A stretch of DNA of 52,173 nt from an uncultured Myxococcales bacterium (lineage in GTDB: Bacteria > Myxococcota_A > Polyangia > Polyangiales > Polyangiaceae), in the NCBI GenBank assembly GCA_937902985.1, contig CALFNG010000528.1:1-52173 (forward strand). Direction: 5' to 3'. The position numbers and the translations under genes were made by a program. This document shows positions 1 to 52,173 of this stretch, piece by piece. The notes under the pieces are model-generated. The model was not told the DNA's origin and did not search any database. It was given only the letters and a program-made list of their open reading frames with translations. Position 1 is the stretch's first letter. Every line of letters begins with the position of its first letter.

Positions 1-1
1 G

Positions 2-3000
2 TTCGCGCGGGGCCTGCTCGCGCGCGGGCTCGCGCGCCTCGCCGAGCGACGCGGCGACGCGGCCGAAGCCGAGAAGCAGCGCGCGGCCAGCGGCTGCGTG
101 CGCGAAGCGCTCGTCCTCGGGCCGGTCACGTGGGCGGCGGTGACGGGGGTCGACGAGCCCGACGCTCTCGATCGACCGGACGCGCCCATCCCGGCGGCCA
201 TTCCCGTCGCCGGGCCTTTTCGCGTCGAGGCGCATCCCCTGCTGGCGAAGGCCCAAGGGTGCGCCGTGGGTCTCTCGCAAGAGAGCTGGCGGCCCGGCGT
301 TCGTGACGTGATCGTCGACGTCGACGTCCCCCGCTCACAGACGGTGGGGCTCGTCTTGCGCGCCCACGGAGCGGCGGTGCTGCGCGCCGGAGGCCTCGTC
401 GTCGCGCGCCGTCCGTTCGAGCTCGGCGACGGTGAGGCCGCGCGCTTCGTGCAGGTCTCGGCGACCGAGGGGCCGCTCCGGCTGGTCGCCCGCGTCGGCA
501 CCGCGAAGGAAGACGACGCCGTCGAGCTCGACGCCTTCGGCGAAGACGGGGCGCCGCTCCGGTCCCATGCGCCGGGCGTGGGACCGGCTCCAACGGCTCG
601 ATCCACGGCGACGCTCGCACCCGAGGTCGCGCGAACCCGCGGCGCGGCCGACGTGGCCGGGGCGGCCGACGCGGCGACCCGCGCCGACCAGACCTTGCTC
701 ACCGCCGCCGCGGCGATCGCCTCGGGCAGCCCCCGCGAAGCCGAGCGCATGCTCTGGGGAATCGCCGATCGTGCCGACTCCCGTCCCGACGTGGCGCTCG
801 TCTACGGACGCGCAGTGGAGACGGCCCTCGACCTCTCGCCTGCGACGCGCGCAGAGCGAGGGCGAAGCGCGTACGAGCGCGTCCTCGACATGTGGCCGGC
901 CAGCTGGGAAGCGACCATCGCGCACGCCGTGCTCGCAGGCGCCCGACGAGGCCGCGAAGAGGCGGGCATCGAGGCGCTTCGCGATCTCGACACCGTCCGG
1001 GCCAAGGCCGCCGCAGGCGCCGGGGTCGCGTCGCCGCTGCTCGACGCCTTCGAGGCGATCACGAGCGGCGACGACCACCTCTTCGATCGCGCCCATGCCG
1101 CGCTCGATAGAGCGAAGGCGCCGCTGGCCGGTACGGCGCTCTTCGCCGATGCCCTCGAAGCCGCCTCCCCGGAGGTCGGCACCGACCGCGTCGCGACGGC
1201 CTGCGACCCGGGGCGAGCCTCGTCGAAGGACACACTCGATTGCCTCGACGCCCTCCGCAACACGGGAGACCGCGCGGGAGAGTGGCGGGAGCTCTCGCGG
1301 CTGCGCACCTTGCTCGGAGCTCCCGCGCGATACCTGGCGCTCGAGCTCCGCGACGGGGCCACCGACCTCGCCGTCGCCAACCGGGCCTTCGCCGCGATGT
1401 CTCCGGCCGAGCGAACGATGACCGGGTTCGCCCTCTTGACGCTCCACCCTCACGACGACCTGGGGCCTCCGTCGACTCTCTTTGCGCCGTGGCTGCTCCC
1501 GGCATCCGACACCCGAGCGCGCCTGATGCAGCTCGCCGCCACGGCGCGGGACGCGCCGGGCTCGATCGCGCCGCTCCTGCACGCGGGGGGCGAAGACCCG
1601 ACGGGCGATCTCGACGCGACGGCGGAGCGCCTCGCCGCAACGGACCGCGCGCAGCCCTTGATGCCGAACTCGGCGACCGCGATCCTCGCCCACCTCGAGC
1701 GCTACGAGATCACGAACGACGGCCTCTTGCACTGGCTGCTCTTCGACGTGCGCCGGGTGAGCGGTACGACCGACGTCGAAGAGAACGCCCAGGCCGCGGC
1801 CCCCGCGATCTGGGGGCGCGCCGCGATGCGCGCGCTCCGCCGGCGCATCCTCAAGAAAGACGGCCGCATCCTCGAGCCCGATCGCACGCCGCGCGCGTCG
1901 CAGGAGCACGCGGATCTCTCGCAACTGGAGCAGGGCGACGCTGTGGAGGCCGTCTACGAGGGGTGGTCCTCCCCGGGCGACACCGGCGATCTCGGGATCG
2001 ATAGCCCCGACTTGCTGCCCGAGCGCACGGCCGTTCACGACGCGACCATCGAGCTCCGGAGCCCGGCGAGCCTTCGGGGCGCGATCTGGAGCCACCCCCT
2101 GCTGGGCAAGCCCGTCGAGAGCGCCGCCGGCGATACTCGCGTGCTCACCTGGCACCTCGCCGAACAGTTCGCGCGCCGCGTCGAAGACGGCGTTCCGAAG
2201 ATGGACCGCAACGTGGGCGTGAGCTTCTCGACGGCCCAGTGGGGCAGCGTCGCGCGCGCCCTGCGCGAATCGATCGCGGCCCTCGACGAGCACGACCCGG
2301 AGATCGCAGCCTGGGCGCGCGACGCCGCGGCGACGTCGATCGGAAAGACGGCGCGCGACACGGTCAACGCGGTGGTCATCGCGGCGGGCAAGGCCCTGCG
2401 GGAGGCCGACTCGGGGACGCTCAGCGACTTCGGCGGAGGGATCGCGCCGGTGCAGGCGCAGACGGCGCGCACGTCTCTGGCCTCGCATGACGGCAGCCGC
2501 TCGTGGCTGATCCTGCGCAGCCTGCGCGAGCTCGGCGTTCCGTGTGATCTCGTCGTCGCAGAGAACGACCCGTTCAGCGCCGACCCGGCGTTCCCGCCCC
2601 ACTTCGGGCGGTTCCTGCACCCGCTCGTCGTCGCGCACCTGCCAGGCGCCTCCCCCGCGGCCGCCGGTGCCGACGGCAAGCTTCCGGCGCCGGCAGTCGA
2701 AGACGTGTGGATCGATGCCGACGTGGCCGGTCCGCCCCTTCCGGCCGGCCGCGTGTCGCCGGAGCTTCGCGGGCGGCTCGCCCTGCGCGCCGACGGGACG
2801 ATCGCCCCGCTCCCCGCGGTCGGAGCGCGCGAAGACGAGCGCGACGAGGTCGACGTGCGCCTCGCGCTCGACGCCCAGGGCGACGCTCGCGGAACCTTCG
2901 CGGTCGTCTTGCGGGGGCGCGACGCACAAGAGCTCTCCGAGGCGCTCTTTCGCACGGTCGGCGCCGAGCGGCAGCGGGCGCTGCGCGACGTCGTGCTCGC

Positions 3001-3523
3001 GTGGCTGCCCTGGGCGAACGTCGACGACGTTCAGCTCGCGTCCACCGAGGGGAGCTGGCAAGTCAGCCTGCGCGCCGAGGTGAGCGTGAATGGATACGCC
3101 CAGCTGCAGCCCGCGAAGACGCCGTCGGCTCCCCGGCTCGGCCTCTTGCCGGGGCTGGACACGCTGCACTGGGCCTGGCCGCGGGCGCGCGTCTCGAGCC
3201 TCGCCGCCACCTTCGCCTCCCGAGCCGGTCGCGAGAGCGCCCTCGCGGTCGGGACCGCGGTTCAGTACCACGTGCACCGACGGGTCGACCTGCCCAAGGG
3301 GGCCCGCGTCGCGCGGATGCCCGGGCCCCTCGAGGTGAAGGCGAAGCTCGTCGACGCATCGCGCAAGATGACGGTCACGGGCGACGGAGGCGTCATCGAA
3401 GACGACTTCGTACTCGACGTGGTCACGGGGACCATTCCACCGGCCGAATACGACGCCTTCGTCGCAGGCGCCCACGCGGCCGACGACGGGTTCCTTGCGG
3501 CCGTCCGGGTCGCGATCCCATGA
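2..3523 (+). CDS. Large TPR/transglutaminase-like protein, 5' truncated by window edge
   Basis: The frame is open to the left edge, and the residues before the first GTG (98) continue an Ala/Arg-rich helical pattern, so this is the 3' part of a longer gene. The first half is Ala-rich and helical, in the style of TPR repeats. Near 2480-2740 it resembles the transglutaminase domain of DUF3857-type proteins: a nucleophile-helix region followed by LRELGVP, then a VVAHLPG strand and VWIDAD. Where active enzymes have the RGDCKDK cysteine motif this protein reads SHDGSRS, so the catalytic Cys seems to be missing while the later His and Asp remain. The last third looks beta-rich. It may act as a binding scaffold rather than an enzyme; its substrate is unknown. 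It ends 163 bp before yebC on the same strand. The family assignment is by motif only. Confidence 0.6.
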   Translation, partial: FARGLLARGLARLAERRGDAAEAEKQRAASGCVREALVLGPVTWAAVTGVDEPDALDRPDAPIPAAIPVAGPFRVEAHPLLAKAQGCAVGLSQESWRPGVRDVIVDVDVPRSQTVGLVLRAHGAAVLRAGGLVVARRPFELGDGEAARFVQVSATEGPLRLVARVGTAKEDDAVELDAFGEDGAPLRSHAPGVGPAPTARSTATLAPEVARTRGAADVAGAADAATRADQTLLTAAAAIASGSPREAERMLWGIADRADSRPDVALVYGRAVETALDLSPATRAERGRSAYERVLDMWPASWEATIAHAVLAGARRGREEAGIEALRDLDTVRAKAAAGAGVASPLLDAFEAITSGDDHLFDRAHAALDRAKAPLAGTALFADALEAASPEVGTDRVATACDPGRASSKDTLDCLDALRNTGDRAGEWRELSRLRTLLGAPARYLALELRDGATDLAVANRAFAAMSPAERTMTGFALLTLHPHDDLGPPSTLFAPWLLPASDTRARLMQLAATARDAPGSIAPLLHAGGEDPTGDLDATAERLAATDRAQPLMPNSATAILAHLERYEITNDGLLHWLLFDVRRVSGTTDVEENAQAAAPAIWGRAAMRALRRRILKKDGRILEPDRTPRASQEHADLSQLEQGDAVEAVYEGWSSPGDTGDLGIDSPDLLPERTAVHDATIELRSPASLRGAIWSHPLLGKPVESAAGDTRVLTWHLAEQFARRVEDGVPKMDRNVGVSFSTAQWGSVARALRESIAALDEHDPEIAAWARDAAATSIGKTARDTVNAVVIAAGKALREADSGTLSDFGGGIAPVQAQTARTSLASHDGSRSWLILRSLRELGVPCDLVVAENDPFSADPAFPPHFGRFLHPLVVAHLPGASPAAAGADGKLPAPAVEDVWIDADVAGPPLPAGRVSPELRGRLALRADGTIAPLPAVGAREDERDEVDVRLALDAQGDARGTFAVVLRGRDAQELSEALFRTVGAERQRALRDVVLAWLPWANVDDVQLASTEGSWQVSLRAEVSVNGYAQLQPAKTPSAPRLGLLPGLDTLHWAWPRARVSSLAATFASRAGRESALAVGTAVQYHVHRRVDLPKGARVARMPGPLEVKAKLVDASRKMTVTGDGGVIEDDFVLDVVTGTIPPAEYDAFVAGAHAADDGFLAAVRVAIP

Positions 3524-3686
3524 AGCCTTGATGGACCCGCGTCTTTTCATTACCTTGCGCCGCTCGGCTCGCCGCAGGATAGTTTCGGGGGCCTGCCTGG
3601 GCGGCCTCTCGGCCAACCCGGCAACCGCGGCGGCCCCGACGGCGGGCGCGACGCGGGCAATTTGGCGGACTTGAAAGAGGCGCACC

Positions 3687-4439
3687 ATGAGCGGCCATTC
3701 GAAATGGGCCACCATCAAGCACAAGAAGGGCGCTCTCGACGCAAAGCGCGGGAAGCTCTTCACGAAGCTCATCAAGGAGCTGACGGTTGCCGCGCGCATG
3801 GGCGGCGGCGATCCCGCGGGTAATCCCCGCCTTCGCAAGGCCATCCTCGACGCCAAGGGCCAGTCGATGCCCAACGACACGATCAACCGAGCCGTGAAGC
3901 GCGGCACGGGCGAGCTCGAAGGCACCTCGTACGAAGAGATCATGTACGAGGGCAGCGGTCCCGCCGGCACGCTCTTCCTCGTCGAGTCGATGACCGACAA
4001 CCGAAACCGCACGGTCGCCGAGATCCGCAAGATCTTCGAGAAGAACAACGGCGTCATGGGCTCGGCAGGCGCCGCCGCGTGGGCGTTCGAGCGCAAGGGC
4101 CTCATTGTCCTCGGCAAAGAAGCCACCGAAGACCAGCTCATGGAGATCGCCGTCGCCAATGGCGCCGACGACTACACCGACGCGGGCGACGAGTGGCACC
4201 TGACGACGCCGTCTGACGCGCTCAACGTCATCGTCGACGCGCTCGAGAAGGCCGGCATCAAGGCCAAGTCGAGCCAGCTCGCCTCGGTTCCGAAGGTCAA
4301 GAAGGCCCTCGAGGGCCGCGACGCGCAGGTCGCGATGAATCTCGCCGAAGCGCTCGACGACCACGACGACGTGCAGAACGTCTTCGCCGATTTCGACGTC
4401 TCCGACGAAGTCCTCGCCAGCCTCGAAGGCGCGAGCTAG
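3687..4439 (+). CDS. yebC: YebC/TACO1-family protein
   Basis: A 250-residue protein beginning MSGHSKWATIKHKKGALDAK, the diagnostic YebC N-terminus, and matching the family's usual length throughout (NPRLRKAI, MPNDTINRA, YEGSGPAGT, TDNRNRTV motifs). The family was long annotated as a transcriptional regulator; more recent work on relatives supports a role in translation, easing ribosome stalling at proline-rich stretches. An AAAGAGG ribosome-binding site lies about 8 nt before the ATG. The gene is followed after 5 nt by ruvC, the same yebC-ruvC pairing seen in enterobacteria, so the two are almost certainly cotranscribed. Confidence 0.95.
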   Translation: MSGHSKWATIKHKKGALDAKRGKLFTKLIKELTVAARMGGGDPAGNPRLRKAILDAKGQSMPNDTINRAVKRGTGELEGTSYEEIMYEGSGPAGTLFLVESMTDNRNRTVAEIRKIFEKNNGVMGSAGAAAWAFERKGLIVLGKEATEDQLMEIAVANGADDYTDAGDEWHLTTPSDALNVIVDALEKAGIKAKSSQLASVPKVKKALEGRDAQVAMNLAEALDDHDDVQNVFADFDVSDEVLASLEGAS

Positions 4440-4444
4440 CGGCA

Positions 4445-4924
4445 ATGCCGGTCGTGCTCGGGCTGGATCCGGGCACGCGCCACTTCGGGTGGGGCGTCGT
4501 CGAGCGGCGGGGGACGCGCCTCATCCACATCGCGCACGGCATCGCGCACACCGACGAGAAGACGTCGATCGCCACTCGGCTCGTTGCGATCGAAGTGGCG
4601 CTGATCGAGGTGCTACGTACGCACACGCCCGACGAGGCGAGCGTCGAGGCGCTGTTCTTCGCGAAAGACGCGTCGGCTGCAGCCAAGCTCGGCCACGCGC
4701 GCGGGGTCGCCTTGCTCGTGTGCGCCCGGGCGGGCGTCGACATCTACGAATATGCGCCGGCGCGCGTGAAGCTCGCGGTCGCGGGGCACGGTCGGGCTGA
4801 AAAATCGCAGGTCGCCCAGATGGTGCGCGTCGTGCTCGGGCTGGCCACGGCGCCGAAGGCCGACGCCGCCGATGCCCTCGCGCTCGCCATCGCCCACCTG
4901 CAGCACGTGCGCCTACGCGTCTGA
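4445..4924 (+). CDS. ruvC: Crossover junction endodeoxyribonuclease RuvC
   Basis: The resolvase subunit that cleaves Holliday junctions with RuvAB. The four acidic catalytic positions are visible: Asp8 in GLDPGT, Glu68 in VEALFFAKD, and Asp140/Asp143 in KADAADALALAIAH. The 159 residues are slightly shorter than E. coli RuvC (173). The RNase H fold begins at residue 3, so the ATG 5 nt after the yebC stop is the natural start and translation is probably coupled to yebC. ruvA and ruvB are not in this window. Confidence 0.95.
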   Translation: MPVVLGLDPGTRHFGWGVVERRGTRLIHIAHGIAHTDEKTSIATRLVAIEVALIEVLRTHTPDEASVEALFFAKDASAAAKLGHARGVALLVCARAGVDIYEYAPARVKLAVAGHGRAEKSQVAQMVRVVLGLATAPKADAADALALAIAHLQHVRLRV

Positions 4925-4995
4925 CGCGGCGGCCCATGCAATATTCTGCGGGCCCCACGCGTCCAAGCAGGGTAAAAGCCCGCTCGAGCCCCCCG

Positions 4996-5706
4996 ATGCG
5001 CCGCCTGACCTCGTCGATCTTCGCCGCCGCGCTCCTCTGCTGCGCGGTCTTCTACGCGGACGCGGGGCTGGCGCAGCCCGCAGGGGCCTCCCCCGCCCCC
5101 GCGCCGGTCGCCGCCGCCGCGGCGAACACGACGCAAGCGGTCGACAGCGTGCAGTCGTTCTACGACAAATCGACCACCTTCAAGAGCGACTTCCAGCAGA
5201 AGTTCTGGGTCAAAGCTTACAATCACGAGAAGACGTCGAGCGGTCACGTCACCTTCGCCAAGCCCGGCAAGATGGAGTGGGTCTACGACGACCCGAAAGA
5301 CAACCGCGTCGTCTCCGACGGAAAGATCATTCGGGTTTACGAGGCGAGCAACAAGCAGATGTTCGAGCAGCCGGTCGACTCGACCCAGTACCCGGCGGCG
5401 CTCTCGTTTCTCACCGGCACCGGCAAGCTGACCGACAACTTCGACTTCCAGCTCTTCGCGGGCGCCGACATGAAGTTCCCCGGCGGGTTCGTTCTCGTCG
5501 GCGCGCCGAAGCAGCCGACCGCAGCTTACTCGAAGGTCCTCTTTTACGTCGACGCGGCGACCTCGCAGGTCCGGCGGGTCATGGTGATCGACGGCCAGGG
5601 GAACCGGAACCGCTTCGACTTCGTGAGCCCGCGGGTGAACGAGCCGGTAGCCCCGACCCAGTTCACCTTCACGCCACCGCCGGGAACGTCCATCGTTCGG
5701 CCGTGA
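4996..5706 (+). CDS. Outer-membrane lipoprotein carrier LolA-like protein
   Basis: Periplasmic LolA-type protein that would shuttle lipoproteins from the LolCDE complex toward the outer membrane. The ATG at 4996 gives a clean signal peptide (MRRLTSS, a hydrophobic core, then GLAQPA) and is preferred over the ATG at 4936, which would add 20 polar residues before the signal. After an Ala/Pro linker the mature part shows the LolA pattern: VQSFYDKSTTFKSDFQQKFW, then SGHVTFAKPGKMEWVYDDP, then DGKIIRVYE. It ends TSIVRP. Same strand as ruvC (71 nt gap) and the following methylase. LolA proteins are diverse, so a role in another lipid-shuttling step cannot be excluded. Confidence 0.85.
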   Translation: MRRLTSSIFAAALLCCAVFYADAGLAQPAGASPAPAPVAAAAANTTQAVDSVQSFYDKSTTFKSDFQQKFWVKAYNHEKTSSGHVTFAKPGKMEWVYDDPKDNRVVSDGKIIRVYEASNKQMFEQPVDSTQYPAALSFLTGTGKLTDNFDFQLFAGADMKFPGGFVLVGAPKQPTAAYSKVLFYVDAATSQVRRVMVIDGQGNRNRFDFVSPRVNEPVAPTQFTFTPPPGTSIVRP

Positions 5707-5758
5707 GCGCGACGAACGAGCGAACGAGCGGACGAGCCAATTCAGGCTCGAGCGACGA

Positions 5759-7009
5759 TTGAAGCAGCGGCGCTCCCTCACGCACGTCGGCGGCGCGGTA
5801 CGGACCGTCGGCGACGCGCGCATCGCGACGAAGCTGGCCGAAGCGCTCGACGTCGAGCCCGCGCCGGAGCCGCGTGACGACGGCGTCGCCGACGACGATC
5901 CGGACCGCGTGCACGTGCACGGGTTTCACACCTACCCGGCTCGCATGCACCCGACCACGGCCGCGCGCCTCGTGCGCGCTTCGACCACCGAGGGGGCGCT
6001 GGTCCTCGACCCCTTCTGCGGCTCGGGGACGGTGCTGATCGAAGCGATGATCGCCGGCCGGCGCGGCGTGGGGACGGACCTCAACCCCCTGGCGGTGCGG
6101 CTCGCCACGCTCAAGACAGCCCGGCTCGACGCCATGGAGCGCGACGCGATCTCGAAGGGCGCTCGCGCGGCGGCCGCCTTTGCCGACGATCGGCGCAAGC
6201 GGCGCGCAGGCGCGACGCGGCGCTACCCCCAGGAAGACGTCGCGTCGTTCGATCCCCACGTTTTTCTCGAGCTCGACTCGCTCCGCTCGGCCCTGCCGAG
6301 CCTCGACCTCGCGCCCCGGGTCCGTGGAGCCCTCGAGCTCGTCCTCAGCGCGATCCTCGTGAAGTTGAGCCGGCGCGCTTCCGATACGGCCTCGGGCGCC
6401 GCTCCGCGCGAGCCTCGAAGGCTGGCCGCGGGGTACCCGTCGCGCCTCTTCGTCAAGAAGGCCGACGAGCTGGTCCAGCGCGTCGCCGCGCTCGAAGCGC
6501 TCCTGCCCGCAGGCGCGTCCGCCGCGCGCGTCGAGCTCGACGACGCCGCTCGCCTCAAGACGATCGCGGCGGCCACGATCGACGCGGTCGTGACCTCGCC
6601 CCCGTACGTCGCCACCTACGACTACATCGAACACCACGCGCTTCGCCTTCGCTGGCTCGACCTCGACGCCCGCGCGTTTGCGGCCGGCGAGATCGGCTCA
6701 CGGCGTCGCTACGGCCAGCTCGGCGCGCGCTCCGCGAGAGAAACGTGGTCGCGCGAGCTCGGCGCCGCCTTGCGCGCCATCTCGCGCGTGTGCCGCAAAG
6801 GCGCGCCCGTCGCGCTCGTCCTCGCCGACTCGGCCGTACAGGGCGAAGCGCTGCGCGCCGATGCTCTCGTCAACGCCGTGGCCGACGACGCCGGGCTGGT
6901 CGTGCTCGCGCGGGCCTCGCAAGCGCGACCGCATTTCCATGGGCCCACGGCGTGGGCTTTCAAAGACGCGCCGCGCGCCGAGCACGCGATCGCCCTCGAG
7001 AAGCGATGA
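5759..7009 (+). CDS. DNA methylase of the DPFCGSGT...TSPPY type, orphan
   Basis: A 416-residue SAM-dependent methyltransferase. HGFHTYPARMHP (about residues 54-65) precedes motif I, DPFCGSGT (84-91), followed by GTDLNPLAV. The catalytic motif is TSPPY (279-283), continuing VATYDYIEHHALRLRWL. SPPY is typical of N4-cytosine amino-methyltransferases, and the HxYPA/SPPYxxxxDY pattern is that of a widespread bacterial DNA-methylase family. Motif I precedes motif IV. No restriction endonuclease lies nearby, so this looks like an orphan enzyme. The start is a TTG; the first 50 residues are poorly conserved and the start is uncertain. A structured-RNA substrate is an alternative, but Trm11-type RNA enzymes use DPPY-like motifs. 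Confidence 0.8.
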   Translation: MKQRRSLTHVGGAVRTVGDARIATKLAEALDVEPAPEPRDDGVADDDPDRVHVHGFHTYPARMHPTTAARLVRASTTEGALVLDPFCGSGTVLIEAMIAGRRGVGTDLNPLAVRLATLKTARLDAMERDAISKGARAAAAFADDRRKRRAGATRRYPQEDVASFDPHVFLELDSLRSALPSLDLAPRVRGALELVLSAILVKLSRRASDTASGAAPREPRRLAAGYPSRLFVKKADELVQRVAALEALLPAGASAARVELDDAARLKTIAAATIDAVVTSPPYVATYDYIEHHALRLRWLDLDARAFAAGEIGSRRRYGQLGARSARETWSRELGAALRAISRVCRKGAPVALVLADSAVQGEALRADALVNAVADDAGLVVLARASQARPHFHGPTAWAFKDAPRAEHAIALEKR

Positions 7010-7064
7010 CGCCGGATCGCCTCTCGCGCCGCCCTTCGGTCCGTGCCAGGGACGCATAGCCGTC

Positions 7065-7370
7065 ATGCCCCTCGTTGTCTTCGAAACTCCCGCCGCGCCC
7101 CCGCTCGGCGTATCGGCTCCCGATGGCGGCCGCCTCGTCGACGTTTGCGACGAGCGAAGCGCGTGCATCCCCTTCTCGTGCCGAAGCGCGAGCTGCGGCA
7201 CGTGCAGGATCGAGGTCCTCGAAGGCGCGGAGCTCCTCGACCCTCCCCGGGACGACGAGGTCGACGTCCTCGAGATCTTCGGCGACGACCCGTCGCGCCG
7301 CCGCCTGGCGTGCCAGGTGCGCTTTCGCGGCGGCGAAGGGGTCCTGCGCGTTCGCCCCTGCGACGACTGA
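7065..7370 (+). CDS. 2Fe-2S plant-type ferredoxin
   Basis: A 101-residue electron carrier. Cluster ligands are Cys39, Cys44 and Cys47 in FSCRSASCGTC, plus Cys83 in RRRLACQV, the plant/adrenodoxin-type C-x4-C-x2-C...C pattern. Cys28 and Cys34 are extra. The ATG at 7065 gives an immediate beta-grasp start (MPLVVFETP). The gene begins 55 nt after the methylase stop and ends one base before the stop codon of the convergent hydrolase gene. No redox partner is adjacent, so the pathway is unknown. Confidence 0.88.
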   Translation: MPLVVFETPAAPPLGVSAPDGGRLVDVCDERSACIPFSCRSASCGTCRIEVLEGAELLDPPRDDEVDVLEIFGDDPSRRRLACQVRFRGGEGVLRVRPCDD

Positions 7371-7371
7371 G

Positions 7372-8217
7372 CTACTTGTGCGCCAGGATCCAGTCGGCCA
7401 CGCCGGCCGCGATCGGGCGCCACTCGATCTCGTTCAGGGTCTCGTGGAAGAGCCCTTCGAGCGGTACCCAGGTCTTGTCGGCGCTGCTGGCCGCGTCGAA
7501 GAACTGGCGCGCCCGCTCGATCTTGGCGATGCGGTCGGCCGTGCCCATGAACTCGTAAAGGGGCATCGTCATCGCCCCGGCGCGGGCGATCGCGCTGTCT
7601 TGCGCGGCCTCGCTCTCATTGAACCACCGCGAGTTCGCGTTCTTGAAGACGAGCGGGTCCTTGTCGTGTGCGCGGGCCCGCGCGGCGTCGTGCGTGACGT
7701 CCCGACCGCGCAGGCCGTGCGGCATCCCCACGCGCGGCAGGAGGCGCGACGCGACCTTGCCGGCGACTCTCTGCACTGACGGGACGCGGTGCGCGACGCC
7801 GAAGAACGGCGAGCTGAGAACGAGAGCGCGCCAGCTCGACGGGTTCGCCAGGGCGAAGGTCGCGGCCACCAGCCCGCCGAAACTGTGGCCGAAGAGGATC
7901 CGCGGCGCCGGGGGGACCTTCTCGTCGATGAGCGCCGTGAGCTCCGCCACGTCGTCGTGGTACTCGGAGAAATGCTTGCAATAGCCTCGCTGCCCCTCAG
8001 CGTGGCCGTGACCGCGCATATCGATGGCGACGGTCGCGATTCCCCGCTCGGCCCAGAAGTCGGCGACGTGCGCGTAGCGGGCGCCGTAGTCCGCGTACCC
8101 GTGGAGCAACCCGACCACGACCTCCGGCGCGGCCGCCGGCAGCGTCGCGTTGAAGTAGAGCGACGGGCCCGGCGTCTTTCGTCGAGCCAGCCTTCCTTCG
8201 TCGTGGCGAGTGGTCAT
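7372..8217 (-). CDS. Alpha/beta hydrolase, monoacylglycerol-lipase-like
   Basis: A 281-residue serine hydrolase. The oxyanion-hole region is LLHGYADYGARY, the nucleophile elbow is GHSFGG with Ser112, the acid is likely the Asp in MGTADRIAK, and the base is the His in GLFHETLNE. The HGYADYGARY and DMRGHGHAEGQRGY patterns are those of lysophospholipase/monoacylglycerol lipase (Hydrolase_4) proteins. There is no signal peptide, so it is cytosolic. A GGAGG site lies about 7 nt upstream of the ATG. It is convergent with the ferredoxin gene, separated by one base. The physiological substrate is unknown. Confidence 0.88.
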   Translation of the reverse strand: MTTRHDEGRLARRKTPGPSLYFNATLPAAAPEVVVGLLHGYADYGARYAHVADFWAERGIATVAIDMRGHGHAEGQRGYCKHFSEYHDDVAELTALIDEKVPPAPRILFGHSFGGLVAATFALANPSSWRALVLSSPFFGVAHRVPSVQRVAGKVASRLLPRVGMPHGLRGRDVTHDAARARAHDKDPLVFKNANSRWFNESEAAQDSAIARAGAMTMPLYEFMGTADRIAKIERARQFFDAASSADKTWVPLEGLFHETLNEIEWRPIAAGVADWILAHK

Positions 8218-8279
8218 GGGGGGGCCTCCGTGCCCAGGGTCATCCTAGAACAAGCGTCGGCGTGGCGAAACGCGTCCGA

Positions 8280-8304
8280 CCCTCGTCGGGCGGGGGAACG
8301 AGGG
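8280..8304 (-). terminator. GC-rich hairpin downstream of the ABC transporter operon
   Basis: Perfect 7-bp arms, CCCTCGT and ACGAGGG, separated by 11 nt, lie 65-90 bp past the stop of the last transporter gene on the minus strand. There is no T-run, so it is terminator-like or RNA-stabilising rather than a classical intrinsic terminator. Confidence 0.35.
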
Positions 8305-8368
8305 CGTGCGAGAGCAACTTGATGACGCTCTGACAGCCGGTCAAGACGTCGACGGGAGGGTGACTTCG

Positions 8369-9967
8369 CTATCCGTGGCCGGCCATGTGCTTGCCGATGG
8401 TCGCCACTTCGGCCGAGGCGATGGGCGTCTCGTAGACCATGCGGCCCCCGCTGATGACGAGGATGCGGTCGGACAGCGCGAAGATCTCGTCGAGATCGGC
8501 GCTGATGAGGAGAACGGCGACGCCGCTGTTTCGCGCTTCGAGGAGGCGCGTTCGAATGAACGCGACCGCCGCGAAGTCGAGCCCGAAGCACGGGTTGGCC
8601 ACGACGAGAACCCGCGGCTCGCCCTGAAGCTCGCGCGCTAGCACCGATCGCTGCACGTTGCCGCCCGAGAGACGCGCCATCGCCGTGTCGACCGACGGCG
8701 TCTTGATCTTGAACGCGCTCACGCACTCGGCCGCGTGGCGCCTCAGTGCGTCGCGCCGCACGAGCCAACCCCAGAGCGTGAAGGGCGGGCGGTCGTACCC
8801 GCGGAAGCCGATGTTCTCCGAGACGCTCATGTTCGACACACACGCGTTCCGGAGTGGCTCCTCGGGCAAGCACCGCATCTTGGCCGTGCGCGTCTCCTCG
8901 CGCGTGGCCGTGTAGCGGACGCCGTTCACGCGCATCTCCCCGCCCGCGAGCTCGCGCTGCCCGGCGATCACTTCGAGGAGCTCGTCTTGCCCGTTGCCCG
9001 AGACGCCCGCGATCCCGACGATCTCTCCGGCCTTGACCTGGAGGGAGATCCCGTCGAGCACGCCGATACCGCGATCGTCGACCGCACGAATGTCGTGGAG
9101 CGAGAGGCGCACGTCTCCGAGCTCGAGCTCCGCGCGCGACGACGACGCGCGCGGCACCTCGCCGCCGACCATCATGGAAGCCATGTCGGCCGTCGTGAGG
9201 TCCTTGACCAGCCCCTGGCCGGCGACCCTCCCTCGGCGCAAGACCGTGACCTCGTCGGCGAAGCTCGTGACCTCGCGGAACTTGTGCGTGATCATCAAGA
9301 TGCTGATCTCGCGCGCGTGCGCCATCGCGCGGAGCATGCCGAGCACCTCGTCGGCCTCCGATGGCGTCAACACGCTGGTGGGCTCGTCGAGGATGAGGAT
9401 GCGGTTGCCGAGGTACAGCTGCTTCAGGATCTCGAGCTTCTGACGTTCGCCGGCCGCGAGCGATCGCACGACGCGCGAGGGGTCGATCTGGAAGGGCATG
9501 CCCGCCATGAAGGCGCGCAGCCCTTCGCGCTCCTTGTTCCAGTCGATGACGAGCGGCACGTCGGCCCGGGCCATGACCAGGTTCTCGGCCACGGTCATGT
9601 TCGGGACCAGCGTGAAGTGCTGGTAGACCATCCCGATGCCGTGGGCCTGGGCCGCGCGGGTCGACTCGATCTTCACCGGCGCGCCGTCGATGAGAATGCG
9701 GCCGGCGTCGGCGGGCTGGTAGCCCATGATGCACTTGACGAGGGTGCTCTTGCCCGCGCCGTTCTCGCCGAGCAGCGCGTGAAAGGTCCCCGGCGGCAAC
9801 GTGAGCGACACGTCTTCGAGGACCACGAGCGACCCGAAGCTCTTGGCGATGCCCTCGGCGGCGAGCTGCGGCGGCGCCCGCGGCGGACCCTTCACCGGGA
9901 CGATCGGCACCCGCGGAACCGAATCGGCGTCGCGAGGCGCGCCGTTGGTCGAGATGGCCGCGCTCAT
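8369..9967 (-). CDS. BMP-type nucleoside ABC transporter, duplicated ATPase subunit
   Basis: A 532-residue ATPase with two fused nucleotide-binding domains, like YufO/NupO and sugar-transport RbsA. NBD1 has Walker A GENGAGKST, a signature-like SLAAGERQ and Walker B LILDEPTSVLTP. NBD2 is degenerate as usual in this family: GVSGNGQ at Walker A, LSGGNVQR as signature, and VVANPCFGLD at Walker B. The start MSAAIST at 9967 overlaps the stop of the upstream permease as ATGA, so it is translationally coupled; the open frame upstream of it is a shadow of the permease. It should energise uptake of a nucleoside delivered by the binding protein encoded four genes upstream. Confidence 0.92.
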   Translation of the reverse strand: MSAAISTNGAPRDADSVPRVPIVPVKGPPRAPPQLAAEGIAKSFGSLVVLEDVSLTLPPGTFHALLGENGAGKSTLVKCIMGYQPADAGRILIDGAPVKIESTRAAQAHGIGMVYQHFTLVPNMTVAENLVMARADVPLVIDWNKEREGLRAFMAGMPFQIDPSRVVRSLAAGERQKLEILKQLYLGNRILILDEPTSVLTPSEADEVLGMLRAMAHAREISILMITHKFREVTSFADEVTVLRRGRVAGQGLVKDLTTADMASMMVGGEVPRASSSRAELELGDVRLSLHDIRAVDDRGIGVLDGISLQVKAGEIVGIAGVSGNGQDELLEVIAGQRELAGGEMRVNGVRYTATREETRTAKMRCLPEEPLRNACVSNMSVSENIGFRGYDRPPFTLWGWLVRRDALRRHAAECVSAFKIKTPSVDTAMARLSGGNVQRSVLARELQGEPRVLVVANPCFGLDFAAVAFIRTRLLEARNSGVAVLLISADLDEIFALSDRILVISGGRMVYETPIASAEVATIGKHMAGHG

Positions 9968-10914
9968 CGGGCCACCGTCAGCTCGGCGGGCTGGCCCGGC
10001 AATCTCCGGCTGGCGGAGCTCGTGGCGATCATGATGCCCAGGGTGAGCACGTAGGGAACGGCGTTGAAGAGCTGGTATCCGGAGCTCACGCCCACCGATT
10101 GCAGCGCGGGCCCGAGCGCGCTCGATGCGCCGAAGAGCAGGGCCGCCCACAGGCAGCGCACCGGGTTCCACTGCGCGAAGATGACGAGCGCCACGGCCAT
10201 GAGCCCCTGGCCGCTCGAGAGACGCTCGTTCCAGCTACCGGGATAGAAGAGCGAGAGGAACGAGCCCGCGACTCCTGCGAGGAATCCGCCGCAGGTCGTC
10301 GCGATCGCGCGCACCGTGTTCACCCGGTACCCCATCGACCTTGCCGCGTCGGAGCTCTCGCCGACCGTACGGAGCACGAGACCCCAGCGGGTTCGCGCCA
10401 GCAAGAACGCAATCGCCGGTGCGAGCAGCAGGCCCACGACGAAGAGCGCGTTGATCTGGAGCGCCGAGCGCACCTCGGGGGAGCTCGACCAGAATCCGAG
10501 GTCGATGGCCGGAAGCTTCGTCGCGCTCGGCTGGATGAACGGCTTGCCGAGGAAGAATGCGAGGCCGGTTCCGAGGGAGATGAGGGCGATGCCGATCGCG
10601 ACGTCGTTCACGCGCGGGAGGCTGCAGAGCCAGCCATGGAGGGCGCCGAGGACGGAGCCCACGAGTCCGGCCACGAGGACGCCCAGCCACGCCGAGCCGC
10701 TGTAGTAGGAGATGGCGTAGGCGCTCATGGCGCCCATCACGAGCGTCCCCTCGAGGCCGAGGTTCACGCGCCCGCTCTTCTCGGTGAGGCACTCGCCGAG
10801 GCTCACGAAGAGGAACGGCGTGCCGATGCGCACTGCGCCCGAGGCCACCGCGAGGGGGACGCCCCAGACGCCGATTCCGGTGACGTCGGCGACGGGATCG
10901 ATCGCGCTCATCAT
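9964..10914 (-). CDS. BMP-type nucleoside ABC transporter, permease subunit 2 (YufQ-like)
   Basis: A 316-residue integral membrane protein of the branched-chain/RbsC permease superfamily, with 8-10 hydrophobic segments. The motif EKSGRVNLGLEGTLVMGA is the hallmark of the YufQ/NupQ subunit of purine-nucleoside importers, and GESSDAARSMGYRV is the cytoplasmic EAA-like coupling loop. The ATG at 10914 overlaps the stop of permease 1 (ATGA), and its own stop overlaps the ATPase start. Confidence 0.92.
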   Translation of the reverse strand: MMSAIDPVADVTGIGVWGVPLAVASGAVRIGTPFLFVSLGECLTEKSGRVNLGLEGTLVMGAMSAYAISYYSGSAWLGVLVAGLVGSVLGALHGWLCSLPRVNDVAIGIALISLGTGLAFFLGKPFIQPSATKLPAIDLGFWSSSPEVRSALQINALFVVGLLLAPAIAFLLARTRWGLVLRTVGESSDAARSMGYRVNTVRAIATTCGGFLAGVAGSFLSLFYPGSWNERLSSGQGLMAVALVIFAQWNPVRCLWAALLFGASSALGPALQSVGVSSGYQLFNAVPYVLTLGIMIATSSASRRLPGQPAELTVAR

Positions 10915-11996
10915 ATGGCCTCCGGGGTCGGGCCGCGGACGGCGGAGCGAACGACTCGCTCCTCGCGTGGACGGAAGATGGCGAAGCGCCCGTAGAGGGT
11001 CTCGCTCGCGAGGATGACGACGAAGAGGATGCCTTGGAGAACGGCGACCGTGGCGTCGGGCAGGTGATCGACGCGCTGGAGGAGTCCATTGCTGGCGCCG
11101 ATGCCTCCGAAGAGCAGCGCGACCGGGATGATGGCGAGGGGCTCGTGCTGGGCCATGAACGAGACGAGGATCCCGGTGTAGCCGTAGCCCGTGACGAGCG
11201 AGGCGTTGGCCCGCCCGTGCACCGCCGCGACTTCGGCCATACCCGCGAGGCCGGCCGCGCCGCCGCCGAGCACCGCGGCGATGATCATCATCCGCCGCAC
11301 GGGGAGACCGCACAGCATCCCTGCCCTCAGGTTGCCGCCGGCGATCGCCGCGCCAAAGCCGAACACGGAGCGCATCATCAGCACGTGGGCGATGACGCAG
11401 GCCACCAGCCCGAAGACGAGACCCCAGTGCACCTCGAGGCCGGGGATCGATTGCAGCATGTCTTCGGCCGGGATCGCCCGCGTCGACGGCTTGTTGAGGC
11501 TGGTCGGGTCGCGCATCGGTCCCTCGACGAAGTAGCTGAGGAGCGCGATCGCGATGTAGTTGAAGAGCAAGGTGCTGATGGTCTCGTTGACCCCTCGGTA
11601 CGCGCGCAAGGCGCCCGAGAAGCCGACCCAGGCGCCGCCCGCAGCGATGCCCGCGACGGCCATGGCGACGGTGACGAACCACGGGGGCATCGCCCCGCAC
11701 GCGAGCCCGCAAGTGATCGAAGCGAGGCCGCCGATGACCATCGCCCCCTCGCCGCCAATGACCATGAGCCCGAGCCTCGCCGGGATGGCGGTGCAGAGCG
11801 CCGTGAGCATGAGTGGCGCCGCGCGGAGAAGCGTGTTCTGCACCGAAAACGAGGTGCCGAACGAGCCCCGGTACATCTGGTAAAAGACGTCGAACGGGTC
11901 GGCCCCCGCCAGCGCCACGAAGGCGCCGAAGAGGGCCATCGACGCGAGCAGCGCCCCCGCCCGAATGAGCACGGCCTCGGCGGCCGCCCGGTTCAC
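10911..11996 (-). CDS. BMP-type nucleoside ABC transporter, permease subunit 1 (YufP-like)
   Basis: A 361-residue membrane permease, paralogous to the downstream subunit. It begins VNRAAAEAVLIRAGALLASM at a GTG that overlaps the stop of the binding-protein gene (GTGA). Family motifs include MVIGGEGAMVIGGLAS, INETIS-like VNETISTLLFNYIA, GFGAAIAGGNLRAGMLCGLPV and GYGYTGILVSFMAQ. It would pair with the second permease to form the transmembrane pore. The longer open frame upstream is a shadow of the binding protein gene. Confidence 0.92.
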   Translation of the reverse strand: MNRAAAEAVLIRAGALLASMALFGAFVALAGADPFDVFYQMYRGSFGTSFSVQNTLLRAAPLMLTALCTAIPARLGLMVIGGEGAMVIGGLASITCGLACGAMPPWFVTVAMAVAGIAAGGAWVGFSGALRAYRGVNETISTLLFNYIAIALLSYFVEGPMRDPTSLNKPSTRAIPAEDMLQSIPGLEVHWGLVFGLVACVIAHVLMMRSVFGFGAAIAGGNLRAGMLCGLPVRRMMIIAAVLGGGAAGLAGMAEVAAVHGRANASLVTGYGYTGILVSFMAQHEPLAIIPVALLFGGIGASNGLLQRVDHLPDATVAVLQGILFVVILASETLYGRFAIFRPREERVVRSAVRGPTPEAI

Positions 11997-13171
11997 GGAA
12001 TCGACCCCTTCACGCCTTCGACGAGGTACGCCATCTTCTCGAGGTTCACGTCGGTCTGAACCATGGCGGCGCCCGGCGCGATGATCTGCTTGCCGGCGTT
12101 GTCGCTGAGCGGACCCTTGAAGATGACGAGCGAGCCATCGGTGAGCGCCGCCTTGGCCGCGTCGGCCTTCTTCTTCGCGTCGCCGGACACGGCTACGCCG
12201 TAGGGCGACATCTTGATGAACCCCTCTTTGAACCCACCGCGCTCGAGGTGCGGCATGTGGTCGAAGAGATGGCCGGTCTTCATCGCGGCGACGTACTGCG
12301 TGTAGACCTGTCCCCAGTTCCATTCGGCGCCGGTCAAGTAGCCCTTCGGTGCGAGCGGGGCCTGGCTGGCGTGATAGCCGGTGACGAAGATCCCCCGCTT
12401 CTCGGCCTGCTCGACGATGATCTTCGGCGAATCGACGTGCATCGTGACGACGTCGACCCCTTGATCGGCGAGGCTGTTGGTGGCGTCGGCCTCTTTCTTG
12501 GGCTCCGACCAGTCGCCCGTGAAGATGACGGCGGTCGTCACCTTGGGGTTGACCGAACGGGCGCCAAGGGTGAACGCGTTGATGTTCCGCAGCACCTGGG
12601 GGATCGGCTTGGCCGCAATGAAGCCGAGCTTGTTCGTCTTCGTGGTCATCCCGGCCACGATCCCCGAGACGTACTGCGCCTCGTCGATGTAACCGAAGTA
12701 GCTGCCCGCGTTCACGGGGTGCTTGGTGGCGTCGTAGAGGCCGCCGCAATGCAGGAACGTGACGTCGGGGAACTTCTTCGCTTCGACGAGGATGTGCGGA
12801 TCGAAGTATCCGAACGAGGTCGGGAAGAGCAGCTTCGCGCCGTCGAGGCTGACCATGCTCTGCATCGTCTTCTGCGCGTCGTCGGTCTCGGGGACGTTCT
12901 CCTCCTCGCGGATCTTGACGCCGGGTAGCTTCGAGACGACGAGAGCGCCCTCGTGATGCGCCTGGTTGTACCCGTAGTCGTCCTTCGGGCCGACGTAGAT
13001 GAACCCCACCGTGAGCGTGTCGTCAGCGGCGGGGGAGCCGCTGGCGCTGCCGGCGGCCGATGGGGCCGCGCTCTCCTGGTTCTTGCTGCAGCCGAGCCCC
13101 ATGAAGAGGGCCAGGGCGCCAAGAACAACCTTCGACATGATGACGGCATGACGCCGCCGTTCGCTCTTCAT
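11993..13171 (-). CDS. BMP family nucleoside-binding lipoprotein
   Basis: The substrate-binding protein of the importer (BMP/PnrA family, which bind purine nucleosides in known members). The 392 residues begin with a signal sequence ending FMGLGC, a plausible lipobox, then an Ala/Ser/Gly linker. The mature domain shows DDYGYNQAHHEGAL, GSYFGYIDEAQYVSGIVAGM, KLGFIAAKPIPQV and GAEWNWGQVYTQYV, all family features. GAGG lies about 10 nt before the ATG at 13171; a later in-frame ATG at 13138 would give a shorter leader but has no clear ribosome-binding site. It is the first gene of a four-gene operon in which every junction is a 4-bp overlap. The order here is binding protein, permease, permease, ATPase, with the ATPase last. 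Confidence 0.92.
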   Translation of the reverse strand: MKSERRRHAVIMSKVVLGALALFMGLGCSKNQESAAPSAAGSASGSPAADDTLTVGFIYVGPKDDYGYNQAHHEGALVVSKLPGVKIREEENVPETDDAQKTMQSMVSLDGAKLLFPTSFGYFDPHILVEAKKFPDVTFLHCGGLYDATKHPVNAGSYFGYIDEAQYVSGIVAGMTTKTNKLGFIAAKPIPQVLRNINAFTLGARSVNPKVTTAVIFTGDWSEPKKEADATNSLADQGVDVVTMHVDSPKIIVEQAEKRGIFVTGYHASQAPLAPKGYLTGAEWNWGQVYTQYVAAMKTGHLFDHMPHLERGGFKEGFIKMSPYGVAVSGDAKKKADAAKAALTDGSLVIFKGPLSDNAGKQIIAPGAAMVQTDVNLEKMAYLVEGVKGSIP

Positions 13172-13324
13172 AGGGGACCTCGCGATTGCCGACCTGGTCC
13201 TACCGCGGCCGCTGTTTCGCGTTGATTTCGCGTATAGAGGGACCGTTACGGTTTTCTCGGACGGCCTGGGGGCCTACGCTGGAGCCTTCGAGGTATCCAT
13301 CTTTGAGTTTGCGCTGAGTTTGCG

Positions 13325-13939
13325 TTGAGTTTTGCGAGTCTCGCCGCCAGAGTCGGGTCGATGCTGATCCCCGCCATCGCCGCGAGCACGTTCGCGGCCG
13401 ATCCTGCGCTGTCAGAGCCGCCGGTGCTTCACGGATCGCGCCTTGCGACGAAGAAGGGCCCGACGCAAGACGAGCCCGAAAGCGCGCCGATCCTGGCCAC
13501 GCTCGAGCAGGTTCACACGGGAGAGCGTGTGGTCCTCGATCCCTTCGAACCGACTCAGGGCCGCTTCGACGATCTCGTCGCGGACCGCGTGACGGGCGAC
13601 AGGCACCCACTCGACGAGCACCTCTTGCTCCTCCTCCGCGCCCTTTCGGCCGGGCACCCGGGCTCGCGCATCGAACTCGTGAGCGGCTACCGGAGCCCAA
13701 AGCTCAACGAGATGTTGCGCAAGAAGGGCCACCACGTCGCTTCGCACAGCCAGCACTCGCTCGGCCACGCGTGCGACTTCCGGATCGTGCCCGAAGGAGA
13801 CGGACGCGGCCTCGACCCGCGGGTCATCGAAAGTGAGATCCGCGCCCTCGGCTGGCAAGGGGGCGTCGGGGTCTATCCCACCCGCGACGACTGGTTCGTG
13901 CACGCCGACGTAGGGCGCAACCGCCGCTGGGAGAACTGA
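13325..13939 (+). CDS. YcbK/MepK-like (DUF882) peptidoglycan peptidase
   Basis: A 204-residue M15-superfamily metallopeptidase. The zinc motif is SQHSLGHACDF (S-x-H-x6-D) with a distal His in WFVHADVG, and VSGYRSPKLNEML is the conserved strand-helix before it. Known members cleave peptidoglycan cross-links in the periplasm. The N-terminus has a hydrophobic stretch (MLIPAIAASTFAADP) that could be a signal peptide if translation starts at the ATG 13361; the TTG at 13325 gives a longer leader. The start is uncertain. Upstream, the sequence GAGTTTGCG recurs three times in about 35 bp. The gene is divergent from the ABC operon and convergent with the porin gene. Confidence 0.85.
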   Translation: MSFASLAARVGSMLIPAIAASTFAADPALSEPPVLHGSRLATKKGPTQDEPESAPILATLEQVHTGERVVLDPFEPTQGRFDDLVADRVTGDRHPLDEHLLLLLRALSAGHPGSRIELVSGYRSPKLNEMLRKKGHHVASHSQHSLGHACDFRIVPEGDGRGLDPRVIESEIRALGWQGGVGVYPTRDDWFVHADVGRNRRWEN

Positions 13940-13976
13940 CGCCAGTCGCTCCCGTGACGAGTGACCGGCCTCGTTC

Positions 13977-15377
13977 CTACGGCAACGCGACCGTGACCTG
14001 CCCGTACGCGAAGTGGGAGACGGGTGCGGTCGAGAGCGCGCCCGGCCCTTCGCCGCGCCCGATGGCGCTGGCCGCCAGAACCGCGCGCGCCCCATCGCCG
14101 AGCAGGGCAATCGAGTACCCCCCTTCGATCGAGAAGGGCGGCCAGGGCGACCATCGCAGGGCCGCGTCGATCTCGTGCCCGAGGGACGCGAGCGTGTTGC
14201 CCGACGCGTGCCCGACGGGACCGACGGTCGTCAGGTAACCCGTGCGCCAGGCGCCATCGGGGCGCGCGAGCTGCGCGTACCGGTACTCGACCGTCGCGCG
14301 CGCGTCGGTCCACGGCGCGATCACGACGCGCCCGCTTGCCTCTTCTTCGTTCGACCACGCGAACAGATCCATCGCGCCGTGCCACGTGTGCACGTCGGGT
14401 AGCAAGGGATCGAAGGCCCGAACCGTACGGCCGCCCGAGTCGCCGCTCGCGTAGGCCGCGCCGACTCGCACCGACGGGCGCCACGCGACGGCCTCGAAGG
14501 TGTACTCGACGTGCGCCGCCGCGGCCCACGCCGCGCGGTTCTCGCCCAGGTCTTCGGCGCGCCCGAACTGGTACGTCCCCTCCCCACCCCACTGCCACCC
14601 GCGCGCGGCGCCGTGCAGCCGGAGCGCCCCCGTGTACGTCTCTCCGCGAATCGACGCGTCGAGGCTGTCGCGAGGCTCGGCTTGCGCGACGCGAGCCAGC
14701 GCGTAAGCGTCGACGGCGAAGATCGGGTCGAACGCCCACTCGGCGCGGGCGCCGAAGAGCTCTCCGTACGACGTGACCGCCGCGCTCGTCGCCGGATCCG
14801 TCAGCGCCGCAGCAAGCAGCTCGAAGGCGCTGTCGCCCACGACCAGCCGCCCGCGAACTGCGTCGAGCGATCGCCCCCCCGGAGACCAGTCCGCGACCCC
14901 GAGCAAGCGCCCTTCTCCCCAGCTGATCGCCTGCCGGCCAGCTCGAACGAAGCTCGGCCTCTCCGACTCGGTGTGCGCGTCGACCCACGCTTCGTAGGCG
15001 CCCGTCACGCTCGCAGCCCCGGGTCCGACGACGGGATCGGCGGTCGCGCCGAGGTCGACGACCCGCGCATCCTGGAGCACGACGCGCGCTTCGATCGAGC
15101 CTCGGGTCGCGTCGAGACCCAGCCGAGCGCGCTCGACGAGGATCGCGTGGTTCTCCTGGTCGAGATCACGCCGGTATTCGCCGCGCATGCGGAGCTCGGC
15201 CACGGGCACGAGTTGCCAGTCGCCCACGGCGATTGACTCCGGGGCGGCCGGTGCCACCTGCGCCCGCGCGCCTTCGCTCCACCCCAGGACGCCGACCCCT
15301 GCGGCGATCGCCAGCTGCATCGCCAGCCGCAGCCGCGCAGCGTCAGCGCCGGCACGTCGGGGTCTGCGTATCCGCAT
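13977..15377 (-). CDS. Outer-membrane beta-barrel protein, alginate-export/porin-like
   Basis: A 466-residue protein with an Arg-rich start, a hydrophobic signal and GARAQVAPA as cleavage region, followed by alternating polar/hydrophobic strands through to a terminal aromatic-containing strand (FAYGQVTVALP). RMRGEYRRD near the start, then AYEAWVDA, FVRAGRQAISWGEGRLLG and later VGAAYASGD resemble the alginate-export (AlgE-like) family of porins. The ATG at 15377 shares its A with the TGA stop of the polymerase gene upstream (TGATG), so the two are translationally coupled even though their roles appear unrelated. The substrate is unknown. Confidence 0.7.
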   Translation of the reverse strand: MRIRRPRRAGADAARLRLAMQLAIAAGVGVLGWSEGARAQVAPAAPESIAVGDWQLVPVAELRMRGEYRRDLDQENHAILVERARLGLDATRGSIEARVVLQDARVVDLGATADPVVGPGAASVTGAYEAWVDAHTESERPSFVRAGRQAISWGEGRLLGVADWSPGGRSLDAVRGRLVVGDSAFELLAAALTDPATSAAVTSYGELFGARAEWAFDPIFAVDAYALARVAQAEPRDSLDASIRGETYTGALRLHGAARGWQWGGEGTYQFGRAEDLGENRAAWAAAAHVEYTFEAVAWRPSVRVGAAYASGDSGGRTVRAFDPLLPDVHTWHGAMDLFAWSNEEEASGRVVIAPWTDARATVEYRYAQLARPDGAWRTGYLTTVGPVGHASGNTLASLGHEIDAALRWSPWPPFSIEGGYSIALLGDGARAVLAASAIGRGEGPGALSTAPVSHFAYGQVTVALP

Positions 15378-16765
15378 CAAGCGCCGCCCTTCACGGCGAC
15401 GCCGTCTGCGGCCCGCAGCCAATCGCGGGCGAACGCGAGGAGCGCGTTGCGCTCGTTGAGCTGCGGGTCGCTCGTCACCGCCTCGAGCAGCGCCTCGAGG
15501 AGCTCGCCGATGACGGGCCCCGGCTTGACTCCGAGCTCGCGAATGAGATCGTGTCCGTTCACCGCGAGGTCACGGGTCGAGAGCGCCGCGCCCTCGGCGA
15601 GCACCCGGGCGACGTGCGCCTTGAGCGCCGCGAGCGCCGCGAGATCGGGCTCGCAGTCGAGGCCCTTCGCGCGCACGTCGGCCTCGTTGATCACGTAGAG
15701 ATCGTCGACGCGCTCGGAGCCGACGCGCCGGATCCAGCGGCGAACGGTCGTGTCGTTCCATTCGCTCGTGTAGTGAAAGAGGTGGTGGCGCACGAGCGAC
15801 ACGATGCGCGCTCGCTCGTCGTTCGAGAACCGCAGGCGCGCGGCGATCGGTTCGGCGATCTCGGCGCCGACGCGATCGTGATCGTAGAACGTGTAGTCGC
15901 GGGTCTTGTCGGACCAGGCGCGCGTCTTGGGCTTGCCGACGTCGTGAAGGAGCGCGGCGATCCGGAGCACCGGGTCGGCGGCGCAGGCGTCCATGCACTC
16001 GAGCCCGTGCCGCCACACGTCGTACGCGTGGTACTTGTTCTGGCCGAGGCCGACGCCCTCGAGCAGCTCGGGGCACGTGACCTCGAGGATGCCCGTCTCG
16101 CGCATCACTTCGAACGCGCGTGACGGCGCGCGGGCCTTCATGGCCTTCAGCCACTCGTCGCGAACGCGCTCCATAGCGACGCGGCGGAACGTATCGAGGG
16201 TGGGCCGGATCGCCGCCTTCGTCGCCGGCTCGAGCTCGAGCTCGAGGGTGGCGACGAAGCGCGCCGCGCGCAGCACGCGGAGGCCGTCTTCCGAGAACCG
16301 CTCCTTCGGATCGCCCACGGCGCGGAGCAAGCGGCGCTGGAGATCGCCGCGGCCGTCGAATGGATCGATGAGCCTGGCGTCGACCGGATCGATCGCCATG
16401 GCGTTGACCGTGAAGTCGCGGCGCGCGAGGTCGGCCGTGATGTCGTCCACGAACTCGACCCAGTCGGGCCGACGCCCGTCGGAGTACGTGCCTTCGCCGC
16501 GCAGCGTGGTGACCTCGTAGTGGCGGCCGTGCTGAACGACGGTGACCGTCCCGTGCTCGATCCCGGTCGGGATGGCGCGCGGAAAGATCGCCGTGAGCTC
16601 GCTGGGCCGAGCGTCGGTCGCCACGTCCCAGTCGGACGCAGTGCGGCCGAGCAAGAGATCCCGCACGCAGCCGCCGACGATCCAGGCGCGCTTGCCCTTG
16701 GACCGCAAGCGCTCGCACAGATCGATGACGTCCTTCGGGACGACGGCCATCTCGGCGCGATCCAT
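15377..16765 (-). CDS. CCA tRNA nucleotidyltransferase / poly(A) polymerase family protein
   Basis: A 462-residue class II nucleotidyltransferase. The catalytic head has GGCVRDLLLGRTASDWDVAT, with the GG, RD and DxD metal-binding residues, followed by RRDFTVNAMAIDP and the neck motif ERFSEDGLRVLRAARF. A C-terminal HD domain carries LLHDVGKP and a following HH pair (VRHHLF). It would add CCA to tRNA 3' ends or act as a poly(A) polymerase; the two cannot be separated safely from sequence alone, though the HD domain favours the CCA/repair type. The start is the ATG at 16765. Its stop overlaps the porin start. Confidence 0.88.
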   Translation of the reverse strand: MDRAEMAVVPKDVIDLCERLRSKGKRAWIVGGCVRDLLLGRTASDWDVATDARPSELTAIFPRAIPTGIEHGTVTVVQHGRHYEVTTLRGEGTYSDGRRPDWVEFVDDITADLARRDFTVNAMAIDPVDARLIDPFDGRGDLQRRLLRAVGDPKERFSEDGLRVLRAARFVATLELELEPATKAAIRPTLDTFRRVAMERVRDEWLKAMKARAPSRAFEVMRETGILEVTCPELLEGVGLGQNKYHAYDVWRHGLECMDACAADPVLRIAALLHDVGKPKTRAWSDKTRDYTFYDHDRVGAEIAEPIAARLRFSNDERARIVSLVRHHLFHYTSEWNDTTVRRWIRRVGSERVDDLYVINEADVRAKGLDCEPDLAALAALKAHVARVLAEGAALSTRDLAVNGHDLIRELGVKPGPVIGELLEALLEAVTSDPQLNERNALLAFARDWLRAADGVAVKGGA

Positions 16766-16856
16766 CGGGCTCTTTTACCACGGGCCGCGGGGCAGGCGCG
16801 GCGACCCGCCAGGGACGCATGCACCCGAAAGGCCGTCGCTCGTTTGCACCGCGCGG

Positions 16857-17330
16857 GCCTTGCTCGACTTCAGCGAAGAGCACCAGCTCGCTCAGAGGCT
16901 CGTTCGCGCCTGGTGCACCGAGCGCCTCGCCCCCGGGTGAACGAGCTCGAAGACGGGGCGAGGCTCCCGTCCGCCCTGATGCGCGATCTCTGCGAGACGT
17001 TCGGCGCGCCCGACATGGTGCGCGCGGCGTTCGCCAAGGCGCGCAGCCCCGGAGCGGCCGGCAAGCGGGCCGGGCTCGGGTCGGGCGAAGGGTCGCTCAT
17101 GACCATCTTGATGATGGATCTGTCGCGCGTCTGCCCGGGCTTCGCGATGTCGTTCGGCGCCTCGCTCGGCCTTTGCGGCGGGGCGACCATGGCGAGGGGT
17201 ACGCAGGCCCAGCGAGAGCAGTTCGCCCTCCCCGTGATGACGATGGAGAAGCCTCGACGAGAGCGGCCCGGGACGCGAAATTGCTTCAGATCGGCGGCGG
17301 GACCGATGAGATACAGATCCTTCGATCGCC
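16857..17330 (+). pseudogene. Acyl-CoA dehydrogenase remnant (frameshift plus internal deletion)
   Basis: Three consecutive pieces of one acyl-CoA dehydrogenase occur in different frames. First, LLDFSEEHQLAQRLVRAW (from about 16860) is the usual N-terminal helix; this frame stops at 16938-16940. Second, directly continuing in another frame, NELEDGARLPSALMRDL through LSRVCPGFAMSFGASLGLC to LPVMTMEK (to about 17249) matches the N-terminal domain. Third, in yet another frame, AARDAKLLQIGGGTDEIQ (about 17262-17316) is the extreme C-terminal motif. Roughly the middle and most of the C-terminal domain is absent. No intact product is possible. The 690-bp stretch between the polymerase and emrA-like genes holds only this remnant and the tandem repeat. 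Confidence 0.85.
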
Positions 17331-17398
17331 CGCGAGGTCCTTTCGGGTTCCACGTAACGGCCGGGCCGCTCCCGGCATCAGAGAACCGCAGAGTGCTC

Positions 17399-17438
17399 TA
17401 GTTCTCGCTAGTTCTCGCTAGTTCTCGCTAGTTCTCGC
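17399..17438. repeat. Four tandem copies of a 10-bp unit TAGTTCTCGC
   Basis: The 10-bp unit is repeated exactly four times, with a diverged half copy (AATTCTCGG) following. It ends 18 bp before the ATG of the membrane-fusion-protein gene, so it lies in its 5' untranslated or promoter region. Ten-bp spacing places each copy on the same DNA face. Confidence 0.9.
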
Positions 17439-17456
17439 GCAATTCTCGGAGATTCG

Positions 17457-18764
17457 ATGGCGACCTCGGCCCCCACTGCCCCCACTGTGCCGCTAAGCGT
17501 AACCGCCCCATTGACCGCCCAGAACCCTGTCGCTGGGCCCGCATCGCTCGCGCCGCCCACGGGGGGCACGGCAGGGGCGGCCGATTCGGTCCGGCCCGCC
17601 GCGCCGTCGCGCAGGCGGTACGTGTTCATCGCGGCGGCGATCGTGCTCGCGGCGGCCGGTACGGCTTACTGGCTCCACTCGCGCCACTTCGAAGAGACCG
17701 ACGACGCCCAGATCGACGGCAGCATCAGCAGCGTCAGCGCCCGAATCAGCGGCACCGTCGTCGCCGTCCACGTGCTCGAGAACCAGCTCATCAAAGAGGG
17801 CGACGTCATCGCCGAGATCGACCCGACCGATCTGCAGATCGAGCTCGATGAGGCCAAGGCCCAGGTCGCCCAGGCTCAGGCCCAGCTCGACGCCGAAGAC
17901 CCGAACGTACCCATCACCATGGCGTCCAACGTGAGCGCCCTCGCCGGCGCCCAGTCCGACCTCGCGAGCGCCCAGGCGTCGCTGTCGGGAGCGAGGAAAG
18001 ACGTCGATCAGCTCACGGCGCAGATCGCGCAGGCCGAGGCCAACAACCGCCAGGCCCAGATCGAAAAGGGCCGCTCGGAGAAGCTCGTGGCGCAGGGCGC
18101 CGTTGCCCAGTCCGACTACGACTCGCACCTCAACGCCGCGGTCGCCTCGGCCGCGAACGTCGACGCGCTCCGCCAGTCGCTGGCCGCCGCCAAGGACCGG
18201 GTGGCCCAGCAGCAGGCGATGATCGGAGCGTTCTCGAGCAAGTTCACCGAGATCAAGTCGAACGCGCCCCGTCAGGTCGCGACCCGCCAGGCCTCGCTCG
18301 GCGTGCGGCAAGCCGCTCTCGAGGTCGCGCGCGCGCAAGAGGCCGCTGCCGAGAAGAACCTTTCCTACGGGAGAATCCTCGCACCGGTCACGGGCATCGT
18401 CGCCAAGAAGGCGGTCGCGATCGGCGACCACGTCAGCCCCGGCCAGCAGCTCGTCGCCATCACGCAGACGCAGGGGCTCTACGTCACCGCCAATTTCCGC
18501 GAGAACCAGCTCGAACGCATGAACCCGGGCCAGCCGGCGACGATGCATGTCGACGCGATCGGCGTCGATCTGAACGGCAGCGTCGAGAGCATCGGCGGCG
18601 CCACGGGCTCGCGCCTCAGCGTGCTCCCTCCCGAGAATGCGTCGGGCAACTACGTGAAGGTCGTGCAACGGATCCCGGTCCGCATCCACATCGACGACGG
18701 GCAGGCGAGCATCGACCGCCTTCGCATCGGGATGAGCGTCGAGCCGGAGGTCACGGTGCGATGA
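17457..18764 (+). CDS. HlyD/EmrA-family membrane fusion protein
   Basis: A 435-residue periplasmic adaptor of a drug-efflux system. After a Pro/Ala-rich cytoplasmic tail comes one membrane helix (about 54-74), then TDDAQIDGSISSVSARISGT (first lipoyl half), a long Ala/Gln-rich coiled-coil hairpin, the second lipoyl half (SYGRILAPVTGIVAKKA) and a beta-barrel domain (LYVTANFRENQLERMNPGQ). TDDAQIDG is the classic EmrA/HlyD_D23 pattern. GGAG lies 5 nt before the ATG. The stop overlaps the MFS transporter start (ATGA). No TolC-like gene is adjacent. Confidence 0.92.
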   Translation: MATSAPTAPTVPLSVTAPLTAQNPVAGPASLAPPTGGTAGAADSVRPAAPSRRRYVFIAAAIVLAAAGTAYWLHSRHFEETDDAQIDGSISSVSARISGTVVAVHVLENQLIKEGDVIAEIDPTDLQIELDEAKAQVAQAQAQLDAEDPNVPITMASNVSALAGAQSDLASAQASLSGARKDVDQLTAQIAQAEANNRQAQIEKGRSEKLVAQGAVAQSDYDSHLNAAVASAANVDALRQSLAAAKDRVAQQQAMIGAFSSKFTEIKSNAPRQVATRQASLGVRQAALEVARAQEAAAEKNLSYGRILAPVTGIVAKKAVAIGDHVSPGQQLVAITQTQGLYVTANFRENQLERMNPGQPATMHVDAIGVDLNGSVESIGGATGSRLSVLPPENASGNYVKVVQRIPVRIHIDDGQASIDRLRIGMSVEPEVTVR

Positions 18765-20395
18765 GTGAGCCAAGCTCGGGCGCCGCCGCGGCCCCCGGAG
18801 GAGGCGGCCAGGCCAACCCGGCCTATTTTGCCACCGGGTGGACCGGCGGGCGCAACCCGTGGAGCATCGCGCTGGTCGTCACGATGGCGACGTTCATGGA
18901 GGTGCTCGACACGAGCATCGCCAACGTCTCGCTGCCCCACATCGCCGGAAACCTGAGCGTCAGCCAGGACGAGAGCACGTGGGTGCTCACGAGCTACCTG
19001 GTCTCGAACGCCGTCATCCTGCCCATCAGCGGCTGGCTCTCCACGCGCATCGGGCGCAAGCGCTTCTACATGACGTGCGTCGCGCTCTTCACGATCTCGT
19101 CGTTCTTGTGCGGCATCGCGCCGTCGCTGGGCGCGCTCATCTTCTTTCGCATCCTGCAGGGCATCGGCGGCGGCGGCCTCGGCCCGAGCGAGCAGGCCAT
19201 CTTGGCCGACACGTTCCCCCCGGCCAAGCGCGGGATGGCGATGGCCGTCTATGGAATGGCCGTCGTTCTCGCGCCGGCGATCGGGCCGACGCTCGGCGGC
19301 TTCATCACCGATAACTTCTCCTGGCGGTGGGTCTTCTTCATCAACATCCCCGTGGGCGTGCTGTCGCTCTTCCTCACGAACCGCGTCGTCTCCGATCCGC
19401 CGCACCTCAAGTGGGCGAAGGAGCACGGCTCGCGCAGCGTCGACTGGTGGGGGCTCGGGCTCATCGCCACGGGCCTCGGTTGCCTCGAATACGTGCTTGA
19501 CAAGGGCCAGGAAGACGACTGGTTCCACTCGTCGGCGATCGTGGGCTTCTCGATCACCGCAGCGGTCTGCCTCACGTCGTTCGTGTTTTGGGAGCTGCAG
19601 CACGAGAACCCGATCGTCGACCTGAAGATGTTCAAGCGGCGGAGCTTCGCCGTGGCCAACGCGCTGATGCTCGTGCTCGGCGTGGCGCTCTTCGGGTCGA
19701 CCGTGCTCCTGCCGCAGTACCTGCAGGTCTTGATGGGCTACACGGCGCAGCAATCGGGGATGGCGCTCTCGCCGGGCGGGTTCGTGGTGATCCTGCTCTT
19801 GCCCTTCGTGGGCAAGATGGTCTCCAAGGTCGATACCCGCATCCTCATCGCGTTCGGCTTCTTCTGTCTGAGCTCGTCGATGTTCTACATGGCGAGCAAG
19901 ATCGACCTGCAGATGGACTTCGGCACCGCCGTCGAGCTCCGGGCCCTCCAGATGGGGGGCCTCGCGTTTCTCTTCGTGCCCATCCAGACCGTCTCGTATG
20001 GCGGCGTGCCCCCGCAGAAGTTCAACCAGGTGAGCGGGATCATGAACCTGTCTCGCAACATGGGCGGCGACATCGGCATCGCCTTCGTGACGACGCTGAT
20101 CACGCGGCGCTCGCAGGTCCATCAGGTTTACCTCTCCGCGCACACGACGCCGTACGACCCGGCCTACGTGTCGAAGGTCGAGGTGATGACCCGCGCGTTC
20201 GAGCGGGCGGGCGCCGCCTCCGTCGACGCGGCCAGGCAAGCCACAGCGGCGGTCTACCGGCAGCTCGTCGTCCAGGCCACGCAGCTCGCATACCTCGACG
20301 CCCTCCTCGCGCTCGGCGTCGCGACGGCGTTCATGGTGCCCCTCGTCTGGCTCGCGAGCCGGCCGGCGCCGCTAGGCGCGCCCGCGGGGCATTAG
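18761..20395 (+). CDS. DHA2-family (EmrB-type) MFS multidrug transporter
   Basis: A 544-residue, 14-helix proton-coupled exporter. Motif D1, EVLDTSIANVSLPHIAGNL, and motif A, GWLSTRIGRKRFYMT, are both present, with motif C (GIGGGGLGPSEQAI... VYGMAVVLAPAIGPTLGG) as expected for antiporters. It pairs with the preceding membrane fusion protein through a 4-bp overlap, forming an EmrAB-type efflux unit. The exported compound is unknown; the downstream PadR gene suggests inducible expression. Confidence 0.93.
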   Translation: MSEPSSGAAAAPGGGGQANPAYFATGWTGGRNPWSIALVVTMATFMEVLDTSIANVSLPHIAGNLSVSQDESTWVLTSYLVSNAVILPISGWLSTRIGRKRFYMTCVALFTISSFLCGIAPSLGALIFFRILQGIGGGGLGPSEQAILADTFPPAKRGMAMAVYGMAVVLAPAIGPTLGGFITDNFSWRWVFFINIPVGVLSLFLTNRVVSDPPHLKWAKEHGSRSVDWWGLGLIATGLGCLEYVLDKGQEDDWFHSSAIVGFSITAAVCLTSFVFWELQHENPIVDLKMFKRRSFAVANALMLVLGVALFGSTVLLPQYLQVLMGYTAQQSGMALSPGGFVVILLLPFVGKMVSKVDTRILIAFGFFCLSSSMFYMASKIDLQMDFGTAVELRALQMGGLAFLFVPIQTVSYGGVPPQKFNQVSGIMNLSRNMGGDIGIAFVTTLITRRSQVHQVYLSAHTTPYDPAYVSKVEVMTRAFERAGAASVDAARQATAAVYRQLVVQATQLAYLDALLALGVATAFMVPLVWLASRPAPLGAPAGH

Positions 20396-20540
20396 CCGCG
20401 CAGGCTCCCGCGCGGCGCTCACCTTGCGCGCCAGCTCGAGCGCGGGGAGGCCTCCAGCCGCGCGCTGACCGATGGCGCCTTTGCGGTTTTCCCCGGCGAG
20501 AGAGCCGGGTGTGAAGAAGCGTAAATTGGGGGCCTCGGCG

Positions 20541-20591
20541 TTGACACAGCTCTATCTAGAGCTATCTAAAGATATATCTAACGATACATCG
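20541..20591 (+). promoter_or_regulatory. padR promoter with overlapping repeat operator
   Basis: TTGACA at 20541-20546 and TATCTA at 20563-20568 are separated by 16 bp, a good sigma-70-type promoter in an AT-rich island. TATCTA recurs at 20553, 20563 and 20575; TATCT-AA-AGATA (20563-20574) and CGAT-AC-ATCG (20582-20591) are inverted repeats. Binding of PadR here for autoregulation is inference. Confidence 0.6.
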
Positions 20592-20602
20592 GAGGTGTCG
20601 CG

Positions 20603-21193
20603 ATGCACGGACCTTGGAACCATGGCTTCGGCGGGATGCACGGCCAAGGCAGATGGGCGCGCGGGCGCGGGCCCGGCGACCCCTGGTCAGACATGTGGAG
20701 CGAGTGGTGGCGCGGCCCGGTCCCTCGCGCGGAGCGGGGCACGGTGCGCTGGCTCGTTCTCGACGCCATCGCCGAGCAGCCGCGGCACGGCTACGAGATC
20801 ATCCAGTCGATCGGCGACAAGAGCGGCGGGGCTTACAAGCCGAGCCCCGGCGTCATTTACCCCACCTTGCAGATGCTCGAAGAGCTCGGTCACGCGCGAA
20901 CGATCCCGCGCGACGAGCGCAAGGTCTACGAGATCACCGACGACGGGCGACGCGAGCTCGCCGCCCACCAAGAAGAGCTGACCGAGTTCTACGAGGGGCA
21001 GACCGAGGGCGGCTGGGAGAACCACGCCGAAGAGTTCGTGCACGTCGCCAAGCGGGTCAAGCACGTCGCGCAGCTCTTCAAGCGGGCGATGCACCGCGGA
21101 GGCATCCGACCCACGACGATGCGCAAGGCGCGCAAGGTGCTCGACGAAGCGCTGCAGAAGCTCGAAGAGCTCCTCTCGCAGGAGGATCTGTGA
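20603..21193 (+). CDS. PadR-family transcriptional regulator
   Basis: A 196-residue regulator. A His/Gly/Trp-rich N-terminal tail (about 1-40) leads into the PadR winged helix: RWLVLDAIAEQPRHGYEII, then SPGVIYPTLQMLEELG, then KVYEITDDGRREL, and a C-terminal dimerisation helix pair (about 130-196). GGAGGTG sits 5 nt before the ATG. It lies 207 bp after the efflux transporter on the same strand, behind its own promoter. PadR proteins usually repress efflux or detoxification genes and respond to small molecules, so control of the adjacent EmrAB pair and itself is likely but inferred. It overlaps a downstream small gene by GTGA. Confidence 0.93.
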   Translation: MHGPWNHGFGGMHGQGRWARGRGPGDPWSDMWSEWWRGPVPRAERGTVRWLVLDAIAEQPRHGYEIIQSIGDKSGGAYKPSPGVIYPTLQMLEELGHARTIPRDERKVYEITDDGRRELAAHQEELTEFYEGQTEGGWENHAEEFVHVAKRVKHVAQLFKRAMHRGGIRPTTMRKARKVLDEALQKLEELLSQEDL

Positions 21194-21417
21194 GCGCAGC
21201 CCCGCTCGCGTACGGCGCGGAAGCTCAGCGCGCGCCGTGGTCGAAGAGCTGCGGCGCTTGCCGGCGCCGCTACGGCGCGACCGAGTGGGGCAGTTTGCCT
21301 GTCATCGCTTCGCTGCCGCACGCGAGCGTCCAGACGCACCTCAGCGTTCCCGCGGTGTGGACCGTCGAGCTCCGGCGGTGCGGCTGCGGAGCCGAGCTCG
21401 CGGCCCGCAGTCGCTGA
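21190..21417 (+). CDS. Small zinc-ribbon-like protein coupled to padR
   Basis: A 75-residue frame starting at a GTG that overlaps the padR stop (GTGA). It carries CGACRRRYGATEWGSLP and, after about 40 residues, VELRRCGCGAELA: two cysteine pairs (CxxC and CxC) in the layout of short zinc-ribbon proteins with a C-terminal RxCxCG motif. The Trp and Leu after the first pair also fit that pattern. No function is known. The coupling suggests coexpression with the regulator. Metal binding is inferred. Confidence 0.6.
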   Translation: MSAAPLAYGAEAQRAPWSKSCGACRRRYGATEWGSLPVIASLPHASVQTHLSVPAVWTVELRRCGCGAELAARSR

Positions 21418-21474
21418 CGGCGCGCGCGCGGACGGTCGCGCCTTCACCCGCGTGGTGGTATCAGCGGCAGCGAC

Positions 21475-22287
21475 TTGGCCGTGCTGTCTCCCTCTTCCTC
21501 TTCCCCGTACGCGTTCGATCCCATCGGCATCGTCCGATCGCCCTTCGGCGAGCGCGCCGATGCGCCGCGACAGGCCTCCGTCGCCCCCGATGCAACCGGG
21601 CGCATCGAGCTCTTTCCCGGCCGCGGCTTCGAAGACGCGCTCGACGGCCTCACGGCGTGGGAATACGCGTGGGTCATCTTCGTGTTCCACAAGAACGTCG
21701 AAGAGAGCCGCGGCTGGAAGCCCAAGGTGCTCCCGCCTCGAAGCGAGCAGAAGCGCGGGGTCTTCTCGACGCGATCTCCGCATCGCCCCAACCCCATCGG
21801 GCTGAGCGCCGTGCAGATCGAGCGGGTCGAAGGGCTCGTCGTTCACGTTCGGCGGCTCGACATCCTCGACGGCTCACCGGTGCTCGATATCAAGCCCTAC
21901 GTCGCCTACGCCGACGCGCTGCCCGACGCGCGGGCCGGGTGGCTCGAGACGCGCGACCCGATCGCCGCGTGGGACGTCGCGTACACGGAAGCCGCGCGTG
22001 AGGAGCTGGCGTGGCTCCGCGAGAACGGCGTCGAGCTGAAGGCGCCGATCGACGCCGCCCTCGCCCTCGGGCCGCAGCCTCACGCTTACCGTCGCATCCG
22101 CGTCGTCGGCACGGGAATGCAGCTTGCCCTCAAGGACTGGCGGGTCGACTTCGGCGTCGACGGTCGCCATATCGTGGTCACATCGGTGCGAACCGGCTAT
22201 CGACCCAACGAGCTCGCGACGCCGAGCACCCCCGAAGTCCATCGCGCCTTCACGGCCCGATTCCCTCGCGGGGCCGACGGCCCTTGA
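21475..22287 (+). CDS. trmO: tRNA (t6A37-N6)-methyltransferase TrmO
   Basis: A 270-residue protein of the TsaA/TrmO (YaeB) family, which N6-methylates t6A at position 37 of tRNA using SAM in a compact beta-barrel fold. Motifs seen: FDPIGIVRSPFGERADAPRQ at about 13-33, and GVFSTRSPHRPNPIGLSAVQ, the family signature. The C-terminal domain after about residue 160 is also present, giving a slightly longer protein than E. coli TrmO (235). The start could be the TTG at 21475 or the GTG at 21481; neither has a strong ribosome-binding site. Confidence 0.88.
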   Translation: MAVLSPSSSSPYAFDPIGIVRSPFGERADAPRQASVAPDATGRIELFPGRGFEDALDGLTAWEYAWVIFVFHKNVEESRGWKPKVLPPRSEQKRGVFSTRSPHRPNPIGLSAVQIERVEGLVVHVRRLDILDGSPVLDIKPYVAYADALPDARAGWLETRDPIAAWDVAYTEAAREELAWLRENGVELKAPIDAALALGPQPHAYRRIRVVGTGMQLALKDWRVDFGVDGRHIVVTSVRTGYRPNELATPSTPEVHRAFTARFPRGADGP

Positions 22288-22307
22288 TCCTCGACCGACG
22301 CCGAACG

Positions 22308-24650
22308 ATGAGCCGCCTCTTCTTAGCCGCTTGCACCGCGGCGTTTCTTTTCTTCGCCTGCTCCGGCTTGTTCGCGCGGAGTGCCCGCGCCGACACGCTC
22401 GAAGCGCCGGTCGGTGGAAAGCCCTTCGTCCTCGGCGGCGGGCGCGTCGCCTGCATGCCGGGCACAGGCGCGTGGCGGGTCGAGCCGAGCGGGCGCGCGC
22501 TTCGGCCACCCACGTCCGACACGGCGATTGGGGCGGTCGTCGAGCTCAAGGTGGCGGCGAACTTCGGCGAGTGCGCCAAGACGCCGACGATCGTCAGGCT
22601 CGTCGCGACGGCGCCGTGGCCCACGTTCGACGCCTCGTCGATCACCCTCGCGCTCGACGAGGGGCGGCTCGAGGCGAAGGGCCGCGGATTGCGCGGCGCG
22701 CTCGTCACGTGGCCGGTCGAGCCGAGCCGCGCGTCCGACACGTGCCGCGCGGTGAAGAACGACGGACCCGTCGAGACGTGCACCTGGGCCGTTCCCAAGA
22801 CGTCCTCGGCCGACCCGGCCACGAGCACGCTCCGCTGGCAGCCGGCGGGCTCGCAGATCGCGCCCGACGCCGTCTTCTACGACGCCGAAGGCCGCCTCGC
22901 CGTCCCCGAGATGTTCACGATCACGCCGGCCCGCGTCGAGGTCATCGACCTCTTGCCTTCGGACGCGTCCATCGACGTCTCGTCGGGCACCGGGCGCACG
23001 CCCCTCACCCACGAGGAGGCCGTCGTCGGGGTCGATTGCGCCAACGCGCGCTGCAGCCTCGACAGTGGAGAGCTGGTCATGCAAGCGCCGCCGGCCGCCG
23101 TGGTCTCCGTCGACGTGAAGTTTCGCCTCACCGCCCACGTGTTCTTCGTGCGAAAGAACCCGCCCGAGACGCAACCCGTCTTGCGCGTCTCGATCCTGCG
23201 CTGCCCCATGGGCATCGTCTCGGGCGCGGCCCTCCGCGGCGTCGACACGGCGCGCGTCGTCGTCCGCGTCGAGGGCGGGTGCATGAAAGACGTCACGTCG
23301 CTCCGGTTCTTCGTCGGCGGCCGTCAGGCCGAGGTGCTCCAGACCGAGACCGCGAAGGACGCAGCGTACGCCGTGGTGACGGTCGGATCGCTCGAAGCGT
23401 CGGCGATCTCGATCACCGCCGTACGGGGCGAAGGCGACAGCACCGTCGTCGCCGTGGCGCGCACCGAGACGCGCCCGGCCCCCATCGTCCGCACGGTGCT
23501 CCAGATCCCGGGCTACCCGCCGCTCGATTTCATCCCGAACAACCGACCCGCAGTCGTCAACGTCCCAACCGTGAGCGGCGCCGCGCTCACGCTCTTGCCG
23601 ATCGACGACGTGTACGCAGCGACGACCGGCGGCGGCCTCATGACGGCCCAGGGCGACATCAACGCGGTCGGGCTCGTCGCTCTCGTCTTCGGGTACCGGG
23701 TGCCCACGCTCCCCGCTCCGCTCGACCAGGTGAACCTCGGCGTCCTCGAAGACACGCTGCGCCGCCCGGTCAAGGAGGCCAACGTCCCTGCGCCGTTCGG
23801 CCTCTCGGCCTCCGCGATGCCCGACGCCGCCCTCGCCGAGGTCGTGTGCTCGGGAAGCGATAAAGCCGTGGAGCACGCCGTCCCGGGCGTCACGCTGCGC
23901 ATGTCCTTCCGCGATCGCGAGGGGTGCCGCGTCATCATCCACCGCGAACGCCTGTCTCCCGAATACGGGACGCAGAAGCTCACCGTGGAGATCCTCGTCA
24001 ACAAGCTCGACGGGACCTCCAGGCCCGACAGCCACGTCACCCAGACGCTGATCCTCACCGCCGGCCCCGAGCCGCGGATCGCGTGGGTCAAGGGGGTGGT
24101 CGATCCCTACGACCGGGTCATCATACGCCTCTCGCACGTGGCCGACGAAGCGCACTACCTCGGCGCCAATGACCTCATCAACGGCGCGCCCGCGGTGCAG
24201 TGGAACATCCTCTTCGGCACGGGGCACGTGCGCCTCTACGCGACGACCGCGATCCCCACGGGCCTCTATCGCTTCGGCAACTCCAGCGGCAGCGGCATCC
24301 TCTCGCTGAGCCTCGCGGTCATCTCGCGGCTCACGTGGCTCGACTCCGACGGGCACGAGGGCCTGCTCGGTCTCGAGGCGGGCATCATGGCGTTCGGCTT
24401 CACGAACTCGTCCGCGCAATCACTGACCGAGGTCGGCATCGTCGCGGGCGTGGGCCTGAGCATCCCGCTCGCAGGAGCGGGCTCCCCGACGCAGGCGTCA
24501 ATCAATCTCCACGCCTGGTTCGAGCAGCGAATCAGCGAACCCACGACCCCCGCCGCGACGGCCACGATGGTCAACCCCATCCCCGCCAGCGCCCGGGCGG
24601 TCATCATCGGCCCGAGCATCTCCTTCGGCAACGTCGGCACCACGTTCTAG
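22308..24650 (+). CDS. Large secreted protein of unknown function with C-terminal barrel-like region
   Basis: A 780-residue protein. The ATG at 22308 gives a signal peptide (MSRLFLAACTAAFLFFACSG...ARADT); the longer upstream frame overlaps trmO and is a shadow. The body is beta-rich, with paired cysteines (VDCANARCSLD; ILRCPMG and EGGC), suggesting disulfide-bonded Ig-like domains. The last 170 residues alternate hydrophobic and polar residues (HVRLYATTAIPTG, GILSLSLAVISRLTWLD, GLLGLEAGIMAFGF) and end SFGNVGTTF with a terminal Phe, which resembles an outer-membrane barrel. I do not recognise the family. It follows trmO by 20 nt on the same strand. Confidence 0.7.
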   Translation: MSRLFLAACTAAFLFFACSGLFARSARADTLEAPVGGKPFVLGGGRVACMPGTGAWRVEPSGRALRPPTSDTAIGAVVELKVAANFGECAKTPTIVRLVATAPWPTFDASSITLALDEGRLEAKGRGLRGALVTWPVEPSRASDTCRAVKNDGPVETCTWAVPKTSSADPATSTLRWQPAGSQIAPDAVFYDAEGRLAVPEMFTITPARVEVIDLLPSDASIDVSSGTGRTPLTHEEAVVGVDCANARCSLDSGELVMQAPPAAVVSVDVKFRLTAHVFFVRKNPPETQPVLRVSILRCPMGIVSGAALRGVDTARVVVRVEGGCMKDVTSLRFFVGGRQAEVLQTETAKDAAYAVVTVGSLEASAISITAVRGEGDSTVVAVARTETRPAPIVRTVLQIPGYPPLDFIPNNRPAVVNVPTVSGAALTLLPIDDVYAATTGGGLMTAQGDINAVGLVALVFGYRVPTLPAPLDQVNLGVLEDTLRRPVKEANVPAPFGLSASAMPDAALAEVVCSGSDKAVEHAVPGVTLRMSFRDREGCRVIIHRERLSPEYGTQKLTVEILVNKLDGTSRPDSHVTQTLILTAGPEPRIAWVKGVVDPYDRVIIRLSHVADEAHYLGANDLINGAPAVQWNILFGTGHVRLYATTAIPTGLYRFGNSSGSGILSLSLAVISRLTWLDSDGHEGLLGLEAGIMAFGFTNSSAQSLTEVGIVAGVGLSIPLAGAGSPTQASINLHAWFEQRISEPTTPAATATMVNPIPASARAVIIGPSISFGNVGTTF

Positions 24651-24678
24651 CGGTGTGCTCGCGGCGGGCGCTCGGTAC

Positions 24679-24727
24679 GAGAGAGAGAGATTGGCCGCGG
24701 AGGCGCAGAGGGCACAGAGCAGAGAAG
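24679..24727 (+). repeat. Dispersed repeat, copy A
   Basis: Begins GAGAGAGAGATTGGCCGC and continues with imperfect 9-bp units of the GCAGAGGGC type. It lies 28 bp after the stop of the large secreted protein. It forms an inverted pair with copy B in the 220-bp intergenic space between convergent genes. Confidence 0.85.
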
Positions 24728-24805
24728 TGGTTCGAGACGCTCTTTGGAGCGCGTCTTCTGACGCTGGCCCCCTCGCGCGCGAGTCGCTCGGTACCCACCC
24801 CTGTC

Positions 24806-24860
24806 AATGCTCTGCTCTCTCCGCGGCTCTGCGGCCAATCTCGCGCTCGGTCTTTCGAGC
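24806..24860 (-). repeat. Dispersed repeat, copy B (inverted)
   Basis: On the minus strand it reads GCGAGATTGGCCGCAGAG followed by decayed 9-bp units. It is the inverted partner of copy A and lies just past the stop of the FHA-GGDEF gene. The A-B pair could fold into a long hairpin between two convergent genes. Confidence 0.8.
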
Positions 24861-24870
24861 GCCGCAGCGC

Positions 24871-25812
24871 CTAGATCGAGACGCGGTTCTTGCCGGCTCT
24901 CTTGGCTCGGTACATGGCCTCGTCGGCGGCCTGGAAGAGGGCGCGGGCGTCGGGGGCGTCGCCCGGGATGGTGGCTACGCCGCAGCTCAGGCCTGGCCTC
25001 AGGCGGACGCCGCGGTGCTCGTAGGTGTGGGCGGCCACGGCGGCGCGGAGCTCTTCGGCGATGGCCACCGCGTCGGTCTTGAGGACCGCGGGGAAGGCGG
25101 CGGCGAACTCGTCGCCGCCGAAGCGCGTCGCGAACCCACGTGCGCCAATGACGCGATCCATGACCCGGCCCGTCTCGCCGATCGCGAACGCGCCCATCGC
25201 GTGGCCGTGCGTGTCGTTGATCGCCTTGACCCCGTCCATGTCCATCACGATGAGGCTCAGCGCGGGCACGGTCCCGGCCTGAACGGCGGCCACGCTCGAC
25301 TCGAGCTGCGCGTCGAAGCGACGGCGCACCCAGAGACCGCTGAGGTCGTCGGTCGAGAGGAGCCGCTCGATCTCCGCCGCCTGGGCGTCGCGGAGGGCGT
25401 CTTTCTGCATCTCGATGACGGTCTTGCCGATGAAGATCCGGTCGCCCGGCTTGAGAATGGCCCCGGCGCACGGCTCCCCGTTGAGGATCGTGCCGTTGGT
25501 GCTACCGAGATCGATGATCGCCCACTCGTCGCAGCCGCGGTCTTCGATACGCGCGTGCCGCCATGACACGTTGTCGTCGTGGAGCGGCAGCTCGCAGCTC
25601 GGATCGCGCCCCGTCTCGACCGACTGGCGCAGGACGACGCGCTTGCCGACGTCGGGCCCGAGGACGACCGCGAGCGAGGGCGCCACGGTCTTGCCAAGCT
25701 CGAGCTGAAGGGCCTCGCGCAGGCCGTCGCCTTCGCCCGAGAACGGCATCGTCTTCAGGCGCGCCCCCCGCCGCGCCCGTCCCCCGGTCTTGTGGCGCGG
25801 GTCATCGGCCAT
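24871..25812 (-). CDS. FHA-GGDEF diguanylate cyclase
   Basis: A 313-residue cytosolic protein. The FHA domain (about 50-135) has GRDPSCELPL, SWRHARI and DLGSTNGT, the phosphothreonine-binding loops. The C-terminal GGDEF domain (about 150-313) has DMDGVKAINDTHGH and an intact RFGGDEFAAAF active site, so c-di-GMP synthesis is expected. No RxxD inhibitory site is seen five residues before GGDEF. The FHA domain suggests control by a Ser/Thr kinase. It is divergent from recQ. A second start at 25749 (MPFSGEG) is possible. Confidence 0.92.
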   Translation of the reverse strand: MADDPRHKTGGRARRGARLKTMPFSGEGDGLREALQLELGKTVAPSLAVVLGPDVGKRVVLRQSVETGRDPSCELPLHDDNVSWRHARIEDRGCDEWAIIDLGSTNGTILNGEPCAGAILKPGDRIFIGKTVIEMQKDALRDAQAAEIERLLSTDDLSGLWVRRRFDAQLESSVAAVQAGTVPALSLIVMDMDGVKAINDTHGHAMGAFAIGETGRVMDRVIGARGFATRFGGDEFAAAFPAVLKTDAVAIAEELRAAVAAHTYEHRGVRLRPGLSCGVATIPGDAPDARALFQAADEAMYRAKRAGKNRVSI

Positions 25813-25884
25813 CGAAGACGAAAGCTACCACGGCCCTCGCCCGCCTCGAGTACGGCGCGCTCGAGAGACGGTCCGAGAGATCGG

Positions 25885-25908
25885 CAGACTGCCTAGCAGA
25901 CTGCCTAG
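25885..25908. repeat. Two tandem copies of the 12-bp unit CAGACTGCCTAG
   Basis: A perfect 12-bp duplication in the 179-bp space between the divergent GGDEF and recQ genes, followed by repeated GGCATCC-type segments (25917-25950). It could be a regulatory site; no function can be assigned. Confidence 0.8.
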
Positions 25909-25991
25909 TATCGGCTGGCATCCGCCTGGCATCCACGTAGCATCCGCTCTCGCGCGCCGTTCCCCCGCCGCTACGCTAGCGGCTTCTCGCC

Positions 25992-27962
25992 TTGCCCCTC
26001 GACGCCCCTCCCCCGCCTTCGACGCTGCCGGCTCGGCCGGATCCGCTCGCAGAGGTGCTCGCCCGGTCGTTCGGGCTGGAAAAGTTTCGGCCGTGGCAGC
26101 GGGAAGCCATTGACGCGCTTCTCGGGGGGAGCGGCCGCGTGCTCGTGGTGGCGCCCACCGGCGGCGGCAAGTCGCTCACGTATCAGGTGCCCGCCGTCGT
26201 GCTGGAGGGCGTCACCCTCGTGCTCTCGCCGCTCGTGGCGCTCATGGAGGATCAAGTGCGCGCGCTCGAGGCGCGCGGCGTCGCGGCGACGTTCCTCGCC
26301 GCGACGCTCGACTTCGACACGCGGCGGCAGCGCGAGTCGGCCATGCTGCGCGGGGAGTACAAGATCGTCTACGCGGCGCCGGAGCGGCTCGCGTCGGACG
26401 CGTTCGTGGGCATGCTGAGCCGCTGCAACGTGCAGCTCGTGGCGGTCGACGAGGCCCACTGCATCGCCCAGTGGGGACACGACTTTCGCCCCGACTACCG
26501 GCGTATCGGCGCCCTGCTCGAGCGCCTCCGACCGCCGCGCGTGCTCGCGTGCACGGCCACCGCCACGCCCGAAGTGCGCCGCGAGATCCGCGAACAGCTT
26601 CGGCTCGGCGACGACTGCGCCGAGGTGTTGCGGGGCTTCGCGCGCCCGAACCTGCACCTCTCGGCGCGCAACGTCGAGGGCGTCGCCGAGGCGCGCACCG
26701 CCGTGTTCGAGGCCCTGGCGTCGGCCCTCGGCGAACCGGCGGCCCCGCGGGGTGGCGCGATCGTGTACGCCGCGACCCGGCGCCAGACGGAGCAGTGGGC
26801 CGAGACGCTGCGCGGGCGCGGCTGGAACGCGGCGGCGTACCACGCGGGCATGCCGGCGGACGAGAGATCGCGGGTGGCGTCGCGCTTCGCCGACCGCACG
26901 CTGGCCCTCGTCGTGGCCACGAACGCGTTCGGCATGGGCATCGACCGGTCGGACATTCGAGCCGTGGTCCACGTGCAGCCGCCGTCGTCGATCGAGGCGT
27001 ATTACCAGGAGGTCGGCCGGGCCGGGCGCGACGACGCCGAAGCGCTCGGCCTCTTGCTCTGCTCGGGCGCCGACGTGGGCTTGCGGCGTCGCCTGGTGAC
27101 GACCGGCACCGACGGGGGCGCCGCGCCTCCGGAGCTCGCCGCCAAGGCCTGGGGGCTCTTTCGGGACCTCCTCAGGTACCTCGATGCGCGGACGTGTCGC
27201 CACGACTTCATCTTGCGCTACTTTGGCGACGAGCAAGAGCTCCTCGGCGGGTGCGGTCACTGCGACGTGTGCGCGGCGATCGACCTGGCCGTAGACCAGG
27301 GACCCGCCGACGAGAACGACGTCGAGTCCGAGGCGACGGCGAGGGTCGTGCGAATGGCGCTGTCGGCCGTGGCACGCGCACGCCAGCGAGCGGGCCTCGT
27401 TGCGGTCGCCGAGATGCTCCGCGGCGTCGACGACGAGCGCACGCGACGCTTCGGGTTCACCCAGCTCTCGACGTTCGGGCTCCTTCGCGATCGCTCGCCG
27501 ACCTGGATCATGGATCTGATGCGCGGCTTGCTCGCCGCCGGCTGGATCGACCTCACGCCGACGGACCATCCGGTGCCGCTCCTCACGCGCTCGGGCGCCG
27601 ACGCGATGCGGGCCACGGGCGCCTTGCGGTTCGCCCTTCCGATCGAGCGCAGCACTGCCCGCGCGCGCAAAGGTTCGCCGGGGCGCATCAACGGGTCGCG
27701 AGCGTCGGGCGAGGCGAGCGAGGCGCTGTCCGCGCTCGACGCCGTGAGCCGCGAGCGCTTCGACAAGCTTCGCGCCCATCGGGCCCAGGCCGCGAAGACG
27801 CGGGGCGTCCCTGCCTACGTGGTCGCGCTCGACCGCACGCTCATCGAGATGGCGAGGCGCTCGCCGCGGACGCGCGCCGAGCTGCTCGAGGTCTTCGGCA
27901 TGGGGCCGGCGCGTGTCGAGGCCTATGGAGACGGGTTTCTCGAGGTGCTCGGGGGCCCCTGA
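25992..27962 (+). CDS. recQ: ATP-dependent DNA helicase RecQ
   Basis: A 656-residue 3'-5' helicase. Motif 0 is FGLEKFRPWQREAI, Walker A is APTGGGKS, motif II is VDEAHCIAQWGHDFRPDY, and motif VI is QEVGRAGRD. The RecQ-Ct zinc site follows as CRHDFILRYFG...GGCGHCDVC. A winged-helix region comes next (about 450-540), and the last 75 residues form an HRDC-like domain (FDKLRAHRAQ ... VFGMGPARVEAYG). The predicted start is a TTG with a Pro-rich lead; the true start could be a few codons downstream. The GGDEF gene is divergent. Confidence 0.93.
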   Translation: MPLDAPPPPSTLPARPDPLAEVLARSFGLEKFRPWQREAIDALLGGSGRVLVVAPTGGGKSLTYQVPAVVLEGVTLVLSPLVALMEDQVRALEARGVAATFLAATLDFDTRRQRESAMLRGEYKIVYAAPERLASDAFVGMLSRCNVQLVAVDEAHCIAQWGHDFRPDYRRIGALLERLRPPRVLACTATATPEVRREIREQLRLGDDCAEVLRGFARPNLHLSARNVEGVAEARTAVFEALASALGEPAAPRGGAIVYAATRRQTEQWAETLRGRGWNAAAYHAGMPADERSRVASRFADRTLALVVATNAFGMGIDRSDIRAVVHVQPPSSIEAYYQEVGRAGRDDAEALGLLLCSGADVGLRRRLVTTGTDGGAAPPELAAKAWGLFRDLLRYLDARTCRHDFILRYFGDEQELLGGCGHCDVCAAIDLAVDQGPADENDVESEATARVVRMALSAVARARQRAGLVAVAEMLRGVDDERTRRFGFTQLSTFGLLRDRSPTWIMDLMRGLLAAGWIDLTPTDHPVPLLTRSGADAMRATGALRFALPIERSTARARKGSPGRINGSRASGEASEALSALDAVSRERFDKLRAHRAQAAKTRGVPAYVVALDRTLIEMARRSPRTRAELLEVFGMGPARVEAYGDGFLEVLGGP

Positions 27963-27990
27963 TCCATTCGCGCGCGTTTCCGGGAGAGAG

Positions 27991-28046
27991 TTCGAGAGAG
28001 AGAGATTGGCCGCAGAGGGCGCGGAGGGCGCAGAGCCGAGATGAGA
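27991..28046 (+). repeat. Dispersed repeat, copy C
   Basis: Reads GAGAGAGATTGGCCGCAGAG and continues with 9-bp units GGCGCGGAG / GGCGCAGAG, nearly identical to copy D. It lies about 30 bp after the recQ stop. A weak, decayed inverted arm (TCTCTGCGTACGCTCCG) follows near 28114. Confidence 0.85.
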
Positions 28047-28175
28047 GGGCGAAGAGGTCTGGACCTGGGCGGCCTGGCGTTTGGCGTGCGGAGCGGCTTG
28101 CGGGGCGCTTTTCTCTGCGTACGCTCCGTCGCTCGCGTGACGTGATCAAGCCAGCACTAAAGCGAAAGGTGACCG

Positions 28176-28502
28176 ATGAGCGACCTGCAGATCGAGACGC
28201 TGAAGCCGGGGACGGGCGCCGTGGCGAAGGCGGGGGACCCCGTGACGGTCCACTACGTCGGGACGCTGACCGACGGGAAGAAGTTCGACAGCTCGCGTGA
28301 CCGGGGCGAGGGCTTCCGCTTCACCCTCGGCAAGGGCCAGGTCATTCAGGGCTGGGACCGCGGCGTCGCCGGAATGGCCATCGGAGAGGTTCGCAAGCTG
28401 ACGATCCCGCCCGACCTCGGGTACGGGGCGCGCGGCTTTCCGCCGGTCATCCCGGCGAACGCTACGCTCGTCTTCGAAGTCGAGCTCCTCAAGATCAGCT
28501 GA
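28176..28502 (+). CDS. FKBP-type peptidyl-prolyl cis-trans isomerase
   Basis: A 108-residue single FKBP domain with no signal peptide, so cytosolic. Active-site features: [52 protein letters not shown] and [12 protein letters not shown]. It catalyses proline isomerisation in protein folding. AAAGGTGA lies about 5 nt before the ATG. It stands alone between repeat copy C and a related repeat. Confidence 0.95.
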
Positions 28503-28509
28503 TCCTGGG

Positions 28510-28545
28510 GGAGAAACCGCCAAGACGCGAAGGCGCGAAGTTTTC
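28510..28545. repeat. Short 9-bp-periodic repeat after the FKBP gene
   Basis: ACCGCCAAGACGCGAAGGCG followed by CGAAG has the same roughly 9-bp periodicity as the dispersed family but a different core (CCAAGACG). It starts about 8 bp after the FKBP stop. I have seen this style near GxxExxY genes in other genomes; relatedness to the A-E family is inference. Confidence 0.45.
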
Positions 28546-28575
28546 GGGTTCGGTGAGTGGCCTTCGGGGGGACGT

Positions 28576-29583
28576 TCACGGGAACCGCACTTCGCCGGTG
28601 GCGGTGACTTCGGTGGTTCTTGCGGCGCCCCTTCCCGCTACGCCCTGGGGGCGTTCGACGCGCACGAGTCCTTCGCGGATGACGTGCGCGTCGATGCGCG
28701 GGGGGCGGGTTGGCCTGGGTCCGAGGTCCGTTCCCAGATCGACGGGGGCGGCCCAGAGGGGCTGGCCGTCGAGGTCATAGCGGTAGGCGAGCAGCCGATC
28801 GCCCCCGACGGCGGGCACTTGCTCGAGAAGCATGAGCGAGGTCGACGTATCGAATGCGATCGACGCCGGGCCCGATCGGCTGGTCGCGCCGAGGGCGGCG
28901 CCGGCGTGACCCCAGGCGATCGTGGCGTCTTCGCGCATGCGCTGCGCGTGGGTGCCCTGAGCGCCGGTGCAGACGGCGAGCCACCCCACGCCCGGACCGT
29001 AGGCGGCCGAGAGCGCGTCGCAGGCGTCGGGCGCGAAGAGCTCGAAGTCTCCGAACGGGTTGCCGTCGTCGGCCCACATTCGCGCGGCCACCAGATGAAG
29101 CGGCGCGACCCACGCGAAGACGACCGCGCCGCCGTCGGGACGCGCCGTGAGGGTGAGGCCGTTGACCGGCGAAAGGATGCCCGCGACCGGACGCGGCTTG
29201 GTCCAGAGGAGCTGGTCCCGATCGAACGCGAGGGCGATCGGATCGCTCTCGTCGACCCTCGCGACGAGAACCGCCACGCGGCCCTCGGCAAGCTCGACGT
29301 GCTGGACAAGGAACGGCCCCTTCGCCCCGACGCCGAAGTGATCGCGGAGCGCGGGGAGATGCGGAAGGAGCGACGGATCGGCCTCGAGGCGCGCGACGGT
29401 CGACCGACGCGCCTCCCCCGCGGGAACGGGCGCAAACGTGGGCGTGGGCGTGGGCGTCGACGCCGGCTCCGCGGCGGGCGCGGACGCGGACGCGGACGCG
29501 GACGCAGAGCCAGACGCCCCGCTCGGGCCTCGCGAGCACGCCACCAGTGCCGCCACCAAGAGCCACGACGCGCGGCGCGTCAC
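28576..29583 (-). CDS. Putative lipoprotein of unknown function
   Basis: A 335-residue protein. The GTG at 29583 overlaps the stop of the upstream phosphatidyltransferase gene (GTGA) and gives a short lipoprotein signal (MTRRASWLLVAALVAC) with a good lipobox. A low-complexity linker of (Ser-Ala)n and (Thr-Pro)n follows, encoded by a GGACGC-type hexamer repeat. The mature part looks like a beta-propeller or similar repeat fold: regularly spaced strands such as GRVAVLVARVDESD, AGILSPVNGLTLTA and DGGAVVFAWVAP. A start further upstream (MARAGRAF) is possible but overlaps more. Function unknown; coupled to lipid-head-group synthesis by position. Confidence 0.7.
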   Translation of the reverse strand: MTRRASWLLVAALVACSRGPSGASGSASASASASAPAAEPASTPTPTPTFAPVPAGEARRSTVARLEADPSLLPHLPALRDHFGVGAKGPFLVQHVELAEGRVAVLVARVDESDPIALAFDRDQLLWTKPRPVAGILSPVNGLTLTARPDGGAVVFAWVAPLHLVAARMWADDGNPFGDFELFAPDACDALSAAYGPGVGWLAVCTGAQGTHAQRMREDATIAWGHAGAALGATSRSGPASIAFDTSTSLMLLEQVPAVGGDRLLAYRYDLDGQPLWAAPVDLGTDLGPRPTRPPRIDAHVIREGLVRVERPQGVAGRGAARTTEVTATGEVRFP

Positions 29584-30338
29584 GTCCGTCCAAAACGCAC
29601 GGCCAGCCCGAGCCATCCTCGCCCGAGGTACAGGGCGTTGAGCGCGACGTAGAGCCAGAAGTACGCGTCCATCCGGCCGAGCAGCGCCCAGATCCAGATG
29701 TGACTCGGGTAGTGATTGAGCCACCGCAGGAAGGTGCCCGCGAGCGACGCGACGCGCGCGAGCGGCGAGACGTGCGCGGGCGCGGCCGCGGTCTCGTAGA
29801 AAGCCTCGACGGTGGTCTCCCGGCCCGAGAGCTCCGGACGCCGCACGAAGTTCGTGAGCGAGATGGCCGACGCGACGATCACGACGGCGGCGACCCCCGC
29901 GAGGAGAAAGCGCGCGTCGCCCGGTTCCCAGAGCCGGCCGTCGAGCCCGAGGCCGCCCCCGCGCCACGAGCGAACGGCGAGCGCCGCGACGAGCAGAAGG
30001 GCCTTGAGCTCGTCGGTGAAGAAGTCGAAGAGGTGGCCCGTCTTTGACGCGAGCTTCTTGTGCCGCGCGAGCATGCCGTCGGCGCAGTCGAAGCAATAGC
30101 TGACCTCGAGCACCGCGACCGCCGCGAGCCCGCCGGTCCACGACGGAAGGGCGATCAACATCGCGGCCGCCACCACGAAGAGCCCGAGATTGAGCAGCGT
30201 GAGCTGGTTCGGCGTGACCCGCGAGGGCGCCACGACCCTCACGACCACGGCCGCGATCGGCCGCATCACGTAGGTGTTGAAGAGCTGATCGTGCTTCTTG
30301 CGCGTCTCGCGGTAAATCTGCGCGGCCGTGGTCGGCAT
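29580..30338 (-). CDS. CDP-alcohol phosphatidyltransferase family protein
   Basis: A 252-residue membrane enzyme. The signature D-G-x2-A-R-x8-G-x3-D-x3-D is complete in DGMLARHKKLASKTG followed by HLFDFFTDE (about 87-110), with upstream VTPNQLTLLN. Several membrane helices flank it. The family transfers a phospho-alcohol from CDP-activated donors during phospholipid or inositol-lipid synthesis; the acceptor here is unknown. AGAAGG lies about 5 nt before the ATG. An 11-bp palindrome CCTAGTCTAGG at 30370-30380 sits upstream in the promoter region. Confidence 0.88.
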   Translation of the reverse strand: MPTTAAQIYRETRKKHDQLFNTYVMRPIAAVVVRVVAPSRVTPNQLTLLNLGLFVVAAAMLIALPSWTGGLAAVAVLEVSYCFDCADGMLARHKKLASKTGHLFDFFTDELKALLLVAALAVRSWRGGGLGLDGRLWEPGDARFLLAGVAAVVIVASAISLTNFVRRPELSGRETTVEAFYETAAAPAHVSPLARVASLAGTFLRWLNHYPSHIWIWALLGRMDAYFWLYVALNALYLGRGWLGLAVRFGRT

Positions 30339-30385
30339 GCACCTTCTCGCTAGAGCGTCCGGTCGGCACCCTAGTCTAGGTTACC

Positions 30386-30400
30386 GGCCGCGTGGCGGCC
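30386..30400 (-). terminator. GC-rich hairpin after the UbiA-like gene
   Basis: GGCCGC-GTG-GCGGCC, perfect 6-bp arms with a 3-nt loop, lies in the 187-bp gap downstream of the prenyltransferase stop (30526) and upstream of the next gene. It lacks a T-run; terminator function is tentative. Confidence 0.35.
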
Positions 30401-30525
30401 AGGTCGTCGACGCACGCGTGTGCTGGCCGCGCGCAGGACCGGGTCGCTCGACGAAGAGCGCACGAGCGCCACCCGGGAACGCGCGCCGTCGGCTCGACCG
30501 CTCGCCTCGAGCCGGTGAGGCGCTC

Positions 30526-31560
30526 CTACGGCTCAGCGCCGGGCCCGGGCGCGGCGGGCGCTGCGTTCTGCTCGCGCGTGGGCGCGGTGGGGGCGAAGAT
30601 CCTCGCGAGCGCGGGGATGTCGACGACCATCAGCACGCCGATCGTGAGGCTGCACACGACGACCGCGCCCATCAATGCCGGCTCCTTGTGGAGGCCCTCC
30701 GGGCGCTGCACGGCGCTGTTCGGCTTGAATGCCAGGAAGAGATACATCGCCATGACGAACGCGATCAGCGGGAACGACAAAATCAGCTCGAGGCGATAGC
30801 GCATGATGAACGCGCCGAGAAACAGCATCGCCGCCGACCCGTAGAACATGATCGACACGAGGAGTCGCTCTTCGGTGTAGTACGCGAACGAGCGGCGGTA
30901 CGCCGCCGCGCGCTTCGGGTCGCCGATGTCTCGATACTCGGCGAAGCGCTTCATCGCCATGAAGTAGCAGCCGACCATCCAATAGCTGAGGAGGAGCGAC
31001 GCGGGCGCGACGGACGACGTGCCGACGATGAACCACCCGGCCAGGAGCCGCAGCGGGTTGTTCACAGACTCCGACAACACGTCGACGTACGGGAGCTCTT
31101 TGCTGCGAAAGGGCCGGATGTTGTAGAGGCAGCCCATGACCCACAGGACGAACATCGTCGCCGCGAAGCGCTTCGAGACCTGGAACCCGAGCCAAACGCC
31201 GACCACCATGAGCGCGAGCCACTGGACGTACGCCAGCGGGACGTTCACCTTCCCCGAGGGGACGGGCCGCGCGAACTTGACGGGGTGCGCGCGGTCGGAA
31301 GGGGCGTCGAGCACCTCGTTCACGACGTAGTTGCTCGACGCGACGAGGCAAACGGAGAGCATGCCGACGCCGATTCGCTGAACGATGTTCGGGGCGACGT
31401 GGACGCGATCGACGCCGATTGCGGCGATGATGCCGGGGATCACGAAGACGTTCTTGAACCAATGATCGATTCGAGCGATGGCGATGTGGCCACGCAGCGT
31501 GAAGCGGCCCGGAACCGCGGCGGCTCCGTGAGCTGCGGATTCGGCGTCTGACGTCTTTAT
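30526..31560 (-). CDS. UbiA-family prenyltransferase, decaprenyl-phosphate phosphoribosyltransferase-like
   Basis: About 344 residues with 8-9 membrane helices. The first Asp-rich motif, NEVLDAPSDRAHPVKFARP, matches NDxxDxxxDxxHPxKxxRP of DPPR synthases such as mycobacterial Rv3806c, and the second is YVDVLSESVNNPLRLLAG. The N-terminal HWFKNVFVIPG also fits. Such enzymes join phosphoribose to polyprenyl phosphate. The start is a problem: conservation begins after residue 15, the only standard starts upstream (GTG 31623, ATG 31674) overlap the HAD gene by 67-118 bp, and the codon at the expected 4-bp-overlap position is ATA. Coordinates assume that position. It belongs to one operon with the HAD gene. 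Confidence 0.82.
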   Translation of the reverse strand: MKTSDAESAAHGAAAVPGRFTLRGHIAIARIDHWFKNVFVIPGIIAAIGVDRVHVAPNIVQRIGVGMLSVCLVASSNYVVNEVLDAPSDRAHPVKFARPVPSGKVNVPLAYVQWLALMVVGVWLGFQVSKRFAATMFVLWVMGCLYNIRPFRSKELPYVDVLSESVNNPLRLLAGWFIVGTSSVAPASLLLSYWMVGCYFMAMKRFAEYRDIGDPKRAAAYRRSFAYYTEERLLVSIMFYGSAAMLFLGAFIMRYRLELILSFPLIAFVMAMYLFLAFKPNSAVQRPEGLHKEPALMGAVVVCSLTIGVLMVVDIPALARIFAPTAPTREQNAAPAAPGPGAEP

Positions 31561-32282
31561 TGGGTGAGCTCGTTCTTCGGCGGGAACAAGATGGCTTGAA
31601 GCTCGAGATAGTCGGATACGCACGTCCAGCCAACGGTTGATGTGACCTTTCCGCGGCCTCCGACGATGACGCACGGGACCCCGAGGGCCCGTGCGACCGC
31701 CGCGTCGACGTCGTGGCGATCGCCGACGTAGAGCGCGCGGTCCGGAGGAGCGCCCAGCCTCCGGAGCGCCTCTGCGAGGCCGGACGGATGGGGCTTGAAT
31801 CGGTTGACCGCCGCGTCTTGCGCCGCCACGACGACGCTGAAGAACTCCGTGAGGCCCATCGCTCCGAGCTTGGAGGCCGCCGGGTAGTCGGAGAAGACGC
31901 CGAGCGCGAGCCCCCGGCTCCGGGCCGCGACCAGGAAGGCGCGGAGCGCGGGGTCGACGAAGCGCCCGAGGAGCGCCAGCGGCTCGTGCTCCATCCAGCG
32001 CGCCACGACTCGCGTGACCACCGCCTCCGATTGCCCCGACCGCTCGCTCGCCAGCCGCAGCTGCGCCGCTGCCAGGTCGCCGTCGACTTCCGTCCCCCGC
32101 AGCAGCTCCTGCGCGTGCCGGTACGCCCGGAGCGCGCGGAACGTGGCGACACCCGAGCCCGGGCGCAGCGCCATTTCCCTCAAGAGCCTGAACATCATCG
32201 CGCGCCGGAGGCCCGCCTGCCGGTAGAGGGTCCCGTCGACGTCGAAGACGATCGCCTGGAGCAGCCTCGGATCCACGTTCAT
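31557..32282 (-). CDS. HAD-superfamily phosphatase
   Basis: A 241-residue HAD hydrolase. Motif I FDVDGTLY (about 12-19) has the nucleophilic Asp, motif II is LGVFSDYPAA, motif III Lys is in NRFKPHPSG, and motif IV is YVGDRHDVDAAVA. The ATG at 32282 is preceded by GAGGG at a good distance; the longer upstream frame is less likely. Its stop abuts the UbiA-like gene. By analogy with decaprenyl-phosphoribose synthesis, it may remove the 5-phosphate from the polyprenyl phosphoribose product; this is inferred from context. Confidence 0.85.
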   Translation of the reverse strand: MNVDPRLLQAIVFDVDGTLYRQAGLRRAMMFRLLREMALRPGSGVATFRALRAYRHAQELLRGTEVDGDLAAAQLRLASERSGQSEAVVTRVVARWMEHEPLALLGRFVDPALRAFLVAARSRGLALGVFSDYPAASKLGAMGLTEFFSVVVAAQDAAVNRFKPHPSGLAEALRRLGAPPDRALYVGDRHDVDAAVARALGVPCVIVGGRGKVTSTVGWTCVSDYLELQAILFPPKNELTQ

Positions 32283-32479
32283 TGACCCTCGCCGCTCCGG
32301 CGTGAAGGGCGCGAATAGTTCACGTGGCCGTGAGAGTGCACACGACATCGTCGCGCGACGCTAGCACAACCGCCCCGCGGCCGCCGCCGACTCGGTGCTG
32401 GCGCGCATGTAACGATCAGGCTCGCGTTGCCTTCCGTATGCTAAATCAGCGATCGTGATTCTCGAACGTCAATCAAGCA

Positions 32480-32534
32480 GCCCTGGGGTGGCCCCGGGCA
32501 TTTTGCATTCCCCTTGCGTGATCGACAATCACGC
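32480..32534 (+). promoter_or_regulatory. Hairpin and operator-like inverted repeat upstream of the PA14 gene
   Basis: In the 350-bp gap between the divergent HAD and PA14 genes, a GC hairpin (CCTGGGG-TGG-CCCCGGG) is followed by GCGTGAT-CGACA-ATCACGC (32516-32534), perfect 7-bp arms spaced 5 bp, typical of a dimeric repressor site. The surrounding 200 bp is noticeably AT-richer than its neighbours. Nothing else is seen in the gap. Confidence 0.5.
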
Positions 32535-32632
32535 TCGGTGACTTAGCTTAGGCGCCCGCTCGTGCTGCCCATCCCGCCGAAGAAGTCGCATCGCCCGTTG
32601 AAGTGGGACACCGCCCGATTCAAGGAAATGTG

Positions 32633-33604
32633 ATGAGCAGCTCGGCCGCGGCGCCGTCGCCTGCAACGGCATCGGTGGAGGATCCGGTTCTCTCGGCCGC
32701 CGATGCCTCTGCGCGCGAGCTGCGAGCGCTCGACGCGCTCCTCGCCGCCTCGGACGGCGACGGGCCGCCTGTCTGCTCGGCCGTTCTGCGCGCCTGGTAC
32801 GAGGTCGCGTCGTTCGAACAAGCGCTCCGTTGCGCCAGAGTCGCGCCGTATCGCGATTTCGTGGTGGCGCTCGAACGCGGGGATCTGCCGTTTCTCGCGG
32901 ATGGCGATCTCGTGCCGGGAGACCGCGCCGTTGGCGCTCTCGTTGCCGCGGCTTCCGTCCCCGCACCGCCGCGCGCCGATTGGCCGAACCGTCGGGAGCT
33001 CGTCGGCTATCGGCGGGCGCTCGTCGCCTGGACCGCCCGCCTCGAACGAGAGGCGGCCACGCAATCGCGCTCGCGGTCGGGGCACCGCCGGCGTGTCCTG
33101 CCATGGGTCGCCCTCGCGGTGGTCGTGGCGATCGGAGGGGCGGCCGTCGTGCATCGCAGGCCCGTCTGGCGCGTCGTGTACTTCCGAACGACCCTCCTCG
33201 CCGAACCCGTGGCGAGCGACTTGAGCGCGAACCTCGGCGACAACTGGGGTTACGGGTCGCCCCATCGCGACGTCCCGTCGGACGGGTTCTCCGCGCGATG
33301 GGAGACGTGCATGGTCCTCGACCGCCCGCACGCGTTCGAGTTCGTCCTCGGGTCGGACGACGGCGCGCGCCTCTTCGTCGACGATCAGATGCTCGTCGGT
33401 CAGTGGAAAAATCAAGAGTACACGGAGCAATCGGCCTCCGTGGAGCTCGGCGCCGGCAAGCACGGCATGCGCGTCGAGCACTTCGACTCCGGGGGCCCGG
33501 CCGAGCTGACGCTGCGCGCGCGGATCGACGGGAAGGGCCCGCCGCGCCCCCTCCCGCGCTCCTTCCTCCGGGCTCCCGGCCACGGCGCGGGCCCGTGCGA
33601 TTGA
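32633..33604 (+). CDS. Single-pass membrane protein with PA14 domain
   Basis: A 323-residue protein. An Ala/Asp-rich cytoplasmic part (about 1-150) ends in Arg-rich RSGHRRR, then one membrane helix (VLPWVALAVVVAIGGAAVV). Outside, NWGYGSPHRDVPSDGFSARW through HAFEFVLGSDDGARLFVDDQ to HGMRVEHFDSGGPAEL is a complete PA14 fold, a beta-sandwich that usually binds carbohydrate. The ATG at 32633 has AAGGA 6 nt upstream. Its stop overlaps the TTGA of the next frame, so it is coupled to the membrane glycosyltransferase-like gene. Confidence 0.8.
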   Translation: MSSSAAAPSPATASVEDPVLSAADASARELRALDALLAASDGDGPPVCSAVLRAWYEVASFEQALRCARVAPYRDFVVALERGDLPFLADGDLVPGDRAVGALVAAASVPAPPRADWPNRRELVGYRRALVAWTARLEREAATQSRSRSGHRRRVLPWVALAVVVAIGGAAVVHRRPVWRVVYFRTTLLAEPVASDLSANLGDNWGYGSPHRDVPSDGFSARWETCMVLDRPHAFEFVLGSDDGARLFVDDQMLVGQWKNQEYTEQSASVELGAGKHGMRVEHFDSGGPAELTLRARIDGKGPPRPLPRSFLRAPGHGAGPCD

Positions 33605-33609
33605 GGGCG

Positions 33610-35127
33610 ATGGCGCGCCGCCCGGCGGCCCGCGCCGTCCTCGCGGTCGCCGGCGTGGTCGCGCTTGCAGCCGTCTACGTATTTCTCGCGACGGCCGGGC
33701 GCATGACACGGTTCCCCCACATCGGCCATGGCTACTACGAGCAGCTCGCCGTGGCCTTCGCCGACGGACACGTCGACCTCGTTCAGCGGCCCGATCCCGC
33801 GACGTCGGCAGAGGACGTCCGCGAACAATATTGGGACCTCAGCCTGCACCACGGCAGGCTCTATCTCTATTGGGGCCCAGTCCCCGCCCTCATCGGCGCC
33901 GCCCTTCTGCGATGGTTCGCGATCTCGGTGCCGGACGATCCGTTGACCATCGCCTTCGCGCTGGCAAGGACCGTACTTGGCGCGATGCTCCTCGTCCGGG
34001 CGAAGCGGCATTTCTTCCGCGGTCACGCGTGGTGGCCCACCTGGATGGGGGTCGCCACGCTCGCGTTCGGCGCACCTCTCACGCTCATCTCTGCTCGGCC
34101 AGCGGTCTATGAAGCCGCCATCGTCAGCGGGCAGTGCTTCCTCGTCGCCGCGACTTATGTGGCCTTCGTCGCGCTCACGCGCCCGCGGGGCCCGATCACG
34201 CGACCCCTCTTGTGTCTCGCCGGGATTTGCTTGGCCCTCGGCGTCGCGAGCCGCCTCGCCCAGCTGCTGGCGGCCGTCGGCATCGCGGCGTTGACCCTCG
34301 CCGAGACCGCGGGCGACGCGCCGAAGAGGGGTCGCCTGAGATTCTGGCTCCTCGACGCCACGGCGCTCGGTGCGCCCCTCGTCGCGGGTCTCGGCGGGCT
34401 CGGGGCTTACAACCGCGCCCGCTTCGGATCTGTCTTCGACACCGGTTTACGACATCAGCTCTCGCAATGGACGTTTCACAACGGGTTTCGCTTCGTCCTC
34501 CCGAATCTCTATTCGTACATCGCGAAGCCGCCGGGCGTCGTGCCGCACTTTCCGTTCATACGCGCCGCGGGCTGGGACGGATGTCCGCTCTGGACCGCAA
34601 TCCCGGAGCTCTCGCTGCATGGGCCCGACTACCTCTTCGAGGCCAACGTGGGCTTCCTCTGGACGACTCCGTTCTATGCCTTCGCCCTGATCGCCTGGCT
34701 CGCTCTGGCGCGCTGGGCCTTGCGCTCGGCGTGGCGGCGGAGCCTGGCGCCGTCGGCGATGGCGCCTCGCCTCGCCTGGCTGGTGGCCGCGTCGTTCATG
34801 CTCTCGACCGTGAGCATGATCCCATGCCTCGTCGCGTTCGTCTCGGCCGCGCGCTACCTGGCCGATGCGACGGCAGGCCTCGCGCTCGGGGCGACGCTCG
34901 GTCTCTCGCTCCTCGCGGTTCGCCCGGTGCGCTCGCGGGTCGCTCACGGCGCCCTCGCGGTGGTCGTGGGTGCTGCCGTCGTCGTCTCGATCGTCGTCAA
35001 CCTTGCGCTCTGGGTCGAGGGGCCATACGGAGACTTCCTGCACTCGCAGAACGGCGCTCTCTTCGAGCGTCTTTCGCATGCCTTTTCACGTTCTTCGGTC
35101 CGTTGCATCACCGACCACAGCGGGTGA
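33610..35127 (+). CDS. Polytopic membrane protein, GT-C glycosyltransferase-like
   Basis: A 505-residue protein with about 11-12 membrane helices. After the first helix comes a loop HIGHGYYEQLAVAFADGHVD that could hold the acidic active-site residues of GT-C enzymes, then HHGRLYLYWGPVPALIGAAL, a pattern seen in uncharacterised family-39-like proteins. A large extracytoplasmic loop (PNLYSYIAKPPGVVPHFPF ... HGPDYLFEANVGF) lies in the middle. The start is the ATG at 33610 or the TTG at 33601 that overlaps the PA14 stop; the ATG has GAGGG very close. GT-C enzymes use polyprenyl-phosphate sugars outside the membrane; catalytic activity here is unproven. Confidence 0.65.
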   Translation: MARRPAARAVLAVAGVVALAAVYVFLATAGRMTRFPHIGHGYYEQLAVAFADGHVDLVQRPDPATSAEDVREQYWDLSLHHGRLYLYWGPVPALIGAALLRWFAISVPDDPLTIAFALARTVLGAMLLVRAKRHFFRGHAWWPTWMGVATLAFGAPLTLISARPAVYEAAIVSGQCFLVAATYVAFVALTRPRGPITRPLLCLAGICLALGVASRLAQLLAAVGIAALTLAETAGDAPKRGRLRFWLLDATALGAPLVAGLGGLGAYNRARFGSVFDTGLRHQLSQWTFHNGFRFVLPNLYSYIAKPPGVVPHFPFIRAAGWDGCPLWTAIPELSLHGPDYLFEANVGFLWTTPFYAFALIAWLALARWALRSAWRRSLAPSAMAPRLAWLVAASFMLSTVSMIPCLVAFVSAARYLADATAGLALGATLGLSLLAVRPVRSRVAHGALAVVVGAAVVVSIVVNLALWVEGPYGDFLHSQNGALFERLSHAFSRSSVRCITDHSG

Positions 35128-35194
35128 GGAAAGACCCGACGACGGAGGGCGGATGCGCTCGCCGCCGCCGCCGCCGGAGATCGAGGCGCCGTCG

Positions 35195-35370
35195 GGGGTA
35201 TCGGACGCGCTTCGGGCTGCTCGGCGGCAGCCGCAGCAGCGACACCCCCGCCACGTGGAGAAGGCTATGCATGTGCGCGGTGTAAAGCGGATCTCGGTCC
35301 ACGATGAGGTGACGGTAGCCTCGGAGAGGCCCGGCCACGGCATCGGTGAGATCAATTAGATTAAGTGCGG
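35195..35370 (-). pseudogene. Integrase-core transposase fragment
   Basis: On the minus strand this reads LIDLTDAVAGPLRGY, RHLIVDRDPLYT and GVSLLRLPPSSP, matching the second catalytic-Asp region of rve-type transposases (HDRDPLFT ... LPPRSPNLNAY). The frame degenerates immediately after SP, where NLNAYAERF is expected, and no matching N-terminal part or terminal inverted repeats were seen. It is a decayed insertion-sequence remnant. The surrounding 35128-35611 region holds no other convincing gene. Confidence 0.7.
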
Positions 35371-35611
35371 TGGACAGGGGCGAAGTACCGTTTCCGTAGA
35401 ATACGATCGCGGCGACCGAGATCCGACGTAGAAATGCCGCGTATCGATCACGGCGTCGATCGATTTTTCGACGCGCTCGTGGACCGCGGGTGGTCCCGGC
35501 CGGATCCGTGGTCCTGCCACTCTGCGCGGTCGGAGCTGAGGTTCGCCGATGGCGCTGGCCGCTGCGGCCTCTAACGCACGCGATGCGTTCCGTGCTAGCC
35601 CGGGTGAGCTC

Positions 35612-36970
35612 ATGACAAAGCCCCCGCGGCTGAATCGAGGCCTCCCGGTCGTCGCGGTGTGCGTCTTCATCGTCGCGTTCGTCGTGCGCCTCGAGTGGAT
35701 TCTTCGTGTGCAATCGCCGCTCGACGCCGTCTACTCGGACATGGGCGGTTACGTCGATCGCGCGCAATTGCTCCTGGCGCACAAGACCCCCGCCGATCCC
35801 AGGGTCCTCTCCATCTACCCTCCGGGGACCCATTCCATTCTCGCACTCGAGTTCCTGATCTTCGGTCGTGACTCGCGGCTCGCGATCGCGATCGTTCACG
35901 CTCTGGTCGGTGCCGTTCCGGCGCCGTGCATGGCGCTCTTGACCGTCAATCTCGTGCCGAGCGTGGCGGCGGCTGCGATCGTGGGAACGCTGGTCGCCCT
36001 GTGGTGCCCGCAGGTCGCGTTCGTCGGGTTCTTCTCGTCCGAGGTCTGGTTTTCCGCGGCCATCGCGGTGCACGCGTGCCTGACGGTTCGAGGGTGGCGG
36101 AGTCTGCGAGGGCAATTGACGGTGGGCGTGGTCGCGGCGCTCGCGTTCGTCATCCGCCCCCAGTTCCTCTTGACCTGGCTGCTCGAACTCGGGGCTCGGG
36201 CACTACGTCTCGTCTGGCGCAAAGGCCCCGCCGGAGCGAGTCGCTCGCTCGTGTGGCTGGTCGTACCCATGGCCCTCATGGTTGCCGAGACGAGCGTGCG
36301 CTTTCATCGGCTCTCGGGGCACTGGGGCCTCATCGCGGCGACTGGAGACAAGCGGCTCTGGGCCGACACCGACGTCTGCAAGATAAGCTCGACGTGGCAA
36401 ACACCTAACGGCGAAACCTGGAGCTACTGGTTTAATCCCCCGTCGAAGCCTCCGCACAAACCGAGCGACTCGGTTTCGTTCACCGGGTTCATTATGGATC
36501 CGGTGATACTCGAGCGAATTCGTCGCGAACGCCTTCGGGGCGTCTCGTGGCGCAAGCGACTCGAGCGCAAGTTGGGCAACATCAAGTTGCTGGTCGCGGG
36601 GAACCTGCCGTGGCCGGAGAGCAACTATCGCGATCCGCCCTGGCGGGGAAAACTCCAGGATGGGTTTGCGGACACGCTCCTGTCCGGGGTCCTGCCGCTT
36701 GCCGCCCTCGGCCTCGCGCTCGGGCGTCGAAACCGGACCCTCCTGATCGTCGCGGCGAACCTCACGACGATCATCGTGTCGGGGGCCATCTTCTTTGGCG
36801 AGGCGCGGTACAATATTCCCTACGCGCCGTTCGCTCTGTTGCTCGCCGTCGCCGGCGTCTACGAGCTGGTCACCCGGGCGCGGCGCTTCGTGCGTCGCCG
36901 GCTCGCGGCCAGGCGGCGTGCCGCACCGCGATACCTGGCGCTGCCCGCCGCGAGCGCCCCGAAGATTTGA
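35612..36970 (+). CDS. Polytopic membrane protein, GT-C/ArnT-like
   Basis: A 452-residue protein with about 9-10 membrane helices. The first loop, SDMGGYVDRAQLLL, has the acidic DMxxY pattern of family-39/ArnT-type glycosyltransferases, and the penultimate loop GEARYNIPYAPFALLL is the common GxxRYxxPxxP end of this class. A soluble extracytoplasmic domain (about 230-340) follows the ninth segment. The ATG at 35612 has GGTGAG 4 nt upstream; an earlier frame start at 35549 adds 21 unconserved residues. It may use a polyprenyl-linked sugar. Confidence 0.7.
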   Translation: MTKPPRLNRGLPVVAVCVFIVAFVVRLEWILRVQSPLDAVYSDMGGYVDRAQLLLAHKTPADPRVLSIYPPGTHSILALEFLIFGRDSRLAIAIVHALVGAVPAPCMALLTVNLVPSVAAAAIVGTLVALWCPQVAFVGFFSSEVWFSAAIAVHACLTVRGWRSLRGQLTVGVVAALAFVIRPQFLLTWLLELGARALRLVWRKGPAGASRSLVWLVVPMALMVAETSVRFHRLSGHWGLIAATGDKRLWADTDVCKISSTWQTPNGETWSYWFNPPSKPPHKPSDSVSFTGFIMDPVILERIRRERLRGVSWRKRLERKLGNIKLLVAGNLPWPESNYRDPPWRGKLQDGFADTLLSGVLPLAALGLALGRRNRTLLIVAANLTTIIVSGAIFFGEARYNIPYAPFALLLAVAGVYELVTRARRFVRRRLAARRRAAPRYLALPAASAPKI

Positions 36971-37166
36971 ACGCGGGCTTCGGCCGGTCGCGCCTGGTCT
37001 GGCGAGCCGGGTGCCGCCACGGTCCGTGAGTTGCGCGCCCACGGATCGCCGCGCCGCCGCTATCGGTGCCCACGAGGTCGCCTATGGCCTGCCCCGGCTG
37101 TTGGCGCGGCCCTTGCGATCACGACGCTTCTCCCCCGCCAGTCGCTGAGCTAGGACGCTGATCGCC

Positions 37167-37451
37167 ATGTCGATGAAGCGCACCAAGCAACGCACCACCG
37201 GCTCCGGCCGGGATTCTGATAACGAGTCGCCCGCGTGGGGCAAGCCCGCGGACCCCGAGCCGACCTGGGCCGAGGTTCAATCCAAGCCCGAGGGATCGTT
37301 CGTTTCCTTCGTTCTGTCGACGCGTTACGCCAAGGGCAGCCTGATCCGGCACCCGAAGTTCGGCAAGGGACTGGTCCTCGGGGTCGAGGGCACGCGGATC
37401 GAGGTCCTCTTCGAGGACGGAAAGAAAAAATTGGGCCTCGTGGTCTCCTGA
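37167..37451 (+). CDS. Small conserved protein with C-terminal SH3-like domain
   Basis: A 94-residue protein: a charged, disordered N-terminal half, then TRYAKGSLIRHPKFGKGLVLGVEGTRIEVLFEDGKKKL, a compact beta-barrel of the CarD/KOW type in which HPKFGxGxV and VLFEDGxxxL are the conserved turns. Small proteins of this pattern are common in myxobacteria; the function is unknown, possibly nucleic-acid or RNA-polymerase binding. A second ATG at 37173 is also possible. It lies 30 bp upstream of the FliR-like gene on the same strand. Confidence 0.7.
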   Translation: MSMKRTKQRTTGSGRDSDNESPAWGKPADPEPTWAEVQSKPEGSFVSFVLSTRYAKGSLIRHPKFGKGLVLGVEGTRIEVLFEDGKKKLGLVVS

Positions 37452-37481
37452 TTCCTTTTGATTCCAGGGCTTCCGTGACGC

Positions 37482-38219
37482 TTGTCGATGCCGTCGCTGA
37501 TCGAAACGACCATCGAGACGTTCGAGAGCGCGGGCATCGATCTCGCGGCGCTCGGCCTGGCGTGGGCCCGCGTGACCCCGGCCGTGGCGCTCGTCCCGGC
37601 GTTCGGGCTTCGCGCCCTCCCCGCGCCGGCCCGCGCCATTCTGGGCCTGGCGCTCGCCGCTTGCATCGTCCCCGCGGTGACGCCGATTCCGGTGATGTCT
37701 GCCGCGCCGTGGCCCTTGCTCGCTGTGGTCGAAGCGGCTCGCGGGCTCCCCGTCGCAATCGCTGCAGCGGTTCCCCTCTGGGCGGCCACGATGGCGGGCG
37801 GCGTCGCCGACGCCTTGCGAGGGTCGCAAGAGGCTCCATCGGCAGCCACCGTCGAGGGACCCGCAACGCCCACGGGGGTGGCCCTCTCTCTCCTCGCGTC
37901 CGCGATGTTCCTCGCCACGGGCGGGCCCGCGCGAGTCGTGACCGCCCTCGCGGCGCGTCAGGACGCGGCCCACCCCCTGCTCGCGGCGACGGGTGACCTG
38001 GTCAACGGAATCACGCTCGCCGTGGCCCTCGGTGGCCCCCTGCTGGCCGCGGCGGTCGTCGTGGAAATCGCCGGCGCGGTCGTGGCGCGCGCCGCGTCGC
38101 CGGCCCAGGTGCAAGCCCTCATCGCGCCGCTCCGTGCCCTCGGCACGCTCGCGGTCACGGGGATCGTTCTCGATCGCCTCGCGGGCGCCCTGGCGAGAGC
38201 GATCCTCGCCTCGCCGTAA
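37482..38219 (+). CDS. FliR/YscT-like export apparatus protein, orphan
   Basis: A 245-residue membrane protein. RVTPAVALVPAFGLRALPAPAR (split across 32-53), VVEAARGLPVAIAAAVPLW and MAGGVADALRG follow the FliR/YscT pattern (PxFG...lPxxxR, then VxExxxGxxxG, then AGxxxDxxxG), and the C-terminal hydrophobic pair is as expected. The family forms part of the export gate of flagellar and type III secretion systems. No other secretion gene is in the window, so this is an orphan or the end of a dispersed set. Starts at TTG 37482 or ATG 37488. Confidence 0.6.
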   Translation: MSMPSLIETTIETFESAGIDLAALGLAWARVTPAVALVPAFGLRALPAPARAILGLALAACIVPAVTPIPVMSAAPWPLLAVVEAARGLPVAIAAAVPLWAATMAGGVADALRGSQEAPSAATVEGPATPTGVALSLLASAMFLATGGPARVVTALAARQDAAHPLLAATGDLVNGITLAVALGGPLLAAAVVVEIAGAVVARAASPAQVQALIAPLRALGTLAVTGIVLDRLAGALARAILASP

Positions 38220-38236
38220 GCGTTCGCCCCCCGCCT

Positions 38237-38581
38237 TCAGGGGAGCGCGTTGTCATGGCTCGAGACCAGGAGCCGGTCCGCGTCGTCGGGTAGCAGCGCT
38301 CCGGGATGGGCGTCTTCGACCGCCTTCGCTTGGCGAAGCCAGATGCCCGCCGTCCCACGGTCGCCCAGCGCCGCCAGCGTGAGCCCCCGGTAAAGCGCGT
38401 ACTCCGCCCGGCGAGCCTCGTCCCAGGATCGACTCTCCCGCTCGAGCGACGCCAGCTCTTGCTTCGCCTCCGGATAGTGCCCGCTCCGAAACGCATCTTC
38501 TCCATCGCTCAGCGGCCCGGCGCACCCACCGGCCCCGAACGCAAGCGCAAGCAAAACGGTGACAGACTCGCGGCGCATCAC
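38237..38581 (-). CDS. Small TPR-like lipoprotein
   Basis: A 114-residue protein with a lipoprotein signal (MMRRESVTVLLALAFGAGGC) followed by two helical TPR-like repeats: DGEDAFRSGHYPEAKQELAS and AEYALYRGLTLAALGD. It would be anchored in a membrane as a small scaffold. It is convergent with the FliR-like gene (17 bp between stops) and divergent from the GxxExxY gene. Confidence 0.7.
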   Translation of the reverse strand: MMRRESVTVLLALAFGAGGCAGPLSDGEDAFRSGHYPEAKQELASLERESRSWDEARRAEYALYRGLTLAALGDRGTAGIWLRQAKAVEDAHPGALLPDDADRLLVSSHDNALP

Positions 38582-38657
38582 GACCTCGTACCGCCCCTAT
38601 CGACCCGTCACGCCCTCCGGTTGCTTCGCCGCAACCTGCGTCGCGCGTCGGTCGATG

Positions 38658-38703
38658 GGAGAAGAGAGATTGGCCGCAGAGGGCGCAGAGGGCGCAGAGA
38701 TGA
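38658..38703 (+). repeat. Dispersed repeat, copy D (left arm of GxxExxY element)
   Basis: Reads AGAGAGATTGGCCGCAGAGG, then 9-bp units GCGCAGAGG GCGCAGAG, ending at the ATG of the GxxExxY gene. In frame it would encode AAEGAEGAE, sometimes annotated as part of such proteins. It is inverted relative to copy E. Confidence 0.9.
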
Positions 38704-39107
38704 ATGGACTGAGATCCGAGCCAGACGAGGGGTTGAATCGCCTCACCGAGATGGTCATCGGGGCTGCGATGGAAGTCCATCGCGAGCTCGGGCCCGGGCT
38801 GCTCGAGACATTCTACGAGCAAGCGCTCTGCGTCGAGTTGGCCGCGCAGGGAATCGCATTTTCCCGGCAGGTGGGCGTACGCGTTTTCTACAAGGGCACG
38901 CCCATAGGGGAGTCCCGCATGGACATCGTGGTCGCAGAGAGCCTTTTGTTGGAGCTAAAGGCCAGCGACGGACACAGTCCACTGCACATGGCGCAAGTGC
39001 TCTCGTACCTGAAGACGAGCCGGTTGCCGCTGGGCCTGCTGATCAACTTCAACGTGCCCGTACTCCGCCGCGGCATAAAGCGAGTCGTAAGGACCCGCTC
39101 ACCCTGA
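38700..39107 (+). CDS. GxxExxY protein (PD-(D/E)XK nuclease-fold, PF13366)
   Basis: A 135-residue protein with the name-giving motif GLLETFY in GPGLLETFYEQAL, preceded by VIGAAMEVHRELG. The nuclease core SRMDIVVAESLLLELKA has the D...ExK metal-binding residues of the PD-(D/E)XK superfamily, and LLINFNVPVLRRGIKRVV is the conserved end. Its start codon directly adjoins repeat copy D, and its stop is 3 bp before inverted copy E, so repeats and gene form one 500-bp unit. An earlier in-frame start within the repeat (GEERLAAEGAEGAE) is an artefact. No biochemical function is established for the family. Confidence 0.88.
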   Translation: MNGLRSEPDEGLNRLTEMVIGAAMEVHRELGPGLLETFYEQALCVELAAQGIAFSRQVGVRVFYKGTPIGESRMDIVVAESLLLELKASDGHSPLHMAQVLSYLKTSRLPLGLLINFNVPVLRRGIKRVVRTRSP

Positions 39108-39110
39108 AAC

Positions 39111-39160
39111 CCTCTGCGCGCTCTGCGCCCTCTGCGGCTAATCTCTCTCTCTCAAAGGCG
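39111..39160 (-). repeat. Dispersed repeat, copy E (right arm of GxxExxY element)
   Basis: On the minus strand it reads GAGAGAGAGATTAGCCGCAG followed by AGGGCGCAGAGCGCGCAGAGG. It differs from the other copies by ATTAG for ATTGG, which creates the TAG stop codon of hflX. The last five or so residues of HflX are encoded by the repeat. Confidence 0.9.
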
Positions 39161-40961
39161 AGACAATCGGGCGCGGCGGGCGGACGCGCTTGCCGGCGGC
39201 GCGGAGCATGCCGTCGAGGGAGGTGATCTGGCGGGTGTCGTCTGCGAGCGCGGGTTCTTCGGGCTCGTCGGGCTCGACGTCGACGGGGTCGGGCTCCACG
39301 CCGGGGCCCTTGGCGCTGGCTTCCCACTTGCCGGCGAGCTCCTGGGCGATGCGGTCGATGAGGGGGCGCGTGGTGGCGCGCACGCTGGCGCTCACGAACG
39401 AGGCGTCGGGGTACTGGCGCTCGAGGACCCGGCGGCGGAGCGTCTCGATGGCGTCGATCTTGTTGAAGACCAGGAGCCTCGGGAGCTCGCCGAGGTGCAG
39501 GTCTTCGAGCACCTCGTTCACCGTCTCGATGTGATCGGCGTACGCGTCGTCGCTGGCGTCGACCACGTGGAGCAAGAGGTCCGCGTCCGCCGCTTCTTCG
39601 AAGGTGGCGCGGAACGCGGCGAAGAGATCTTTCGGCAGGTGCCGAATGAAGCCCACGGTGTCGGTGATCACGACCTCGCGCTCTCCCCACCCCGCCCAGC
39701 CGCAGCGCAGGATGCGCGAGCGCGTGTCGAGGGTCGCGAACAGCTTGTCTTCGACGAGGGCGTCGGCGCCCGTCATCGTGTTGAGGAGCGAGCTCTTGCC
39801 GGCGTTCGTGTAGCCCACGATGGCCACCGTCGGCACGGCGCCGCGCGTTCGCCGGCGGCGCCGCTGCTCGCGCTGCTTGGCGAGCTGCTTCAGCTGGTGC
39901 TCCAGGTGCGTGATGCGCTCCTTGGCGCGACGGCGGCCGATCTCGATCTTGGTCTCGCCCGGACCGCGACCGCCGATGCCGCCGGTGAGGCGCGACAGGC
40001 TGTCGTCTTTCTGTCCGAGGCGCGGCATCGCGTACTTCAGCTGCGCGAGCTCGACCTGCAGCTTGCCGTCTCGGCCCGCGGCGCGCTGCGCGAAGATGTC
40101 GAGAATGAGCTGCGTGCGATCGATGATCTTGAGGTCCGTTCGCTTGGCAATGGCGCTCGCCTGCGCGGGCGAGAGCTCGCGATCGAGCACGAGCACCGCC
40201 GCGTCGAGCTCGATGGCGCGCACCACCACGTCCTCGAGCTTGCCGATCCCCATCACGTATTTCGGGTCGATGTGCTCGCGCATCTGGAGCACCGAGTCGA
40301 CCGTCGCGACGCCCGCGGTGCGCGCCAGCTCCCGGAGCTCGCGAAGGCTCTCTTCGGCGTCGCGCATCGCCTGCGGGCCGCGGCTCTTGTCGCCGACGTG
40401 AACGAGAATGGCGCGGCCGTCCTTCGCCGTGACCTCGCGCGATCGCGCGCGGCGCGCGAACTCGGCTTCGAGGTCGCCCATGAGCCGGGCCACGTCGACG
40501 CGCGGCTGCGGGAGCGGGTCGGGCCCCATCTCGCGGTACGTCGCGCCGCCGTCGCTGCCGGGCATGCCAGCCACGCCGGGGACGCCGGGGACGTTGTGCG
40601 CCCACGCGATCGCGCGCGGCTCGCCCGACGGGTTCAGGAGAATCGCGGCGACGAGATCGAGGCGCAGGCGAACGAGATCGACCAGATCGTCGCGCGTCAG
40701 CGGCTCGCCGCGCAGATGCGTGTGCACGAGGCGCAGCCCGCGGAAGCGACCCTCGGCGGCCCTCAGGCGCCCGACGTCGGGCAGCATGAGCTTGGCGGCG
40801 TCGCCCACGACCACCGAATCGACCTGGCCGGAGCGGTGAATGAGCACGCCGACCTGCCGCCCCGTCTCGAGCGATACGGCCGCCAGCGATCGCGTCAGCT
40901 CGGGGGTGGAGATGTCATCGGCCGGCACGCGGCGCCGGTAAAGGCGCTCGAGCGCACGCAA
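39138..40961 (-). CDS. hflX: Long-form GTPase HflX
   Basis: A ribosome-associated GTPase that splits stalled or heat-damaged ribosomes. HflX motifs: MGIGKLEDVVVRA, GGIGGRGPGETKIEIGRRR, G1 GYTNAGKSSLL, G3 DTVGFIRHLP, G4 FNKID. At 607 residues it is longer than E. coli HflX (426). The N-terminal 130 residues include VGVLIHRSGQVDSV and HTHLRGEPLTRDD, resembling a JAB/RadC metal site, and the C-terminus has an acidic tail. The conserved segment VHGHTAGLPPSTLRALERLY begins upstream of the TTG at 40961, reaching an in-frame TAG at 41013-41015 without a standard start; ATC at 41003 with AGG 8 nt upstream is the best candidate. The stop lies in repeat copy E. Confidence 0.9.
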   Translation of the reverse strand: MRALERLYRRRVPADDISTPELTRSLAAVSLETGRQVGVLIHRSGQVDSVVVGDAAKLMLPDVGRLRAAEGRFRGLRLVHTHLRGEPLTRDDLVDLVRLRLDLVAAILLNPSGEPRAIAWAHNVPGVPGVAGMPGSDGGATYREMGPDPLPQPRVDVARLMGDLEAEFARRARSREVTAKDGRAILVHVGDKSRGPQAMRDAEESLRELRELARTAGVATVDSVLQMREHIDPKYVMGIGKLEDVVVRAIELDAAVLVLDRELSPAQASAIAKRTDLKIIDRTQLILDIFAQRAAGRDGKLQVELAQLKYAMPRLGQKDDSLSRLTGGIGGRGPGETKIEIGRRRAKERITHLEHQLKQLAKQREQRRRRRTRGAVPTVAIVGYTNAGKSSLLNTMTGADALVEDKLFATLDTRSRILRCGWAGWGEREVVITDTVGFIRHLPKDLFAAFRATFEEAADADLLLHVVDASDDAYADHIETVNEVLEDLHLGELPRLLVFNKIDAIETLRRRVLERQYPDASFVSASVRATTRPLIDRIAQELAGKWEASAKGPGVEPDPVDVEPDEPEEPALADDTRQITSLDGMLRAAGKRVRPPRPIVSPLRERD

Positions 40962-41077
40962 GGTCGAAGGCGGAAGACCCGCCGTGTGGCCATGAACTTC
41001 GATGGGCTCGACCTAGCACGGGCGGCGAGAGGCCGCCCTCACCGGAAGCGCCGTCGGAAGCGGCTTCAGGAGCGGCC

Positions 41078-41239
41078 TCAGGAACCGTGCGCCGCTTCGA
41101 GGCGCTCGTCGGTGCTCTCGACGCTCTTCACGAAGCGCGGATCGCGATCGCCGTCGAAGTCTTCCTGGTAGGAGCCGATCTCGGCGTCCATCTTGATCTC
41201 GGCCCACGTCGGCGATGTCCATTCCATGGGGGGAATCAT
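41078..41239 (-). CDS. PqqA-like peptide, candidate RiPP precursor
   Basis: A 53-residue peptide. From the inner Met (41227) it reads MEWTSPTWAEIKMDAEIGSY and then QEDFDGDRDP. Compared with PqqA, Trp3, Pro6, Glu10, Ile11, Glu16 and Tyr20 fall at the same positions; Glu16 and Tyr20 are the residues cross-linked by the radical enzyme PqqE in PQQ synthesis. A 30-residue acidic tail follows, unlike short PqqA. Start is the ATG at 41239 (AGG 8 nt upstream) or 41227. It lies 27 nt after efp and upstream of hflX on the same strand. No pqqB-E genes are in the window, so maturation is inferred. Confidence 0.65.
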   Translation of the reverse strand: MIPPMEWTSPTWAEIKMDAEIGSYQEDFDGDRDPRFVKSVESTDERLEAAHGS

Positions 41240-41266
41240 GGTCGAACCTGGGCCGGCGCGCAAACC

Positions 41267-41827
41267 CTACTTGTTCACGCGCTCGAGGTAGTCCCCCGTG
41301 CGCGTGTCGACCTTGACCCACTCGCCCTCCTTGATGAAGAGCGGCACGTTCACGGTCGCGCCGGTGGAGACCTTGGCGGGCTTGGTGGCGCCGCTGGCCG
41401 TGTCGCCCTTGATCCCGGGCTCGCTCTCGGTGATCTGCAAGACGACGCTGGGCGGCAGGTCGATGCCGATGGCGTTGCCGTTGTAGATCGTCACTTCGCA
41501 GTCGAGCCCCTCGCTCAGGAAGCGGGTCTCGTCGCCCACCTTGTCCTTCATGACGTGGATCTGCTCGCCGGTGGTCGTTTCCATGAAGACGAGGCTGTCG
41601 CCCTCGTCCCATGAGAACGTCATCTTCCGGGTGTCGACGTCTGCCACCTCGACCGATTCGCCCGACTTCCAGGTGCGCTCGATCACCGCTCCCGTCTGCA
41701 GGTTGCGGATGCGGGCGCGCGTGAACGCCTGACCTTTGCCCGGCTTCACGAACGTGTGCTCGACGACGGCGTAGGGAACGCCATCGAGCTGGAGCTTCAG
41801 GCCCTTGCGAATGTCAGTCGTCATCAT
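41267..41827 (-). CDS. efp: Translation elongation factor P
   Basis: A 186-residue EF-P that relieves ribosome stalling at consecutive prolines. The three beta-barrel domains are complete, from DIRKGLKLQLDGVPYAVVEH to VDTRTGDYLERVNK. The modification-loop tip is KPGKGQAF with Lys31, the site lysylated by EpmA or rhamnosylated (as Arg) in other bacteria; a Lys fits the EpmA or unmodified type. The start is the ATG at 41827, with a second Met directly after. Downstream genes on the same strand are the PqqA-like peptide and hflX. Confidence 0.95.
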   Translation of the reverse strand: MMTTDIRKGLKLQLDGVPYAVVEHTFVKPGKGQAFTRARIRNLQTGAVIERTWKSGESVEVADVDTRKMTFSWDEGDSLVFMETTTGEQIHVMKDKVGDETRFLSEGLDCEVTIYNGNAIGIDLPPSVVLQITESEPGIKGDTASGATKPAKVSTGATVNVPLFIKEGEWVKVDTRTGDYLERVNK

Positions 41828-41862
41828 GAGCGATTAGGCGCCGAGCTAGCACGTGGGAGGCT

Positions 41863-42741
41863 TCAGTGGCAACCCGGCCCAAGCGAGACCGGCGGCGAGA
41901 GCGGCGGCGAGAGCGAGGCCATCGGCACCCCGGCCAGCGCCGCGAGGTCAGCGGGCGACCCGAGGAATCGATCGCGATCGACCGCGGTCGACACGCCGGG
42001 GACCACGCCCGTCCACGAGTATTGCCAGAGGGTCGCGTGCGTCCACGGCGCAGGGACGCCGAAGCACGAGCCGGAGGTCGGGTACGCGAGAAAGAGCGGC
42101 AGCCCGCCGAGCCCGCCGGCGTCGACCCCGCTCGACGCGAAGTAGCTCGAGAACGTGTAGAGCAGCGGCGTTCGCCCGGTCGCGCCTTCGACCGCGGCGA
42201 GCCAGGCTCCCATGCGGGCCGCGATCGCGGCCGGCGCGGCCTGGCCCGACGCGCCGGTTCCCAGGCAGTCGGCGTCGCCATCGGGGCACTCGACGTCGAG
42301 CATGGGCGGGAGGTCTCCGGCCGACAGGGGCCCCACGACGGCGAGGAACCGCCGGGCCTGGGCCGCTCCGTCTTCCGTGGGATCGAAGAAGTGGTACGCC
42401 CCGCGGCGAACCCCGGCGCGCGCGGCCCCGGCCCAGTTGGCCGCGAACGTCGACTGCGTGTCGTAGGTGCCCTGGGTGGCCTTGATCATGGCGAAGGCGA
42501 CGCCGCCGTCAGCCACGGCGGCCCAGTCGATGGCGCCCTGATCGTCGAAGACGTCGACGCCCTCGACGGCCTGCGCGGCGCATTGCGTGAGGGCCTCGGC
42601 GCTCGAAGCGACGGCCTCGATCGGGGCGCGGCGCCGCGCCGTCTCGCCGCCGCCGACGCCGACGCCATCGCCATCGCCATCGCCATCGCCATCGCCGACG
42701 CCGCATGCGAGGAGCAGCGGGGCCAGCAGCAGCCATGCCAT
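41863..42741 (-). CDS. Glycoside hydrolase family 25 lysozyme-like lipoprotein
   Basis: A 292-residue secreted protein. MAWLLLAPLLLAC is a lipoprotein signal with a strong lipobox, followed by a (Gly-Asp)n linker from a tandem GATGGC hexamer. The GH25 barrel begins EGVDVFDDQGAIDWAAV and includes FAMIKATQG, GVRRGAYHFFDPTED, PPMLDVECPDGD (catalytic DxE) and LWQYSWTGVVPGV. The family cleaves peptidoglycan between MurNAc and GlcNAc. The start at 42741 is only 12 bp from the start of the divergent TPR gene. The 648-residue frame extending upstream is a shadow. Confidence 0.9.
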   Translation of the reverse strand: MAWLLLAPLLLACGVGDGDGDGDGDGVGVGGGETARRRAPIEAVASSAEALTQCAAQAVEGVDVFDDQGAIDWAAVADGGVAFAMIKATQGTYDTQSTFAANWAGAARAGVRRGAYHFFDPTEDGAAQARRFLAVVGPLSAGDLPPMLDVECPDGDADCLGTGASGQAAPAAIAARMGAWLAAVEGATGRTPLLYTFSSYFASSGVDAGGLGGLPLFLAYPTSGSCFGVPAPWTHATLWQYSWTGVVPGVSTAVDRDRFLGSPADLAALAGVPMASLSPPLSPPVSLGPGCH

Positions 42742-42753
42742 ACTCCGCGCCCG

Positions 42754-43614
42754 ATGCACGAGGTGGACGACGAACTCCGCGAGATCAAGCGCGAAATCAT
42801 TGAGTCGCGCGGGCTGGTGATCAAGACGAACAACCTGACGAACGCGCTCAGCGCGGACATCAAGTCGATCGCCAAGCGGCAGCAGAGCTACGAGCGGCGC
42901 CTCACCTGGAACAGCGCGACGGCCTACGTGGTGTTCGTGGTGGTCGTGTTCGCGGCGCTCAAGTTCTTCGTCGACGCGCGGGTCGACGCGATCGACGCGA
43001 CCAGCAAGCATCTGCGCGACGAGAACGTGCGGATGAAACAAGCGCTCGACGACGCGAGGCAGCTTCAGGCCGAGCGGCAGGCCTCGGAGCTCGAGGCCGC
43101 CAAGTTTTACGACCTGGTGCGCCAGGGCAAGCGGGTGGACCTCATCAAGGGGTGGGAGTCGATGCGGACCAAGCCGCTCTCGAAGGCCGAAGGGCAGTTT
43201 CTGGCCGACGCGGTCGACAAGGCCAGGGCCGAGCAGGCCTCGCTGCTCTACCTGCAGGGGCTCGACAGCTCGCGCCTTCAGCGGTGGCAAGAGGCGGCGA
43301 CCGCCTTCGAAGACTCGCTGCACTACGAAGACCAGGGCGCCGTGGCGCCGCAGTCGAAGCTCGAGCTCGGCAGCGCGTACCGCAAGCTCCACAAACAGAA
43401 GGAGGCGATTGCGGTGCTCGAGCCGCTCGTAGAGTCCAATGCGGACCGCGAGGTGCAAGACGACGCGCTCGAGCAGCTCGCGTGGTGCCAGACGGAGATC
43501 GAGGCCTTCAACGACGCCAAGAACACCTGGCGCACGCTGATCAAGAAGTTCCCCGACTCGCACTACGCGCCGGAGGCCAAGCTGGCGTTGATGCAGCTCT
43601 CGCAGACCCATTGA
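42754..43614 (+). CDS. Membrane-anchored coiled-coil/TPR protein
   Basis: A 286-residue protein. The N-terminus (VDDELREIKREIIESRGLVI) and residues 20-50 form a coiled coil; one membrane helix follows (AYVVFVVVVFAALKFFV, about 57-73), then a second coiled coil and, from about residue 150, TPR-like repeats: ASLLYLQGLDSSRLQRWQEA, LELGSAYRKLHKQKEAIAV and YAPEAKLALMQLSQ. It resembles tol-pal-system/YfgM-like helical scaffolds, but no specific family is certain. It is divergent from the lysozyme gene across a 12-bp gap, so promoter elements must lie inside the coding sequences. Confidence 0.72.
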   Translation: MHEVDDELREIKREIIESRGLVIKTNNLTNALSADIKSIAKRQQSYERRLTWNSATAYVVFVVVVFAALKFFVDARVDAIDATSKHLRDENVRMKQALDDARQLQAERQASELEAAKFYDLVRQGKRVDLIKGWESMRTKPLSKAEGQFLADAVDKARAEQASLLYLQGLDSSRLQRWQEAATAFEDSLHYEDQGAVAPQSKLELGSAYRKLHKQKEAIAVLEPLVESNADREVQDDALEQLAWCQTEIEAFNDAKNTWRTLIKKFPDSHYAPEAKLALMQLSQTH

Positions 43615-43699
43615 AGGGCGCTCTTCTCCGACCATCTCCCCCGCCCATCGGTCGCGAGGCCGGTGAAGTTGCGGGCCGCGTCGTGATAAAGTGAGAGGG

Positions 43700-45616
43700 A
43701 TGGACGCGGTGGTCGTCACACGATCCGTCGATTTGACCTCGCCTCCAGAGCGGGTCTGGCCGCTCATCTCGGACACCGACCGGTTCAACCGCCTGCTCGG
43801 AATGAGCACCGTGACCTACAAGCCCATCGACGCGGCGGGCGGCCAGAACAAGACCAGTAGCGCGCGCTTCACCGCCGAGACCCGCGCGGGCGGCTTCGCG
43901 CTCTCGTACGACGAGTTCCCCTTCGAATGGACGAAGGAGAAGGCCTTCAGCGTGCGCCGCGAGATGCACGGCGGCCCGGTGGAGTCGCTCACGTGGCGCT
44001 GCACCCTCGAGCGAACGCGTGCGTCCGACGGGCCGGGCGCGGTCGACAACGGCACGCGGGCCACCGTGCGGCTCGCGATCGTTCCGCGCGCGTGGGCGCT
44101 CAAGCCCGTTGCGTGGCTCAACGCCAGGCAGTTCGCGACCCGGTTCGTCGGGCTCGGACCGGCGATCGATGCGCACCTCGTCGCGGGCGCGCCGAGCCCC
44201 TACGTCTTGCCTGTCTCGCCAGCTGACCGCGCGCGCGTCGACGCGGCCGTGACCGCGCTGACCGAGCGCGGCGTGGCGGCTCCCCTCGCGGCCAAGATCG
44301 GCGCGTTCGTTCGCGAGAGCGCCGACGCCGACGTCGTCCGCATCCGGCCCTTCGCCCTCGCCGACGACTGGAACGAAGACCGGCGAACCGTGCTCCGGGC
44401 GTTCTTGCACGCGGTGCCGGTCGGCCTCGTCGAGCTCCGGTGGGGCCTCGTCTGCCCGAGCTGCCTGACCGCCTCGCAGCAGGTGCAGAGCCTCGACGAG
44501 ATCACCGCCGAGGGGCACTGCCAGCTCTGTGACATCCGGTTCGATCTCGATCTCGACAAGGCCGTCGAAGCGACGTTCCTCCCCCACCCGGCCATTCGCC
44601 GCGTCCCCGAGCAGCTCTTCTGCATGGGCGGCCCGGGCCGGACGCCGCACGTCGTCGTGCAAGCCAGCGTCGATCCGAGCGCCACCCGCGCCCTCGACGT
44701 GCCCATGCAGCCCGGCCGCTACCGGGTCTTCGGGCGGGGGGGGGCGACCGCCACGCTCGAAGTCGATCCCGCGGCGGGCCCGGTGGCCGAGGCCACTCTG
44801 GGGCCCGACGGCATCCGGCCCGCGCAGCTCCGGGCCGCACCCGGCGGCGAGCTCCGGCTCACGAACGCGTACGACGACGGGCGCCACGTGAAGATCGAGC
44901 GCCTCGCCTTCGCGAGCACCGCCGCCACGGCGCACATCGTGTCGACCGTCGACGAGTTCCGTTCGCTCTTCACGAAGGACTTGCTGAAGCGAGGGACGCC
45001 CCTTCGCGTCGCCCGGACGGCCATCCTGTTCAGCGACCTCACGGGCTCGACCGCCCTCTATACGAAGGTCGGCGACGCCGCCGCGTTCCGCCTCGTCGAC
45101 GACCACTTCGACGTCATGCGCGACGTCGTCCGCGCCCACGAGGGCGTGCTCGTCAAGACCATGGGCGACGCCGTGATGGCCGCGTTCGTCGACGTGCAGC
45201 AGTGCGTGCGGGCCGCCGCCGACGCCCTCGCGCGCTTCGAGACCTTTCGAGCGCAGACCCCCCACGGCGAGCACGTGGGCCTCAAGCTCGGCGTCTTCGC
45301 CGGCCCTTGCTACGTCGTGACGGCGAACGGCGCCCTCGACTACTTCGGCCAGACCGTCAACGTCGCCTCGCGCCTCCAGCACCTGGCCCAGTCGGGCGAG
45401 ATCGTGTTCCCCGCGGACACGTACGCGACGCTCGACGCGGCCGAGCAACGCGCGCTCACGGTGGGCGAGACGTTCGAGGCGCGCGTGAAGGGCGTCGAAG
45501 AGCCGCTGGCGCTCGTGCGCGTGGGCCTGGCGTCGCCCGGGGAATCGCCGCGGGTGAAGTCGGTCCGGCCACCCGCGTTCGATACGCAGCGAGCCCAGCG
45601 AAAGGTCGGTGGCTGA
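43700..45616 (+). CDS. Class III adenylate/guanylate cyclase with SRPBCC and DUF5939 domains
   Basis: About 638 residues. An SRPBCC/START-like lipid-binding domain (1-155) begins VVVTRSVDLTSPPERVWPLI. A middle DUF5939-type region carries a zinc-ribbon-like pair, VCPSCLTAS and GHCQLCDI (about 255-285). The catalytic domain starts TAILFSDLTGSTALYTKVG, with the metal-binding Asp in FSDLTGS, then VKTMGDAVMAAF; it lacks a membrane segment. Ser in FSDLTGST and the downstream residues do not settle ATP versus GTP preference. The domain order implies ligand-controlled cyclic nucleotide synthesis in the cytosol. The GTG at 43691 is an alternative start; the motif GTGAGAGGGAT here recurs upstream of the kinase gene. 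Confidence 0.88.
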   Translation: MDAVVVTRSVDLTSPPERVWPLISDTDRFNRLLGMSTVTYKPIDAAGGQNKTSSARFTAETRAGGFALSYDEFPFEWTKEKAFSVRREMHGGPVESLTWRCTLERTRASDGPGAVDNGTRATVRLAIVPRAWALKPVAWLNARQFATRFVGLGPAIDAHLVAGAPSPYVLPVSPADRARVDAAVTALTERGVAAPLAAKIGAFVRESADADVVRIRPFALADDWNEDRRTVLRAFLHAVPVGLVELRWGLVCPSCLTASQQVQSLDEITAEGHCQLCDIRFDLDLDKAVEATFLPHPAIRRVPEQLFCMGGPGRTPHVVVQASVDPSATRALDVPMQPGRYRVFGRGGATATLEVDPAAGPVAEATLGPDGIRPAQLRAAPGGELRLTNAYDDGRHVKIERLAFASTAATAHIVSTVDEFRSLFTKDLLKRGTPLRVARTAILFSDLTGSTALYTKVGDAAAFRLVDDHFDVMRDVVRAHEGVLVKTMGDAVMAAFVDVQQCVRAAADALARFETFRAQTPHGEHVGLKLGVFAGPCYVVTANGALDYFGQTVNVASRLQHLAQSGEIVFPADTYATLDAAEQRALTVGETFEARVKGVEEPLALVRVGLASPGESPRVKSVRPPAFDTQRAQRKVGG

Positions 45617-45643
45617 CGTTCCCGTGCGGCAGACACGGCCATT

Positions 45644-45685
45644 CTCGAGTACGCGGCTGTCGTGAAAGCCGTTCGGGTACTCGAG
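45644..45685. terminator. Long inverted repeat after the cyclase gene
   Basis: CTCGAGTAC (45644-45652) and GTACTCGAG (45677-45685) are perfect 9-bp arms; inside them CGGCT and AGCCG add a second stem. It begins 28 bp past the cyclase stop and could act as a terminator or RNA processing site; there is no T-run. Confidence 0.5.
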
Positions 45686-45695
45686 CCGAGGTGAA

Positions 45696-45722
45696 CGGGC
45701 AAAACGGGCAAAACGGGCAAAA
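45696..45722. repeat. Three tandem copies of the 9-bp unit CGGGCAAAA
   Basis: Exact 9-bp repeats 72-98 bp upstream of the kinase start codon, directly after the long inverted repeat. They are outside any coding sequence I accept and may be a binding-site array. Confidence 0.85.
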
Positions 45723-45793
45723 GGTCGGTCACTCCGCAAACGGGGGCGGAACCGCAGTCTTCTGTTATCGTGAGAGGGATCGGGGGTAATTCG

Positions 45794-47182
45794 ATGCGGG
45801 GAGACCGCGACCGCGCCGACGGGGCGCGCGACCGCTCTACGGACTCGGGCGCCTCCAAGCACTCGGGGGCACACCTGCGCGACGGGGCAACGTTGCCCGT
45901 CGCCGGCGACGAGATCGGCGGAAAGTACAAGATCCTGGGGGTGCTCGGCACCGGGTCCATGGGCGTCGTCTACGAGGCGATCCACACGCGCCTCCACCAG
46001 CGCCTCGCGGTCAAGGTGCTGCGCTCCGACGTGGGCGACGTTCAGAAGCTGCTCGCGCGCTTCGAGCGGGAGGCGCAAGCGAGCGCCCAGCTGCGCTCGG
46101 TTCACGCCGCGCGGGTCATCGACGTCGACTCGCTCCCCAGCGGCCTGCCTTACATGGTGATGGAGTTCCTCGAGGGCCGGACGCTCGACGCGGAGCTCGC
46201 CGCCACGGGCCCCATGCCTGTCGAGCTCGCCGTCGACATCGCGATGCAGGTCGCCACGGCCATGACCGAGGCGCACGGTCTCGGCATCGTTCACCGCGAC
46301 CTCAAGCCCGCCAATCTCTTCGTCTGCCGCGTCGGCGATCGCGCCGTCATCAAGGTCCTCGATTTCGGGATCTCGCGGGTCGAGGGCGACGCACGGCTCA
46401 CCGGAGGCGGCGAATGGCTGGGCACGCCGAGCTACGTCGCCCCCGAGCAGCTCCGCTCGAACAGCAACGAAGACGCGCGGAGCGACGTGTGGTCTCTCGG
46501 CGTCATTCTCTTCGAGCTCCTGACGGGTCGCGCTCCGTTCGAGGGCGGGACCGTCCAGGTCCTGGCGAAGGTGCTGCTCGACCCAGTGCCCTGGCCCCTC
46601 GAGTATCGACCGGACCTCTCGCGCGACGTCGCGCGCGTCGTCATGCGCGCCCTCCAGCGGGACCCCGCGCTGCGCTACCAGAGCATGCGCGAGATGTCCG
46701 ACGCGCTGGCGCCGTACGGCCCGTCGCGGAGCGCGTCGACGGTCGTCGAAGAGATCCAGAAGGCCCGAGGCCGGCTCGGCGAGATCCTCGTCACCGAGGG
46801 GATGATCAGCCAGCAAGATCTCGACGGCGCCCTCGCCGTGCAGCGTCGCGAGGGCCGGCTGCTCGGGCAGGTCCTCATCGAGATGGGCCTCGTCGGCCAC
46901 GCGGACCTGCTCACGGTGCTGGCCAAGCAGCAGGGGCTCTCGTCGCGGCAATCCGCGAACATGGCGCGGGCGGTCGTGGAGCGCGAAGCGCCGACCCGGG
47001 CCCCGGCCCTCACGGCGATCCCGACCGTTCGCCCGTCCGCGCCGCGACGGGCCTCGCGACGTGCCTGGAGAGTGCCTGCCGCGGCGGCGGTGCTCGCGCT
47101 GCTCCTCGCCGCGGCCATCGGCGCCGCGTACCGCGTCGGCGCCCCCCGGCCTACGCCACCAGCGTCCGGTACGCCGCAGTAA
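45794..47182 (+). CDS. Ser/Thr protein kinase with MshEN c-di-GMP-binding domain and C-terminal membrane anchor
   Basis: A 462-residue protein. The kinase domain (about 40-310) is complete: LGTGSMGVVYEA glycine loop, Lys74 in LAVKVL, HRDLKPANLF, DFGISR and GTPSYVAPEQL. Then RLGEILVTEGMISQQDLDG (327-345) begins a 24-residue motif ending LAVQ, a 5-residue spacer RREGR, and a second 24-residue motif starting LLGQVLIEMGLV and ending LAKQ. This is the MshEN layout that binds c-di-GMP in known members. A membrane helix (PAAAAVLALLLAAAIGAAY) precedes a short tail. The GTG at 45770 is an alternative start. The 3' end overlaps the convergent DnaJ gene by 32 bp. Confidence 0.85.
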   Translation: MRGDRDRADGARDRSTDSGASKHSGAHLRDGATLPVAGDEIGGKYKILGVLGTGSMGVVYEAIHTRLHQRLAVKVLRSDVGDVQKLLARFEREAQASAQLRSVHAARVIDVDSLPSGLPYMVMEFLEGRTLDAELAATGPMPVELAVDIAMQVATAMTEAHGLGIVHRDLKPANLFVCRVGDRAVIKVLDFGISRVEGDARLTGGGEWLGTPSYVAPEQLRSNSNEDARSDVWSLGVILFELLTGRAPFEGGTVQVLAKVLLDPVPWPLEYRPDLSRDVARVVMRALQRDPALRYQSMREMSDALAPYGPSRSASTVVEEIQKARGRLGEILVTEGMISQQDLDGALAVQRREGRLLGQVLIEMGLVGHADLLTVLAKQQGLSSRQSANMARAVVEREAPTRAPALTAIPTVRPSAPRRASRRAWRVPAAAAVLALLLAAAIGAAYRVGAPRPTPPASGTPQ

Positions 47183-47897
47183 CTTCGGCGAAGCGCATCT
47201 CGAGGGCGCGGCGCTCGTCGTCGCTCGCGCCCGGATGAAGGTCGGGGTGCACCGCGCGTGCGAGGCGCCGGTACGCGCGCTTGATCTCCGCGACTTCCGC
47301 GCCCGGCGACAGACCGAGGACGCGCCAGGGCAAGCTCGAGGCGGGCGTCGCCGGCGGGGGCGCAGCGTGGGGCGCCGGTCCGCTTCGCTCGTGCCGGCGC
47401 CGGCGACCGTGGAGGAACTCGCTCGGACGGAGGGGCGGATCCCAGAGACGCCACCCGGCGCCGTCGGCCCCGCGGCCCGTCAGCGCGCCGCGCGGGGGAC
47501 GCACCGCCACGCGAAAGGAGATCCGCGCGTCGTGCAACCGGTCGAGCACCGCGAGACGCCCCACCACCTGACGGCGGAGCGCGTTGCCCACGACCTCGGG
47601 CGACAGGCGAAAGTCGTCGACGAGCACTTCGCCGTGAAGGCGCTGCGAGGCCATCGCGCGCAGGAGCGAGCGGCGCAGAACGTCCTCGTCGGCGGCGCGG
47701 TCGCCCCGGAGGATCTCGGCGAGCGAGGGCGTGGCTCCGTCGAGCTCCACCGCCGTGACCAGGCCCTGCGCGAGGTACACGCGGTGGAGACGGCCCTGGT
47801 CTTCGGTGAGCTCGACGGTCCCCGTAGAGCCGGCGCGATGAAGAGCCCCGAGGAGATCGCCGAGCGTGGTCGAACGGAGGCGGCCGGGCAGGTCCAT
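47151..47897 (-). CDS. DUF4388-DnaJ fusion protein
   Basis: About 248 residues. The N-terminal DUF4388 domain (1-100) begins MDLPGRLRSTTLGDLLGALH and includes GTVELTEDQGRLHRVYLAQG, typical of the PATAN-like group seen in bacterial signalling proteins. A linker leads to a C-terminal J domain: LPWRVLGLSPGAEVAEIKRA, then HPDLHP with the HPD tripeptide that stimulates Hsp70, then FAEVTAAYRTL. The ATG at 47897 lies inside the leader shared with the Uma2 locus; the TTG at 47936 is an alternative. Function is unknown. Confidence 0.82.
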   Translation of the reverse strand: MDLPGRLRSTTLGDLLGALHRAGSTGTVELTEDQGRLHRVYLAQGLVTAVELDGATPSLAEILRGDRAADEDVLRRSLLRAMASQRLHGEVLVDDFRLSPEVVGNALRRQVVGRLAVLDRLHDARISFRVAVRPPRGALTGRGADGAGWRLWDPPLRPSEFLHGRRRRHERSGPAPHAAPPPATPASSLPWRVLGLSPGAEVAEIKRAYRRLARAVHPDLHPGASDDERRALEMRFAEVTAAYRTLVA

Positions 47898-48037
47898 GGA
47901 GGGCCATGGTGGCCCGGACAGGGGCGTCGGGGGCAAGTTCTGGGGGCGGCTCGCCTCGAGGACCGACGCTTTGGACCCTTTCGCCGGGGCAAGCGCGGGC
48001 CGGGCGGCTGGAGCTCGGGGCGCTCTGGGCGCGGTGA
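47888..48037 (+). pseudogene. Uma2-family gene remnant with shared leader
   Basis: GCAGGTCCATGGAGGGCCAT and the next 13 bp are nearly identical to the leader of the intact Uma2 gene (50690-50722). Downstream, CCTTTCGCCGGGGCAAGCGC and on to GGCTGG (to about 48011) match the intact gene around 50937-50972, then sequence jumps at a TGGA microhomology to GAGCTCGGGGCGCTCTGGGC and a TGA, the intact gene's C-terminus. This is a Uma2 copy that lost its N-terminal and central coding parts by internal deletion. Confidence 0.75.
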
Positions 48038-48049
48038 TGCGGCGAGCGG

Positions 48050-48457
48050 CTATTCCAGCCAGCCGCCCGCGGTAAGGAGCGCCGCGGCATCGTTCACGAA
48101 GCGGCGCGCCTTCTCCACTTCGGGCCGCACTTCGTCGACGCCGTACGCGAACGCCGAGTCGTAGTCACCCGCGGTGCGAAGCGACTCGAGATGGCCGAGC
48201 TCCTTCGAGCGCTCCGCGGCCAGAAGCCCGGGTTGCACGAAGTGCCTCGAGAGCATCGTCCGCACCGCCCGGTGCGAGCGAACCTCGAGCCCTAGCGAGA
48301 AGAGGAGCGCGCGGCCTGCATGCAACGCGGCATAGTAGGCGCGACTCGCGGCGTCGGGAACGAGCCCCAGGCCGAGCAAGGCATCGGCCGCCTGAAGCGC
48401 GCTTCGCGCGAGCCGCATCTCGTCCGTCACGTTGACGCGAATGTTTTCCCCCGTCAC
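48050..48457 (-). CDS. HEPN-domain protein (UPF0332-like)
   Basis: A 135-residue helical protein. DAASRAYYAALHAGRALL and SHRAVRTMLSRHFVQPG are the hallmark of HEPN proteins of the PF05168/UPF0332 type, and GHLESLRTAGDY follows as expected. It starts at a GTG overlapping the MNT gene stop (GTGA). Such pairs act as toxin-antitoxin or ribonuclease-nucleotidyltransferase modules in characterised cases. The Rx5H in RTMLSRH may be the catalytic site but this is uncertain. A longer upstream frame is a shadow of the MNT gene. Confidence 0.82.
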   Translation of the reverse strand: MTGENIRVNVTDEMRLARSALQAADALLGLGLVPDAASRAYYAALHAGRALLFSLGLEVRSHRAVRTMLSRHFVQPGLLAAERSKELGHLESLRTAGDYDSAFAYGVDEVRPEVEKARRFVNDAAALLTAGGWLE

Positions 48458-48810
48458 GCGTCGATCCCCTCTTCGAGGATATCGCGGGCGATGAGCCGCT
48501 CGCGCCGAACGAGGAGATCGAAGTGCTCTCCCGAGACGACGAAGGGCGACAGCAAGGCGCCGGTTTCCAGCTCCACATCGACCGCGTCGCTGACGGCCTC
48601 TCGCCACTCGTCGCGCGTCAGCCCTTCAACGACGGCCGCGACGTCGACGTCGGAGTCTTCGCCCGCCTCGTGCCGGGCCCAGGAGCCGAAGAGGCGAACG
48701 AAGCGAAGGCGCCCATCGAAGCGCGAGGAGAGGCGCTTCGCGTAGGTCGCGACAGCGAAGCGAAGATCGGCAGGCAGAACGTGCCCGGTCACGGCTCTGG
48801 AACGTAGCAT
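48454..48810 (-). CDS. MNT-type minimal nucleotidyltransferase
   Basis: A 118-residue protein with LFGSWARHEAGEDSDVDVAA, the GSx10DxD nucleotidyltransferase motif, in a polymerase-beta fold. In MNT-HEPN systems it modifies (for example AMPylates) or pairs with the HEPN partner. Its stop overlaps the HEPN gene start. Starts at ATG 48810; GTG 48792 is possible. The pair sits between a Uma2 remnant and an ABC exporter, a typical accessory setting. Confidence 0.85.
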   Translation of the reverse strand: MLRSRAVTGHVLPADLRFAVATYAKRLSSRFDGRLRFVRLFGSWARHEAGEDSDVDVAAVVEGLTRDEWREAVSDAVDVELETGALLSPFVVSGEHFDLLVRRERLIARDILEEGIDA

Positions 48811-48925
48811 GGCAGGGCGTTTTCCGACGTGGGTCGGGGCTACCGTGCGCTTCCCCTGGCAAGCTTGAACCGAGCCGTTCGATGCGGTCGGCTTCGAGTT
48901 CGAGGCCGTTTCGGCGAGGTGCTCG

Positions 48926-50542
48926 TTAGGAGCCGGGTTCGACCACCCGGCCGTCTTTGAGCACGATCACGCGATCGGCGACCGCGAGGAGTTCCGGCGT
49001 ATGCGCCGCGAATGCGACCATTCCGCGTCCCGCGAGCTCCCGAACGAGCTGGGCGACGAGGACGATCCCGTCTCGATCGAGGTTGGCATCGGGTTCATCG
49101 AGCAGAAAGATCGACGCATCTCGGCAGAGGAGACGGGCGAGCGCGACGCGCTGGCGTTCGCCAACCGAGAGCGAATCGACCCGCGCTTCGAGCGGCTCGA
49201 CCCCCTTGCGATGGAGGACGGAGAGTAGGCCGACCCGATCGAGGGCTTTGAGCATGCGCTCGTCGGTCGCGCCCGACAGCGGCCAGCCGACGGCTCGCCG
49301 CACATCCGCGCGAGGCGGCAAGTACGGTCGCTGCGGCAAGAACGCGACGCCCGAACGCCATGCGTCGGCGTCGACGGCGTCGAGCGCGACGCCACCGACC
49401 CGCAGGCTGCCGCTCAGAGGCGCCGCCAGCGCGAGAAGCATCCGCAAGCACGTGCTCTTGCCCGACCCGTTCGCGCCCGAGAGCGCCAGGACGTCGCGAC
49501 CGTTCCAGTCGAGCGCGATCTCGGACAGCGCCTGCCCCGAACGGTCGGGCGTCTCGTAACGAAACGACACCCGATCGAAGACGACCTGGGCCGGAAGCGG
49601 CGGAGGCGCCAGAGTCCCGCGCGGGCGTTCGGACACGCCCGCACGGACGACGCGCGCGAGCATGTGCAGCCAGCGCTGGTCGCGCACGAACCCGTGCACG
49701 CCCTGGGCGACACCCACGAACGCCGGTGTGACGCTCGCGAAGACCGCCGCGTCGGTGAGCGAGACCGCGAGCGATCCGCGCAGCTGGCCGTTCGCGACGA
49801 GCGCTGCCGCCACGAGCCCCGCGACGGCCGCGAGCGCCAGGCGACCCGAGAGGACCGTCGAGAGCGCGACGCGCGCTCCTGCACCGCTCCAGGCCCGAGC
49901 TCGGGCTCCCAGATCGACCATGAAGGCAGCCCGGCGCCCCGTGGCCACAATCTCGAGACGGCCCTGGAGCGCGTCGACGAAGGCTTCGTACACGCGCTCC
50001 TGGGCCTTCCACGTGCGCTCGACAGCACGCGCGACGGCTCGTCGCGAGACGACCAGGGCACCGACCGCGAACACCGTGATGACCGCGGCGAACGCCACCA
50101 GCCGCGCGGGCTCGACAAGGGCACCCCCGACGACAAGGAGCGCGCACGCGATCAGGTCGCCGCAGGCGTTCGGGACCGTCTGCGAGAGCAGCTGGGCGGA
50201 GTGGTAGACGCCTTGCGCCGCCTCGAGGTGCATATCCTGATCGGGAAGGACCTCGGCGCGCAGAACGTCGCCGTGGAGAACGCTCGCCGCGGCGAGCTCG
50301 AGGAGCTCGGATTCGGTGCGGGACGTGAAGATTCGCTGGACCAGGGTGCGGGCCGTGAAGAGCGTGCCGAAGAGGAGGGACACGGCGATCTTGTCGCGCA
50401 CGGACCGCTCGACGAGCGTCCAGGCGAGCGCCGGAGCGAGGATGCGCTGGACGATGGTCGAAGAGGCGAGGACCGCGGCGCGGCGGGTGATGGGGCCGGA
50501 CGCGAGGGCGCGAAGGTCGCTCAGGGCGGCGCGAGGTTCCAA
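48926..50542 (-). CDS. ABC exporter with fused membrane and ATPase domains
   Basis: A 538-residue half-transporter. The N-terminal 300 residues hold about six membrane helices. The ATPase has Walker A GANGSGKST, Q-loop FLPQRPYL, signature LSVGERQRVALARLL, Walker B IFLLDEPDANLD and His-switch AAHTPE. The layout is that of CydC/D-like or MsbA-type exporters; no second half-transporter lies nearby, so it may homodimerise. Substrate unknown. The upstream region has a 12-bp palindrome TGTCCGCGGACA (50670-50681). Confidence 0.85.
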   Translation of the reverse strand: MEPRAALSDLRALASGPITRRAAVLASSTIVQRILAPALAWTLVERSVRDKIAVSLLFGTLFTARTLVQRIFTSRTESELLELAAASVLHGDVLRAEVLPDQDMHLEAAQGVYHSAQLLSQTVPNACGDLIACALLVVGGALVEPARLVAFAAVITVFAVGALVVSRRAVARAVERTWKAQERVYEAFVDALQGRLEIVATGRRAAFMVDLGARARAWSGAGARVALSTVLSGRLALAAVAGLVAAALVANGQLRGSLAVSLTDAAVFASVTPAFVGVAQGVHGFVRDQRWLHMLARVVRAGVSERPRGTLAPPPLPAQVVFDRVSFRYETPDRSGQALSEIALDWNGRDVLALSGANGSGKSTCLRMLLALAAPLSGSLRVGGVALDAVDADAWRSGVAFLPQRPYLPPRADVRRAVGWPLSGATDERMLKALDRVGLLSVLHRKGVEPLEARVDSLSVGERQRVALARLLCRDASIFLLDEPDANLDRDGIVLVAQLVRELAGRGMVAFAAHTPELLAVADRVIVLKDGRVVEPGS

Positions 50543-50669
50543 GGCGGCTGCATCCTACGCGGAGGCGGTCCGCTTGCGACCGTGCTTGGCCGTAGAGGAT
50601 GTTCGTCTGGAGTTACTGCTCGACCCCAACGCTCCGGGCCTCGCGAGCCGTCGGGAGACGATCGAGAGC

Positions 50670-50681
50670 TGTCCGCGGACA
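50670..50681. promoter_or_regulatory. Perfect 12-bp palindrome TGTCCGCGGACA
   Basis: Lies in the 235-bp space between the divergent ABC exporter and Uma2 genes, just before the leader shared with the Uma2 remnant. It could be an operator; nothing else is visible in this gap. Confidence 0.45.
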
Positions 50682-50689
50682 GGCGGCGG

Positions 50690-50722
50690 GGCAGGTCCAT
50701 GGAAGGCCATGGTGGCCCGGAC
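50690..50722. repeat. Leader shared by the Uma2 gene and its remnant
   Basis: GCAGGTCCATGGAAGGCCAT and the next 13 bp match 47888-47920 with about one mismatch. It precedes the intact Uma2 start by 56-88 bp. Conservation beyond the coding region suggests a duplicated unit including the promoter. Confidence 0.85.
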
Positions 50723-50777
50723 GGCGGGACCGGGGGGGTAAGTTCTTGCCCGGCGGGGGCGATGCTACGTTGACCCC

Positions 50778-51338
50778 ATGGGCGAGCCGGCGAAGCGACG
50801 GGCCACCTACGAGGACCTTCTTGGCGTTCCGGCCAATCGCGTGGCCGAGATTGTCCACGGCGTGCTGGTCACACAGGCCCGACCTGCCGCGCCCCATGCG
50901 CAAGCCGCGTCGGCGCTCGGCGGCGAGCTCTTTCGGCCTTTTCGCCGCGGCAAGGGCGGGCCTGGCGGCTGGATCATCTTGTACGAGCCCGAGTTGCACC
51001 TCGGTGACGACGTGCTCGTGCCGGACCTCGCCGGGTGGCGACGCGAGCGGATGCCCGAGCTGCCGCACACCGCGGCGTTCGATCTGGCACCCGACTGGAT
51101 CTGCGAGGTCCTGTCGGTATCGACCGCAGCGCTCGACCGGTCCGACAAGCTCCCCATTTACGCTCGCGAGGGGGTTCGTAACGCCTGGCTGGTCGATCCG
51201 ATCGCGAAGACGCTCGAAGTCCTTCGCCTCGAGGGGCCGCACTGGCTGCTCATCGCCACGTGGAGCGGCGATCGCGAAGTGCGGGCCGAGCCGTTCGATG
51301 CGATCGGGTTGGAGCTCGGGGCGCTCTGGGCACGTTGA
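50778..51338 (+). CDS. Uma2-family (DUF820) PD-(D/E)XK nuclease-fold protein
   Basis: A 186-residue protein. ATYEDLLGVPANRVAEIVHG and PHAQAASALGGELFRPF open the fold; the core is LVPDLAGWRRERMP with the PD pair and WICEVLSVST with the E, followed by DKLPIYAREGVRNAWLVDP. This is the standard Uma2 layout. The family is amplified in cyanobacteria, myxobacteria and planctomycetes; its role is unknown, with nuclease activity predicted from fold. A degenerate second copy lies at 47888-48037. The ATG at 50778 is well placed. Confidence 0.9.
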   Translation: MGEPAKRRATYEDLLGVPANRVAEIVHGVLVTQARPAAPHAQAASALGGELFRPFRRGKGGPGGWIILYEPELHLGDDVLVPDLAGWRRERMPELPHTAAFDLAPDWICEVLSVSTAALDRSDKLPIYAREGVRNAWLVDPIAKTLEVLRLEGPHWLLIATWSGDREVRAEPFDAIGLELGALWAR

Positions 51339-51474
51339 GCAGAAGCTCTCCGGCACGACCGGTCTCTTGCGCACGACCGTCGTCGTCCGCGTCGACGAGA
51401 CCATGTGACGAAGGTGCATGCCCGGATCCTTTGCGGCCCCACGCCGAATTTGCGCCGGGACCGGCCCGAGGCGC

Positions 51475-51493
51475 TGCGCTTCGACAAAGCGCA
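51475..51493. promoter_or_regulatory. Hairpin TGCGCTT-CGACA-AAGCGCA
   Basis: Perfect 7-bp arms with a 5-nt loop, 137 bp past the Uma2 stop and 86 bp before the next gene. It may terminate the Uma2 transcript; no T-run follows. Confidence 0.35.
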
Positions 51494-51578
51494 TCGGCGG
51501 CATCGCTTATGCACGCCCCTTCCTTCGTGGGGCCGCAGTCAGGTGACCGCGAGCCCCCGGCTCCGGAGGGGTTCCGCC

Positions 51579-51959
51579 ATGGCAAGGAAGAAGGAAAAGA
51601 AGCTGGCCGACGAGAGTCAGCCCAAGGTCCTCAAGCCCAACCACACCCACGGCGCCGAAGTGGGCGCCGTGGCCGGTGAGGTCGCTGGCGGCCTTGTTGG
51701 ATCGCTCGCCGGACCGCCGGGCGCTGTAGCCGGCATGGTCATCGGTGCGATCGCAGGGACCCTCGTGGGGGGCGTGATGGATGATGAGGCCAAGCGCGCT
51801 CACATCCACGACGAAGACCTCGACGAGGAGATCGGCGTCACGTCCGGTGAGATCGGCGCTCCGAATCTCCGGCATCCGGCTGAAGGGACGAGCGCGATCG
51901 CGGCGGGGGCGCCGGCGATAGAAGGTGGCGCTGGAGGTCGCGCCGGGCCTCGACGGTGA
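51579..51959 (+). CDS. Glycine-zipper protein
   Basis: A 126-residue protein: a Lys-rich start (MARKKEKKLADE), then GAEVGAVAGEVAGGLVGSLA and GAVAGMVIGAIAGTLVGGVM, two glycine-zipper segments (GxxxG repeats) that would form tightly packed membrane or oligomeric helices, then an acidic tail. GGAGGGG lies about 8 nt before the ATG at 51579. Similar proteins occur singly in many bacteria; function is unknown. Earlier in-frame starts add an unconserved Arg-rich leader. Confidence 0.75.
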   Translation: MARKKEKKLADESQPKVLKPNHTHGAEVGAVAGEVAGGLVGSLAGPPGAVAGMVIGAIAGTLVGGVMDDEAKRAHIHDEDLDEEIGVTSGEIGAPNLRHPAEGTSAIAAGAPAIEGGAGGRAGPRR

Positions 51960-51971
51960 GACCCGACGCCT

Positions 51972-52173
51972 TCAAAGCGCGCCGACGCTCGCGAACACCT
52001 CGGCCTCCGAGGCGGCCGTCACCGCCCTTCCGAGCCAGCGCGTCAGCGTGTCGAGGTCCGAGCACGATGCGATCCGAGCGCGCCCGGCCTCGCTCAGCGC
52101 TACGGTACGGGCCACGAGCGCCGTCGCAATCCCGGCGCGAAGACCGTCGGCGCCGCGTTCGAGGCCTTCGGCA
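51972..52173 (-). CDS. C-terminal end of a Rpn/DUF4351-like nuclease-family protein, partial
   Basis: The open minus-strand frame entering from the right edge ends at a TGA at 51972-51974. Its 66 residues read EGLERGADGLRAGIAT, ARTVALSEAGRARIAS, CSDLDTLTRWLGRAVTAASE and VFASVGAL. The helical end with a Leu-Ser-x3-RxRI core followed by CxDLxTLxRWLxRAxTA matches the tail common to Rpn-type recombination-promoting nucleases and related PD-(D/E)XK proteins. It has no start in the window. It is convergent with the glycine-zipper gene (12 bp between stops). Confidence 0.6.
   Translation of the reverse strand, partial: AEGLERGADGLRAGIATALVARTVALSEAGRARIASCSDLDTLTRWLGRAVTAASEAEVFASVGAL

Follow-up and report, generated by a model that had tools for sequence, protein, structure and literature searches.

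GxxExxY nuclease genes and their dispersed inverted repeats: an apparent RAYT-like system based on a PD-(D/E)XK fold

In RAYT (REP-associated tyrosine transposase, TnpA-REP) systems, a single-gene nuclease lies between inverted copies of its own repeat, and the repeats are dispersed through intergenic DNA mostly as inverted doublets, the REPINs (PMC3116915, PMC2817692). The locus described here shares both features and resembles these systems further in that one gene copy accompanies many repeats and that plasmid and phage homologues are few. However, RAYTs are HUH/Y1 transposases whereas GxxExxY proteins are PD-(D/E)XK nucleases, and REP sequences are single palindromes with a GTAG/CGTC tag whereas the arms of GxxExxY genes are non-palindromic arrays of 8-9 bp units in which no head hairpin was found. 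The GxxExxY system consequently resembles RAYT/REPIN without being a member of it, having neither the HUH domain nor the palindromic REP. Comparison with the MITEs of classical DNA transposons is also instructive, since in both cases short gene-less copies have the same terminal inverted repeats as a copy that carries the gene. Here, however, the partner is not a DDE transposase, the ends are arrays of tandem units, the interiors are mostly unrelated, and no target-site duplication was found by eye at the doublets examined.

Two other systems invite comparison. The intervening sequences (IVS) of 23S rRNA, with their S23 (bAvd-like) genes, likewise place a small ORF between inverted ends, and the two families are often found together in one genome; the proteins nevertheless belong to another family, their arms have 7-bp units, and the classical IVS resides in rRNA, where the gene lies inside an RNA stem that is cut out by RNase III (PMC4990558). 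The cyanobacterial STRRs are intergenic, hairpin-forming 7-bp tandem repeats (PMC2670836); they share the short tandem units and, compared by layout, stand nearer to the arms of S23 genes than to those of GxxExxY genes. In the open-access journal literature searched, GxxExxY comes up in two papers, each time just in passing, no link of PF13366/PDDEXK_3 or GxxExxY to repeats was found, and the 7-bp arrays beside S23 genes are given no explanation.

The window, that is, the whole stretch of 52,173 nucleotides that was analysed, contains a gene (38700..39107, plus strand) for a 135-aa GxxExxY protein of PD-(D/E)XK nuclease fold. Its ORF matches TIGR04256 (GxxExxY; E 1.2e-39, 135.3 bits against a curated cut-off of 35) and Pfam PDDEXK_3 (PF13366; E 4.4e-40, 137.1 bits against a curated cut-off of 22). 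These were the only Pfam and NCBIfam matches, with no HUH/Y1 tyrosine transposase domain among them, and an S23 (PF05635) four-helix bundle was ruled out because the Pfam match was solely to PDDEXK_3. The AlphaFold2 model confidently shows a PD-(D/E)XK fold (pLDDT 92.1, pTM 0.84) whose best match in the PDB is SSO0001 (Cas4-like; Z 9.3), with further matches to lambda exonuclease, RecB/AddB-type nuclease domains and archaeal Hjc; the fold neighbours of this model are DNA nucleases. The predicted catalytic residues E36, D75, E85 and K87 are all intact. Among 81 proteins, E36, which is near the search peptide used to pick the loci, is conserved in 80, and D75, E85 and K87, which are away from that peptide, are conserved in all 81. 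One orthologue pair gave a dN of 0.07 against a dS of 0.46. Homologues are scarce on mobile replicons, and plasmids and phages, considered as a source of empty sites, provided them in only 8 of 72,556 plasmid records and in one virus (two records).

The gene is enclosed by two members of a repeat family. The repeat 20-mer has five matches in the window with at most two mismatches (A at 24683, C at 27998 and D at 38662 on the plus strand, B at 24846 and E at 39149 on the minus strand), where 100 dinucleotide shuffles predict 0, and the five copies reported in an earlier note on this DNA are thus borne out. Left arm D (38662..38699, plus strand) comprises the head AAGAGAGATTGGC followed by three inward 9-bp units with a CGCAGAG core, and right arm E (39112..39149, minus strand) is an inverted copy of D, with the head GAGAGAGATTAGC and three units. 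The match score of D against inverted E is 67, the shuffle maximum being 28. That note had also described an exact bracketing of the gene by this pair, which is the case: the ATG at 38700 abuts D, and in E the last CTCTGCG unit begins about 4 bp past the TGA at 39105-39107. Copies A (24683..24720, plus strand; 33 bp past a stop at 24650) and B (24809..24846, minus strand; its end 25 bp away from the stop codon, at 24871, of a minus-strand gene) form the left and right arms of a gene-less convergent doublet, and copy C (27998..28036, plus strand) is a single arm, 36 bp past a stop at 27962. Arm E overlaps the 3' end of an HflX-like gene and includes its stop codon. The proposed preference for positions directly after stop codons therefore applies to four of the five copies (A, B, C and E); no stop codon precedes D.

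When the count was extended to the source genome (8.3 Mb), as the earlier note had suggested, about 51 copies of the repeat were found (0 with a reversed-pattern control), together with exactly one GxxExxY gene, the one between D and E. A convergent partner was present within 700 bp for 34 of the 51 arms (median spacing 128 bp) and a divergent one for only 7, an arrangement that matches the inverted doublets of REPINs (PMC3116915). Among the 34 doublet interiors listed, some of them counted from each arm, 14 resemble one another as a single family, and most of the others are unrelated. Planctomycetota genomes without a GxxExxY gene also have gene-less doublets, 115-140 bp in size. A hairpin in the head, preceding GATTGG, was considered for the 51 copies and rejected, the folding z of 0.15 being no better than that of the control (-0.19).

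The HflX-like GTPase gene (39138..40961, minus strand; Pfam GTP-bdg_N, GTP-bdg_M and MMR_HSR1) adjoins the element on one side, and a small lipoprotein-like ORF (38237..38581, minus strand), syntenic in a same-genus genome, lies on the other. Arm E encodes the last codons of the HflX-like gene (..LRERD stop), while the same-genus orthologue ends without the insert; since these codons and the stop come from the inserted repeat, the C-terminus is altered relative to that orthologue. In G105, the sole same-genus genome compared, the two flanking genes are adjacent, about 75 bp apart and without the insert, and the genome has 0 repeats and no GxxExxY gene. The locus being unoccupied there, the element either came into the source lineage or was lost from that of G105. 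Across 144 further genomes of the order, G105 among them, hardly any repeats were found, with at most three weak matches in each. Comparison of empty and filled sites, also suggested earlier, thus yielded an unoccupied orthologous locus but no exact base-level empty site: the G105 locus is about 78% identical to that of the window and gives no alignment over the intergenic DNA, synteny around A/B and C is broken in the same genome, and no clean site was found in 16 genomes of an Anabaena-like genus. No target-site duplication was seen by eye at the doublets of genome G000, where no clean empty site was found, and no transposition intermediate or cut site was seen in the analysed loci. One site of the Anabaena-like genus exists in a gene-bearing form, in one genome as arms only, and in another with a tandem-duplicated right arm; it is a hotspot of insertion.

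Bracketing of the GxxExxY gene by inverted repeats is general across most of the bacterial phyla sampled. We scanned 80 GxxExxY loci from species-representative genomes of many phyla (Planctomycetota, Verrucomicrobiota, Chloroflexota, Cyanobacteria, Acidobacteriota, Bacteroidota, Proteobacteria and others). A conserved peptide served to select them and similarity to rank them, so that they are not a random sample of the family. Inverted flanks exceeded 100 shuffles at 62 of the 78 testable loci, detectable arms being missing at about 20% of the genes; in 485 control windows of equal geometry the 99th percentile score was 28, and one window reached 36. Within the order of the source genome, other genera carry GxxExxY genes of their own, and at 20 of 30 loci the inverted flanks outscored 30 shuffles, the sequence being particular to each locus. 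The arms have a common architecture, in which a short head (consensus TTNAAC; TTGGC here) is followed by two to four inward CRCNRAG units placed 1-2 nt apart; most have three units and a TTNAAC-like head and are separated by about 20-30 bp from the matched coding part. The inward motif CRCNRAG-N(1-2)-CRCNRAG was present on both sides of 59 of the 80 genes and on at least one side of 73, and in 40 of 1308 control windows.

Arms and proteins vary together. The arm distance is 0.69 within a locus against 3.14 between different loci. Furthermore, unit composition tracks protein distance over 61 loci (Mantel r 0.25, p 0.0005), a correlation that stays the same after GC is controlled for, and in 30 of the 61 the closest protein neighbour has the same unit type, where 29% is expected. 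In a survey of 246 genomes of the Planctomycetota, the phylum of a Planctomycetales genome treated below, both the arm profile and the gene family were searched, with arm counts that saturate at 29 per genome. The family is carried by 112 of the 246. At least three arms were found in 81 genomes with the gene and 12 without, and fewer arms in 31 with and 122 without, an odds ratio of 26.6 (Fisher p 5e-26) that is uncorrected for phylogeny and assembly quality. Ten of the 246 had at least five arms and lacked a PF13366 gene, and a more sensitive search of these ten found no GxxExxY gene. In one of the ten, an arm-rich Planctomycetota genome, the arms bracket a DUF2971 gene (L303:715-1600). As a side observation, two genomes of one genus each contain GxxExxY paralogues (L033, L038, L057 and L059) with arms of either CGGGGAG/CGGGAAG or CGCCAAG type, each gene having its own matching arms on both sides.

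The same architecture was recovered with a second protein family. We tested 2234 ORFs for inverted flanks in 800 kb of sequence, some of it picked for lying around known genes, from a complete Planctomycetales genome. Those scoring at least 38 included four RAYT-like, three GxxExxY and two S23 genes, along with antisense ORFs and three unexplained matches; the RAYT-like genes, assigned by eye from motifs, carry palindromic arms and served as positive control. In genomes that hold GxxExxY, 28 of 30 S23 (PF05635) genes are bracketed by inverted arrays above shuffles (L189-L218), and S23 genes with such arrays were found in many phyla, outside rRNA. Their arms have 7-bp units in 23 of 26 cases, as against a period of 8-9 for GxxExxY arms, and none of the 30 shows the GxxExxY motif. 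That two families in the same genomes each own a unit type favours a specific protein-repeat partnership over a generic artefact. Note however that S23 is not a nuclease family, so bracketing may not need a nuclease.

Overall, the nuclease gene, its cognate inverted arms and the dispersed gene-less doublets constitute one anatomical and evolutionary unit. We consider it probable that in this unit a PD-(D/E)XK nuclease, unrelated to RAYT, works with its repeat in the manner of RAYT/REPIN. The likeness to RAYT/REP put forward in the earlier note stands as regards bracketing across phyla, convergent doublets, co-occurrence, arm-protein covariation and the recovery of RAYT in the scan, and fails as regards the HUH domain and the palindromic REP. 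We infer that the GxxExxY protein mobilises the repeat. The nuclease would recognise the tandem-unit array, probably in a hairpin or cruciform that a convergent doublet could form during replication, and cutting there would lead to doublets being copied into new sites, often just past genes. Doublets would then be non-autonomous offspring of the gene-bearing copy, and arm-bearing genomes without the gene would be those in which it has since been lost. The earlier note had reasoned that abundant repeats in genomes without the gene, combined with no association between the two, would refute mobilisation by the protein. Repeats without the gene do occur in the ten arm-only genomes, and arms can enclose a different gene (DUF2971), but the association is strong (odds ratio about 27). 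Since such orphan repeats could have been left behind by a gene that was lost once they had spread, the hypothesis is weakened and not refuted.

The main rival, which we regard as rather unlikely, is that the arms belong to an element that spreads through host replication or repair, or through a different enzyme, with GxxExxY, S23 and DUF2971 genes as chance cargo. S23 genes bracketed alike without a nuclease, the DUF2971 gene between GxxExxY-type arms and the ten genomes with arms and no gene are all consistent with it. Random cargo, however, predicts no family-specific units, and the absence of the GxxExxY motif from S23 arms, with their period of 7 instead of 8-9, argues against it, as do the way arm type follows protein phylogeny and the co-occurrence of arms and gene.

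Two further readings dispense with mobilisation of DNA by the protein, and we give little credence to either. Were the arms binding sites for autoregulation and a regulon, copied by ordinary duplication and without mobility, their closeness to the gene, tens of bp away on either side, and the intergenic or gene-end location of the dispersed copies in the window would be accounted for; downstream arms are, however, as regular as upstream ones, the window copies lie mostly 3' of genes, gene-less doublets have unrelated interiors, and the repeat belongs to one species and is missing from the sole same-genus genome compared. It is comparably improbable that convergent arms are transcribed as hairpins and that the protein or RNase III acts on the RNA. 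The S23 IVS, a gene in an RNase III-excised RNA stem (PMC4990558), offers a precedent, and the bracketed layout recurs at S23 genes outside rRNA, but the modelled GxxExxY fold is of DNA-nuclease type, the arms are tandem units that are often imperfectly complementary, and genomic spread would still require a DNA step.

The GxxExxY nuclease with its own dispersed repeats therefore looks like an unrecognised RAYT-like system. A widespread family for which a function has so far been lacking gains a concrete candidate substrate and a testable role, and the comparison suggests that nucleases of unrelated folds came to be paired with dispersed repeats on more than one occasion. Abundant short repeats of bacteria, among them the 7-bp arrays adjoining S23 genes, may also have their source here. 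More tentatively, at somewhat less than an even chance, there may be a general, HUH-independent class of single-gene elements in which each family owns its tandem-unit ends (8-9 bp CRCNRAG units for GxxExxY, 7-bp units for S23/bAvd-like genes) and which may generate many unexplained short tandem and dispersed repeats of bacteria, cyanobacterial STRRs included. One convergent arm pair of the source genome (L012:1490-2130) encloses no gene and instead about 550 bp of an irregular, degenerate GCGAGCGCCCTTGCCGGCGG-like repeat.
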